A stretch of DNA of 64,000 nt from Neonectria sp. B-13 (taxonomy: Eukaryota; Ascomycota; Sordariomycetes; Hypocreales; Nectriaceae): contig NOKP01000020.1 in assembly GCA_002682825.1 (NCBI GenBank), positions 806,001 to 870,000 of the forward strand, read 5' to 3'. The notes under the pieces are model-generated. The model worked only from the letters and a program-made list of their open reading frames with translations. It was not told the origin of the DNA and did not search any database. This document shows positions 1 to 64,000 of this stretch, one piece after another; position 1 is the first letter of the stretch, and each line of letters starts with the position of its first letter. Both the position numbers and the translations under genes were made by a program.

Positions 1-1320
1 ATTGATGCCCTCACCAGCCTGCTGAAGACGAGCTACAAGTCCTTCAAGGACCGCACTCCCGTGGCCGGCTGTGAGGCTATTCCCATGGAAGGCAAGCAGG
101 CTGGCCTGCTACAGCTTCGACACTACGGGGATGAGATCGAGGACTTTGCCGTCAAGGACCTCCGTGCAGAGGGGGCCTTCCCTTCCTTTGCTGAGCTCAA
201 GGCCCGAGGCTTCCCAGCATCTGATCTGGATCCTGAACTGGTCTGCAAGCGTGGCCTCGGCGGCGAGTGGCCAGGGGCTGGCGACCACCTAACTGTTACC
301 ATGATGCAGGCCAACTTCATCCGAGGCGGCCTGCTGCTCAACGTGGTCACCCTCCACGCCTTTGCCGACCACACCACCGCGTACAAGTTCACTGAGATCT
401 TTGCCGAGGATGTTCGCCGCGCGCAAGGCCTCCCCATCACCCACCCCGTTGAGATCCCCTCTGCGGACAGGGCCAAGCTGATGCAGCCCTCTGGGACACA
501 CTCCGACCTGGACCTGGCACATCACGAGTACATCGAACTCCCCTTCACACCCACCGCAGTCCCTCCCAAGCTCACCACACCCAACCACCATGGCCATGTC
601 TTCTACTTTTCTCCCGAAAACCTCGCTGCTCTCAAGGAGGAGGCTTCACCAGCCAACGCAAAGTTGTTGAAGGATGAGGAGCTCCCTGCCTTCACCTCTA
701 CCAACGATGCCTTGACGGCACTCATCTGGCGCTCCACCATGGTTGCCCAGCACCCCGAACTCTCCGCCCCCAAGGCCGACTCTGAGCCGCCCGTCACGGG
801 TCCCTCTCAGGTTGGCATTGCTCTTGACGCTCGACGAAGAGCCGGAGTGTCCGTCCACAAGCACACCATCGGCAACATCCTCGGCTTTGCCCCTGCCATG
901 CTAGATCTCAACAAGGTCATCAACGAGGCTTCACTTGCCGATTTGGCTATCATTGTACGAAGGGCCCTTGTCAAGGCGGAGGATACCTACCTAGACGAGC
1001 TGATCACTGTCGTCGACCGTCTCGAGGACGTGACCCGCCTGGCACCTGTCGTGTTCCTCGACATGCCAGGCGCCCACATGATCCAGTCTTCATGGCGCGA
1101 ATTTCCCTTCTACGATGTCGAGTGGGGTTCCGCACTGGGCGGCCAGATGCTGGCTGTGAGGCCTCCTGCCGTCGGAGTGACGCACACTATGCAGATTGTG
1201 CTCCCCGATCCCAAGAAGGGGGGAGTCGAGGCCTTTATTGGAGTTGAGAGCTCGGCTATGGAGAGACTCTTGAGCGATCCGGTGCTGAGACGGTTCGCTG
1301 AGGCTCCTCAGGGGCTATGA
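1..1320 (+). CDS. BAHD/transferase-family acyltransferase, 5' truncated by window edge
   Basis: The frame is open from base 1 to the TGA at 1318-1320, so the N-terminus lies outside the window. The GTG at 61 is not a credible start because the frame continues upstream without a break. The acyl-transfer motif HxxxD is read as H-A-F-A-D (His codon 355-357, Asp codon 367-369). A degenerate version of the second family motif, D-V-E-W-G in place of DFGWG, lies at 1114-1128. Both are hallmarks of the BAHD/trichothecene 3-O-acetyltransferase-like transferase family, which moves acyl groups from CoA to a hydroxyl or amine acceptor, often in secondary metabolism. The His-Asp pair is intact, so activity is plausible; the substrate cannot be told. 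No other biosynthetic gene is adjacent on the right. Confidence 0.8.
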   Translation: MDALTSLLKTSYKSFKDRTPVAGCEAIPMEGKQAGLLQLRHYGDEIEDFAVKDLRAEGAFPSFAELKARGFPASDLDPELVCKRGLGGEWPGAGDHLTVTMMQANFIRGGLLLNVVTLHAFADHTTAYKFTEIFAEDVRRAQGLPITHPVEIPSADRAKLMQPSGTHSDLDLAHHEYIELPFTPTAVPPKLTTPNHHGHVFYFSPENLAALKEEASPANAKLLKDEELPAFTSTNDALTALIWRSTMVAQHPELSAPKADSEPPVTGPSQVGIALDARRRAGVSVHKHTIGNILGFAPAMLDLNKVINEASLADLAIIVRRALVKAEDTYLDELITVVDRLEDVTRLAPVVFLDMPGAHMIQSSWREFPFYDVEWGSALGGQMLAVRPPAVGVTHTMQIVLPDPKKGGVEAFIGVESSAMERLLSDPVLRRFAEAPQGL

Positions 1321-1941
1321 GTTCCTAGGTATGCTGGCTCATGTCTTCGGTCAAACCTTGTTAAGACAATAGTGATGTAGATATGAGGATGGGTGTAAGG
1401 TACGGCTGTCGGCCTTTCAATTGTACACGATAGAGATTCAGATGTTACGTCGGCACACCGACCGGTTGGCGTGTTTCGGACATTTGCTTGGAAAGGGGTC
1501 GACTTGAAGTCACGGATGCTGTTGGGGAAGAGATGCGGTTTATGATCGGTTGAATACCGAAGGGAAGATTCCATGAAGCTTTGGAAGATGATTTTGAGAT
1601 AGCGTCAGCCTTGTTCTGTAAATATACGCGCAGCCCCTTGCTGAAATTCATTCAAACAAACAAGAAATTCAGCTTGAAGCAGTTCCCCCAGAGTCTGGTT
1701 GATGAAGGCAAGTGGCCACTCTGAACAACCGAAGACTTGATACCAGAAGAGAGGACACACATGACCAATGCGTCTATCTTAAAGACCATGTTTGCAGCTT
1801 AATTGCCTCTCAAGATGGCGCGAATACACAAAGTCTCAACGTCAGGAGAACGTGAAGGAAGTCAGGTCTGATGTTGATTTACTCAGAATGGCCCCGTACG
1901 TTGATAATATTGTTTCCAAACGACCACTCTCAACCAATAAA
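1321..1941. other. Intergenic, no gene seen
   Basis: About 620 bp between the acyltransferase stop and the split tRNA gene. Short ORFs (for example 1792-1974) have no recognisable content and run into the tRNA. The last bases before the tRNA read ccaataaaag, a CCAAT-plus-AT-rich element that could serve as an upstream promoter element. Confidence 0.6.
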
Positions 1942-1966
1942 AGCAATTTGGCGCAGTGGAAGCGCG

Positions 1967-2018
1967 GTATGTGATTATCTGATCTTTAAAAATTCGAACC
2001 ATTACTAACTTGCTCCAG
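1967..2018 (+). other. Intron 1 of the split tRNA gene (spliceosomal type)
   Basis: A 52-nt insertion between tRNA positions 26 and 27. It starts GTATGT, has a perfect TACTAAC branch sequence at 2003-2009 and ends in CAG at 2016-2018, nine bases after the branch sequence. Length and signals match introns of protein genes in this window (for example the 55-nt intron at 6314-6368). The join cannot be made by the classical tRNA endonuclease geometry as far as I can see, because no intron lies next to the anticodon. Confidence 0.85.
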
Positions 2019-2038
2019 CCGGGCTCATAACCCGGAGG

Positions 2039-2090
2039 GTAAGCAACACCTTCGACTCCAGCAACGGAACATCGAACTAACATCACCAAG
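2039..2090 (+). other. Intron 2 of the split tRNA gene (spliceosomal type)
   Basis: A second insertion, also exactly 52 nt, between the variable-loop bases 46 and 47. It begins GTAAGC, carries AACTAAC at 2075-2081 and ends AAG at 2088-2090. Apart from splice signals its sequence does not resemble intron 1, so the pair does not look like a simple duplication. The exon between the two introns is only 20 nt. Confidence 0.83.
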
Positions 2091-2141
2091 TCGCACGATC
2101 GAAACGTGCAATTGCTAAAACATGTCTTCTGAAGACCGTTC

Positions 2142-2180
2142 TTTTTTTGCGCTTTTTGCACTTTTTCTCTTGCTTTTTTC
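2142..2180 (+). terminator. Probable Pol III terminator (T runs)
   Basis: A run of seven T at 2142-2148, 25 nt after the tRNA 3' end, followed by T runs of 5, 5 and 6 bases before 2180. Runs of this length are standard RNA polymerase III terminators, which argues that the split tRNA is, or recently was, a Pol III gene. Confidence 0.6.
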
Positions 2181-2685
2181 CTACGTCGTGCCTGGGTGTT
2201 ACGAACGCTGTCTCTTGTTTGGCTTAGCCTCTTTGTTCGCGCAGTCATTATGCAACGATACATGAATACTGCCTATAACATAGAATGCATGCCTTGTATC
2301 AGGTCTTCCAATTTCATTGATAAATGTCGTAGGCTGCGAGCTAATTAGCAACCTTGCGGGATGACTGCTAATGATTACCCTACGCACCCAACATGAGTAG
2401 TTCGAGATAGTTGGGTAGCGTCTTGCTGCAGTCGCACAGTAATTAGCTTTGAGTTGGTTAGGAAATCAGAAATGTCGTCATGGAATTCAAAGATATGGCC
2501 TTTGGCCATTGATTTCTAGAAGATGCATACATGAAGAAAAGCTGAACCGAGGCACGATATCACACAACAATGCGCCTGGGGTTGGAGTGCCTTCCAAGGT
2601 AACTCATGGAGTCATGAGCGTCCGACTTGATCTCACTGGTGTCAGATGCAATTCGTGTCCGTAAGCAATACAGAAAAACTCATGG
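2181..2685. other. Intergenic, nothing recognised
   Basis: About 500 bp between the tRNA terminator region and the 3' end of the HET pseudogene. Only short, unconvincing ORFs on either strand. Confidence 0.5.
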
Positions 2686-4642
2686 TCAAGTCAATTTAGT
2701 CGCTCTAAATAATACATATGAATGCATGCCATCTCGATACTCCAGACACGGTAGTGTGGCCTCCACTGCGCTCCTCGCCATAATCTTTTTCTTGACCTCT
2801 TCAGTCCAGACCATGGCAAGTCCGATACGGCGAAAGATTCCGTACTTTCCCTCGACCATTCTCAAAAGCAACATATAATCATTCCGTCCTCTCCCGTCAT
2901 CATTCATTGACCGGGCACACATATAAAACAGCAAGCCCTTTTTATTATCTTCCTCGAAGTCTTCCTGAAGAACATCAAGCATAACGTCAGGCTCGGTTTG
3001 AGTCACTTTCGATGACTCCTTAGTAACCTTTTCATTGTCCAAGAACATATCCCACTGGTAAGTTGCGTCTGACCTAGTAGTTCTGCGTACTAGAGTTGCC
3101 CTTTTGAGTATGCCGCGAAGACGTAGCCATCCACCACGGATAGCAGAAAACTTGTCTGTGGTCCAGTAATCAAGGTGGACGTCTTCAACTTTTATCAATG
3201 AATACTTCACCCGTGGCTCGCCAGGATTCACGCGGCCGTCAACTGAAGCCCAAGACCAAGTCGGGGCACGATATTGGCTAGGTCGTGAAGACGCTTCGGG
3301 ACGATGGGATCCTTTTACCTGCCATAATAGTTCGCCTTCTAGATAACAGCGCCACATCCCGGCCACGTACTCGTCCTCCACAACCTCTGCCATCTTCTTA
3401 GCAATACCGGAACAAGCAACGAGCTTGTCACTAGGAAAAGTAATGTCACACGCTGTGTATTGTTCCACGACGCGAAACCACAGCAAATGCGGAGCGGAAT
3501 TGCCGTCGATACCTCGGTTTGCGTATCGACGTACGCGAGCGCTGTAGTCGTGTGAATCAAGCTGCTTGAACCGAGCATCTGAAGATGTCGAGAGGGCCAA
3601 TGGGAGGCCATCGGGATAGACTTCCGCAGCATCCTTGTCACAGCATTCCCAGAGGAGTTGTCGTTTGCCAAAGTGAAGGATGCGGGGGGCCAGGAGGCGC
3701 TCTTGAAGAACCCAAGCTCTTCGATTCACAAGAGCATTTGAGACTTCCAATTCCCAGAACTTGTAGTCGGAAAGAATAAAACGACCCGTTTCGGTCCCAC
3801 CTCCTTTCCTGTGGGCAAATGATGTTGGAATCGTATGTATTGAAGAGGGAGTTCGCGCAATCCGGTGTCTGCTACGGAGATATTGAAGAATGGGTTTGAA
3901 TAGACATTTCTCGTCAGGGCAGCATCATGCTCCCAATCTAGAGTGTTTTGTCTAGATGTAGGCCCTCGAGCAGCTGTGGATATGTGTCTGTGGTTAACGT
4001 GACGTGATGAGATAGTGTCGAGTATCGTCCCATGGGAGTTGATGTTTTACTCTCTAGCAGACGAACGACCGATGAGTCGGAGAGATTAAAGTTGAGTAGA
4101 CGGGTAGGATACCAGACTGGCTCTGCGACTGGACGGTTTCATTGCGCATGAAGTGCAGTACACTCGTTGATCCAATGCTTTGTCAAGGACAATGTCTCCG
4201 AGTATCCTGTACCCCAGACACCACGGGCGCGTGCGTGGTTTTCGGTGTCAACTGCAATACACTCAGCTTAGGTGTCGGTAGTTGAAGAAGAGTATAGCTG
4301 CGAACCCGTAGCAGGTTAAAGAAGAAAGGCTCCCCTCCAGAAAGTTGGGCTTGAGAAAGTTGGGAAGCTGATGATACACCTGGTGTGGTTGTTGTAGGCA
4401 ACTCTCAGAAAATAGCAGCCAGGATGCCCATATCCCTTTCCGTCGTCTAGCCAAGTGCTCGTGAGGTAGGTTTGGGAGGTTCCGAGGTCGCAAACTGCGG
4501 CTGGCGCTTCGATTTCTTCACCCAGAGTGCTAGAAAGAAGGTGACGTTCTTTCAACTCTAGGGTTTCCCAGAAGCGATTACATATGTAGCATCCTTCATT
4601 GATAGATAGATAGATGAAGGCTCTGTCGCAACCCGCCCGCAC
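2686..4642 (-). pseudogene. HET-domain (heterokaryon incompatibility) gene, broken
   Basis: HET-family sequence runs right to left but needs several frames. The N-terminal part (from about 4642) has the C-x-x-C plus RFWETL pattern common at HET protein N-termini. A later stretch reads WYPTRLL...VVRLLES...YSTLSH, the start of the HET domain, then DWEHDAALTRNVYSNPFF, then NRRAWVLQERLLAPRILHFG in the long open frame ending at 2686. Lesions: an in-frame TGA at 4139-4141; loss of the central HET core (the WIDSLCI region) with a stop and frame change around 3938-3945; a further frame change between about 3870 and 3790. An intron could explain one of these but not all. The intact gene would have encoded a self/non-self recognition protein; this copy should not make one. 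The C-terminal 354 codons remain open. Confidence 0.85.
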
Positions 4643-6170
4643 GGCAATGGATTGGATCGTGAAGCGTTGTCATCATCACTTTGCGTCTCTACGCAGGCAA
4701 CCACGCCAGCCCTTACCCCTGGACGATGAGACCTATGCGAGTAACATGTGATCTGCTCTGTGACTGGTCGGCTGCGTCCTCATCATGTACATATCACATG
4801 GTCAACGTGTTGATATCGTACACTTTGATGAATGATACGAACCGTCCAGGGCACCGCTAATATAAGTGCCCGCCTTAGCGCTTACGAGGAGCAGCCACTA
4901 CCTAAATGGGAAGGTGTGGAAAGAATACTGATATTGCCAGGCAACAAGATGGTGAAATAATTACGCGGCCGGGAAAATGGAAGGATAGAAAAATCAATGG
5001 AATTTTCACGATGGGGAGAACGAGAGTCTGCGGGATATTCAAGAACACAAACAAGTTTCTAACGGTGCTTTGTGACCTAACGTTCTTTACTCTTGATGCG
5101 TTTTCATCAAGGATATCCCAACAGGCACCCTGGTTTAAGCTTAGGTATGACCTAGTGTCCTTAGTTCTGAAGTTAGCTGGTTAGTTTAACAGTATTTTCA
5201 TCACAGGTAACTAAGATGCCCATCATTATGGCTCTTTGAAGCACGCGTTACTTCGTTGAGACGGGACTTTTATCTATGTTGTCAGCGTCTCATGTTGCAC
5301 CTTTCGAAGAATACGATGTAAATGCTTTTTCTATGGCAGGGGAAAGACAGATAAATCGGGACAAATTGAACAGGTCACAAATCTGGAAGCAAACTATGAG
5401 GTTGTTTCACAACTTCCTCAGCCACGAACGGTGGCTACGAGGATCCTGTTAACCCCCCTGAGGCACGATAATTAATGAAGCTTATTGACACTAGCTCTAG
5501 CTTAATCCTTTGAGATGCTCTCCTTTAACTGTGGCTCTATAAATACCTAGCCTAAACCATGTACTGGGAATTTAAGCAATTCCTACTACAGGGGAGGGTT
5601 TCGTCTGCTCTTTCGATTGACTCCCGTATGAGTGGGGAAAAGTCGTCAAACAAGGGCGCAATTGTGGAGACCCGTCGAATAGCTGAAACAGTGACAACCA
5701 GGCACCACCACACACGGCAGTGACGTTTGACCTCATCCTTCTCAGCAATTGGCAGCCCTCATTCTCAGTAAGATATTACTATCGAAAACTGTAGCAATGG
5801 CTTTAAACCAAACGAAAAAAGCCCCGAATACTCCTACTCCTCTTCCCATTTCCTAACGGGCCGCGACTCATAACCCCCGTCCGCCAGGCGCGCATAAGTC
5901 CCCGAGCGCAGCCGACACACTACCGCAACGGCGAGACCAACCACTTACATGCAAATGCAAAATGGATACGAGACTGCGCATTTTTTTGTCGCTTTGGTCT
6001 CGCCGGGCTGCACAGCCTCCCCACGTCTGGTTAAGCGGCGATAGAACTTATGCAACTATGAGAATACTCTAGTAACCCAACTCCTGTTGCATCGATATAA
6101 GTAACCTTCGCTTGCTGCCGAAAAGCATCACTGGAGGCCGCCTGCTACTCTCCCAACGACGATGTGAACC
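4643..6170. other. Intergenic region upstream of a Zn2Cys6 gene
   Basis: About 1.5 kb without a convincing gene. The 92-codon ORF at 4906-5184 has no recognisable features. A TATA-like ctataaata lies near 5536, and a 12-bp inverted repeat is listed separately. The 3' part presumably contains the promoter and leader of the regulator that starts at 6171. Confidence 0.5.
5929..6005. repeat. 12-bp perfect inverted repeat, 53-bp spacer
   Basis: CGGCGAGACCAA at 5929-5940 is repeated as its exact reverse complement at 5994-6005. The spacer contains a T7 run (5981-5987). Flanks do not extend the match and I see no target-site duplication. It could be a hairpin in the leader of the downstream regulator, a tiny MITE-like remnant, or a dyad binding site. 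Confidence 0.6.
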
Positions 6171-7941
6171 ATGGCAAGCACGAAAGACAAACCTCCGAAA
6201 TGGACGAGGGCGAAAGCTCCGAGAGTCAGGACTGGCTGTGTTACTTGGTATGCAAGCCCTCGCTAGCGTTCGCTCCGGTCGAAGCTACTAATTCATTGTC
6301 TTCCTTCTAGCAAGTTCGTTGACTTCCCACTAATATACATCCTCGCGCTGTTGCTCATATCTCTTTAGAATCCGCCATTTGAAATGTGACGAAGCAAAAC
6401 CACGATGTCAGAGATGCGAAAAAGATGGCCATGTGTGCGACGGCTACGAAACCGTCTTGACGCGCAAACCGAAATCGAAGTCCAAGGAGTCTCAGCTCCG
6501 AGATACACAGCTCGTGGTACGACGCAAAGAGATGGCCGTCCAGGTTTCTCCCCTTCCTCTCGTCATTGCAGACGCTTGTCAACTGCCTACTGAGATGGAT
6601 CTCTTCCACCATGTTCGAACCTGCACCATCCAAGACCTCGGAACTGCATTAACACCAACCGAGTTCTGGTATATGCATGCTCTTCCTCTTGGTCACGCGG
6701 TTGAGCCTGTCAAGTACGCAATCTGCGCTCTTGGAGGTGCACACAAGCACTTTAAATCACAACTGCTGAGGACATCGGGCGGTTCCGTCTCACTCCAAGG
6801 TTTGGAGGAGATCACTATTCAGCAGTACAACCAAGCGATACATCACATCAAGTCATTCACACGCACACCATCCAAGAAGAACATGGAGGTTATTCTTACG
6901 TGCTGTGTGATCTTCATCTGCATTGAAAACCTCCTAGGTCGTTATTCCGAGTCCCTTCGCCACTTACAAGCCGGGTGTGCGCTTCTCCTCTCACTTCAAC
7001 AGATGTCTGCTCAAGAGGCCATGGAGAGACCAGAGAGCCTTCAACAGGAGGAGGCGAGGGAAAAGTCCGTTTTCTTCAACGAAATCGCAGCTATGCTATC
7101 CAGGCTGAGCCAAGATCTGGCCATGTACATGGGCGTGGACGTCATTCCCGAGCTTTACTTCTATACGACCCCCACGATCGAGTTTCAGAGCCTCACAACA
7201 CCATTCGATTCTGCGACCGCCGCCGCGAAGCTCCTTTTTACAATCGAAACAGAGTTCAGTGCAAGGCTGTACCTTACTGAGCAGAACTTGGCGAAAACAT
7301 CAAGCTCGGGTAGCTGCAACACGGACTCCACGTACCCGTACTGGGTTATAAATCCCGGCTGTCTCCAGGATGACAAATACCAGTTGGAAGCGATGGAGGC
7401 CGTCTACCAGAACTGGAGTACGCGGTTTGACCTTTTCAGAAGCGAACTGGATGAGAGTGGCATGCCAAAGGAGGAACTATATCGCATCATGATGCTGGCA
7501 ATCGGGCAGTCGGTGTGGGCCGCGCTTCTGAAGCTAAAATCATTTGAGGATGATTTGGAGATGGAGGCCTGCGAGGAGATATTGCAGAGAGCCGAGACTT
7601 TGGTTCAGTCCGAAGTTTTTGGAACAATTCCGGTCTTTTCCTTTGACGCAAATCTAATCCCGGCGATATCCCTTGTCTGCACATCGTGCAAAAATATTGG
7701 GATTCAGCGGAGAGGCGTGCGCTTACTGCGCTCTATCAGGAGAAGAGAGGGGATTTGGGACAGCCAGGAAATTGCTGACATCCTGGAATCAATGGTCATT
7801 GCGAGGGAGAGAGATCTTGTGTCATGGGATGTGATGCCCTGGAAGCTGCCGCAGCTGGCAAGACTGGTTTCGTCGCTTCCCCTGGGCCAATTCAGGATCT
7901 CGAAGGGCGCTTTGTCGTTGGCGGAGCAGGATATGGAGTGA
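6171..7941 (+). CDS. Zn2Cys6 transcription factor (550 aa) with 3-nt microexon
   Basis: Exons are 6171-6247, 6311-6313 and 6369-7941; the sum is 551 codons including the stop. The start is the ATG in gtgaaccATGG, the first ATG giving a basic stretch before the zinc cluster. The DNA-binding cluster begins at Cys23 with spacing C-x2-C-x6-C-x6-C-x2-C-x6-C, and is followed by a basic linker (RKPKSKSK). The rest is helical, like the fungal_trans_2 type regulatory region of nuclear regulators. The middle exon is only CAA. It is needed because joining exon 1 directly to the third exon gives a stop (TG+A), whereas with it the frame reads T-C-K-I-R as expected for the family. Both introns (63 and 55 nt) have good donors and an actaat branch sequence. 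Its target is unknown; the nearest downstream gene is a transporter 2.4 kb away. Confidence 0.88.
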
Positions 7942-10303
7942 CGGAAGGAAAGACGCTGTTATGTAGGATCCTGTTCGCAACGATTGTGGAATGATGTATT
8001 ATATGTGCAATCCACGGGCCAAACCCACTTAACGATGATCAAATATCTATTAGTTATTTGTGCATTCGATTGAAGGAGTTGTGCAGCATCAAGCCCCCCA
8101 CCTTGCGAATCCTCACCTAGACGAGTCCGCCAAGATCGCCCCGTCAATTTATTGCGATTTTGGTCCTGTTTAGGGCCACAGCTGTACCTTGGAATAGATA
8201 ATTAAAAGAAATTAACTATTATTACGGGGCCTTTCCTCGGACCGAAAGAGGCGACAGATGGGAACTCTCTTGTTTTTGCTTCCATGTGCATCTCAGGGTT
8301 CCTCCCATCTGTTACCAGCAAGAAAACCTTGAGCGGTGGATTGTCAGCGCCATCTCCTTTATCGTATAGCAACCTAGGTATATGTGCTTAGCGCCATTGT
8401 GGGCGACAATTGGTATCAATCTAGCATCTTAATTTCTGGTTACTTTCGTCCTTCTTTCTTGTACCTAGACCATACCTGATAGAATCCAGATTTGAAGCTA
8501 TAATGAGCGATCGTAAAAATATCACAGCGCTGATGCATTGAACCCCACATTGAATACCGCCAGTCTTCTGGGCGGCCCTGGAAAGTAGACATCTGAGTAA
8601 GGACATGTCTTGTTTTCTATGACAAGCTTTCTAGGAACACTGTGGCATCAAATTTGCTTTGAGTTACTGCAAGATACATGAGAGTTAAGGCTAGTATGCT
8701 TGGAAACGCTCGTAGCATTCAGAATGGCAGGTTAAGAGTGGCCCTGGTGTGCAATTTCTCTCTTACAGAGATGATAGAAGGCATCTTTAGAACTCGACTC
8801 GTTTGGGTCATTAACAGAACTAGCAGTTGGCACTTGTAGTTTCTTGCACAAAAAATGACCTAACTGATCCCCAAAAAGTTCAGTTCTACGACTGTGTTAT
8901 GCAACAGTGTACCTGCTCTAGCCTCAGGAGTCAGAGCGTGCGAGGTCCGGAGGGGGAAAGCCTGTCGTCAAGGAATCTGCAGTCATCGTTAGACAGATCC
9001 CCCGCATGTGCCTTGAGTCATTCGGCAACAGAGCCCATGGTTTGAGGTTCTCCATGGCGCTTCATGTTGGGTTCGTCCTTGACTCTCCGGAGGCCTGGAG
9101 TCAAGTATTGCATCTCACCTCGATGGACTCTCCCGTTATTACGATGCATCCAATAACTGGGTTGGAACGCTGCCAAGCCCTGTGCCTCGGTTCTCCCCGC
9201 CCGCTAAGCCACCGTCTTCCCGCGCTGATTGGGCCCATCGTATTTCTCTAGAAACCTAGCCACAACGTCAAACCATAGTGGAGTGAGGTCAACATTTGAG
9301 AAGGATAATGGGTCAGGGCCCAGACCGTTCTGCTGAGGTGATTGGCTCTGTCGTAACTATCGAATTGCCGGCACCCGAATTCCGAAAGCCCCCTGCCCTG
9401 CCACCTGCTTCGATGCGGCACCACGTCCGAGCGTTGTCATTCTAGATTGTTCGTATCCTGCAGCATGCCTCCTTGAACTGGCAGTGCAGTGGCTACGCGA
9501 GATACGAAAAAGCAGTCGGATCGATGCACGCCAAATTGCGCGAAGAGGCTGACAGGAGTAGCTTGTTTTGGGCGTCAGATAGCGTGCTGCTTGCTTCAAG
9601 GGCTGCTTCTAGGATTGCAATGATCCACGAAACAATCCAAGACTATTGCTACGCGTTCGGGCGCCACAAAGCGTGTTTAAATGATCAAAAGCCTGCAGTT
9701 TCTTTAGCCAAGTGTCCTCCCTTCTTTGCGAAACATTTCAGCTTTGGAAAAAGCATTCGCCCTTGCTGCCATGTCTGCACTTGTTACGTCACGTCCTCCC
9801 TTGAGTCTCAAACTCCTTTCTTCCATTGGTGGGAATCAACAATGTGTTAAACGGTGTCAGCCACATGTTTTGGTACAATCTTATTTTTTATAAGACTCCT
9901 GCAAATGTGCATTCCAAGACTCTCTGGCTGCACTTCCCAGGAGGTTGTGGGCGTAATACATAATAAGATGCTGAGGTCGTCAAAGTTGATCCCATCCATT
10001 CGTATTCCTTCTTCTTTTACTCATCCGCTCGTAAATGTACGGAACAGTCTCGTGACTCTCCACGGCCGTCATCATGAAGCTGTGGGGCCATTTGAAGGAG
10101 GGCAGATTCCCAACTGCACCTGGGCCATCAGCAAAGGGGCCCACCGGAGAATCCAAGTCTTCGGCACATATTTTACTCGTGTGCGTAACCAGTCCTTCCT
10201 CGTATTGTCCTTCCACCGTCTCCCTGTATTGCCCATCTTGGAGCAGTGTGACCCGATAGACGGATGCTATGTCAGAAGCTAAGATAGAACTCCTAGGAAC
10301 TGG
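7942..10303. other. Intergenic, no convincing gene
   Basis: About 2.4 kb. ORFs of 60-142 codons exist on both strands (for example 9473-9850 and 9854-10282) but none shows domains, repeats or splice structure that I can support. The last few hundred bases may include an unrecognised first exon of the transporter at 10304. Confidence 0.5.
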
Positions 10304-11646
10304 ATGTTATTGTCTACTTTTTCCATCCTCTCTAGCAAGTGGCTTCTTGATACTGCTAATTTCCGTAAGTTTTGCTCACCACTCATCCTTGCTGCCTCGC
10401 CCACCTAGATTGAACACAAGCTAACCGCAGTGACAGGATACCGTATGTCTTCTCCTTGCCAAACTCTAGTTCAAGCAAGCACTTCCCTTCTTGCATCTTT
10501 TCATCTCCCCTAGAGTTGTCTACCAAGAACGTACCAACCATGTCTTAGCAATCATTCTCACAACCTCCCATCTTCTCTTTGCTACCGTTGCAACCCAAAC
10601 CCTCGCCTGTACCACCTCAGTCCTCGACTCGCGCCACGATGTTCCTCTCACAGGCCGCCTCATTGTTCGCGCTCTCATCCCAATGAGCTTTCTCTATTCA
10701 GGATATCTCATCTTCTCGAATATGGCATATCTGTATCTTTCTGTTGCCTACATTCAAATACTCCAAGCGCTTGGGCCTGTCGCTGTCCTTGTTGTCTCCT
10801 GGGTTTGGGGTGTCATCACTCCGAGCGCCACCAGCTTTCTCAACATCCTCCTTATTGTCTTGGGCGTCGCTCTTGCTAGCACTGGCGAAGTGCAGTTCTC
10901 TGGGATTGGTTTTTTTATCCGGCTTGCCGGTACTGGCTGTGAAGCCGTTCGCCTTGTTCTAACACAGGTCATGCTGAGCGCAGATGGTCACCAACTAGAC
11001 CCTCTTGTTATCCTCTACTATGTTGCTCCTGTTTGCACAGTTATAAGCATATTCTTTGCTTCTATCTATGAAGGCGACGCGTTTGAGTGGGAGGATATCA
11101 CCAAGGCTGGTGGTTTTGGCATCATATTTCTCAACGCCTCCCTTGCATTCCTCGCCAGTATTTCGAGCGCAGTTCTAGTAAGTCTCGCCCAATACTCGCG
11201 CTCTCTCATTTGCACTAACAACTGTCTCCTTGCAGATTGGCAAGACCCCCGGGCTCGCCATATCCCTAAGTGGTATGCTAAAGAGCATCTTCTTGGTCGT
11301 TGTCTCTGTGCTGATTTGGGGCACACATTTCTCCTTCGCCCATGGCTTTGGCTACTCCATCGCCCTTGCTGGTCTGGTCATTCACACTGTCGGAGGCGAA
11401 GAGCTTCTCAACAACCAGTATGTGGCTGCAGCCTTGGGAACAGGTGTCTTCAAAGGCCAGACCCTGCATCTTGGTAAATGGGTCGTCCCAAGCGGAAAGA
11501 AGCTATTTGTTGTATTGCTCGCTGTTATGCTGATGATATTCTCTTGTTTTCTTTGGATTTTAAGCAGTACTACGGATCATAATGATCCTGGGCAACCAGA
11601 AACGGGGAAGTCGGCGGTTTTGGGCATGTTGGACAGCGAGCAATGA
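10304..11646 (+). CDS. Triose-phosphate/nucleotide-sugar transporter family (DMT) protein
   Basis: Exons 10304-10364, 10437-10442, 10549-11177 and 11236-11646 give 368 aa. The sequence reads like TPT-domain drug/metabolite transporters: KWLLDT, then YPIILTTSHL, then SVAYIQILQALGPVAVL, with about ten hydrophobic helices. The second exon is just six bases (GATACC); joined it restores R-Y-P between the first and second helices, as in relatives. The hydrophobic frame also extends upstream of the ATG at 10304 to 10283, so an additional 5' exon cannot be excluded and the true start is uncertain. Members move sugar phosphates or nucleotide sugars across Golgi/ER or other membranes; the substrate cannot be read from sequence. 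The C-terminus (about 65 residues) is hydrophilic except for one last hydrophobic segment. Confidence 0.8.
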
Positions 11647-12834
11647 GTCAGGGAGGAATTAATACAGTCTTGCCACTACTCCACTTTTAGAATTTCTATC
11701 ATCTCACATAAGTGATAATAAAGTCAATAAAGATAGACAATGAGAAGAAGGTTGTGAGACAGGTTAAAATCACTCTGTCTTTCAAGTGCGACGACAATAA
11801 GGGCTGTGACAAGTTTCAACCTAAATCTCAAGACTCTGGCATTACGGACATCAGATCACATAACAGCCTCGATATTAATTCTAGCATTTAATGGTCAATA
11901 TCAGTCACCAATGCACAGTAAACCTGCGAGCTACTCGACGAGCCAAATCCCAGCTGTACTGCCCGCTAAGACTTCTAGTGTCATTGCAGCCGTCCGTGCA
12001 ACAGCGTACATATTCTACATCCCTGCGGTTAGGCCACCCAGCACTCCAGACATGCCTGTCTATAAAAGGCGTAGAGCTATGGACTGGGCTGGCTTTGTTC
12101 GCGCATAGCAAGTGTCCACGTGTATAGTATCCTGCTCCGAGCTGGCACAGGCATGGCCTCTCAGGCTGGCTATTCGCAATAGGAGAAGCCGCAATAGCCG
12201 TTGCGGGAGGAGCCTGAAACTAGTTGCAGCTATCCGTAGAGATCGACTTGATTGGCAGCACGCTCCGTTTGTTTCCCTCATTTGGGCTAGGACAGATGCT
12301 CGGAGAAATTGAGGTATTCGGCATCAGAGGCATCCATTGTCGGCGATTCCATGTGCTGGTTTCAGCCACGCATGCGTCAGCTATGGAAAAGGCCAATCCT
12401 ATCACGGATAAATTTGATGTATTTGTACAACAAAAATGTTTCAATAGATAGTCTTCTAGTCAGATATCCTGGTCTGAAATCCAAACTCCCCATTTTTAGC
12501 GCTCTTGAAGCTTTATCCTGTACAAACTTGTCTTTCTCCGATTCCTCCAGGACTGCCTTGGCGCAATAAATCATTTTCTCTCAACGCAGCGATTGAAGGA
12601 TTCTCGGCTTCCTCAGCCGCGCTCTGATAACAATACAAGCATCGTCATAAAGTCAAATTGTTCTAGGGGCAAGTGGGTTTGAAATTAGCATGCAGTAAGG
12701 ACATGGCATACTAGTTTTCGAAAATCGGAATCAGGTGACCGTGGTAGGCACCGTGGGCTTTTCTTTTGCTTTTGAAGGTGCTGTACCTAGGAAGAGTTAG
12801 ACAATTTATCTCAGCTCCAGCCATTTCATGTGTA
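11647..12834. other. Intergenic, nothing supported
   Basis: About 1.2 kb. A TATA-like ctataaaagg occurs at about 12060, but no convincing coding sequence follows it. Short ORFs on both strands overlap each other and lack features. Confidence 0.5.
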
Positions 12835-13416
12835 TTAACCATTTGCTTTGGCCTCAAGCTTCTCTTTGTTTTTGTACCAGCCCCCAATCGTGCTGCTAGG
12901 GATACCGAAGAACTCAGAGGCTTCACGGAAAGTGGGAGGGCGATACCCATTAGGAGCCTTGACGCTGCTGTTGGGGTCGTAGACTTTGTGGTGCATGAGG
13001 TAAAGAATGACCTCTTCCTTCTTCCGTGGGTTGTATGACCGCTCAACCCGTTGAATTGGCTTTGGCGGCTTGTACACACGTTCAGATAACGGCTTTGGCT
13101 TGGGGCCCCGTTTTTGGGGTGGTCCTTTGGGTGGTATCTCGTGTGCCTTGCGCCGCTTCCTCCTTTGCTTTGGTGGCGCTGTGACTATAGTGTTGGCATC
13201 CTGAGTTGGTGGTGCGGTCATTGCTGTGATAGCCAGCTTGGAAGTATTATGAATTGGTGGTGCGGTGACGACCGGATTGGCATTTTGAGTCGGCTGAGTT
13301 GGCCGCGCCGTGACGTTAGGGTCTGCTCCCTGAGGCAATGATACTCTAGCGTCTGACGCAGTATCCCTAACTAGGGGCACTGTGCCATTAGCATGGGTAT
13401 TCTGGGGTGGTGACAT
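12835..13416 (-). CDS. Hypothetical protein with C-terminal helix-turn-helix
   Basis: A single uninterrupted frame of 193 aa. The first half is Pro/Thr/Ala-rich with an imperfect internal repeat around VTAPP (three copies). Then comes a strongly basic segment (KQRRKRRK and PKKRGPKPKP-like), likely a nuclear localisation or AT-hook-like stretch. The last ~65 residues contain RSYNPRKKEEVILYL and FREASEFFGIPSSTIGGWY, which look like a homeodomain-like or CENP-B/Psq-type helix-turn-helix, the type found in transposase N-termini and in stand-alone fungal proteins. No transposase catalytic domain or terminal repeats are visible nearby. It may be a domesticated or left-over DNA-binding module. Function unknown. 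Confidence 0.6.
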   Translation of the reverse strand: MSPPQNTHANGTVPLVRDTASDARVSLPQGADPNVTARPTQPTQNANPVVTAPPIHNTSKLAITAMTAPPTQDANTIVTAPPKQRRKRRKAHEIPPKGPPQKRGPKPKPLSERVYKPPKPIQRVERSYNPRKKEEVILYLMHHKVYDPNSSVKAPNGYRPPTFREASEFFGIPSSTIGGWYKNKEKLEAKANG

Positions 13417-13846
13417 CCTGACTGTAGTGTTATGGTGTTGTGAAAAAGAATTGAGTTAGAGCCGAATGTGAGGCTGAAGATACCCGGTTCCTTGTGCAGA
13501 TAAGGAGGTTAGAGCTGCCAAGTCACTTACTTACCTATTCTGGTGGTGTGGTACCTGCGTATCCCCACGTCGGGTCGGGATCTTACCATGTCTGAATTTG
13601 TTGAGTTTTTCTGTGCGGGGCTTTCTAACCTGTGATCTGGTGCGACACGCCATGAATTCCTACTGTTTCGATATGATTATTCTCGGTACTACTGCCCAGT
13701 AGGTAGCGTGCAATCCTAGCTAGTAATTGCTTCTGAGACTTGTTCATAACCAACGCCGAAGTTCTTTTCACTGTCTATACTTCGTGCTCTATTTTATGCC
13801 CCGAGATATCTAGCTCATTGAGCCCTCTCTGTCTACCTACCTTAGT
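13417..13846. other. Short intergenic region
   Basis: About 430 bp between the HTH gene start and the 3' end of the ABC transporter, both on the minus strand. Nothing recognised. Confidence 0.5.
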
Positions 13847-16800
13847 TTACTCCTTCTTCGTCCTCTTTGTCTTCGGCACTCGTGCCAACCAGTAAATCCC
13901 CAACGCTGCCGCAATGTTAAACACGATATACACCCACATGAACCCAAAGTCCCTCCAGCGGTTCTCGAAGTCGACACTCAAACCGGCCAAGAACGAATTG
14001 GTATCGGAAATGGTGCAATACTGACACTCGGCACCATCCCCGGCGCCAGGGTTGTTCACGTAACCGCCCTCCCTGTCAATGTACGCCTTCATGTAAAAGC
14101 CACAAGTCGTGTCCTTGGGAGCGGTGAACTTGATATACTCGTTCAACTCGCAAGAGGCTTGAGCGTTTGCCATGGACGTGCCGAGGAGACCTTCGACCAC
14201 GTAGGTGAAGGGGTTGACCCGGTACATGAAAATCCAGAATCCTGGCAAATCCTGTGGCGGTGCGAGGATGCTGGTTACTACTGTCAGTGCCCGATTCAAC
14301 CATGTTGAAAGATGATGATAATGCACTTACCCGCAGAATGAGAAAATCATAACCATGATCAGCGTCACAACACCTCCTGCAATCTCGTCGCTCTCAAATC
14401 CCGCAATGATCATATTCGCAAAGGTACTTGTGAACATGAAAAAGAGCCAGATGAAAAGCAACACGGTGACTCCACGAGAGTCAACCGAGTCAGTCGCATA
14501 GGCGTTGCGATAGAGACCGGTCGGGAAGTACCAGCAAATGAAACACAGCACAGCCATTAGCTACACGAGAGTTAGTGTTCCATCCATTAAAGCTACCGAG
14601 ATTCGACGCGCGGCTACTCACCGAGTTCCATGCAGCCTCTACTAGCATGCTTGAAATCATAAATGCCTTCCAAGAGTATGTCTTTGAAGGCCGCTCTCTA
14701 GCCTCGTACATGGTGCGTTGGGCGACAAAGGCAGGCAGCATTTGATTGATGACTTGAGTGAAAGTGGTGAGGAAAATCATCACACCGAACATTTGGTTCT
14801 GGAGGCCTCGCTCTGTGTTCTTCCCGTTGAGGAACGATAGGCCAATGAACAATGACTAGTTGTGAGGTTAGCTTCTCGGTATCATTTCATCGCTGAGCAG
14901 GTCAATGACTCACAACGCCGACAGACAAAGTCGCTTTGGAGTAGATGTAAGTTGGGCTGCGCCAGTATTGCTGGAAGAGCCGTGTCGTAACTTCCATGAA
15001 CTGCTCTCTGGAAGATGCAGCAAACTCGCTGTGTTTGACAATGTCTTGGACTCTAGCCTCCTGTATCCGACCCTCACCCTCCACAACCAGCCTCGCGAGC
15101 TCGTCTTTAACTTGGCCACGCTCTGGAGATGTCTGCCATACGGCAGGCCAGTCAATTTCGGTATGAGCACCAGGAGCTGCACCAATTACTTCGAGCATAT
15201 ATTCTGCTGGATTCGAGCCGGACGGACACCTAGGCGCCCCATTGCGGACGAAGTAGTCGACCAAGGTTTTGGAGTTCTTACCGACGTCCCCGAAGTAAAT
15301 CGTCCTGCCGCGTGAGAGCAACAGTAACCGGTCAAACCGCTGGAAAATCAGAGCAGAGGGCTGATGGATGGTGCATAGAATAGCCTGTCCATTCTTGGTC
15401 AACTTCTCCATCAAGTTACAGATAGACCAGGATGTCTGGCTATCAAGTCCGGATGTTGGTTCATCAAGGAAAAGCAGAAGCTGCGGTCTCGCGGCAAGCT
15501 CAACACCGATCGTCAATCTTTTCCGCTGCTCGACGTTGAGACCCTCGCCCGGGACGCCGATAATAGCATCCGAATATTCCTGCATGTCAAGAAGACCGAT
15601 CACAACGTCGACGTAATCAAGCTTTTCCTTTCGAGAGTATCGGGAAGGTTGCCGAAGAAGAGCACTGAAAGTGAGGGCCTCGCGGACCGTTGAAGTGTGA
15701 ACATGGAGGTCTTGTTGCTGCACGTAACCGGTTTTTCGCTGGAAAGAGTCATCGCGCAGTCTTCCGTCGACTAGCATCTCGCCTGTAACAACACCCATTG
15801 TAACTCGACTCGCGAGAACGTCGAGTAGTGTCGTTTTTCCAGCTCCGGATGCACCCTGTGAATTCATTAGTTAGAATGTCAGAACTTCTTCTGGTGACAG
15901 AGTTACTGGACTTACCATGAGAGCGGTCAGAGTCCCTGGTTTCACCCAACCGTCGACGTGGTCAAGGATCCTGCGGGTATCTCCCTTGACTTTGATGTCG
16001 TAGCACACGTCCCTCCAATGGAATACAGAAGTTTGCTTCTCAACATCTGATATCTCTCCCAGGTCATTTTTGCCCAGCTGCGGTGCTCTGCTAGTCCCCC
16101 CGGATTCCTCGTCATTCACGGCCTTTTGGGAATGTTTCTTCAAGGCATCACGAGTAAACACCAACACCTCCCCCTTAGACTGTTCAGAAGAGATGTACTC
16201 GGTGGAGATCAAATGCAATCCCATGAAAAGGAGCGTGAACGCAACGATGACACCGAAGTTCCGCCATTTATGTGAGTCGGCATAGCCATATGCGGAGGAG
16301 AGGTACGCCGACCCGTGCACAAAGTCCTCCCCGGGGATCGAGCCTTGGATTGCGCATGCTCTGTCGAGTCCTGTAGCAGACTCGTATCCAGGACCTTGAG
16401 GCACGAAGTTTGAACAGGCAAATCTTTGGTTAGAAAACTCGTTGATCATGAGGCTCTCCTGGGCGTAGTACGCCGGGTTGAGCCATCGGATCCACCCAAT
16501 CCACGCTGGCATATACTGTGTTGGTATTGCGAAGCCTGCGTAAAGGGCGATGGCAAGGAGGAGGATCGAGGCCCGTGCGAGAGCCTGGGTGATGTTCCTC
16601 GTCAACGAAGCGATGAGACGGAATGCCATCGACATGTTTATCGTTATCGCGAACGAAACCAAGAAGAAGAAGAAAAAGACTCCGGGCTCCCGTCGTAGAT
16701 TTCCCATGAAATACAGAATGACATTCATCATGATAGCATTGAATACCTTATATGGAAGGTCAACAATCATTGAAGATAGAGCTTCGGCACTCGGGTGGTA

Positions 16801-18601
16801 TAGAGCGTATCGGGCATGTTTCTCGACAATGTTCCTTTTGGCGTAGAGGGTCAGGATTTCCAGGACATTGTTGAAAACGTTCATCAACATGATGAAGAAT
16901 ATTAAGAAACCCCGTCTGAAGAAAGCCCCTGTGTTCTCTGGGAGGTTGTAGAAGATGCTAGCAACGACTAGCGACTCCGTGAGATTGCAGCAGAGCATAG
17001 TGATGGTGACACTGGGGTCGGCCTTAAGCATCACCCAGCTTCTCTCTAGAGTGAGAATCATTTGCTCAAGATATGACAGGGTGTAGGGAGATTTAGCCCG
17101 TTGCGACTTGGACTGGTCCAGCTTGCGAGACTTGACGAAATTATCGTAGTTGTCGCCGCCAAACGGATGGCGCTCGAGATAATCGTCCATCTCGGCCAAG
17201 AGACGTCTTCGATGAGCACTGTTCTTCCAAGCCTGTGCAAACTCATCAGGAGATCGCGGTGTCTTATTTTCGCACCCTGGTCGAACGATGCGCTCATTAT
17301 GGCTCGTCATCGAGGTGAGGAAATCGGCGGTAGTCTGCTGTTCCGGGCAGACGAAGCCAAGGTTTTCGAAATAGGCCTTCGCCTCACAGGTCCTGCCGAA
17401 AAATATCTGCCGCCCCTCGTAGAGAACAAGGACCTTGTCGAAAATCTACATCAATGTTAACATTCGAAGAAAAGCTGGCATTTCTAACAGCTTGACATAC
17501 CTCGTAGGCGTCCTGGGAGGCCTGATAGATAGCAACAGCGGAGGTACAACCGATCACATCGGCCTGCGTCCTCAGCGTCCGGCAGAACTCGAGGGCGTTC
17601 GCACTATCGAGCCCTCGTGTGCTGTTATCCCAGCATTGAAGCGGCGAATAGCTCAACGCGGCCTCGGCGATCGTGACCCTCTTTCTCTCCCCACCACTTA
17701 CACCTCGCACGAAATCGTCACCGACGCGGGTGTTTTTGGTATGCGAGATGCCGAACATAGCCATCGTAACATCACGGAGATGCTCTGTGTACTCGTTGCG
17801 TGTGATGCCTGCGGGGATGTTCTTAGGACATCTTGCCCGCGCCGCGAAATAGAGCGTATCTCCCACAGTTAGGTGCGCGAAGTGCTGATCAACCTCGGCG
17901 GTGTAGATCGCTTCTCCCCGGAAAGCTGTTCGTATCTCGGTTGGGCGAATTCCGGAATAGTTCAGCTCGGAGCCTTCGTCGACATGAAAGCCGTGTGTGT
18001 CGCCGGCAATTGTCTTGAGGAAGGTCGAACAGCCAGAACCGGGAGGCCCGAGAACGGCTAGCATCTCCCCGCTGTGGAGGACGCCTTCGACGTTTCGCAA
18101 GATATCCACTCGTTTCTGGGTGCCTCGTAGCAACTTCTTCATAATAGTGCCAGTTTCGAGGAAGATGTTACCAACGCTCTTTTGGAAGTCAGTGTCGCTG
18201 CCGAAGCCGAACACGTTGAGGTTCTTGAACGCCACACCCGTCGTTCTGGGAGGGTTCCCCTCCGATGTGTCCGTGCGAAGTTCGTAAAAGGCTTTGGCCC
18301 ATTTCCGAGCGTTGAAATCCGGACTGTTTGGGTTGAGTGGCCCATCGGGGGCAAGTGGGAATAAAGTGCCTGGAGCTGCATGCGATTGGATTGTGAGACG
18401 GCGTGCAAGCTCAAGGACTTCCTCATTGTTGAGGGCTTCCTGGGCTTCAGAATCGTTGTTGGAAGACCACTTTTCCTCACAGGGTGCAGTTATTGATGTC
18501 GCACATGAATCATCTATGCGAGGAGAGCGACCGGCCTCTTCGAGGCTTGGGGTTGTGTAAGTCGCAGCCCTAGACTCAACTTCACCCTCGCTAGTTCCCA
18601 T
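13847..18601 (-). CDS. PDR-type (ABCG) full-size ABC transporter, 1486 aa
   Basis: Six exons: 18601-17501, 17445-15916, 15855-14914, 14855-14622, 14560-14331 and 14270-13847; introns are 55-61 nt and the joined frame is 1487 codons with stop, a typical PDR length. Order is NBD-TMD-NBD-TMD. NBD1 has Walker [10 protein letters not shown] (residues 185-193; Cys in place of Lys, normal for fungal PDR proteins), signature VSGGERKRV (301-309) and Walker B region [15 protein letters not shown]2 has a canonical Walker [10 protein letters not shown] (from residue 878), the degenerate signature LNVEQRKRL and Walker [15 protein letters not shown]. Each TMD shows about six hydrophobic helices. Such pumps export drugs, toxins or host compounds from the plasma membrane. 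It is divergent from the Zn2Cys6 regulator at 19483, which may control it. Confidence 0.95.
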
Positions 18602-18945
18602 TTTGCGAACTCAACTGAAGTCAGTAGCTCACTGTCAGAATTGGGGCAAAAGATGAGTGGAGGTGAAATCTGTTCAATTGTACTAGCTAATTAGGGGCAG
18701 TTGGCGACTCGGTTGTTCTTATACACTGAGGGCCTGAAGAAACGTAAAGCGAAACCATAACATTAATAACATCGAAGGCTTAGAAATTAACCAGCTCCGT
18801 AAGAGCAAAACTCAATACGGTACGTAACTCGGTAGATCCCCCATGTAAAATAAAATAAAAAGCCGAATGAAGTACCCGGCTGTCAACATCGTGGAGGCTT
18901 GGGGTGGATCTGTGGAGGTTCGTGTGGATACGTTTGACGGAGTTT

Positions 18946-18962
18946 CGGTGGTTGAGAGACCG
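18946..18962. promoter_or_regulatory. CGG-N11-CCG palindrome (Zn2Cys6-type site), copy 1
   Basis: CGG at 18946-18948 and CCG at 18960-18962 with an 11-base spacer, 345 bp upstream of the ABC transporter start. This is the spacing bound by the yeast Gal4 dimer, and Zn2Cys6 proteins in general bind paired CGG triplets. Confidence 0.4.
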
Positions 18963-18998
18963 AATTCCCGTCAGCGCCTCACAGAATGGATTAGTCAA

Positions 18999-19010
18999 TA
19001 ACCCTAACCC
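18999..19010. promoter_or_regulatory. Telomere-like double repeat (telobox)
   Basis: Two adjacent CCCTAA-type units (taaccctaaccc) inside the divergent promoter. Too short for a telomere remnant; motifs like this can be bound by Tbf1/Rap1-type factors in fungi. Confidence 0.3.
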
Positions 19011-19316
19011 TTGAACATTCAGTCTCTGGGCGTTTCTCGGTGTTGCCAAGCCCCGTTAGTGTCCCAAAAATGGAAATGGTTCAACGTTCGGAGTTACTCG
19101 ACCTTGGGACTACGTCAATGGCTTGCAGCAACACATGGCAACTGTAAACTCAGATCCCAGAGCCAAGACCGCATTTGTGGCGTCTCTGACAGTCATCTCT
19201 GGCGGGAACCCTTCCCCACAGTGGAATCTGCGAAAGAGTCATCGGTGAATATTATTGCGTAAAAGAAGGTCTAGCCACCATCCGGGCTGGTGGTTCGGGC
19301 CTTCGTATTCTGATAA

Positions 19317-19333
19317 CGGAGGTTTTGTCGCCG
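19317..19333. promoter_or_regulatory. CGG-N11-CCG palindrome (Zn2Cys6-type site), copy 2
   Basis: CGG at 19317-19319 and CCG at 19331-19333, again with exactly 11 bases between. It lies 150 bp upstream of the regulator start codon. The spacers of the two copies differ in sequence, as expected for sites recognised through the triplets and their distance. Confidence 0.4.
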
Positions 19334-19482
19334 AAAGTCCGTCTTAGTCCACCGGCGCAACGCCTAGAATTTCCTCGCTCGGGGACTGACTCCCCTCTCG
19401 CAAAGTCGCAACCCGCACTCTCTCCACCTCTGCTGTTCATCGTGTACTATTAGTGCCAGTTGTCCGGCGGGAGCTACCGGCC

Positions 19483-21557
19483 ATGGCAGATTCGGCGCAG
19501 CTAAACCGTCTTTCGGTGCGTAGGTTGCGCGGGCCGTCCCCTGCTCCCTGCCCCTCATGAGCTGGTCCATCCGCTAACTCGGCTTCAGTGTACAAGATGC
19601 AAAGAGCGAAAAGTCCGTCCTGTCTCCGATGGCCTGAACTTACGTCTCACTAATACATGGTCTTCTTCATCTGCTAGGTTCGATGCAATCGGGTTATGCC
19701 ACAGTGCAGCCGGTGCAAGGCCCATGATGCAGAGTGCAGCTACCCCCGGCGGACGAAACGAAGAACCGCCGGTCAGTCCTTAGTGGATCAGTCAATGTAA
19801 GCTTATTTCTCCGTGATGCGTATGCCGCGTGGGCTGATGCTTGAGGATGTTGCAGGCCCGTACACTCAGAGGTTGCCCTGTCCACCATCCTAGACCGACT
19901 CCAACGCCTTGAAGCCCGGGCGGCTCCCATCACTACTCCGACAAGCTCCGTGACGGCACCATGCGCAGCCAGTTGCTCGCCTGCTTCTTCCTCTCCGGTT
20001 GCGTTTAACACTCCCAGCTGCCACGGCTCGTGTGACACTCCTCCCCAGGTTAGGATTGATGCGACGACCATCCTCAAGAATGCCGTCGACCAGGTGCGGG
20101 ACTTGAGGCTGCGAGGCCTTGCGACTGCCGTCATCACCGATGCCATTGACATTCCAGTTGACCTTGCCAAGTACTGGATACGTAGTAAGGATGCCTCTTC
20201 GACGTATATGTGTCCGAGCTGACTCGATTTGTCTAGACTACCTTAATCACATGCCGGTTTGCATGTTTCTCAGTTTCGTGGACAAGCGGACGATCCAGCT
20301 CATCCCCGACATCATCGGCCTTCCTCACATCCACATCGATCCTGGAATCCTAGTAATCTACTACTGCATCCTATATCATGGATGCACCCTCAGAGCCAGC
20401 AATGAATCCTCGAATGCGAGCATGTCGTACGCTCGGCTGAGTTACTTGGCCTGCCTGCGGGCGATTCCTGGGTGGCAGCGAGAGGCGACCGGAACCATGA
20501 CGGATCTCATCGCGGCCCTCTTCTTGGTACTTTCCCTACTGTATTTCCACCAACCGCCCTCATGCTGACATCTCAGACCCGCATCGCGCATCAGTATTTT
20601 GACGAGGAGCTTGCCTGGAAGATGTTCCGGCACGCCTGCGAATACTGCCAGGCCCTCAACTTGCACAAACTCGACAGCACGGACTCTTCTGGGTATGCTG
20701 ATAATGCCAACTGTGACTGCGATGACGACCGAAAGGGATTCTGGGAGGTCCTTCAGACCGATCTCTACTTCCGGCTAATATTGAACAAGCCCCCCGTTCT
20801 CGCAGGAAACGCATGGCGTGTCAACTTGCCGTGGCTGGACGCAAATTCGCAACCTCCTCCTCACGGCATCCGGGCCACGGCCTTCCTAGCCGGCTCGCGC
20901 ATCACCCTCGTCATCATCCGTTTCTTCGCGCTTCTCGAGGACCCGGAGATTGACACCAGGGCAGAAATTATGGTCAAAACGGAAGTCCTCTGCCGCGAGA
21001 TACTGCAGATATTCGAGGGGTGGCAGTTGGTAAGCACCCGAGAGCCGATGATTTATACATGATGAATAACAGTATTGCAGAACGAGTGGATGGCTAACGC
21101 GCCTAATCGCGAGGCGGAGGTTTGGGAGGTTGTCGATGTGCTCCTCACGGGCTACACCGCCATCATCTACATGTTCCGCAAGATGGTCGTCCTGGACTCC
21201 AGCTCACCTGAGCCGGTCACCACGGAGCTCGACATCCCGGAGTCCCCAGTCGTCACAGAGACGGCCCGCAGCATCATAGATCTCCTGGGTCAGGTACTAG
21301 TCATGGCGCCTTACGTGGAGACAATGTTTACCCTTTTTGGAGCATACCGGTGCCACGTTGCCTTTTCCTATCTGGCCAATACTTTACTGCGTGCCCCAGA
21401 TATCCGGCAGCATATGGCGGATATCAAGTCGTTGGAACGGCTCGGGAACCAGGCGGAATTGCTGGCGAAGGGGCAGAGCGATATTTTGCCTTTGGTTCGG
21501 GCAATGCAGAATCTGAATGCAGAGATTCGGCGGCGGTATAACCAACAAGAGGAATGA
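19483..21557 (+). CDS. Zn2Cys6 transcription factor (574 aa), likely regulator of the ABC pump
   Basis: Seven exons: 19483-19515, 19589-19612, 19678-19796, 19856-20184, 20237-20526, 20577-21029 and 21081-21557; 575 codons with stop. The zinc cluster starts at Cys12 and is spread over exons 2 and 3, with spacing C-x2-C-x6-C-x6-C-x2-C-x6-C (CTRCKERKVRC, then CSRCKAHDAEC). Exon 2 is 24 nt and both its boundaries are in phase 0. A short LDRLQRLEAR coiled dimerisation element follows. The central part (YWIRNYLNHMPVCMF... to about residue 420) resembles the fungal_trans regulatory domain. It is transcribed away from the PDR transporter and shares its promoter, so autoregulation and control of the pump by a small ligand is the simplest inference. 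The ligand is unknown. Confidence 0.88.
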
Positions 21558-22282
21558 AACATAATGAGACGGAGGTTCTAGTAGACTGGGTGGAAAAAGG
21601 GGAGTTTTGATCTTTACACCCCGTAAGCTCGATGGAAATGCGGATGCGCTGAGGTCGGAATCAAAGTAATATAAACTTAAAAAACAAATGTATTAATGAG
21701 TTAAGCTACCAGAATAGAATCGTTCCCACAATGGAGTATCGACGCCTGTTTGAAGGTCGACGCCCAGCAAACACTGACATCTCCAGGGTAAGCCCGATCG
21801 CGAAATGCTCGTACTGTACTGCGCACATGGAACCCTTCAGTTGATGAGCCGCGGCTCGAAGGTGACGGCCAGAACGACCAGGGGCATTCAATTGGACGAG
21901 TGACAGGCCCCCTAATTCACAGCCCCCTGGGCCTATTTTCAGGGGTCTCGCTTGTCTAAGCCACTGGAAGCACAGGGCCTGCCGATGGGATTTTTAGCCG
22001 CAAGAGGGTCCAGCCGTCGCTCCGTTCCCCGACCCGATTTCTCCGGGGCGGGCTGTATTTCCACTCCCAAACTCCGTGCTGTGCTGCACCAACACCACAG
22101 CGCGCCCACTGCAGCGCCCACCCCAAAGCCACCCCACGGCAAGGCCACGACATTCTCTTTTCCCCTCCGTCAGCACCTCCTTTCGTCGCTGTCGCCTGCA
22201 CCGCCCGGCTTCGCTCCTGTCGCTTCGCTCAACTGCCATGAGCTGAACTCCTTCGTTGCCTCTCGACCCGAAATCCGCAGCA
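21558..22282. other. Intergenic / promoter of GUP1
   Basis: About 725 bp. The right half is CT- and C-rich (22030-22250), typical of a 5' leader in such fungi. The open frame upstream of 22283 is a by-product of that composition. Confidence 0.6.
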
Positions 22283-24309
22283 ATGGGTCTCCTGTCATAC
22301 GTTGGCAAGGTCTGGGACCTCGACACCCTCGACACCCGCTTCACCACCAAGTCCTCCGTTCCCTACCAGACCGTCATCGATGCCCGAACCGATCCCGACC
22401 TGAAGAAAGAGGCCGCGCAAAAGACGCGAGGCCAGCCGTCGAAATGGAAAACCAACGAATTCTCCCTGTACTTCGTCATCCTTGCTTTCGCCATCCCCTA
22501 CATGTTCTGGGTCGTATACACTGTCTCGAGGCGTGCGTTGGCCCTCTCTGCGCATGGTTTGTGACCTGGCTTGCTGACCTCGTCTTAGCTGCCGATCCGC
22601 GATATGCCAAGTACGGTAGATACCTGTCCCCCGGTTGGATCGGCGATTTCAAGATCGATATCTCCGACCACCAGTACTACGTCTTTCGAAAGAACCTTCC
22701 TTACATGACCGCGCTCCTCATCTTCCACCCTTTGTTGAGAAAGCTATGGGAAGCCGTTTACCCGACCAAGGGTCGAGTCCAGAGCGGCCAGAGCCGTCTG
22801 GACCAGCGCGCATCCTTTGACTACATCTTCGCATACATATTCTTGATAGTCCTGCATGGAATCTCGGCTCTGAAGATCTTCATCATCCTCTTTATCAACT
22901 ATCAGATCGCGAAAAAGCTGCCCAGGAAGTACATCCCCGTGGCTACCTGGATCTTCAACATCGGCACTTTGTTCGCAAACGAGCTGTCGAATGGGTATCA
23001 ATTCAGGAATATGGCTAGCTATATCTCCCCGCCAGCCATGGGCGTTGTCGGCAACGCCATGCAGCCGGTTGACTCGGAACTCATGCAATTCGGCGCCTGG
23101 CTTGATTCTTTCAAGGGACTCCTGGTCAGGTGGGAGATTCTCTTCAACATCACCATTCTGCGGCTCGTCAGCTTCAACCTCGACTACTACTGGAGTCTTG
23201 ACCGAAGCAACTCTAATTCCCTGGAGGTGAGTGACTCGGGGTTAGCTGGTTCTGTCTAACATGTTCTAATTCGTCAAAGAAGAAGCAACTAGACCCCGCC
23301 AGCCTTTCTGAGAAAGATCGCGTCGCCATCCCAGCGGATGTTAGGGACTTTTCTTTCCGCAACTACATGGCCTATGTCATCTATGCGCCTCTGTACTTGG
23401 CCGGCCCCATTCTGACATTTAATGACTACATTGCACAGCAAAAGCACAAGGCCGTCACCATCGAAGCTTCCCGGACTATCCGGTATGGCGTTCGGTTCTT
23501 CTCGGTGTTCGTGGCGATGGAGGTGTTCCTCCACTTCAACTATATCAGCGCAATTATCAGGGCCAACCCCGACTGGAGCAGCTATACCGCCGCCGAACTA
23601 GGTATCCTGTCCTTCTTTGACCTGCACCTCATCTGGTTGAAGCTTCTGCTCCCCTGGCGACTCTTCCGACTCTGGTCGCTTGTCGATGGCATCGACCCGC
23701 CCGAGAACATGGTCCGATGCGTCGGCAACAACTTTAGCACCAAGCTCTTCTGGCGTTCGTGGCACCGCTCGTACAACCGATGGCTGGTCCGGTATATCTT
23801 TGTGCCACTGGGAGGCACCTCATTCCGCACCTGGCGAGCCACGGTCCGGTCCATTGTGACGTACCTGGCCGTCTTCACCTTCGTGGCCCTATGGCACGAC
23901 ATCAAGCTGCGGCTCCTGATCTGGGGATGGCTGATTGTTATCTTCATGGTGCCGGAGTGGACCGCGACCGCTCTCTTCCCCAAGCGAAACTGGGAGCACC
24001 GGCCCAACCAATATCGGATGATGTGTGCCGCGGGAAGCGTCTGCAACGTCATGATGATGATTTCCGCCAACATGGTGGGCTTTGCGGTTGGTCTGGATGG
24101 CCTAATTGTGATTCTCCAAAGCATCCTGCACGACTGGGCTGGTACGTTTGAATATGCCGTCTTTTCCGAGTCACCGAGAATATCTATTAACCCCACGAGT
24201 AGGTGTTATTTTCTTGTTTACCGCCTCCTCGGTTCTCTGGGTGATGGTCCAAGTCATGTATGAGACTCGCGAGTCGGAGGAACGTCGGGGAGTTTTGATC
24301 AAGTGTTAG
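22283..24309 (+). CDS. gup1: GUP1-like MBOAT-family O-acyltransferase, 618 aa
   Basis: Exons 22283-22532, 22589-23226, 23280-24141 and 24203-24309; 619 codons with stop. The start codon gives MGLLSYVGKVWDLDTLDTRF, a usual Gup1 N-terminus. About ten or more hydrophobic helices are seen. MBOAT landmarks are WHRSYNRWLVRYIFVPLGG and the FVALWHD segment, whose His is the family's catalytic candidate. Yeast Gup1 sits in the ER membrane and remodels GPI anchors by adding a long fatty acid to lyso-PI, with secondary effects on glycerol uptake, membrane order and wall integrity. All expected landmarks are intact. Convergent with the membrane-protein gene at 24697. Confidence 0.93.
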
Positions 24310-24696
24310 AATGCGTAGCACCGTCAAGGTAATATCTGATGTAATGGGATATCTAGTGTAATTGTAATTGTATGACACGATTCAGCTATATAGTGCAGAT
24401 TTATGCGGAATAACATGGGAAGGAGACTGATAGTCCACCTTGAACACGACGAACGGCTTTCATAGAATCAGGTGCTGTAGTGTCTTGCGATTAATTATGC
24501 ATTAAGCATCATGTTCAAGTCTACACATTGCAGTCTAAGCTACCACTCATGCTATTGGGTATTGTGATGATTCAATGATATCCGAGCCCGCAGTTTACAC
24601 GTTGCGCATATAAGAAATGGTATCTAAAAACAGCCCCGATTAACGCCCGCATCCACCTAGAATGGCGGAACTATGCATGCCAACGCGGATTAAAAA
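24310..24696. other. Convergent 3' intergenic region
   Basis: About 390 bp, AT-rich, between the stops of two convergent genes. No other feature seen. Confidence 0.6.
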
Positions 24697-25638
24697 TTAA
24701 TACAACCGGTCAGGGGTCTCGGAGCTGGGCCCCAGGGCGTACTTGTTCCCGACGGCGTTCATCTCCGTGTCATTATTGATGGGCTGCTCGGCGAACTTGC
24801 CCTCCTTGCCCAGCTTCGTCTCGGTAATCCACCTGCGCGCCCAGATGAGACCCCAGACGATGCAGAATATGATGACGATGCCCACGGCGATGCCGAATAT
24901 GTAGGCAGCGACAATGCCCCGGCCGTCGACCTCGTTGTAGTCGAGGAAGTTGTAGACATATATGCCCTGGTCGGCGTAGGTGACGAAGGCGAGGGCGAGG
25001 TACAGGGCCAGGATGAGGATCAACCAGGGGATATGAACCCAGAGCGGCGGGTTCGTGCGGGGGACGACGATCTCGAACAGGGCGAATAGGCTGTTGAGGG
25101 CGTGCTGGCTGATATTCTCCCAGGCGGTGAACTCGACGGGGAACCAGGGGCCATCGTAGAGGACGACCCAGTAGACGATGGTGACGAGGAACGGGAAGGT
25201 GACGACGGTGGAGTAGAAGAGGCCATGGAGAGCCTGCAGCGGGCGCGGGAAGCTGTCGAGGAGCGGGCGGCCGCGCAGGGCATAGGTGAGGGTGTGGACG
25301 GCGGCGACGAGGAAGTAGAAGGCGAGGCCCCAGTAAGTGAGGATGGTGAAGTAGGAGAAGGACAGGCGGACGTCGGCGCAGCCACCGAGGGACTCGTGGG
25401 TGCAAGTCCAGCCGATGATGAAGAAGCGAGTGACGAAGGCGTAGAGGGCCTGTTGAGAGGGTTGTTGTTAGGGAGGAACCACGATATGAAGCATATAGGA
25501 AGAAGAGGAGGAGGAGGAGCTTACAATGAGGGCGCGACAGGCAAAGAGCAGCCACGGACTCAACAGCCACGACGTCTCAAAGCGATTGGACGTGTCCCAG
25601 AGATCGGACCCGAACTTGAATGGGTTTTTGGGAGCCAT
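24697..25638 (-). CDS. Six-helix membrane protein (FAR-17a/AIG1-like), 288 aa
   Basis: Exons 25638-25525 and 25449-24697, with a 75-nt intron; 289 codons with stop. The start reads MAPKNPFKFGSDLWDTSNRF. Six hydrophobic segments follow, then a cytosolic-looking charged tail. The sequence around FTAWENISQHALNSLFALFE with its His in the fourth to fifth helix region resembles the FAR-17a/AIG1 (AIG1/ADTRP) family, threonine hydrolases acting on fatty-acid esters of hydroxy fatty acids in animals. The family assignment rests on topology and a few motifs only; a generic fungal integral membrane protein is the alternative. Overlapping frames on both strands in the GC-rich exon are shadows. Confidence 0.7.
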
Positions 25639-28600
25639 TGCAGCGTGTGGAGGTGGCCAGGAGCTCCGAAGAGCTGTCGCGAGACGGCGAGGGCGAGGTG
25701 CGAAGTGGAAGAGAGGAAGCCCACGATGACGAGATGGGGAAAGCGGATAAGGCCAGCTCCTAATCTAGCAAATGCGTGCTGGCAGTGCAGTCTTTAGCGC
25801 GCTGACGGATGGGAAAATGTGGCTTGGCCTATTGAGACGCCGATGCTGGAGGCGCAACTCATGTGAGACACAACAAAGACGCCGAAATGTTTGGGCAGAG
25901 GACGAGTGGAAATTGGAAATGAAGCAATCAGATGGGTTTTTTTTTGCCCGTTGGCAGATGACAAGATACTTCTAGTCGCTTTCGGGGCTCGTGTGGGTTT
26001 CCGGTTCCTTGATTTCATTCCAGGGAGGCCAGTCAAGCAAGGCCTAGACAACTCATGGTGCATCTTTCGAATTGGGCCCCAACAAGTTCCTGACTTTTGT
26101 CATTGTTCGACATGGCTCTCTCTCAATGGAGCCAAGTATTCGTAGCAGCGGCCGGACGCAAGCCTTGGCATCGGCATCTTTGTTCCCGTGCCCTTTCCCA
26201 CCTTACTTTGGGCTCTCGCGTCAAGAACCATTGCGGCCGTTGACGGTAGGGCACTCACTTCACGTTGGCGCTACCGTTGACGCCGCTGGCTTGCGCGTCC
26301 ACGGAAAATTGAGCATGGAGATGCGTGGACATTAGCATTGCCAGAGGTGAGAGGGTGGATACGGGGCCAAGGGACGGAGGTCGTCTGTATGAAGTAAACG
26401 GTACGAATACTACATGCGTCCCCTTTCCCAATTGTCCGTTTTCGTGCTGTGAGGCCGCCTCGCCTTGTCAGCTGGCCGGGTCTAGGAGAACCCATCGAGC
26501 ACTCACAGCACAGCCGATGAAGAAGAGAAGAAAGGTTGCCAAATCTGGAGCATCTCCATCGCAGCAAATGAAGCTCGGGGGCAAAAGTGTCGTCAAGCAA
26601 CGCCATCTCGGACCACCCACGCTTATTATTACCAGCCCCTGACGACAGCAAGAGCCCCATCGCTTGTAAGTTCTGTGCGAGTGAGTATTCGTACTGACGC
26701 GGGTCTCCCGACCGGAATGAACCGTGCCTGGGACTCCATCGCCGTGGCCCTGTCAATGACAGAATGGACCAGTATCCCATGTCAACGCATCCCATCTCAT
26801 CCCATGCTGGCGGTTGTCTTGACCTGTCACTGAACGGGTCACGGCGCTCCTCCCGTGGCCGTCCCCTGGAGGGTCGAGATAGCGAAGAGGGTCGCTCTGG
26901 GAGGCGTCGACGAACCTTGAATGGCGCATGCCGTAGTGGGCGAACTTGCAGATGACGGATGGCGGATGACGGCCAACGGGTATTAATCAAAGAGGTCAGC
27001 GAGCCCAACTGACAAGTCCCGATCGATTACAGCCCCTTTCCCTTTTGACAAGCGCCAGTCGCCCGATCCGCGTGCCATCCAACCCAGGTCCAAGCTGGGC
27101 CCTGCTAGACCTGCGTACTATGATAGGCCGTAGGGCCCTTGAATGGCTGGACCCAGAAGGCCGTCAACAAGCCACCCCGGACTATTTTCGCTGGAGACGT
27201 GCGTTCTACAGAAACCCAGGCCAGGCGAAAGATTGGCCCAGGGGCCAGAATCCCAGACGAGGGCGAGACCCAGGGGGCAGCAGCCAGAGATCAAGGAGCG
27301 CATCTGCAGACCCCTGAGCTAACAGTTTTTACGGAGGCCTTTTGATTTCTGTGTATCCGTAACTAGTGTGCTCGTCTGTTGGCATCGATGATGGAGGTTT
27401 GATTACCGGCGTTACACGCAAAACGGAGAAACCTCGAATCGAGTGAAGGGATGGAGATGCATGTGGAGGGGAAGTTGTTGATACGTAGCACTGGCTGGTG
27501 GTAGGGATAATTGGATTCGTTCTGCATTGCATTAGAGCTAAAATCAGCGAGCGATAGCGGCCGATCACCTAAAAGAAGCAGCCCAGGGCTTGCTCTCACG
27601 GCGGCTCTCACCATTCTTGCTGCTGCTGCCGTGCGCGGCGCAGACCCAATCCGGCTCCTGGTGCAACCCACACGCCGAGAAGGGATAACTTAGACATAGT
27701 CGGGCTACCTTATTAGTTAGATAACGGAGTCGGCACACACGCAGCACTGGCAGTGAGTGACAGCACAAACGCATCCACCAAACAAACCTCGGCAGATCTA
27801 GATCCATGTTTCTTGCCGTTTACTGGTTCATCCGTTGATTGACTTCTATGGTTTTTCCCGTTTCTTTTGTCCACATCTCCCTTGGGCAACTTGGCAACCA
27901 TCCAAACGAGATGGGTGGACAGAAGTGCCAGACAACGCAGAGAATGCTACCTACCTAGCCCGTCCAATCCCGTCTGCTGATTCTCATTTCTCATCTTCCA
28001 GGCTATTGCCCATCTCCAATCATTCTGCCCCTGAACACTGCATCGCAAATAGAGTAATAAATCAAACTTCGACTCCTTGCCCACTCTGTCCTGACTACTG
28101 GATGACCGATGACCAACGCCAGGTTTGCCTCCCTCCCAGGACCGCCCTGGGCCTCGATCACAGGCTCTAGCCTCTCTCTGGGGTCGGGCTCCCAATTTAG
28201 CAATCCGCTAGGGAGGCCAATGATTTGGATGGGCCATGATGATGGACCACGGCCGTGGATCGTTCGGACGCATCTAGCCCCACTAGTTGGGCAATTGGCA
28301 CCCACAAAAGAATTGGTGTTGACTGTTGTTTTTAAGCATCTTGCCACCCGTGAGCGGCTTCATTAGCATCCAGCTTCCCTGTGCAGGATGGGCTGGGTCG
28401 CATTGGTGCTTGGGTGGCCCAAGTGACCCCGGCCTATGGCCTGCTGGGCGGCTGCAGAAGTCGGCTTTTCAGTGGGCTGTAATAGACTGCAGTGGACTTT
28501 GCAGTGGTCGGTCGGCTTTAACTGGCCTGTAGCGGGGATGGGACCTTTCTAGCAGGGGGGGGGATTCACATGGGCGCAAGGGGCCGCTACAGAGACGAGA

Positions 28601-28740
28601 GAAGCAGCCGACCCGGCTCGAGCCCAGTCAAGTTTAGTGCACTCATGGGCCTAGAGCGCCATTGGCGTCAGGCTCCAGGGGGCGGAACAGAGCAGCAGTG
28701 AGCAGGAAAGTAGCAACGAGGGGAGCGGGCGAGCACTCGA

Positions 28741-28800
28741 GGAGGAGGAATGAAGGAAGGAAGGAAGGAAGGAAAGAAGGATGGATGGAAAGAAAGAAAG
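28741..28800. repeat. GGAA/GAAA microsatellite tract
   Basis: Purine-only stretch dominated by GGAA, then GGAT and GAAA tetranucleotide units. Likely slippage-derived and polymorphic. Confidence 0.8.
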
Positions 28801-28820
28801 ACGGGAGGGACTACCCACAA

Positions 28821-28857
28821 CGCACGTACTCAAGCGCACGTACTCAAGCGCACGTAC
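28821..28857. repeat. 14-bp tandem repeat, 2.6 copies
   Basis: Unit CGCACGTACTCAAG at 28821-28834 and 28835-28848, with a partial third copy (CGCACGTAC) to 28857. Each unit contains a CACGTA E-box-like core. Confidence 0.85.
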
Positions 28858-29856
28858 ATGGCACGGGGAGAACCAACCCACAGACAGCGGCGGAAGGAGC
28901 GGACGGGGACGAGGGTAACGGATATGGCAGGGGCGATAGGTAGAAGGAGCACAAGGAAGGAACGCCTTTCCGTGACTCGACCCTGCACTACTAGTACTAG
29001 TACAGAGCAGTAGCCAGGCTAGGTCCCTCGTTTGGCACTCCTTGTCATGGATCCCGTCCCGTCCAGTGCAGTCCACGCCTCCCCCTCTCTCTTTCATCTC
29101 GACTCCCGCTGTACGAATATCCTACCTGACAACCTGACAAACTGACAATCCTCATCGCCCTTATTAACACCTCTTCGTGGCTTTGTCCATCCTCCTTCCC
29201 CTCTCTCGTGCCTCTTTGCTTGGGAACCCCCCCTTGCAGCGGATCCTCCTCGTGGTCTGCGGCTTCCCCGGATTGTCGAGAACCAACCGACGCGACTGTT
29301 TGGGACCTTAATTTGGTCCCTGATCAGCTGATGATCCTCCCCTTTGCAGCACTGTGCTACAGATAACCTACCAAACTACCTGTCGACCTACACAGCTCGC
29401 AGCTCGCAGCTTCGCCCACGCTCCCGCCGATCTCCCCCCCGTTGAGCCTCACTTCGCGACGCCTCACCACGCCTCATTCCACCTTGGCCTCACCTGTCTC
29501 GGCCGACTTCATCCACCATTGCCCGCCAACACCACTGTCGCTCCCACTTTCACTTGACCGCCCCGTGACCTCTGGAGTATCATGGCGCTCGTCGTCCTCT
29601 GAACTCTGGCTCCTGGTGGCTCCCGAGATGCGACAGCAGTCCTTTCCCGTCACGATCCAACCACTTCCATTCTTTTCCCCGTCCGGTCGCACATCGCAGC
29701 GCCAATAGACGCAGACACGCCTCCCGGCCATAATTGCGGTTGCACAACCGCACCCAACACGCCTCTACCACGCCTCTCCACTGCTTGTCTAACTACGCTT
29801 CGGCTGCCCGCAGCCCCTCGATTCCACCCATTCCTATCGACCTTCCTCCCGCCACC

Positions 29857-32252
29857 ATGTTGCCGAGCCTTCGACCTGTCTCGAAGCTCACCCTCGGTGG
29901 TACCAGCTCAGCCACCATGCCTCTCACCACCCTCGCCCCGTTGACCTTCGACAAACCCAGCGACCTCCGTATCGTTCTCGTCCCATCTCCAGAAGACTCC
30001 GCCACCACTGCCTCTGACCATCCACGATCGGAGCTCGATGATAGCGAAAGCCGTATCTCTGATGTTCACGCATCTTCCGACCAGAACATCCCGGTTCACC
30101 CAGTCCCGTCAATGCAAGAGGCCTTCGCTGAGTCCTTGCATGAAGTGACTAACGGCCAAGGGGGTCCTGCAAAACCGACGCTCAGAGAACTCGACGCCAA
30201 AGGTCGCAGGGAGAAACTAATTGAACAAGGTGCCCAAGACGAACCTTTCGATACCCCCTGGCGCTATCGACCGGGGCAGGAACAACATGAGGTGTACAAG
30301 CTGATTGCCCAGATCACCTTTGGCGTCTACCTTCTGCTCAACGGCCTGGCCGCGGATGACTCGCAGGTTGTTAGCATTCTCCAGGGCCACATTAACGAGG
30401 TGGATGAGTTCTTGGAGGTGATGCTAGAGGACTTTGCGCAGGCCCATCAGGATCTCACCGAACGGATTGCCCATCTTCAGCTACCGATGGGCAACAGACA
30501 CGCCTTTGAGGGCATGCTCGAGGATCGCAACTTTCGCGCCCAGATTCTCGCCGGGAATGAAAAGATCGATCACATCCTGGCTCGGACGAACGCCGCTATG
30601 AAGCAATGGGACGATGATATTGACGCCGGCCTCCGGTCCAGCGAGGCCTTTATGGACTGGCTCAATGAGCATAAGGACACCCAGTGGCCCGACTCCTCCC
30701 CAGACCTGGCCAAGATATTTCAGGCCATGAAGGGTAATGCTGACGGCTGGCTCAACGCCTTCGACGACTTGAACAACCAAGCACAAGACCTGAACGGCCT
30801 AATTATCAAGCTGATGACCATTGTGGCTGAGATGGAGAAGACGGCTGGTGAAGTGAGCCGGAAGACTTGGGTAGGTGATCACATTCCGTCTCACAACCAG
30901 ATGAAGCTAACCAGGCCTAGGCAACTATTCCCCCCTTCTCTCTTCCCTTGCACGCCAACCAAGCCGAAGATGCCTCATCGACATCGTCACCTTCCAGCTC
31001 AGATCCCAGAGACTCCACCCCCGTCGGGAGCATTCGCAGTGCAGAGTCCACGTCCACTCTCCAACCACCCCCCCGAGTTGCAGACCCTGAGGTAGACACT
31101 CTTAGTGACTTCCCCCTTCCTGGGTCCACGCCTCTTCTACCCCCCCGCATGAGCTTTCAAGCCGCGGCCGAGCCTGAACCCATCCTCACCCTTTCTCCGA
31201 CTGTTTATGACGGTACACCCAAGTCGACCCCGAGAGTGACCAAAAAGGAGGAACCGGAACCTGAGGAGGAACCCACCGGGTTTGACGATGGGGCTCTATA
31301 TATACTACAACCGCGGACCTACACGCCAAGGCTTCCGGAACCGCTGCCCTCACCCATGGTGAAGAATAGCCCGCCACAACAGACGAAGCCTCAACTCCAG
31401 CCTGAAATAAGACCCCAGTCTAGATCTCAACCTATACCCTCACCGAGACCCCAATCCCGAGGCCAACCAATCCCTTCACCAAGGCCTCAATCAAGAGGTC
31501 AACCGAAACCATCGCCACGGCCCCAGTCGAGATCTCAAACAACGCCACAGTTGACACAAAGCCAAGGGTTTCCGCAGAAGAGAACTTCTTTGCGACAGCG
31601 AGTGTCCCAGAAGACCACACCTCCGGAGTCCATCCAGATCCCCCCGAGGAATGCAGCGGAGGCAAAGTCGGCTCGTCCATCTACTGGTAACGGCGCGCCA
31701 CAACCACGTATATCTCTGGCTCCCGATTCCACCTACGCCTCCGATCTGGAAGTCGCTCATCCGCACCGCCTCCCTCGTGCCAGCTCCCACGCCGACTTCT
31801 CAGCCCCTGTCCAGCCTCCGGTCATGCTTTCACCCTCCGAGGCACAGCAGTACTATCACCCTGTTCGCGCATCACCTCACTCCCCTCTCCAACAAAGACC
31901 ACATACCGCCGACCCGAGAGAGGCTCAATACCGCCCATCTGGTTACTTCCCTGGTCATGTGCGCCAACAGCCATCCCGTATGGGTGGTATGAGCACTCTA
32001 AGCAGCGTGACCACGGCGACATATGACGACACGGCTACTGTGACTTCTCGGGCGACGACTCAGGCTGGGGGGAAGCGCGTCAAGAAGAAGAAGAGCGCTC
32101 TGGGCTGGTTGAAGAAGGCATTCAGCATGGACGACGACGAACGAGCTGAGTATCAGGCACGGAAGGCGATGCAGTACAACAATCAGTACAGTGGCCAGTA
32201 CTTTGATGGGACAACAAGCCCCAAATTCTTGGACGGAAAACGCCTCCGATGA
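29857..32252 (+). CDS. Conserved-looking hypothetical protein, 781 aa, with 12-residue repeats
   Basis: Exons 29857-30870 and 30921-32252 with a 50-nt intron; 782 codons with stop. The ATG at 29857 sits in a perfect gccaccATG context and is preferred over the in-frame ATG at 29734. Residues ~90-338 are acidic and helical (VYKLIAQITFGVYLLLNGLAADDSQVV and later heptad-like segments), suggesting a coiled-coil scaffold. After the intron comes a long Pro/Ser/Arg-rich disordered part with about 3.5 copies of a 12-residue unit around PRPQSRGQPIPS (31410-31545). The C-terminus has a basic patch GKRVKKKKSALGWLKKAF, which could be an amphipathic membrane or nucleic-acid binding helix, and ends Tyr/Gln-rich. 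I do not recognise a known family. Confidence 0.8.
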
Positions 32253-33165
32253 GGCTACCGTGCGCGGATGGTCGGATTACTACATCGGGATACTTGATCT
32301 TATTTCAATCCCCCGATCTTTGAAGCGTCGGAACCGTGCCTTGATTCCGATGCTTTTGCGAGAAGAAGTCGTTTCTGCGAATTGATACCCAGCGAATCGA
32401 AGAGCCTGATTTGGAACAACGACGACTACGTCTTTGTGCATGTAGCATTATCGACGACCAATACGCCACACCTCTCAATACAATAAACATAATTAGCCCG
32501 GCGACTGGTTACACCTTTTGGGAAGAAACAGCATGCAGGCTGCGTTGCTATTATAAGTAATTGCTACAACTGGGATGGAATTTACGAGTAGTTTGCCGTC
32601 AAATATCCAGCACATTTCTTTTTGACTGCACAAGTCAAAACCGCCGGCGTTAGGGTGCTTGGATTTTGAACTTGGATTTTGAACTTGGATTTTAGGGCAG
32701 GGGGTAGAACGCCCATGTCGGTTGTTGTGTGTAAGATGTTGGTTGGCATGGGATCAGGAGGGTGAGTGTTTGTTTGGAAGACAGCATATAAGAGGATATG
32801 TAGAAACAAGTAATGACATGAATATATGCAGAAACGCCATGTCGGTCGTACCTAAGCCTGCCAAGTCTCAAAGGTTTCATGATATTGATGAGCTTGTAGT
32901 GGAGGCTTGTTTAAATTGCGAGCCGAGAGATGAACAGCCCAGCCTTTAGATGGCGGCTCATGAAGTTTTTACAAGGAATTCATAATGATGAGTCTATTTA
33001 TCTGCCTTGTCTATCATATTTACGAGTGTGATCCAGATGCATGGGGGCGGCGCGCATCTCGCCGTCTTAAAGACATTACCGAGTCTAATGCAAATTTCTT
33101 ATGCCACAACACTAGTATATGGACGGTTAATCATCCAGTCAGTGACTAGTCGTTTGTAAAGTCCA
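32253..33165. other. Convergent intergenic region
   Basis: About 910 bp between two convergent stops, relatively AT-rich. It contains the 13-bp tandem repeat listed separately and otherwise nothing recognised. Confidence 0.55.
32658..32693. repeat. 13-bp tandem repeat, 2.8 copies
   Basis: Unit CTTGGATTTTGAA at 32658-32670 and 32671-32683, with ten bases of a third copy. Located in the 3' region between convergent genes. Confidence 0.85.
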
Positions 33166-34862
33166 TCACCCCCCAAACCCGTAACTCTTGACTCGGCTGA
33201 AGAAGTAGGGCTTGTCGTTCTTGAGGGCAAATTCACCCCAGTCGTCGGTCAGTTTGTTGTAGCTGTAGAAGCCACGCCAGATGAGCTTATTGTTGCGCGC
33301 GCCCTTGCCGGCGCTGCGCAGCGACATGTCCATGCGGTACATGTACTTGGAGCCGACGCCCTCCGTCTCAATGAAGACGTCGCCCTCGGGGTCGTCGCGG
33401 CCGGCGCGCGAGGCGGAGAGGTTGGCGCCCGGGGCGGCTGGGTCCTGGAGGTCGTCGGCCGAGGATAGACGCCAGCGGCCGCGCAGGGCCAGAGCCATGA
33501 CGGCGGAGGGCAGGTGCGGGTGGGCGGCGTTGCGGTGCAGGCTGAGGTCGTCGCGGGTCAGGTGGTGGACGACGACGGAGGGCTCGTTGGTGGTGAGCAG
33601 GCTGATGAGGGTGCCGTCGCGGAAGAAGCGCAGGTAGCGGTAGTAGGTCACGATGTGGATGGGACTGCCCCATGTAGTCTGGTTCGTCGAGGCCTGGCCG
33701 GTGCGGACGTAGTTGACGGTGCTGATGTAGCAGCCGTTGAAGCGGATGCGCGGCCGCGCGTAGAAGAGGGCCTTCCAGGACGGGTAGACGGACGGTGTCA
33801 GGGACTGCGTGAGGGCGAGCGCTTCGTCGCGGCGGCGCTGGGCGACCTCGGCCGGGCTGATGACGAAGCCGTCGATGACCTGGGGCGCGTCCTGTTCGTC
33901 CTCGGGCAGTTCGTCCCACTCGACGGCCTTCTCGAAGCGGTATGGCATATCGAGGAAGCCGAACTTGGGTCCCAAGGCCACGCGCCGCCAGATGCGCTGT
34001 TCCGTGGCGACGAGGTAGGCGAGTCGCTTGCAGACGCGGGCGAGGCGGGCAAAGTCGGCGACGTCGGCGGCGGCGACGTCGCGCAGGATGTGGATGAGGA
34101 TCTCGTCGGGGACGTCGGCCAGCGGCGACGGCGGCTGCGGCATGCCCTCGACCTCCGGAGCGCCGGGCTCCATCTTGAGGCCGGCGAAGCTGGCGATGAG
34201 ATCGCTGATGGACTGGGGCTGGGGGCTAGGGACGGCATCGGGGGCGGTCTTGAATGGTGGTGATGTGACGGAAGTGGCGGTTGTGAGAGTCGTCGTGTTA
34301 GTGGTGGTGGATGAGCCGCCGGGGTGAGTCTTGGGCTTGGCCTTTGGGAAATGCTTCTCCCGATATCTTCGATCCACGCTAGCGTCCAGCTACCAGGATA
34401 ACGTTAACATCGAATGCCATATATCAAGCAAGAACGAGAGATCAATCATACTCGGTAGGCCTTGCGATAGAGCTTCAGGCTGTCGCCGTGTTGGCCGTCG
34501 CCTTCCTTGGTCATGGCTTCCTCGTAGTAATCGAGGGCGGATACGAGCTTCTTCCGGACCGGAACGCCGGTGACATCGTGCACCGGCTGGGACGGGGGCG
34601 AGGGCTCCTCGAAAGCTTGGCCGTGGATGTACTCGTCTTCATCATTGTCGCCGGCTGCGGGGGGGGGTTTCACTGCGGACACGGATGGACCGCGGCGCCG
34701 GGACGGGCCGGCGGTTGATGATGCGGCGCGCGGGTGATCATGCTGGCCGGATTCGTCGTTGTGCTGATGTTGCAGATCTGAGATCCATTGCTTGCGGAAC
34801 GACTCGAGATCCGAGTTGAGCCCGCCCTTTTTGGCCGAGGATGATGAGGGCGAGGAGGACAT
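33166..34862 (-). CDS. hrt3: F-box protein HRT3 / FBXO9 homologue, 544 aa
   Basis: Exons 34862-34452 and 34389-33166 with a 62-nt intron; 545 codons with stop. The start gives MSSSPSSSSAKKGGLNSD. Next comes ALDYYEEAMTKEGDGQHGDSLKLYRKAYRLD, the TPR/MIT-like helical repeat seen before the F-box in Hrt3 and FBXO9; the intron falls inside this motif at the usual YR|LD junction. The F-box is at LADVPDEILIHILRDVA...LARVCKRLAYLV. The C-terminal half (RIRFNGCYISTVNYVRTGQ, WGSPIHIVTYYRYLRFF) is the Hrt3/FBXO9 beta-rich domain. Function: substrate adaptor of an SCF ubiquitin ligase. The coding strand is very GC-rich, which creates long false ORFs in the other frames. Confidence 0.93.
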
Positions 34863-36247
34863 TGTGAGAAGAATGATTGGGTATGTCCGATATGTCCGGT
34901 GCAAAAGTTGGGGGTTCTGGGTGGCGGTGGGAATGTGGGCGATGACGAAATCTACAGCGGAATCATGATTACGTAGGTAGATAGGTAGGTAAGGTAGGTT
35001 ATATGTCCTTGTTTTCTTAGGTAGTAGGTGGTACAATTGGGGATATCCCGAGATCAATAATAAGACGGTAAAAGGAATAAAAGGGCGTTGCCGTTCGAGT
35101 CAGATGGAGACTGCAACTACAAGTGAATGATGATGCGAGTTTGGAGATGAATGGCGGGGATTGGTTGATGGAGGGGCAATGTGAACTATCAAGGACCATC
35201 CACATGCGGCGGGTGTTGATCCGGAGAGAGCATCGCTCATCGATTTGTTAGCAAGTGGCAGCTCGCCGGGAAGAGTCAGACGGGCAATGAATGCCCCATA
35301 GAACCGTAAGAAATGGAAGTTCTCAACCTGGGAGCGTAAATAACGTCACTCAGTTGCCGTTTCTCTCCTCTACCATCCGTTACAATTATTAGGTAAGCCA
35401 TCAATTCAGCTGCATTATCTGATCCGAATAGTTCCAACGAATGCACCCTTTTGGTCCACGCCCTTGGGGTGGAGCCTGACTTCACCCAATCAGAATACCC
35501 CGTGACATCATGCCCGGAAAAGCGCGGCTCTTGCCACAGCAGCTGCCAGCAAGAGCTCCTTCTCCCCCCCCCAACGCCACCCAAGCTGAAATTTGCCGCC
35601 GACGCTCCGACTCCGGGCGCCGGAAATCCGGACAATTGCTGGCAGAAATTTGGCAGAGGACAGAGAAAAAAAAGACGCGACACAAAGAGCGAAGACAAAC
35701 AACCAATGCTGGACCTGAGACCCTCAATGCAACAAGTTCTCCATTCCCGAAGCAGAGACGCAAGATATCTAGTCTAGACCATTGAGCAGTTCGACAATAG
35801 CGGCTTTGGACTGTGGATTGTGCTGGAATCTCAGGCTCGTAATCCACAAAAAGACGATACTAGCCGACAGACCGACAGCCCGAGTCCGACCGGCGTCGGT
35901 GCTTTGCTGAACGCGCCAGAGACAGACAGGGCTAGATATACAGACCCCCAGAGGCCCCAATACACAAACGTCCAACCTCCGGAGCCAGAACCAACGGCGG
36001 TTTCGGTCACGGAAGCTGTGACTCGGGAGCCCTTGGATCGCCTCGCCGCCACAGTTTGTCATCGTCATCGACACAACCCCATCCATCCATCCTTCTTTTA
36101 GCTCCCTCCCTGTCCTATCTACTCTCTCTACACTCACGATCCTCCTCCCTGTTTGGCTTTGCCTAGTCGCAACTCCCCCGCAAATCCCAACCCGACCATG
36201 CGCTGAGCTTCCTCGTCCTTTCTCCCACCGCCACCACGCCAGAGATC
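34863..36247. other. Divergent promoter region HRT3 / MTM1
   Basis: About 1.4 kb between two divergent start codons. The left end has tagg repeats (gtaggtagataggtaggtaaggtaggt, 34970-35000). No gene supported. Confidence 0.55.
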
Positions 36248-37670
36248 ATGAGTCCCGACGTGCATCGCTCGGGTGGTCTTGATAGCAACCACCACAACCT
36301 ACCCAACGCCGACGACGAATTCACCATCGCCAACATGATTCACAACCCCGGACAAGGCGGCGGGAACGGTACCGGCAAGCCGATCGCCCCGATCTCCAAC
36401 AATGACGATATCGTCGACATCACGGCTCCCCAGAAGATGATATCGGCTATGTCGGGCAGCCTGTTGACCTCAGTTCTCGGTACGTCGCCATTCATCGATT
36501 TGTCTGTCTGGTTGATTATTCTAACACTCGCTCTTTCTAGTCACGCCCCTCGATGTCGTCCGAGTCCGTCTCCAATCCCAGAAAATCCCCCGACCGTCCG
36601 TCGATTTCTCCAAGCTCGCCTTGACCACCACCTCTCTCACGCCCGCCCAAACCGCCGAACTGGGCGTCACCTCGTGCTGCCGCGAAGTCTTCTTCGCCGG
36701 TGGTAACGCCGACTTCTGCCTCGCCGCGCCCCGCATCGAGGGCATCACCAACGTGCCCCCACCCGCCGAATGCGCTGTCGAGGAGGTGCAGCGCCGTACC
36801 TTTAGCACGACGATCGATGGCTTCCGCAAGATTGCCCGCAATGAGGGTGTGACTACCCTGTGGAGAGGCCTGTCACCTACGCTCGTCATGGCCATCCCGG
36901 CCAACATCATCTACTTTACCGGTTACGACTGGTTGCGATATAACACCAACAGTCCCTTTGCACGCTTCAACGATGCCTCGGCTCCCCTCACGGCTGGGTC
37001 TGCGGCTCGTGTACTGGCGGCGACAGCGGTGGGGCCCATCGAGCTGGTCCGTACGCGGATGCAAGCTGCCTCGGGGACCGGGACCACGAACCACATGACG
37101 GAGACTTTCAAGGGTATCCGGGAGATGGTGGGTAACCAGGGATATACCGCTCTCTGGAGAGGCTTGACGTTGACGCTGTGGCGAGACGTGCCCTTCTCAG
37201 GCCTCTACTGGTGGGGATACGAGTCAATACGGTCAAGACTCACTGATATGAGGGAGCAGCGTCACGGACACGTGCTCTCGGCTGACCACCTGTCGGAAGA
37301 GAGGCGGCGGTCTCAGATCCACGAAAACCACACCGAGACGTTCTTGGACAGTTTCGCGGCAGGTGCCCTGTCTGGGACCTTCGCGTCCATCGTCACGACA
37401 CCCTTCGACGTCGGCAAGACGCGAACCCAGATCCACCAACACGAAGCCGGCGCAAGCGGAGCGGCGGCAGTTCCAGAGGAGCGCAATATGGTTCGCCTTC
37501 TGTGGCACATCTTCAAGACGGAGGGCATCCCGGGTCTGTGGAAGGGATGGATTCCCCGGACGCTCAAGGTGGCGCCCGCGTGCGCCATCATGATCAGCAG
37601 CTACGAAGTCGGCAAGCGGGCATTCCGCAGCGTCAACGAGCGCAAGCGACTTCGCCACGAGGATCAGTGA
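36248..37670 (+). CDS. mtm1: Mitochondrial carrier MTM1 / SLC25A39-40 type, 453 aa
   Basis: Exons 36248-36479 and 36541-37670, with a 61-nt intron splitting the first carrier signature; 454 codons with stop. Three mitochondrial-carrier repeats are present with signatures PLDVVRVR, PIELVRTR and PFDVGKTR. A long matrix-side loop in repeat 1 carries four cysteines (a CC pair, then FC and EC). This matches the cysteine-rich loop of SLC25A39, which in animals senses iron-sulphur cluster supply and controls carrier stability. The human proteins import glutathione into mitochondria; yeast Mtm1 is linked to manganese and Fe-S handling, including Sod2 activation. Everything needed for function appears intact. 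The N-terminal 60 residues are a hydrophilic extension. Confidence 0.93.
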
Positions 37671-38345
37671 TGGGTGAGGTTACTTCCGAACAAAAAGGAA
37701 CACAAGGGAGAAGAAAAGCACGGTGGATTTGTATAGAAAACCCGGCGTTTAGGGGAAACCAGGAAACTTGAGGTTAAGGCGGGCGAGGGCGACTCTCTTC
37801 TTTACAGCCCCTTTGGATGTGTTGCGAGCGTTAGACCACGGAGTACGGCACCGTATGCCTGACATAGAGACGAAATAATTGTAAGAATATGAGACAGAAG
37901 AATAAATGTCAACGGTTATGATCCCCTTTCTATACTTTGTTTGTTGCGCTTATGTGGGATTTCGTTGTTGCTGCGAGTGAGTGAGAGTCGAGTTGTGAGT
38001 GTAGGTAGGGACTGATAGCTGGGAGATATTCAGTTAACGAGGCCACAGCTTTGTCGAGTGGGGCAGTTTCTGGTTGGATTTTGATAGACTTGAGAGATTG
38101 GGCACACAATCTAAAAGGAAGGATGTATTTAATAAGCGATAATGTGAGATAGTAAACTCTGTGTAAGTCTTTTGAAGAGTATATATTATCGAGCTGGTTT
38201 TATCCTACGCTCTCCATCAAGATCCATTCCAAGTATCCGGAGTATAGACCATCTCAAAACTTTTCAACACCACTCACCCACCCATCATCACCATCACAAC
38301 CCCACAACCATACCACTCCAACCCCAGTCCCCACGGAAAGAAACG
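37671..38345. other. Intergenic, promoter of WD40 gene
   Basis: About 675 bp between tandem genes. Nothing recognised apart from an AC-rich stretch just before the next start. Confidence 0.55.
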
Positions 38346-39614
38346 ATGTACTCCCTCACCTGCGCCGACAGCCTCCACTTCGGCGCCGACGTCTACGTGC
38401 TCGACGTCCTGCGCACGTCGGCCGGCCTCGCGGCCACGGCCTCGGACCAGTCGCTCTCGCTGCTGGACCCGGCGCGGCTGTCGCAGGGCCCCGTGCGTCG
38501 GCTGCCGACGGACCACGGCAACGTCACGGCGCTGCGCGTCTTCGACGGCAACGCGGCGCTGGTGTGCACGGCGGGCGAGAGCGGGACTGTGGCGGTTTGG
38601 GATCTGAGGCAAGGCACGAGAGTGGCGCAGTTCCAAGGTGAGTTTTGAGTCAATGGCGGATCTTGTGTAAGTGAGAGGGCGTGGCTGATGGTGCGGTTGG
38701 TGATGAAGGCAGTGGCACGCCCATCTTGTCCATGGCGTGTAGTGCCGAGACAAAGACGATTGCGTTGGGGACTGAGTTGCAGAACCACACGGCTTCCATC
38801 TTCCTCTGGTACGTCATGGCTTGTTTTACATGTATTCTCTTCATCTTATACCCTTCAACACCACGGCCATACATCGTGACCACAACTCCATGATGACAAC
38901 ACTATAAGAGCAACACAACGACGACTAACTAACTACTCACCATCTCCCAGGGACGTCCGCTCCACCCCCTCCGCCAAAGCCCACTACCAAGAGGTCCACA
39001 GCGACGACGTCACGGACCTCGCCTTCAACCCCAGCAACCCGGCGCTGCTGCTCTCGGGCTCGACCGACGGCCTGGTCAACGTCTACGACACGCGCATCGC
39101 CGACGAGGACGACCTGACGCTGCAGACGTGCAACCACGACGCCTCGGTCCACCGCGCCGCCTGGCTGACCCCCACCGAGATCGCCGCCCTGTCGCACGAC
39201 GAGCGCTGCGCCCTGTACGACGTCGCCGAGGAGCGCAACTCGGGCGATGCCACCCAGGACTTTGGCGACCTGCGCAAGGTGCTGGGCTGTCAGTATGTCG
39301 CCGACGTGACGCCCAAGGTTGACGGTAGCGGTGCTATCCTCGGCGCTGGATCTCAGGAGTAAGTTTACTCAGCCGTCCCCGGGACAAGGTATCACTGTGT
39401 ACTAACAACTGCCAGCCGCCAAATGTTCGAGCTCATCTTCCTCGCCAAGAACCCCAACGGCCAAGGCTGGGCCCTGGACCGGGACAACAGCGTCGGGCTT
39501 CCCGGTGCCCACGGCGAGGAGATTGTGCGGTCGTTCTGCTTCTTCGACGAGGAGCACGTGGTGTTTACGGCGGGAGAGGATGGCAACGTCAAGGCGTGGA
39601 GGCCGGAGAATTAA
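38346..39614 (+). CDS. WD40-repeat protein, WDR89-like, 332 aa
   Basis: Exons 38346-38637, 38709-38808, 38951-39358 and 39416-39614; 333 codons with stop. WD40 repeat endings are visible at ESGTVAVWDLRQG, ASIFLWDVRS, STDGLVNVYDTR and GEDGNVKAWRP, with HSDDVTDLAFNP as a clear repeat start. About six to seven blades are expected from the length. The arrangement, including the short C-terminal blade ending in VKAW, resembles WDR89. It is probably a protein-interaction platform, with no catalytic residues. Intron 2 (142 nt) is the longest in the gene. Family level is secure; WDR89 orthology is less so. Confidence 0.85.
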
Positions 39615-40478
39615 TTAGACTGGATCACTGTAGATCGAAATGTGAACATGTGAACTTATGTGCATTGGGGTGCGTGACTGTGTTTGATTGTGAGAGGGGC
39701 CTATGAAGGTGAGTGGATGAAAGGGGCGCCACAACACCACACGCTCTCCCGATCACGAACATCACCAGCCTCACCACAACCCGACAACGAGCACAGCAAC
39801 AGCACACAAATCCTTCCCTACAGTACGCGCAAAAACCTAAAAATTTACCAAAAAACAACAGGCGAATTCCAGAACCCCAGCTCTATCCAAAGAGCCCAGC
39901 AAAAAAGAGTGACCATCCCCTTCGAAATGGGGGTTCAGTCATCAGGACTTCCAGTGGCGAGTTTGGCTTTAGTGCTCTTGCTCAGACAATGGTCAGTTGC
40001 CGATTACGCCAAACCAGGCCGCGGCCCAGTCCAACTATTTGCCGGGAGCCCCTCGTGATTGTGACGAGGAGTTAGAATTCACGCCTTATATGGCTTTGTT
40101 CCCGTTGGCTGGGGGCTGAGTGGGCAGCTGTCGGGCTTGGGGGTGGTGACTGCGTGCCGGCTGGCAGGGAGAACGGCTGTCAGTTGGCTGTGAATGGCGA
40201 TAGGTAGAAAGGAGAACGCCACTCACCGATCCAGTGTTCAGCTCCATCACGTGCCCACGTCTGTCTCTGTGCAATGTGCTCGCTCTCCAGGCAGCTTGGT
40301 TTCTCTCCCCTTTTCCATGATAACTGGGTGGCCCTTTCACACTTGTTTCCGCCCTGACTTGTGTTTCCTGGGGGACTTTAGGGTTCCTTTATCTCCGCAA
40401 CTTGCGTTTCTTTGTCTTTTCCCGAATCTGATACCGCCCGGATAAGGTGGTAGCAACAACAAAGCCTCGACATGAACC
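39615..40478. other. Convergent intergenic region
   Basis: About 860 bp between convergent stops. ORFs 39684-40075 lack features. Nothing supported. Confidence 0.5.
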
Positions 40479-41378
40479 TCAACCATACTTGTCGTGCTTC
40501 CCCTTGACCTTCAACTCCAGCAGCCGCTCATGGTAGTCTCCCTCCTTCCTCGCCCGCTTCAGCTTCCTCACCTCATCCTCATCCAGTCTCCGCCCCGCCG
40601 CCTCCTCCAGCTCCCGCCGGCTGATACGCGCCAGCGCCTTCTCCTCCTTGGACGCCCGCAGCTTGGGCTTGAAGCGTGCCTGCATCCGGAGCCGAAACGT
40701 TGTGTTGAACGAGGTGGTCTCGCTGTCGCCCCGTACCTCAGCGCCCGCCGCGCCGCCGGCCTTGGCCGATGTAGTCGGCTTGATGGTGAGGAATGTATCG
40801 CGCAGCGTCTGGATCTGGAAGGTCCCTGGGGTATCGGACGTGGGGATCATGTTGAAGGACTCGAGCGGCGACACAGCCTCCGACGTGGCTGACAGCGATC
40901 CAATCTTGTCGCATGAGAGATATCTATTGTGTTCAAGGTCAGCAACTATTCGGCTCCATCCACACTGTGGCATAACGTACCTCCCATGATGCCCCTTGAG
41001 GCGGAAGTTGTCCGTCCCCGAAACACGATTCGCAACCCACACCTGGCGCACGTCATGCGGTTCTGCCGTGGCTGGGTTCCCGTCGACGATGTTCTCAATT
41101 GGCAGTGCAAACACCTTGCCGCTGGGATCGCAGGCCAGCGCCGAAGGCGTCTCGGTGGGAAGGACGATCATGATGGGCCCAACGACATCCGCCGCGCCCT
41201 CGGCCGACACCCAGCTGTCGTCATTTTCGGTCTGGTCGTCGTCCTTGGGGTTCTGCTTCTGTACAGCTTGCGACTCGGCGTCGGCGTCGGCATCGGCGTC
41301 TCGAGACTGCTTGTCGGCGTCGGTGCGCTTGCGCTTCTTGACCTTTTTGTCGCCCTTGAAGGAGAGCGGCTTGACCAT
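40479..41378 (-). CDS. frg1: FRG1-like protein, 280 aa
   Basis: Exons 41378-40981 and 40923-40479, a 57-nt intron; 281 codons with stop. The N-terminus MVKPLSFKGDKKVKKRKR is the classic Lys-rich nuclear/nucleolar signal of FRG1 proteins. It is followed by a short run of Asp-Ala repeats (DADADADAES), then the beta-trefoil (fascin-like) domain with LKGHHGRYLSCDKIGSLSATSEAV and LRDTFLTIKP. The Arg/Lys-rich C-terminal helix is also typical. FRG1 binds RNA and actin and associates with spliceosome and ribosome-biogenesis complexes. The frame is open further upstream to 41690, but that part lacks family similarity and lies in the promoter of the neighbour. Confidence 0.92.
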   Translation of the reverse strand: MVKPLSFKGDKKVKKRKRTDADKQSRDADADADAESQAVQKQNPKDDDQTENDDSWVSAEGAADVVGPIMIVLPTETPSALACDPSGKVFALPIENIVDGNPATAEPHDVRQVWVANRVSGTDNFRLKGHHGRYVMPQCGWSRIVADLEHNRYLSCDKIGSLSATSEAVSPLESFNMIPTSDTPGTFQIQTLRDTFLTIKPTTSAKAGGAAGAEVRGDSETTSFNTTFRLRMQARFKPKLRASKEEKALARISRRELEEAAGRRLDEDEVRKLKRARKEGDYHERLLELKVKGKHDKYG

Positions 41379-41691
41379 GGTGGGCAAGTCTCTACTAACT
41401 ACGTAGAGTATCTTGGACGTCGGATGGAGACTTTGAGGCTCTGAGCTTGAAGACACCGGGAGACGGCGAGCTCCACACAGTAGCGTCCACCGTTCAGGAA
41501 GGTGATTGGTTATGTAAGCCGCCTCCCCCGCAGGCTTGTGCCGGTCCAACCAAGGATTCGATAATTCCAACAAGAGATAAAGAGACGACAACCCAGATGA
41601 TGTGTCACGCGGGTGTTTTCTAATTAATCTAGTCTGTTTCTTCCCTGGAAGTCTTGCGCTATTCAACTCAATCCAATCCAATTCAATCAAA
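41379..41691. promoter_or_regulatory. Short divergent promoter FRG1 / 2OG oxygenase
   Basis: Only 313 bp separate the two start codons, so core promoters probably share this segment. No specific site assigned. Confidence 0.5.
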
Positions 41692-42930
41692 ATGGTTGCT
41701 CAAGCTCAGGCCGTCACGGTGTCCCTCCAAGACCTTAAAGAAGGTACGTACTCTTACTCACCCACTAACTCACTCATGCTATCTCCATGCAACTACAACT
41801 TACACTCCGCTTACTCTCAACATCAAAGGCAACATCCCCTTTGAAGCTCTTCAACAAGCCTTCGGTCCCGATTCGCTCGGCATCCTCGTTGTCAAAGATG
41901 TGCCTCAAGAATTCCCTCAATTGAGACGTCAAGCTCTCTCCTACGCTTCATACCTTGGCAACTTGCCCAAGGACGAACTCGGTATCTTCACCTCCTTCAA
42001 CTTATGTTTTATATATCTTTCTGACCGTTTCACCCAGAGAAGCTCGAAAACGTCCAGGCCAAGTACCTCACCGGCTGGTCCCTCGGCAAGGAAACGCTCA
42101 AAAACGGTCAGGTCGACACCTTCAAGGGCTCGTACTACGCCAACTGCGCATTTTACATCGATCCGTCCCTAGAGTGCGCCGCTCCGACCGCTGCCTTCAG
42201 CTCGGATACCTTCCCCGAGTATCTCTCGCCCAATGTCTGGCCTCCAGAGCCCGTTCTTCCCGGCTTCAAGCCTGCCGTTACGGACTTGTGCCGCCTCATC
42301 ATCGACGTTGCTGTCCTCGTCGCCCGTGCCTGCGACCGTTTCGCTGAAAACGACATCCCGGGGTATCCTAAGGGCTATCTGGAGCACGTCGTCAGCACGT
42401 CCAACACTACAAAGGCCCGTCTACTTCATTACTACCCCCAGGAGGTCGACCCCGCGGCCGGCGTGGATGCCGATGAGGATGACTGGTGCGCCACGCATCT
42501 CGACCACGGGTGTTTGACCGGTCTCACCTCTGCCATGTTCATTGACGAGGGCAAGTCCAACCCTGCTGTGCCCGCGTCTGCCACCGCGGGAAGTTCTATA
42601 TCGGCCCTCGACGAGCTCGCTGCGTCCCCGGACCCAGACGCAGGTCTGTACATCAAGTCCCGTACCGGCGAGACCGTCCAGGTCAAAATCCCGCGCGACT
42701 GCATCGCCTTCCAGACAGGCGAGGCGCTTGAGCGCATCACCGCAGGCCGATTCAAGGCCGTTCCACATTTTGTTCGCGGTGTGCGTGCGAGTGTGAGTGG
42801 AGGGAGGATCGCACGGAACACGCTGGCTGTCTTTACCCAGCCCAATCTGGGCGAGGAGGTGGACATTGAGCAGCATCTCACCTTTGGGGAGTTTGCGAGG
42901 GGCATTGTTTCTAAGAACACTGTTTCATGA
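41692..42930 (+). CDS. 2-oxoglutarate/Fe(II) oxygenase (isopenicillin N synthase-like), 365 aa
   Basis: Exons 41692-41743, 41829-41981 and 42038-42930; 366 codons with stop. The 2-His-1-carboxylate facial triad is visible as H-x-D in THLDHG (His codon 42496-42498, Asp codon 42502-42504) and a distal His in KAVPHFVR (codon 42766-42768), followed by an Arg-containing segment before AVFTQP that would bind 2-oxoglutarate. The N-terminal part (LGILVVKDVPQEFPQLRRQALSYA) is the DIOX_N-like helical region. The protein should hydroxylate or oxidise a small molecule using O2 and 2-oxoglutarate. Substrate unknown, and the surroundings are housekeeping genes. Confidence 0.85.
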
Positions 42931-43596
42931 TGTAGTGTTGAGCTGAAACAATGATGATCGATGAATGATCAAGGCTACTTAGACAAGTCCACGCTCGGTA
43001 GCTCAACACCGATCTAGCTTCCCCTAGCGAGAACTCCACCGCATTGTAGGTGAAACAATTGGTCGCGAGTTGTAGAAGTCGTTCCTGTTGGGGTCGGTAG
43101 TCGAAGCCTTGTCCAGCAGTCTTGTTGCTTATCCTTGAATCCTTAAAACACCTCCTGCGATCTGGCGAAGCTGGCGAAACTGTTGGAGCCTTTCATTTTT
43201 CAGCTGGCGTCATCTCCATCGCTGCGGGAAAATGAACATTCTACTTGGTCCTAATACCTGGTGAGACTGCGTGAGCTCAACTATGAATATGCGCAAACCC
43301 TGTAGTCCTAATGAGAAGATCGTCAGTCCATACATCATTTGCTTCTCCGGCTTCTCCTCAAATCTCGGCAGCGCCCCGAAAAGCCCCGAGCGTTTCTCAG
43401 AGCGCCCGTCACCTTTGTAAGTACTTGCATGATTGGCTTATTTCGTTACGTCTTGCATATTTCTTTTTATTATGCGGGGTTAGTCCACAGCCTGATTCAC
43501 ACAGGCCGTCAGCCTGATAAGCTTAAGAAGCCTTCTTAACAGTAGCCAAGCTTGCAAGGAAAGAAACTCAACGACTTCAACTCTCATCTGAATATC
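42931..43596. other. Intergenic, nothing supported
   Basis: About 665 bp between tandem genes. ORFs at 43311-43539 have no recognisable content. Confidence 0.5.
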
Positions 43597-45445
43597 ATGC
43601 CTCCCTCGAGGGGGACCCAGCCTGGTGGCACATCACAGCATAGCCCCATGGCCTCATCTCGCAACGACGGGCAAACAACAAGCGGGCGCTCTTCCCAACA
43701 AGCTCGCCACTCGGTGCTCGTTCGTGTCAACACCACGGACAGGCCATTGCCGCCGCAACTTTCTTCCGGTGATGAGCCTCAGACAGCTCAGCGCCTGGGA
43801 ATCGACCAGTCTCCCGACGTGGCGCCCACTGCTACAGGTGCCTCTACGAACGCAGCCCTCGTCGCCGCAAAGGACTACGCCTGGTACGAATCGAGAGTGA
43901 CCACTTACCTGGCCTTGGTTGGGTTTATATGTGCTGTCGTCTTTGGCGTCCCCGCCTGGCTGAATCAAGTTGCTGGTAACGAAACGGCGAAGGCAAGCTT
44001 GCAAATCGACCAAATGAACTTCTGCTACGATCACAAGGTCAGTCATCTTGAAGCGACATTTACCAGCGATGCTTCACTCCCGCAAAGCCCAAAGTCAGCA
44101 CTTGGCTAAGCCCTAGCTCTTCTCATAGGAGTTGAGGAACACCTCGGCTTGCAGGAAGATCATCGAAGAAGGACTGGAATCCCTCTCTTTCGACGAGTCT
44201 CAAATTTCCCAGATTAGCCATCTCAGCGTTGAGAAGCGCGCCGACGTAGTGTCAGCCGCTGAACAGTGTCAACGTGACGGCCCCGATGCTATCCCCCGTG
44301 CTGCGTTGTGGGCTCGCCGCCTGATGGACCACCACGTTGCAGCGTTAGAGAGCCTGTCAGCACAACAAAGTGTCTCTGAGAATAGCCTGAAGTCTCTGGT
44401 CGATCTGATACCCTCAGTGTTGGCCTGCTCTCGAGAAGTAAACAGAACCGCCGCAACTATACATATTTCTGGGACATTGCTTTCACGGTGTAACAGGATG
44501 GGCGAACTCGTCGATAAAGTCCAAAGAGCGCAGAACCACCTCATGTCAAAATACGACGAGCGTCTCCAAAGTAACATCGCAACCGCTACGGAACTCTTAG
44601 AGGGGAAGCAGGAGCGTCTTCGGAGCTTGCGGAATGAGTCGGCCTGGATCTTCAAGCAACACCCAGACCTGAGCCTCTGGGATCACAGTCATCATGGAAG
44701 TGGAAAAGGAGCATTCTCTTTCTTCTGGAACCTTGGCATGCCTTTGTCAACCTCGGTCCAGGCTATCATAACCTGGATCGGGAACCGCGTTGCAATCTCA
44801 ACTATCGCCTCCGGCCAGCTCCTTTGGGTACTGAGCATCCTTGGCTTCTTAGTTATACCACATGAGCCCAACAGCATTTTGCCATTCGAGGGCTTGTCAT
44901 TCTCATGGCCCATGCTCGTCATGGATTTCCTTGTTATGACCCCGGGGTTTTTGGTAGATTTCTTGGTCTCATCAGGAGACTTTAGCAGCCTATCGCGAAG
45001 GGGTTATGCTAGCTTATTTTTCTGGCCGGTTCTTAACTTGCTTGGCATAGGACGTCGAGCGGCCCAATCAAAGGCGCTCGACTTCGAATATTTGGGTGAA
45101 GCTTTGATGGTAGTTCTGATGGACGGCTCCTTCCAACTGACTCGGTTTGGTCCGAGGTTCTCATTCATTCCATTCCATGCGTTTTGGATCGGGTTTCGGT
45201 CTCTTCATGTTTTGATAGAACTCGTTGTCAGGGGCCTCTTGTCGGAAACAAAAACTACTGGGCCGGAGCGGTGGGGTTTGATGAAGCCCAAGATACCTCG
45301 ATGCTGGCCCGAGCTGGTAGCAGCGTTTGTTCTATGGACCTCTCGTGTTTTGGCTTGGTGGTCTACTAAGTCGCAATGGGAAAATGTCGACTGGGAACTG
45401 ATCCGTTCCATGGACCCATACGGCCCCATGGAATGTATTTGGTAG
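43597..45445 (+). CDS. Hypothetical multi-pass membrane protein, 585 aa
   Basis: Exons 43597-44037 and 44129-45445, a 91-nt intron; 586 codons with stop. The start is the ATG of MPPSRGTQPGG, chosen over the non-ATG frame opening at 43552. Residues 1-95 are disordered (Ser/Gln/Pro). A first hydrophobic helix (YLALVGFICAVVFGVPAWL) lies near residue 110. A soluble helical part of about 200 residues follows, with coiled-coil-like stretches. The C-terminal third has roughly five hydrophobic segments, including LLWVLSILGFLVIP and FLVMTPGFLVDFLV. I do not recognise the family. The layout (disordered tail, one helix, helical domain, membrane bundle) would fit an organelle or plasma-membrane anchored protein. 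Confidence 0.75.
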
Positions 45446-45861
45446 CCTAGACACCAAATTTACATTACGACGCCCCTAGAATTGTTCTTCTCAAGTCAGG
45501 TAAAGGTTTAAGGGTCCATTGACTTGTTTTACGCTTAAGGGCCATACACTGGAAACCTAAATTTGTAGAGAACGTCATATTTAGGCTTAAAGAGAGTGCT
45601 ATCCTAAAAGTAGTTTGTAACTTGGGTTTAAACAAATCATGGTGGTGAAAAGGGCGAGCAAGAAACTCAAGAAGTGAAAAGTCAACCAGGAACCCCTTCG
45701 AGTAACTGCAATGACTGTGATGTGTGTGCCTGGGCGATAAGGAGCGTAGCAGGCGAGCCTCATATTATAGGCGACGCGAACACATAAAAGAACGGATGAC
45801 CATCAGAGTGATCAATCGACCATGGTTCACAAGAGTTAGGCCACAGGTTTGAGCATTCCAG
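45446..45861. other. Convergent intergenic region
   Basis: About 415 bp, AT-rich, between convergent stops. Nothing recognised. Confidence 0.5.
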
Positions 45862-47592
45862 CTAAGCCCAGGCGCCAACAAGACTCATGGAGAAGGCACC
45901 GAAGAAGACGAGAAGGCAAGCGTAGACTCGCTTCCTGCCACGCAGGACGCGCCAGCTCTCGTCGCTCAGGAAATCCTCCGAGAGCAGCTCGACCAGAGAC
46001 GCATAGGTAAGCAGACCGGCTGAGATGGCATTCATCACGCCCACCACAATGAGGCCCACTTCAGAGCCGGGACTGTAGAGGGTGTGAGTCGCCAGGCCGA
46101 GAGCTTGACCGATGGGAGTCGTGCATCCGTATGCGAGGGCCATGAACCAAGGCTGCATCTTGCCCTGGGGCCACTTGATAGACGCGATTCTAGATCCGAG
46201 AGCAAGACCCTCGAAAGTCTGATGAAAAACAATAGCAATGAGGAGAATAATAAACTCATTGCCAATAGAGACACTAAGAGCCATTCCGATGAAGACGCTG
46301 TGGAACAAGATACCAAGCTCGAGAAGGACGCATTGGAGAAGCTCCTTGCGCTGCTTCTGCTCCGGAGTCAACGTCGGCATCTGCAAACTCTCGACGCTCG
46401 TTTCCTCGATGCTTCGCTTTCGTCGGGACTGGGTGTTATCCTCCTGTTCGTTGGTGTCGTTTCTATTGGTGGGATCACGGCTGTTCAGGGCAGTCAGGCC
46501 CTGGCCAATGCTCGAGGCCCGGCCACGAAGGGGGCCCATATCGCGGACTGGGAGCATGCCAATACTCCCCATACAGCCACCGTGGTTGCTAGCGGAGGTC
46601 TGGTTGTCATCACCGGAGGATGAGGTCAGCTCGGCAGGTTGAATGTGCCGGGACGGGTGAAAGACCATCTCGATAATAGTGACGAAGAAAATCGCCGCAA
46701 GAGCAATGGCACCCGGGATTGCAGGATAATCTTTGGTCCAGAAATCGTTCAAGCACGGATCTCCCAGGGAAATGAAGGCCGTGGGAAGCAAGTGGACGAA
46801 GGCAGTGGCGATGAGAACACCAGTACCAAAGTGGCGTACAGCAAAGAAGAAGCGGTTGGGAATCCTCAGACCAGGGAATTTGACAGCCAGAATGGGAAAC
46901 GCGCAACCGAGTGTGGAAATGAACAAGATGATGAACAAGGCTCCGACATGGAGCGGCGTGTTGTACTCTCCCTTGTCGACACCCCCCGCAGCACAGGAGG
47001 CCCTTTTCCGCAGGGGAGAAGCTTGAACGGCAGGGACAGATTGATGAACTGGAGGCGAAGAGACGGTGACAACAGAGGGAGAGTTCCAATACGAGAGAAG
47101 CGAAGAAACGACAATGACGGAGAGAACCCAGGCGGCCCAGCTCCATACGCGCGAGAGACACGACTGGAGCGTGCCTCGGGAGAGACGATCGTGGCCATCA
47201 CCACCATCGACCGTCTTCAGACGCGAGGACGGTCCTAAGAGAAGAGTAAGTGGATGTTCAAGAGGGAGCATTGTCATGTAAGTTGTAATTGAGAGGTGAA
47301 AGAAGAGAGGTAGCATACCCAGAGAACGGGACAGTCGTCCCGCATCCGCCAACTTGCCCTGGCTGGGCTCGGGAGATCGACTCCCGACTTGATTCTTTTC
47401 ATCGCCAGTCCCTAGCAGGCCTCCGCTACTACCTCCGCTGCCGTCGTCCTGGTCGGCGCCAACATGCTCGCGGAGGTTGGAGATGCCATTGAGATCCTGA
47501 CAAGTGGTGTGGGTGGCGGCCAGGGGCGAGGGGCTCTGGTTCCAGGAGAGATGCCTGAAGACATATTCGTCTGCTTTGGAGAGGCAGATCAT
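45862..47592 (-). CDS. ZIP-family zinc/iron transporter, 548 aa
   Basis: Exons 47592-47319 and 47234-45862; 549 codons with stop. The start chosen is MICLSKADEY; the frame is open to 47706 and an earlier ATG exists. Eight transmembrane segments are seen, with a long variable cytosolic loop between helices 3 and 4 (about 110 residues, with acidic and His/Asn patches). The helix 4-5 metal site is intact: HSVFIGMALSVS and FHQTFEGLALGS. A long hydrophilic N-terminal extension of about 150 residues with an extra hydrophobic segment (WAAWVLSVIVVSSLL) precedes the core. This fits fungal plasma-membrane or organellar ZIP proteins that bring Zn2+ into the cytosol. The 84-nt intron is a multiple of three without stops, so retention would add 28 residues in frame. 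CAAGGT motifs upstream suggest zinc control. Confidence 0.9.
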   Translation of the reverse strand: MICLSKADEYVFRHLSWNQSPSPLAATHTTCQDLNGISNLREHVGADQDDGSGGSSGGLLGTGDEKNQVGSRSPEPSQGKLADAGRLSRSLGMLPLFFHLSITTYMTMLPLEHPLTLLLGPSSRLKTVDGGDGHDRLSRGTLQSCLSRVWSWAAWVLSVIVVSSLLSYWNSPSVVTVSSPPVHQSVPAVQASPLRKRASCAAGGVDKGEYNTPLHVGALFIILFISTLGCAFPILAVKFPGLRIPNRFFFAVRHFGTGVLIATAFVHLLPTAFISLGDPCLNDFWTKDYPAIPGAIALAAIFFVTIIEMVFHPSRHIQPAELTSSSGDDNQTSASNHGGCMGSIGMLPVRDMGPLRGRASSIGQGLTALNSRDPTNRNDTNEQEDNTQSRRKRSIEETSVESLQMPTLTPEQKQRKELLQCVLLELGILFHSVFIGMALSVSIGNEFIILLIAIVFHQTFEGLALGSRIASIKWPQGKMQPWFMALAYGCTTPIGQALGLATHTLYSPGSEVGLIVVGVMNAISAGLLTYASLVELLSEDFLSDESWRVLRGRKRVYACLLVFFGAFSMSLVGAWA

Positions 47593-49579
47593 TGTGGACG
47601 AGGAGTGGTGAGACCGGGGAAAGTGTGAGGCGAGTGAGTGTCCGTTGATGACGATGAAGCGAGGAATGACTGAATGAGTCGTAGCAGGGGCTGCTCTATA
47701 CGACACGAAGCCGAATCGGTGCTGTTTTTGCTGTAGTCGCCGAGTTGAAGCGACAATTACAATGTCAAGTCGGGAGAGGAGCCGTTGAGAGCAGCAACGT
47801 TAGATGACAGAGTTGAGAGTCAAAGCCAAATGAAATGGTAAAAGTTTCAAGATGACCATGATGGACTTTTCGAGAATCGGCTCTGTCTAGGAGCCAAGAC
47901 TAGGAGGCGGGCGGTGCGTGGCCCAAAGGGGTAAGAGTCAGGTTCGGACCACCGCAACCCCGGTTTCGCCCGCGTGACATGGCCACCGCATGCAGCATTG
48001 CAACGGGGAAGGAGCCACGCGCAGAGGCACTGGGTACCTTCCTCCGCATCTCTCCCGCCTTTTTTAGTGTCCTTAGTGGCTGGCGGTGGGCATGAAAAGG
48101 TACAACGGCAGTCGGTACCCTCCCTTAAAGTTCCTTCCATGGCGCCTGCATCTGCACACTTGCCTTCGGGTCCCGATTTTCGTTCGCTCTTACCTAAGGT
48201 ACCCCAAATGCACGCCGCCGGCGGGGGAAACAGGTGGCCCGCAAGGTCGAGGCCCCGGACAGCGTCCGTGTCGGAGCTCCGTTGGAAAGGTTTTTCCCCA
48301 CCTGGTGACCCGGTGGCTAGAGACCGACACCAGATCCCGGGTTCTGCCAAGCCGACGGCTCAACTACCTGTAGCCTATGTAGTATTGGGTACGAAGAGTA
48401 CGTAAATAATTGCTGCTTACGGAGTACACAGTACGGAATTCCAAGTTAAAAGGGCCAAGCCGAGGAGGGGGCGGGAACCCCCCAGTAGCGCTACTGTACG
48501 GGTGATCAAGCACCTTGACGGGTAGGAAGAAGCGTAATCAATCAATTATCTGGGGATGATGGATGCACTGCAGAGAGTCTAGAGACGGCGCACAGGACAT
48601 GCACGAATATCGGACGGCAACGGTCGTGGACGAGAAGAACTACCTGCATGACCTCCTTGCTGGCCTCCATATAATCGGACGGGTTCCGAGATTGAGGCTC
48701 GCCTCAGCCGCCTGCTCCCGCTAGCACGGTATTCATGGGTTGTGCTAGACTCAGCAGTAAGACGAAACGGCGGAGCTGACAGATTCTTACCGTTGGAATT
48801 CGAAATTCGAGCACGGATGTCCCTCGAGCCGTGCTGTCGGTATCTGCCCCGTCTGTCTGAGTCTTGTTCTGGCTGTCTGTTCTGTCTTACTGTTCTGTCT
48901 GTCTGACTGTCTCAGTCTTGAAAGTCTACTCCGTCCGTCTCACACCGTGCAAGCTGTTTCTCTCGGTGTGGTGGCTTGGCGGGAACAGTGGACAAATCAA
49001 AGATTCTCGACCTGTGCCACCACACCGGGGAGAGGCAGATCCGGCGCCACCTGTCAAGGAAGCATCTGCAAGGCGCAGCAGCAAAGCAAAAACAGCCAGC
49101 TTTTTAACTTTTAAGCGTAATCCTTGTTTCTTGTCGGTGTGCTGCACTACTCCGTACAGTACGTACCGTATCTCGGAGAGACCCCCCCACCTTATCAAGG
49201 TCGACCAGGTCACTAATCAGAAGCCGATTTCCCAATCTCGACAGCTCGCCGAGAAGGGCGGGGTGATTGATGTTGTGATTGCACGCGGACCTGACATCAT
49301 CAGCGCTTCATTGCTTCATCATGCCGCGAGACCCGTTGCCAGCGGGTTTCGTTTGTCGATGGAGCCGTAGTCGGTAGCTTAAATCATTCGATTGCTGGGT
49401 CTAGAATGAAAATTGGAACAATTGTCGTGTTTTAAAAGCTGCGAGGTTTCCCAGTCCTGTTTCGTTTCTGTATCTGTGCAGCTCTGTTGTTCCCCGCCGA
49501 TAACTGACTGCGTGCCCCTCCACCACATTGTGAGACTCTGACAACTCTACGTCAACAACACCACAAAGATCGCTCTACA
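47593..49579. promoter_or_regulatory. 2-kb divergent promoter ZIP transporter / thioredoxin-fold gene
   Basis: No supported gene. It contains CAAGGT-type hexamers (the core bound by ZafA/Zap1-type zinc regulators in Aspergillus) at 48242-48247, 48512-48517 (reverse) and 49196-49201. The last is part of the dyad ACCTT-ATC-AAGGT (49189-49201). A CTGT-rich repeat is listed separately. Confidence 0.45.
48851..48912. repeat. CTGT-rich imperfect microsatellite
   Basis: Irregular tandem CTGT/TCTG units (gtctgtctga, ctgtctgttctgtctt, ctgtctgtctgactgtct). Confidence 0.75.
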
Positions 49580-50230
49580 ATGGCTCTCCCTCCCAAGTTC
49601 GCCGGACACAAGTTCGAGTTCACGGCCCCTCCCCCGTCCCTCTCGGCCGTCCCCCACACCACACACACGCTCGAGATCTACCTCGACTACTGCTGCCCGT
49701 TCTCGGCCAAGATCTTCCGCACCCTGACCAAGGCCGTGGTGCCGGCCGTCAAGGCCAACCCGCAGTGGGCGTCCAGCCTCGCGCTGATCTTCCGGCAGCA
49801 GATCCAGCCGTGGCACCCGTCGTCGACGCTGATGCACGAGGCCGCGCTGGCCGTCTTGCGCCTGCGGCCGGAGCTCTTCTGGCCCTTTAGCGCGGTGCTG
49901 TTCGACGAGCAGGCCGCCTTCTTCGACACCAACGTCGTCAACGAGACGCGCAACGACACGTACCGCCGCCTCGCCAAGGTGGCCGCCAAGGCCGGCGTCG
50001 ACGAGGAGGACGTCTACCGCCTGCTGGTCATCCCCGACAAGCCGGGTGAGGACGGAGCGCTGAATGCGGGGAACCAGGTCACCGCCGATGTCAAGACCGT
50101 CACCAAGATGAACCGTCTCATTGGCGTTCACGTCACGCCCACCGTTGTGTATGACGGTGTTGTTCAGGACATAAGCTCGGGATGGACCATTGAGCAATGG
50201 TCCGAGTGGCTCACCAAGAACGTTGTCTAG
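49580..50230 (+). CDS. Thioredoxin-fold (DSBA-like) protein, 216 aa
   Basis: A single exon with a start in ctctacaATGGCT. After a short N-terminal segment the chain reads LEIYLDYCCPFSAKIFRTL, the first beta strand and active-site helix of a DSBA/2-hydroxychromene isomerase-type thioredoxin fold. The usual C-x-x-C is reduced to Cys-Cys-Pro-Phe-Ser, so the second cysteine is missing and dithiol chemistry is doubtful. A helical insertion follows, then GVHVTPTVVYDGVVQDISSGW with the conserved cis-Pro turn (VTPT) and the closing helix. It is probably a cytosolic oxidoreductase or GST-kappa-like protein. Codon use is strongly GC3-biased, suggesting good expression. Confidence 0.85.
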   Translation: MALPPKFAGHKFEFTAPPPSLSAVPHTTHTLEIYLDYCCPFSAKIFRTLTKAVVPAVKANPQWASSLALIFRQQIQPWHPSSTLMHEAALAVLRLRPELFWPFSAVLFDEQAAFFDTNVVNETRNDTYRRLAKVAAKAGVDEEDVYRLLVIPDKPGEDGALNAGNQVTADVKTVTKMNRLIGVHVTPTVVYDGVVQDISSGWTIEQWSEWLTKNVV

Positions 50231-50517
50231 AGAATATGTCTACGCTACGGTTTAAATATTAAAAGGCAAATTAATTTCAATTGGCATGAAGTTAATGGAT
50301 GAACGAGTAGGTGAATGCCCAGATACTCAAAGCATAGTTGTTGTAAAGGCGGGGGGTGTAAGTCTCCAGGTACTGCGTGCCAATTAGAACCCCTCACACA
50401 TGGCCAACACGTCCCACCAAGCCCTTCGCCGCGTCTATCACGACTTTTTTCAGCATCACATCCAGACATCGCTTCACCCTCGCTTCACCCCCGCCAACTA
50501 ACCTCAACTCGCCCGCG

Positions 50518-51515
50518 ATGCTCCAATTCCGAGCCGTACTCCCCCGGCTCCGGCCAACCCAATTGACCCCTGTGTCCCCCCTGGCGTCCGTCTCCCGCAT
50601 CCTCCGCTGCTCCCTGCAGAAATCTCTCCAGCACCAGCCCCGGCGATGCTATGCGCTGCAGGTGCCCAAGAAGCCCTCCCGGGTCGAGGAGGAGCTCAAG
50701 AGGCAGGCTAGGGCGGCTGCGAAAAGCGGAAAGGAATACGGTATGAGGTGCTCTATAGCTGTCGTGAATTGATCGTGGAAGCTGACTCGCCTTGGTAGCG
50801 ATTCCTGAGCGGTTGATCATCTATCACGCCGGCACCGGGCGCACTACGTTCCTGGCCATGGTCAAGGTCACGACACTGTTTCTCGGCGCTTTTTTCTGCT
50901 TTGTCGTTGCGCCGGGATATGTCAAGGCTGAGAAGCCGGTGTGGGAAACGGCTGGCAGTATGTTCTCTCCAACCCGTCTCTCACCTTTGCTCTCAACCTC
51001 ACTCTCAGCCTCATCCACACCCTCTCCCTCATATCAGTGAGTACTCTGTACGCTAACACCTCTTCACAGTCGCCCTCTGCGGCATCATCCCCATCTTCTT
51101 CGTCGCCGCCGTCACCTCCCCCTTCGTCACCCACATTCACATCCACCTGCCCGCCTACGCCCGCGCCTCGCAGCCCATCCTCGAGCGCTTCGTCCGCACC
51201 CTGCCGCCCACCACCCAGCTCACCCTCACCACCATGAGCGCCATCGCCAAGCCCCGCTACAGCTCCCTGCAGGCCGGCGACCTCGCCCCCGCCCGCCGCC
51301 GCTTCGGCCTCGTCAACTACGTCCGCGACACCGCCGCCGAGAACGCCCGCCGCAGCTGGTACATGTTCCGCGCCGTCGGCAAGTTCTATGTCCAGGAGAA
51401 GGGCCCCGTCCGAAGGGTTCGCTACGAGACGAAGAAGGACAAGGTTGATCGCTGGATCTGGGATGCCGTCAAGGAGAGGATCGACAAGAGGGGCCTGCCA
51501 TCAACATCGGCATAG
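50518..51515 (+). CDS. Mitochondrial TMEM70/TMEM186-like membrane protein, 275 aa
   Basis: Exons 50518-50740, 50799-50957 and 51070-51515; 276 codons with stop. The N-terminus is rich in Arg, Ser and Leu with no acidic residue for the first ~50 positions, a clear mitochondrial presequence ending near RRCYALQ. Then RLIIYHAGTGRTTFLAMVKVTTLF and VALCGIIPIFFVAAVTSPFVTHIHIHLP form the two-helix hairpin, with the strand around it, typical of the TMEM70/TMEM186/TMEM223 group in the inner membrane, which helps assemble respiratory complexes. The C-terminal tail is basic. The precise subgroup cannot be decided from this reading. Confidence 0.8.
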
Positions 51516-51666
51516 ATCCAAACTAGGCCGGCCCTGTGTACAACACCGCGTCCATTCTAACCTGTCTGTTCTGACAATATTCGTTTCACTTTCAACCAAC
51601 TTATGTTCAACTACGCATCCAACATCTCATCTCACTCTTCCAAACCGAAGAACCTCACACCCACCA

Positions 51667-53332
51667 TCAAGTGGCCACTACGGCGTACCAGATCATCCCC
51701 ATAACACCGCCGAGACCAATCGCAAACGGCGGGCTCACCCCCATCCACATCCCCCCAAAGAAGCTCGTCGCCGTCGTCACCACCCACCACGGCTCGACGG
51801 CCAGGCTCGTCCCGTTGCGGTATCCCTCATCAATGTACCCAATCTGCCACAGCCGGTATACGGCCGTGTAGATCAGCCCGACGGCCGCCGCGTTCAAGCC
51901 CCTCAGCGCGGCCTTGACCCATCGCCACCCGCGGATCGCGCTCCACATCTCCATCGTCCCGTGAACCAGCACCAAGCCCGGCGCGAAGATTCCCACGAAC
52001 CCGAGCACCGCCCCGGCCGCGGAGCTGTGCCCACCGTTGATGGCCGTCAAGCTGCCCAGGTACACGGCGAAGTTGAAGTTGGGTCCCGGAAACGCCTGGA
52101 TTATCGCTAGCCCGATGAGGAAGTCTCGCGGGCTCACCCAGCCCTCCGTCACGATGTACTCGCGCAGCAGCGGGATCACCACCGGGCCGCCGCCGAAGAT
52201 GATGGTCCCAGCTAGGTACATGTTGGCGAAGAGGCTGTAGAGGAGCGGCAGGTCGGGCAGGACTCCGCGGAGAACCATGATGAGCAGAAAACTCGCGAAG
52301 AAGCCGGCGATGATGGCTACACCAAGCTTCCACGACATGGTGTTGAGACGTCGGTCCGGTGGGATGACACGGGGTTCGTCTTGGGCGGATATCACGGTAT
52401 CGTCTTGTGTAGCCCGTTGTGTCTCCCTATCGGACCCGTGGCTCTTGTGCGACGCCGAGCTATCCTGTGCCTCAGTCGACGGCCCGGCCACCGTAGGCTC
52501 CCTAGTCGACATCTCAATAGCCGTCTCCTCCTCCACCGTCGCCCTCCGCCGCCTCACCAAGGCCAGCGCCTTGTTCACGGGGCCGTGCAGCCAGCGATAA
52601 TCATGCACCACCGTAGCCAGCCCAGAGAGCGCCATCAGCAGCGGGAAGTACCACAGCGCGTTGTACATCAGCCCAGCCGCGGCGCTCAGGAAGACGAGGA
52701 TGCGCGTGATGCGGTCCGTGATGGCCTTCTCTGAGAGCTGCACCGCCGCGAGCACAATGATACCCACTGTCGAGGCGTTGAGGCCGGACAGCAGGGCGTA
52801 GACCTGGCGCGGGAGCGTTTCGCCGATGGAGGATACGCCGATGGACAGGCCGTACATGCCAATGGCACCGGGAAGGCTAGTCTTCAAGTTTAGTTTGGTA
52901 CAAGGCGGTGAATTGCGAAGAGTATATATACCTCCAGATGAAGAAGCCCAGCACCGCAGAGAGGAAGCCATCGTGGATGAGGTTGATGCAATAGTGCATC
53001 TTGGTGCTCGCCGGCCCGGAGACGGCCTGGCACACGCTGAAAAGCTCTTGATACTATTTCCATTGCTGAATTAGTAGCCATTTTTGCATCTATGACAGCG
53101 GCAACTCACCACCTGTTCATCCAGCCACTGCAATCGGACAGCAAACTTGTCATAGAACTACGCGACTTCAGTCAACAAACGTGCTCATCCAAGAACCACG
53201 ATAGCGGCATCATACAATCTTAAAGTGCACCGGCGGCCCGCCAAACGACGTGAAGCCCATGTGCCAGTTCTGCCGCACCGTGCTCCCGAGCCTCTCGCCG
53301 GGGATGCACCCGCGGTCTGTTCTCATAACCAT
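51667..53332 (-). CDS. Chromate transporter (CHR family), two-domain form, 498 aa
   Basis: Exons 53332-53216, 53157-53110, 53053-52932 and 52876-51667; 499 codons with stop. Both halves of a long-chain CHR protein are present. The first half has FTSFGGPPVHF, then QWLDEQ, then SGPASTKMHY and LPGAIGMYGL. The second half repeats the pattern as GTIIFGGGPVVIPLLREY, VSPRDFLIGLAIIQAFPGPNFNFAVYLG. In the second half the FPGPN motif is canonical. About ten hydrophobic helices are seen, with an acidic/Ser-rich cytosolic linker between halves. In Neurospora CHR-1 takes up chromate and causes sensitivity, whereas bacterial ChrA exports it, so direction cannot be assumed. Exon 2 is only 48 nt. Confidence 0.9.
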
Positions 53333-54450
53333 TTGGCCAAGAATCGGTAGTGCTTAAGGTAGATGGAAATATGGTCGAAGAGAAAACAAATGGTGACGGA
53401 GAAGCAGAGCAAAAACCCAACGGTAAAGACGTGGGAACACCGGAAAAATAGGCCATCTAATCACCGCCGTCTTTTTAGCTTGCTACTCCAGGAACAGTTC
53501 ACCGACGCACGTGGGTGGGGGACTCTGCGATCTCTACGGATACTGTGGGGGAGCAGAAGACGAAGTGCGTGGCGTATTGGCGTCATCGCTTAATTCAAGC
53601 TTAATAATAAGTGCCAAGACGCCCACACGCGACCAAGGCGGAGCCAGCAGGTAAGATACGAGGTATGTACATGTCACCAACAAAGCATTACGCCTCCCAC
53701 AAAGCAATGCTAATTCAACCTCATTCGTCCTCCCCTTTTCTTTCCTCTTCGCAACCCTTATCCATCCTCTCTAGGGCCAGGTGCGTACTGTTGTTCAACA
53801 ACTTCTGCCGAAACATCACGTCAAGATAGCGAAATCAGAGCAGACAGAACGAAGTGGTTATTATGCAAGACCCCTCGAAAAGCAGGACGCCAAACATGCA
53901 CTCCACCGTATTTGCTGCCAACGCCTCCATGGCAACTACTCAAATAGTTCCGACCAGGGCAACGGCAGGGTTTGCCTCGTATTGCCCTGCCTACCGACCA
54001 AATCAATGCCTGCGTATAGTAATACATCCATCCCATCCAAAGACAAATACTCCAAGCCGCAGTTGCAAGCCCAAACAAAACGCCCTCGGTCGTAGCTCGT
54101 ATCATGTTTTCTTTTCAACCATCCTCTAGCCGCCGCCTTCCTTCAGCTGCACTCCTCTCGTCTCCTTGTGACTGCTCTCGACTTGCCAAAGCCAGCCAAC
54201 TGCACAATGCAGCCACCGTAGAAGTTCTCTTGAAACACGTACCCCACAACTTGCTTGCTGACTCAACGTCACTCAACGCCATAAGACAGACATTAGACCA
54301 TGACATGCACCGACCAAAATGGTCCATCCCCCGAGGCTAACCTCGTCCGTATTGCGCCTAGGTGACGGGCTAAAGTCAACCACATTTGACGCTCTAGCAT
54401 TGTCCCACAATCCAGAATCGTTAATAGTCCAAGAGCTGATTTCTTGAAAC
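53333..54450. other. Intergenic, nothing supported
   Basis: About 1.1 kb between the start of the chromate transporter and the stop of the next gene, both on the minus strand. Short ORFs on both strands overlap and lack features. Confidence 0.55.
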
Positions 54451-57400
54451 TCAGTGGCGTTTCATTACCGGTCCACTGTCGTAGTCCCAAGCCCGCTTGA
54501 GACCACCCTCGTAGACACTGGCAACAGACTCCTGCCACATGGCCGGAGTCACAAAGCTTGTCACGGGAGCCGCCGAATACTGTGAGGGCGAAAGCTGTTG
54601 TGAGCCCGCCGGCAGGGAAGCATGTACAGCCTGGATATCCTGGAGCGTCGAAACCTCGGTGGCACCTGCCGACGACGCAACGTTTAGAGAGCTGGCTTGG
54701 GAAGGGGTTGAGCTGGGCTGTGTGTGGGCGGGCGTACCAAATGTCGTGTTCCATTGTCTAAAAGCTTGTTAGCAACGAAGTGAGCCAAACACGAACGGCT
54801 TGCGCATAATAATCTGAAGAAGGCAACTTACTCAAAGATCCGTGAAGGGTTCCACCCAGGCTGGTCCGAAAGTGGCATGCTCTGTGCCATGCCCGGGCCC
54901 TGGGTTCCTTGCGACATCATAACGAGTGACTGTACAGCTGGGGAGTCACTCTTTCTGTCCACAGGGCCGGCGGATATGGGAGGTGTTATGGGGTGGCTAG
55001 TATAACTGACTTGTTGAGCATTATGTGTGTCCAAAGCTTGGTCCATGGATCCTGTCCGATGAACTGCTGGTCGATATCCCTGGGACCCTTGCGGCGGGCT
55101 TGAATGGCTGGATGGGTGAGGGCTCCCGTAGGGGAAACTGGGCTTCAAGACGAATGACTTTCGTGGATCGGCTGAGAAGGCTTCTCGGAGAGCATTGATC
55201 TGCTTTTCCAGCTCGGGCATCGACCAGGCATCCATGACCTTCTCAAGAGTCCTCATGTGTCGAGTGAAAAATTCGCGAGCATCACTGTTAAAGTCGGGAT
55301 CGGGGGAAACGATGGCCACCTAAAATACACAGGTCAGATGCGCGTGATTATCCGTACAAAGGAAATATCCTACCAGGTGAATGACAATGCAGGATAAACC
55401 AGCATAGACGACAAAGCTAAAGCCCCGCTGCATGCATTGAAGACCGCTGATGCCAAATGTGGTGACTGTGGCTTCCTGCAGGCGACAGAGAGCCTTGGCT
55501 GAGTTGTAGCAGATCATCATGTGATGTTTCCATTGCCCATCAGGCGCGTTTGGATCCAAGAAAGATAACTGTGGTCGATGAAAGAGGATCAGACTGAGGT
55601 AGTAGTAGGCGTGCATATTTCCGAGAAAGTGAGACGGGACCCATGGAGGGGAACCATCGGGTGGGAATGATATCGATAGGTCTGCGGGCAGCTCTGCCAA
55701 CCATGAAGTAAATGATTGGTCCATCTGCTGGAATTCAGGGTCGAGTCCCCAGTCTTTGCGCCTTCTGAGCCGAGCGTATACTTTGCTCATCTTGCTGATG
55801 TTTCGTACTACTCGGGCGAAGTACGTGAAAACCCGACACACGTGGAACTCACTGTCTTCGCACGTAGGGATAGGTCTTGGGATACTAAAATCGACGGACT
55901 CGACGTCGACTGATAGGTCATGTCGGCCTTTTGGAGTGTTAGCCGTTTGGCGTGAAGTTGAGGAGTGGTAGGGAAACGTACCTTGGGGGGCTCCGACCAT
56001 GACTTCGCATACAAAGACAACTTGCCAGATCCGGGTTCGAAGTAGACACTCTTCTGCGTTGTACTCGCAAGGTCTACCTGCTTCGTGGTCTTCATAATGC
56101 TCATCCAAGCCCAGGTCTTTTCCAATTTGAACGCACTGCACAACCGTCATCCAGGAACGATAATAGTATCCCCGTTTCGGCGCTGCCTCCCGAGCCTTGA
56201 GGATCATCAACAGAGCTTGAAGAGTGCTCAATCGAGGGATGTCCATGAATGAATCCGCGTGTCCTGTCAAAATAAGCAGGTGTAATTAGAGATCGAACAG
56301 AAGCCATCAGACTTACGAGTAGCAAGAGCGAGCCACTGCTGGCCCTCCGTCGGGTCCTCGGCTAACCGGCCGCCAATGGCGAACAAGGCTTCCAGAATTA
56401 ATGGGGATATCGCGCTTCTGTCCGTATTCCATTGTTGGTAGAACATTGTCTTGCACAGGACGGGTACGTATGAGTGAACGTGGGTGAAGTAAAGATCGAA
56501 GTAGTGGAGCGCCGTCTCGTCATCCGGCATCAGCTCTGGCGGTATGCGAATCTTTAGACCAGGGGCAGGCATCATGGGCGGCAGAGCGCTTCTGTAGTCA
56601 TCCGAATCCTCAATGGCTGGCTCTTCTTCTCTCCGGAAAGATGCCTTGTTCCTTAAGTACGGTGCTGCCAAAGGTGGTTAGTCGGGACTAGAGCTACAGC
56701 CAAAAATACCGACGTATCTTACCTGTTCCTGCTTCGTTCACCTTCAGAGTCCCAAGCAAGTCGGCGAGATCCTGATGCTGATATTCGCCTGGGGAAGAAT
56801 ATGCTTCAGGGGAGGAATCCTGGCGGTGCGGGTGATGCTGTTGCTGCATTGGCGGTGTGGGAAACACGTTTTGAGGGGCATATGAGTGATCAATCATCGA
56901 TACGGGAGGCTGAACAGCAGCGTATGCCATGCCGCCTTGCTGCTGAGTCGTGTCATAGGGGACGGTTTGGTACGCGCCGGAGTTTGCGTCGTGATATGGT
57001 TGCTGCGCTGCGTACATGGTGGGGCCGGGTGGCTTATTGCCCGTGTGTAGGACCTGTTGCTGCATGGACATCTGCTGGAAGTGATCGGAAGGGTTCATCT
57101 GGGGTTGGTCATAAGTCGAGTCAGTGGCTCCGTCATAGCCATTCGGGCGCACGCAGTGCAGCTTGAGTCTGATGCAGGCGGAACATGGCCATGTGTTGGT
57201 GGTGGCAGCGTCGCATTTGATCTTGCGCCTCCGGCAACCCTCGCAGGCTCTCATAACTAGAGGGAAGTGGTCAGTCAAGGGGGGGTATGCAAACAGGGCT
57301 GGTGGATTGATCGTGTCGTACCCTTCAACCGCTTGTGGCGGTTGTGCTCGTCGACGAAGACATAGTCTACGATGAGGGGTCAGTGACAGAGTTCACAATG

Positions 57401-57538
57401 AGGCGGGGTCCAAATCGCGGAGGGCGGCGCACTCTTCTGAGTCTCGCGCTGAGCATACTGCTGGGGCGCAAAGGAGAAGGAATTCATCTGGGAGTTTTGT
57501 GGTAGGATGCGACGGACGGAGGCATCGTTTTCGGACAT
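54451..57538 (-). CDS. Zn2Cys6 transcription factor, fungal_trans type, 887 aa
   Basis: Eight exons: 57538-57433, 57366-57322, 57256-56723, 56664-56317, 56263-55982, 55927-55374, 55319-54832 and 54757-54451; 888 codons with stop. The zinc cluster runs from Cys55 to Cys85 (RACEGCRRRKIKC, WPCSACIRLKLHC; C-x2-C-x6-C-x9-C-x2-C-x6-C), preceded by the unusual VFVDEHNRHKRLK segment. A Gln/Pro-rich stretch of about 130 residues follows, suited to activation. The fungal_trans dimerisation/regulatory domain starts around LKIRIPPELMPDDETALHYFDLYF. The C-terminus ends in a conserved-looking WQESVASVYEGGLKRAWDYD motif. The size resembles broad metabolic regulators, but I cannot assign an orthologue. The exon 1 donor (AGTGCGCC) is weak, and the junction rests on frame and sequence sense. 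Confidence 0.88.
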
Positions 57539-58171
57539 GGTGGGCGACGCGGTGGTGAGGTCACGGCCTCCGGGAACGTCAGACGTTGGGGGCGCTGACA
57601 GCCAACATGAAGTCGGCGCGCGACGTAGCGAGACCAGGCTGAGAGGTAAGAGGGGGCCAAAGGGTAAGAGGGGGCCAAAGTGTTAAAGAGTCGTAAATGG
57701 CTGTTGAGTACTCCGATGTCGCGCACGAAATCGAGAAAAGCTACGACGCCAGCTGCGGGAGGTTCGTAAGTTCGCAAGGAGGAAAATGGTTCTCAGTCGG
57801 CGTGGCGAGGAATGACGAGCAGTAGCGACGAGCGGTAGCGACGGGGGGATAGATTGACGACACGGCAGAGTAGCCTTCTCGTGGAACAGGCGGGAGACGG
57901 GACGAGGTATGCGGACAGCGGAGCGGTGCGCGTAGGAGGCGGTCCAGGCTTATTATGGACAAGCCAGGGAGCGCCGGGACAGCAGGCGAGTTGCGGCGAA
58001 TTGCGTGGTAACTGGTGAGTGCTGTAGAGCCAGAGCCTCGAGGATGGTCTTAAAGCTGAAGCTGCAGGGCTTGGTAGCCTGTTCTCCTCCCGTAGGCTCG
58101 ACTATCCGTACTAGCTCTCGCAGAGTCGGGAAGGCGACGACAGCGACGGGGTAACTTGGGCTTGCTTTGGA

Positions 58172-58222
58172 GCTTGGGGCATGGGGCATGGGGCTTGGGG
58201 CATGGGCCATGCCATGGGGCAC
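58172..58222. repeat. GGGGCAT/GGGGCTT heptamer array
   Basis: About six imperfect copies of a 7-bp G-rich unit, including ggggcatggggcatggggc. Four or more G4 tracts in a row could form a G-quadruplex on the plus strand. Confidence 0.75.
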
Positions 58223-58556
58223 GAGTGCATGGGGTGTGTCGATGGAGTCGAGGAGTCGAGTCGATGGTGCCCAGTCGATGGAGACTGGAGGTCCTGTGCT
58301 GTCCCTGGAAGCTGTCCCTGGACCTTGGCGTGTGTGGACTTGGCCTTGAACCTGGGCCAGGCCCTGGCTTTTTGGGGGCGCGGCGGAAGGTTTTGCGCTT
58401 GGGGTTTTTGGGGATCACGACAGGGCCGACGACAACAGGGCGACAGACAGGGGCGTAGCAGGGGAGAGTGATGCAAGTGAGGGAAAACGGCGGCGCGGGT
58501 GAGGGCGTCAGAACGTGGAAGATGGGGCGGCCGAGTGGATGGCCGAGTGGGTGTTC

Positions 58557-58607
58557 CCACCACTCCACTGTCCCACTGTGTCACCACTCCACTGTTCCAC
58601 TGTTCCA
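58557..58607. repeat. CCACTG-type short tandem repeat
   Basis: Repeated ccactg/ccactcc units over about 50 bp in the region upstream of the regulator gene. Confidence 0.75.
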
Positions 58608-61600
58608 GTTGCCAGAGCCCTAGAAGAAGGGAGCGTTGCAGGGCGTTTTTCCTGCAGGCTAGGCGCTGCGGCGCCGAGGGGGTGCGAGGGTGCGCTGAAG
58701 GCTGAAGGGACGAGGATGCCAAGTGCGTTGGAGGTCTGAAGAGGACGAGGTGTGTTGCCAGTATGGATTTGCGGGTTTGCGGAGGGGTGGCGCGGTGCGA
58801 TGCGATGCGATGATGATCGAGGACGACAGCCGGCAGCTTTGCGGACAATGTGGAGTGATAGTCGCCGCCTTGTAAAAAGAAGGGATGGATGGATGGGCCA
58901 GAACAGACTTTGTGATACGGTAATCTGAAGGAGAGAAGACAAGGCTGGTCCAGTACGGATAACTTATTGTGTTCGTACTGTCGGTACTTTGGAGAACGGG
59001 GAGGCAGGCCAGAGGGTACGTCCAGCACTAACGCACAACACTTTGCCGTGCCTACGAATCGTGGTAGATCATGTAGAGGAGGTCGGTTGGCAGGTGCCTG
59101 ACGGCATCGTGCGAAGTACAGTGTCTCCGCTGGTTTGGTCGGTGTCTTGTCGGCCATGAGTGCGAGGGCCAAGGTGTGAACTTTGCATGAAACGGGTGTG
59201 CCGGGGGTGTGTGTGTGGTGAGGTGATGACGATTTATCCCTCGAGTCTGAATCAGTGAGCATCGACTCCGTCGAGCGAGGACCTTTTTTAGTGATAGAGG
59301 GGGCGTGGGTTCGAGTGTGGATATGGATGTGGATATGAACATCGTCGACGTGGGACATCTAGAACATATCCGCAGAATAGGGAGGGACATCTGGAAAAAG
59401 GGCCATCCATCGAGTGCCGTAGCTACCTAGCTACCTAGGGCAGCCTGCAGGTGTCGACATCGACCAAGGGTGGCGTTAAACCAATCTTGTCCTGTCTTGC
59501 GGGACGGCGGAACCAACGTGGTCACTGCATCTCAATCTCAATAAGAGTCGGATCAACGCCGGCCAAACGATGGAGATGGACGATGGACAGTGATTAGACC
59601 CAGAACCTAGACCATGGAGAGTCATGGACAGAGGGCCGTGGGTAATGCTAAGATATGGAGGCCACGGTGTACCCGGCACAGTACGAAAGTGAGTACGAGG
59701 CCGCCAGCGCGAAGTAAAGGCGTACGATACGTGGGATTTAGACGACTGCCTGCCTTCCTAAAGTGTAGACAAGAAAGAAAGGGTAGCTGGTCGGCAAAGA
59801 AGGAAGGAGCTGGGAACCCCTCCTGCAAGGCTCTCAAACGCAGGCGTGTCGCTGGGCTGCAGGCTGCACCTTGGCCACCTCCATTGGATGCTAGTACGAA
59901 GGGATGGTATCCGTACCTACTTACTACCTACTAGTACCGACTGCTTGTGCGACAACCCACAATCCTCACTTTGCGCAGTGAGCAGCAGTCTGTGCTGCAG
60001 CCTGCAGGGCTCAGCCAAGCCAAGGACCGAGGCGGGCGGTTGGTTGGTAGAAGCAAGACCTGGCGTCCCTCCTTTCGCACAGGTGGCACAAGGCTAATGT
60101 GAGAGTAGGCGACGGGAGTTGAATTTGGGGAATATTTACGGAGTAAAGGCAACGTACTCCGTAGCGTGTGTACTAAGTTGAGGTAGGGAGGGAGGCAAGC
60201 CGCAAGGACACACAGAGGTCGGCCAGCCAGGGAGGAGGGAGTGCGCCATCTCGCTCTCGCATTCTTACTTAGTTCTGGGTTCTGACGCAAACGCTCCCCA
60301 CCTGCATCTCTACGTCTTGGTCTCTGCGCTTCTACCCTCCTCTCCAGCTGCATCTTACACTGGTTTAAGAAGACTGGTAGCCGGAGGTACGGTACCATGA
60401 GGCTCCCGGGCCGTCACGCGGGGGAGACCCAGCATGCTGTCAATCTCTCGTAATGGGCCCAAGGCCGTGGGTTAGGTTCTTCACTCGGAGGGGGTTTGCT
60501 GAAAATTATTACGTACCTCGCGTCGTGGAGAACACGAACTCTCTTGCCTTCCTTCCTACACGCACATTACTGCCTGCCCACCGTCTCTTTTGCTTGCTTC
60601 TTCTTCTTATTCGTCTTCTCATATTACATAACTACTCCGGCCGAACAAGCAAATGGTTACACCAAGCTGGGTTGGGCCACTCTCATCAGGTCCCGATCCC
60701 CGATCATGAGGTGCGGTGTCGTGTCACCAGTTGCCGCGCTTCTTACACCTGTGTTGAGATGGGTACAGATTACACAGAACGCCTCATTCATCCAGGCCGC
60801 TTTCCCGATTCAACCCCGGGCGGCTTCCGTCTGCCGCGTGTGCCAGCATCGTTGTGGCCGTGTACCAGCGTGCCTTGTGCTTTGCTGCCTGTCTTGGTCG
60901 CTCGGGGAAAATTGTAGGGCGACGTCCCACGTTCCACTAGCATATGCCCGTTGACGACAGAGCGGCAGTCGCAGGCGACCGCCGCCACGGCACCCACCGC
61001 CCACCATCGCCCCCGGAACTCTTGGCTCGCGGCCCCCATCCCTCCCGTACTGTAGTCCCAACTTTCAAGCGTTAGCCTCTGTTAGCATCGTCATCTACTC
61101 CTGTAGAGTCCTGTAGAGAAGGCCTCCACCTCCTCCGCTAGTCTCGCCTGGGGCAAGACACTGGCACTCATCATCAACCCGGCACCCTCCCGTCGACTAT
61201 GTGCCTGCCTCTGTGGAGATGCCACCGAAAACGCAGGGACAGGGCACTGTAGCTATATCAACCGCCGCATATACTCCGTAGTCAGTCGTAGACTCTGTCG
61301 ATGGCAGGTGCTAGTCTAGTGGGTTAAAGGAAGGCACTCCACCGCTCTGATCCCGTACTCGATAGGCAGGTCCTCACGATAAACTAAAGTCGTGCTTCTG
61401 CGCATAGCCGAGAGAGAGACAAAAGTTCGAATCTCTCTCCCTTATGCCAGTATGCCAATCCCATACGCGTACGCAACACGGGCCTGGTCGACTCTAACCG
61501 ACGCAGCCTCCAAGCTAATCTACCTCCCTGATGCTGAAGCAACAACCGGCTGATTCTTACATTTCGCCGTGGAGGCATTAGCACAGGGGCCATGATCGTC

Positions 61601-64000
61601 TCGGGTGGCACTCACACCCTCAGCATACCGAACACCAACAAAGATACGGCCCCGGGCATCGAGACCCGTCCTCGGTTCTTTCATCCAAGAGCCACAAGAC
61701 GTATACGAATGTGCCGCCTCGCAGGATCATGATATGGATATCGGACGTGATAATGGCTTGGCTAGGAGGGATAGCAAGCTTGGCTGGGTCGTCCCAGTAC
61801 GGTTACCGACACCATGGCCCCAAAGTACGCCACGGCGGTCAGTTCATTGTCGTCGTCGAGCCATTGACAGCACGAGGCCCACCCTGGCTCCCAAACCCCA
61901 AGGCGGTGCTAACGGTCTTCATCTTGACCTGCAGTAGCTCAGCCCAACGCGCGTCAATCCATTGCTTCACGGAATCTCTCCATCTTCCTCTTATTGAGCC
62001 TCCCCCGGCATCTCGTTGGTTGACTTTCGGCAGGGGCCGTTCTTCCTCGGCAGGGTTGCCACAGAATGCTACCCTGCCGTCGACAGCAAACAAGCCGCAT
62101 AACGACTGTGGGTGGCATTTAATTGCTGGTGCAATATCAGGCTTGCTCACACGCGAGTTCCCGTCAATGAGGTTTAGTTCCTCAAGACCAATCGAGCGAG
62201 CGAGAATCCCGGAGCAGCTTCCCTTCCCGCTGACGGCGACGACGGTGAGCCTGGGGAGGTCTGGGCCTTTGTTTTCCCCCAGGCTGATTCCTCCAACGTG
62301 TCATATACGTGCTATCTACGAAGCACGGTGCACCCAATGACGCTATCCATGGCGTGGCACCTCCAGCAAATGCTTGGTGTTGGACATGCAGGAACCGTCG
62401 CTTTGCCAGGCCAGTCCGAGTATAGCTCCAGAGGCGGGTACTCACTCGTCCTGCTGTACAAGGACGGGATCGGCCAGGCTTAAGGATAGCAAACGCCTAA
62501 ACCTGCGGCTTCCCCTCGCCGCCTCTCGGTAATTGACGGAGGAAATTGATCCATCATCGCGGGGATCTGTGCTGTAGGTTGCACACGAGAGCTTGTCCGC
62601 ACGGCTCCCCACTCGTCCCGAATACTCCGTTGTCTTCAAAACTGCGAATACCGACCTCCCCGTACGATTACGGCCAGCCCTAACCAGCTATTGCTTTCCT
62701 CGGCGGTTCGCAATTCCAGCCGGGGCTCGGCGAAGGATCAATTAGCCGTCTCCATCAAGTACCAAGGGTCTCCGATGTTTGCAGCACGCCACGGTACTTG
62801 TCGTATCAACGTCAACAGCCCCAGGATCCGAGCCGATAACTAGCCTGGAACCCCTTCCTCTAGTGGACGCTCCAACACCTTGGGTCGTCGACATCCCTGG
62901 TCGACTCCATTCCTCCAGCTAGAACTTTGGCGACCAGGCAGGTCGCAGGCTTCGCTCAGTGGCGGTTTGACACGGTGCTAGAGAGTCCGGCGCAGAGAGT
63001 CCGGCGCTTGGCCGCTTGTCCATCCACCACCATCTTTGGCCTGGTGACAATACCGCGCAAATGAAGAAATGCACCACCTCCTTCTCGACAAACCTTGTTT
63101 TGTCCTTCCTATAGAACCGAAATGGGCCAGGGGAGTGCTACGCGTACTACGCAACTGCGTACATACATTTTCCCGGCAAGTGGAACGGCGGCTGTGGCTG
63201 CACTAGGCCGTGGTCGGTGTCACATGTCGTTGTTAGTCCGGTGACGCTCTCATCGCCATGAGGAGGCGTGAAAGTTGCCGAGGCACGGTGGAGGTGGTGG
63301 TGTTGAGGAGTCCCCCCTCCCTACCAGGGGGGACGGTTCTTCTCCACACACCCGCAGCCCACAATGCTGGCTGGGCTTGAGGACTCCTCAAGTCAAATTG
63401 CCTGGGCTTTCACGCTCGGGTGGTTTCAGTCCCTCGCCGGGCCGACGCCCCTCGATTCCTTTCATCAAAGTCAGCGACCTCGCTTGCGAGTTGGGCCAGA
63501 ATCAATGCTGCTTCCGCCACAGGACTTGCTTGAGCGGTGTGTCTCTCCCCTGGTGCTCACTGCCCAGCGTTTGTACAGCCTGATCTGTTCGTGGGCAAGG
63601 GGTTGGGGGCTAAAGGTCCATGTCATATCGGGACACGATGTTGGGGGCAGGCGCATCAGGACAAGAAACCCGCAAAACCAGAAACCTGGAGCCGGAGCTG
63701 CACCAGCACCTGCAGCTTCATGTATGATAAGTGACAACTTATCGCCTTCCTTGCTATATCGTCCAGGGACACAACCAACGACGTGCTGGACGATGACGAT
63801 GAGCCGCTCCACTGGGCTGCCAAAATCATGGCAGGCTCATGCACGCGTGCGCCTTCACGCCTACGGATACTACGACGATGGAGTGTGGCAACACAGGAGC
63901 AATTTCAGCCCATTCGACGATCCCAGGAACCATGACACCCATGTCCCGTTGAAGCCGGCCGGCATCTTCTGCTGAGCTCAGATTACACATAGATACCAAT

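What the first reader, a model, noticed from the sequence alone, without database searches (positions are those of the whole stretch)
1942..2117. Initiator tRNA-Met gene interrupted by two spliceosomal-type introns
Seen directly: three segments (25, 20 and 27 nt) join into a perfect 72-nt iMet with all Watson-Crick stems, CAT anticodon, A1-U72, three G-C pairs in the anticodon stem and an ATCGAAA T loop. The gaps are two 52-nt sequences with GTATGT...TACTAAC...CAG and GTAAGC...CTAAC...AAG. Known: eukaryotic nuclear tRNA introns lie at 37/38 and are removed by the tRNA splicing endonuclease; a pre-mRNA-type intron inside a Pol III RNA is known for U6 in fission yeast. Inferred: this tRNA is matured by the spliceosome, or the gene arose by intron gain into a tRNA. 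I know of no described nuclear tRNA of this architecture.
Basis: partly seen in the sequence, partly recalled or inferred. Interest (0 to 1): 0.96.

Follow-up and report, generated by a model that had tools for sequence, protein, structure and literature searches.

The report
Initiator tRNA split by spliceosomal introns
In this fungus all six gene copies found for the initiator tRNA, the tRNA that starts every protein, are interrupted by one or two short introns with messenger-RNA-type splice signals, so the cell likely needs its spliceosome, not the usual tRNA-splicing enzyme, to make the tRNA with which translation begins.

Summary
Joining 1942-1966, 2019-2038 and 2091-2117 gives a 72-nt initiator tRNA-Met with complete stems; the two 52-nt gaps have GT-AG ends and CTAAC branch sites. 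Whole-genome pattern searches (60.9 Mb; one window protein matches Neonectria best) find six iMet genes, all interrupted. Their joined exons are identical at all 72 positions. Their introns are 43-89% alike, yet all 11 keep GTANG[T/C], a CTRAY branch site 10-13 nt before the end, and AG. One copy lacks intron 2 exactly; no copy without intron 1 was found. No intron fits a strict bulge-helix-bulge, the tRNA-endonuclease motif, while ARAGORN reads anticodon-loop introns in some other tRNA genes here. All six genes are followed by T6-8 and contain no T4, as expected of RNA polymerase III. The likely reading: initiator tRNA here is matured obligatorily by the spliceosome. No RNA or genomes of related fungi were available, so splicing is inferred. 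Ten searches of an open-licence paper library listed no such nuclear tRNA.

The parts
1903..1908 (+). TATA-like element GATAAT, 39 nt upstream of nucleotide 1
   Evidence: A similar element lies at -39/-40 in 6 of 6 iMet genes; 7 of 22 other distinct tRNA upstream regions have a match anywhere within 60 nt. The motif was chosen after looking, so this is suggestive only.
1942..1966 (+). Exon 1: tRNA positions 1-26 (acceptor 5' strand, D arm, G26)
   Evidence: Identical in all six genomic copies
1949..1959 (+). A box TGGCGCAGTGG of the internal Pol III promoter
   Evidence: Same place in 6 of 6 genes; the A-box consensus is recalled
1967..2018 (+). Intron 1 (between 26 and 27), 52 nt, GTATGT...CAG
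   Evidence: Present in 6 of 6 copies, 52-58 nt, GTATGT and CAG in all
1993..1997 (+). TTCGA, core of a B-box-like motif, inside intron 1
   Evidence: 7 TTCGA in the 11 introns, at least one per gene; shuffle mean 0.35, 0 of 2000 shuffles reach 7. Motif chosen after looking; copies are related. B-box consensus recalled.
2005..2009 (+). Branch site CTAAC of intron 1, predicted branch A at 2008
   Evidence: CTRAY with 10-13 nt between its A and the intron end in 11 of 11 introns
2019..2038 (+). Exon 2: positions 27-46 (anticodon arm with CAT, AGG of the variable loop)
   Evidence: Identical in all six copies
2039..2090 (+). Intron 2 (between 46 and 47), 52 nt, GTAAGC...AAG
   Evidence: Present in 5 of 6 copies, 52-55 nt; exactly absent from the copy at C1:2883998-2884125
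2051..2055 (+). TTCGA (in CCTTCGACTCC), core of a B-box-like motif, inside intron 2
2077..2081 (+). Branch site CTAAC of intron 2, predicted branch A at 2080
2091..2117 (+). Exon 3: positions 47-73 (T arm, acceptor 3' strand, discriminator A)
   Evidence: Identical in all six copies
2096..2106 (+). Exonic B-box region CGATCGAAACG (A54 initiator type)
   Evidence: Read from the sequence; by my own count it agrees with 6 of 10 specified letters of the recalled elongator B box
2142..2148 (+). T7 run, likely Pol III terminator
   Evidence: The first T4+ run downstream is T6-8 and starts 8-30 nt after the gene in 6 of 6; no T4 inside any of the six genes

Best explanation
This is a nuclear initiator tRNA-Met gene whose three exons (25, 20 and 27 nt) are separated by two 52-nt introns carrying mRNA-type splice signals, which the spliceosome is predicted to remove from a likely RNA polymerase III transcript. 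Shown: the exons join into one complete initiator tRNA; all six iMet genes found in the genome have intron 1 and five have intron 2; exons are identical while introns and flanks have diverged and the splice signals are kept; the strict bulge-helix-bulge geometry of tRNA-endonuclease introns is absent. Inferred: Pol III starts about 10 nt upstream under control of the A box, perhaps a TATA-like element, and one or more B boxes (possibly those inside the introns), and stops at the T-run. The two introns are then removed as lariats by the major spliceosome, before or together with end trimming and CCA addition. Because no uninterrupted copy was found, the whole supply of initiator tRNA, and so translation initiation in this fungus, would depend on pre-mRNA-type splicing.
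For: (1) ARAGORN calls the joined exons tRNA-Met(cat) and finds nothing in the unspliced gene. (2) Whole-genome pattern searches find six exact iMet exon-1 cores (of 20 sites with up to 2 mismatches), six exact anticodon-arm cores (of 22 sites with up to 1 mismatch) and six sites of the 13-mer GGGCTCATAACCC: the same six loci. The joined exon1-exon2 junction was not found (0 exact, one 1-mismatch site, one for the reversed control). (3) Six of six joined products are the same 72-mer. Intron 1 is 43-86% and intron 2 43-89% identical between copies; upstream 100-nt flanks are 27-41% in 14 of 15 pairs. I infer selection on the joined exons; gene conversion confined to pieces of 20-27 nt seems implausible. 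(4) All 11 introns have GTANG[T/C], AG, and CTRAY 10-13 nt from the end; 0 of 2000 shuffles give CTRAY in all 11. Lengths of 52-58 nt fit the Fusarium mRNA intron median of 57 nt and its CTRAY branch site (PMC5677156, passages) and frame-joining introns of this window. (5) One copy lacks intron 2 precisely. (6) 0 of 11 introns have the 4-bp central helix of a strict bulge-helix-bulge. (7) Six of six genes have a T6-8 run downstream and no T4 within.
Against: No RNA evidence of any kind was available. Three of five intron-2 acceptors are AAG; in Fusarium mRNA introns RAG acceptors make up 5.69%. The absence of T4 runs from the introns is not significant in itself (203 of 2000 shuffle sets have none; 15 of 17 window mRNA-type introns also lack T4). 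The assembly could miss an intact copy, and the searches were by pattern, because the family search scored only 63 of 1967 candidates. An exact 15-letter search for a retroelement primer-binding site complementary to the CCA-tailed iMet 3' end gave 0 hits, so that independent sign of a mature tRNA is missing.
Confidence: 0.85

Rival explanations
1. The inserts are non-canonical tRNA introns removed by the tRNA splicing endonuclease, as in archaea, Cyanidioschyzon or nucleomorphs.
For: Non-canonical tRNA introns exist in some eukaryotes, and in C. merolae bulge-helix-bulge motifs seem to select them (PMC4090602, passages). ARAGORN reads anticodon-loop introns in other tRNA genes of this genome, so the endonuclease is presumably present.
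Against: None of 11 introns, in either of the two registers that give the same product, has the 4-bp central helix (at most 3 of 4 pairs; shuffled introns 1 average 1.6 and reach 4 of 4 in 0.9%). Only this strict geometry was tested, not relaxed bulge-helix-loop forms. The invariant runs of three or more letters within the introns are the spliceosomal signals.
Confidence: 0.07
2. The six loci are pseudogenes or iMet-derived repeats (SINE-like) and the true initiator tRNA comes from an intact gene missing from the assembly.
For: The assembly has 123 contigs, some with apparent inverted duplications, so it is imperfect. ARAGORN does not recognise any of the six as iMet.
Against: 72 of 72 positions are identical in all six, with diverged introns and flanks. 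Each has the A box and a downstream T-run. Only six copies were found, and 14 of 15 pairs of upstream flanks are 27-41% identical, with no common repeat body seen. No intact copy was found in 60.9 Mb.
Confidence: 0.05
3. The genes are transcribed by RNA polymerase II as short capped RNAs, spliced co-transcriptionally, and the tRNA is then processed out of them.
For: Spliceosomal splicing normally acts on Pol II transcripts (established knowledge). A TATA-like element sits at -39/-40 in six of six, which fits either polymerase.
Against: T6-8 run starting 8-30 nt downstream in six of six and no internal T4; A box in exon 1 and B-box-like cores in an intron of every copy; CAA within 14 nt upstream in 6 of 6 iMet and 17 of 22 other distinct tRNA upstream regions. 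U6, a Pol III RNA, is spliced at an mRNA-type intron in fission yeast (PMC10484740, passages, and abstract start).
Confidence: 0.12
4. Chance: a tRNA-like arrangement assembled by a reader from unrelated sequence.
For: None found.
Against: The same arrangement recurs at six loci of the genome.
Confidence: 0.001

Closest known systems
U6 snRNA genes with an mRNA-type intron (Schizosaccharomyces pombe and other fungi)
   Same: A small structured Pol III RNA interrupted by an mRNA-type intron that is spliced out (PMC10484740, passages; titles in the reference list of PMC5832005).
   Different: U6 is itself part of the spliceosome and its intron is thought to come from reverse splicing near the catalytic nucleotides. 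Here the RNA is a tRNA with up to two introns, and every gene copy found is interrupted. The two U6 matches of this genome align end to end over 103 and 106 nt, with no sign of an intron.
Fungal U3 snoRNA genes with spliceosomal introns
   Same: GT-AG introns, RCTRAC branch sites in 129 of 138, average branch-to-acceptor distance 15 nt, and genomes with both intron-bearing and intronless copies (PMC5832005, passages).
   Different: U3 is a snoRNA. That 2017 paper calls U3 and U6 the only small structured RNAs known to be often interrupted by an intron, so tRNA is not among them.
Canonical nuclear tRNA introns (position 37/38, TSEN/Sen endonuclease plus Trl1 ligase)
   Same: Introns inside nuclear tRNA genes; ARAGORN, which looks for introns only in the anticodon loop, reads them in 10 of 17 further tRNA hits of this genome, among them Met, Thr, Val and Ser.
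   Different: Other positions (26/27 and 46/47), two per gene in five of six, no strict bulge-helix-bulge, spliceosomal signals instead.
Non-canonical tRNA introns of archaea, Cyanidioschyzon merolae and nucleomorphs
   Same: Introns outside 37/38, sometimes several per tRNA (PMC4090602, passages; PMC9602550, abstract start in a listing).
   Different: Those of C. merolae are attributed to bulge-helix-bulge motifs, and those of the Guillardia nucleomorph are 3-24 nt; these are 52-58 nt GT-AG introns without that motif.
[quoted passage not shown]
   Same: An intron in an initiator tRNA gene (title only, in the reference list of PMC3978253).
   Different: Self-splicing introns of a few hundred nt (250-500 nt in the abstract start of PMC10964413); these are far shorter.

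Membership tests
U2-type spliceosomal intron | GT...AG ends with a 5' site like GTANGT | tested here: met
   GTATGT in 6 of 6 introns 1; GTAAGC in 4 and GTACGT in 1 of 5 introns 2; AG in 11 of 11
U2-type spliceosomal intron | CTRAY branch site shortly before the acceptor | tested here: met
   11 of 11, 10-13 nt from branch A to the end; 0 of 2000 shuffles reach 11
U2-type spliceosomal intron | YAG acceptor | tested here: inconclusive
   8 of 11 CAG; 3 of 11 (intron 2 only) AAG; RAG acceptors are 5.69% in Fusarium
U2-type spliceosomal intron | Removed as a lariat by the spliceosome | not testable with these tools
   Needs RNA
TSEN-type tRNA intron | Insertion at 37/38 of the anticodon loop | tested here: not met
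   Inserted after 26 and after 46
TSEN-type tRNA intron | Bulge-helix-bulge with 4-bp central helix (geometry recalled) | tested here: not met
   0 of 11 introns with 4 of 4 pairs in either register; relaxed forms not tested
Eukaryotic cytosolic initiator tRNA | CAT anticodon, A1-U72, three G-C pairs next to the anticodon loop, A54 (recalled; A54 also) | tested here: met
   All present in the joined 72-mer
Eukaryotic cytosolic initiator tRNA | Initiates translation | not testable with these tools
   No uninterrupted alternative was found in the genome
RNA polymerase III type 2 gene | A box and T-run terminator | tested here: met
   TGGCGCAGTGG in exon 1 of 6 of 6; T6-8 downstream in 6 of 6, no T4 inside
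RNA polymerase III type 2 gene | B box | tested here: inconclusive
   Exon 3 has the initiator variant GATCGAAAC; intron-borne TTCGA cores in 6 of 6 genes exceed shuffles, but the motif was chosen after looking and the copies are related
RNA polymerase III type 2 gene | Transcribed by Pol III | not testable with these tools
   Needs RNA or ChIP
tRNA pseudogene or SINE | Decayed stems or a repeat body | tested here: not met
   Identical exons in six loci; 14 of 15 flank pairs unalike

The most novel reading that the evidence does not exclude
This fungus has handed its entire initiator tRNA to the spliceosome: no initiator tRNA can be made, and so no protein started, without pre-mRNA-type splicing of a Pol III transcript. 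The introns have meanwhile become part of the gene by carrying a B-box promoter element for Pol III, which would explain why all six copies keep at least one.
Probability: 0.45. Interest if true: 0.98.

Novelty: categorically new. Interest (0 to 1): 0.95.

Why it matters
Textbook biology gives nuclear tRNA introns to a dedicated endonuclease and ligase, and pre-mRNA introns to the spliceosome. Here an essential tRNA would cross that border in every gene copy found. It would tie translation initiation to spliceosome capacity, show that a Pol III transcript other than U6 can be a routine spliceosome substrate, and give a natural test of how spliceosomal introns enter structured RNAs and are retained. 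It also shows that a standard tRNA finder can miss or mislabel every initiator tRNA gene found in a genome (ARAGORN).

Tried and rejected
Rfam at gathering threshold gave nothing in the window. The relaxed search of 1700-2400 gave four sub-threshold matches to unrelated families; the best, a Caulobacter sRNA at 19.6 against 35 bits, overlaps the anticodon stem.

A coding explanation was looked for: only ORFs of at most 126 aa (the longest antisense, 1883-2263) overlap the region. Not pursued.

Homology between intron 1 and intron 2 of one gene: no convincing signal (17 to 105 of 300 shuffles as good in the five genes).

Similar introns in other tRNAs at the same place: one pattern gave 0 hits. 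The other gave 64 hits against 69 for the reversed control; six are the iMet genes, the other 58 were seen only as 23-29 matched letters and not in context. This is not a census.

Elongator Met: two guessed patterns gave 1 and 14 inexact hits, none an intact elongator Met by ARAGORN. A gene that ARAGORN reads as Met(cat) with a 30-nt anticodon-loop intron came from the family search.

Relatives: exact patterns in GTDB genomes and IMG/VR gave no interrupted gene. Of the 83 exon-1-core sites, one lies before a CTCATAA anticodon loop, in an unbroken tRNA-like sequence of a viral contig. One search gave one viral contig with exon-1 and anticodon cores close together, not read further. These collections hold prokaryotes and viruses, so this says nothing about related fungi.

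Retroelement primer-binding site for iMet: 0 hits.

Full report
What was checked. The window is G000:C40:806001-870000 of a 60.9-Mb assembly in 123 contigs. The host was placed with one protein: a 403-aa F-box ORF at 33166-34377 has its best matches in Neonectria (90% identity), then Ilyonectria, Dactylonectria, Thelonectria and Fusarium, so the host is probably a nectriaceous fungus close to Neonectria. The finding lies between an acyltransferase gene (PF02458, PF22664; 61-1320) and a minus-strand ORF without a Pfam match at 2686-3750.

The gene. Exons 1942-1966, 2019-2038 and 2091-2117 join into a 72-mer that ARAGORN draws as tRNA-Met(cat) with full acceptor, D, anticodon and T stems. The unspliced gene gives nothing. 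A1-U72, three G-C pairs next to the CAT loop and ATCGAAA in the T loop mark an initiator (features recalled; A54 for initiators is also stated in PMC3978253, passages). In standard numbering (my assignment) intron 1 lies between 26 and 27 and intron 2 between 46 and 47.

All copies found are interrupted. A search of the whole genome for the 17-nt exon-1 core with up to two mismatches gave 20 sites: six exact and 14 inexact. In those 14 loci ARAGORN calls one tRNA, an intact tRNA-Arg(cct); the two with one mismatch, read in context, are not tRNAs. The anticodon-arm core with up to one mismatch gave 22 sites: six exact and 16 inexact; in none of the 16 loci does ARAGORN call a tRNA at the site. 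The 13-mer GGGCTCATAACCC gave six sites, with two for the reversed control. The exact sites are the same six loci: four within 2.1 kb on C1 (2883998-2884125 minus, 2884747-2884929 plus, 2885408-2885589 plus, 2885897-2886077 minus), the window gene, and C94:170078-170261 minus. The joined exon1-exon2 junction has no exact site; one site has one mismatch, as many as the reversed control, and was not read in context. A BLAST-type search with the 72-mer returned only the C1 copy lacking intron 2, in two pieces separated by intron 1; that search scored one candidate only and is not exhaustive.

Exons fixed, introns drifting. The six joined products are one and the same 72-mer. Intron 1 (52-58 nt) is 43-86% identical between copies and intron 2 (52-55 nt, five copies) 43-89%. 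The 100-nt upstream flanks are 27-41% identical in 14 of 15 pairs and 73% in one. Invariant runs of three or more alignment columns are only the splice signals: GTATGT, CTAA and CAG in intron 1; GTA and ACT (of ACTRAC) in intron 2, which also ends in AG throughout. All 11 introns carry CTRAY with the branch A 10-13 nt before the end; shuffled introns have CTRAY 6-36 nt from the end in 4183 of 22000 cases and never in all 11 together in 2000 trials. These features agree with 2022 introns of four Fusarium species: median length 57 nt, 5' sites of the GTANGT kind, CTRAY in 91%, YAG in 94% (PMC5677156, passages). They also agree with mechanically found frame-joining introns of this window: 25 candidates including overlapping ones, of which I kept by hand 17 of at most 75 nt, one per overlapping set, for the T-run count. 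The candidate search itself required a CTRAC branch site and YAG, so only lengths and 5' sites are independent there. Three of the five introns 2 end in AAG, a minority acceptor, which counts against a perfect fit.

A natural precise difference. The copy at C1:2883998-2884125 has intron 1 but reads straight from exon 2 into exon 3. Whether this is loss or the state before gain cannot be told here, but it shows exon 2 and exon 3 joined as splicing would join them.

Not the tRNA endonuclease. For 11 of 11 introns, in both registers that give the same product, the central helix of a strict bulge-helix-bulge has at most three of four pairs. Relaxed forms were not tested. Other tRNA genes of the genome do have anticodon-loop introns: of 56 family hits I read 30 with flanks and 17 of the other 26 as short stretches. 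ARAGORN, which looks for introns only in the anticodon loop, reports them in 10 of the 17, including a Met(cat) on C114 that looks like the elongator, Thr, Val and Ser; one read as Met at C39:5245611 is probably Leu(CAA) (my reading). None of the 30 hit sites was read with an intron. The endonuclease pathway is thus presumably in use, but for other genes.

Transcription. Each gene has the A box in exon 1, a first T4+ run of T6-8 that starts 8-30 nt after the discriminator, and no T4 inside. The last point alone is weak (203 of 2000 shuffle sets also have none). CAA within 14 nt upstream is present in 6 of 6 iMet and 17 of 22 other distinct tRNA upstream regions (Arg, Thr, Cys and Asp only), and a TATA-like element lies at -39/-40 in 6 of 6, against 7 of 22 others with a match anywhere in 60 nt (motifs chosen after inspection). 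Every gene has at least one TTCGA, the core of the B box (recalled), inside an intron: seven in 11 introns against 0.35 expected, none of 2000 shuffles. In four genes it is in intron 1 at gene position 52-58, about where an unbroken tRNA has its own B box. The motif was picked after looking and the copies share ancestry, so the significance is overstated. I regard intron-borne B boxes as a good hypothesis, not a result.

Mechanism. The best reading is a Pol III pre-tRNA (about 215 nt for the window gene) from which the major spliceosome removes the introns, giving the only initiator tRNA that the genome appears able to encode. Anatomy, copy number, conservation contrast and absence of the strict endonuclease motif are shown. 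Transcription by Pol III, lariat splicing and obligatory dependence are inferred.

Literature. Ten searches of the open-licence library were answered; several listings were cut (20 of 35, 20 of 71, 12 of 25, 12 of 18). None of the listed titles or abstract starts reports a nuclear tRNA with spliceosomal introns, and six exact phrases for it returned 0 papers. [quoted passage not shown] The main text of the review of tRNA introns PMC4090602 holds no word beginning with 'spliceosom'. The paper on U6 intron insertions in fungi is not held. Subscription journals and preprints were not searched, so priority cannot be guaranteed.

Limits. No RNA data, no genomes of related fungi, and an assembly with apparent inverted duplications. 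The tRNA family search scored 63 of 1967 candidates, so a full tRNA census was not possible and other interrupted tRNAs may exist.

Noticed in passing
L031-L034, L036 (genes at C1:2884747-2884929 and C94:170078-170261): With introns of up to 300 nt allowed, ARAGORN mislabels two of the six iMet genes as tRNA-Ser(act) with a 107-nt intron and misses the other four. Automatic annotation of such genomes may report no initiator tRNA.
   Followed up: partly
G000 contigs C27, C105, C114: tRNA hit positions are mirror-symmetric (on C27 and C114 paired coordinates sum to contig length plus one), suggesting inverted duplicates, an assembly artefact that would inflate genome size. The iMet loci on C1, C40 and C94 show no such pairing.
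   Followed up: partly
G000:C114:177372-177475 (L102): A tRNA that ARAGORN reads as Met(cat), by its look the elongator, has a 30-nt anticodon-loop intron, so both Met tRNA kinds of this fungus would need splicing, by two different machineries.
   Followed up: partly
G000 contigs C18, C22, C72, C106, C107, C110: CGGGCTCATAACCTG occurs nine times, several near contig ends; two of the three loci read share one context (L057, L064), the third differs (L059). Probably a repeat, not a tRNA.
   Followed up: no
window 61-1320: Trichothecene 3-O-acetyltransferase-like acyltransferase (PF22664, PF02458), likely incomplete at the window edge.
   Followed up: no
G000:C83:406813-406915 and C1:5177376-5177481: Two U6 snRNA matches over the family cut-off, aligned end to end over 103 and 106 nt, with no sign of an intron.
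   Followed up: no
L192 4632-4649 and L198 4038-4068: Viral contigs sharing the D-arm core: L192 continues into an unbroken tRNA-like sequence with CAT anticodon; L198 has the D-arm and anticodon cores within 31 nt.
   Followed up: no
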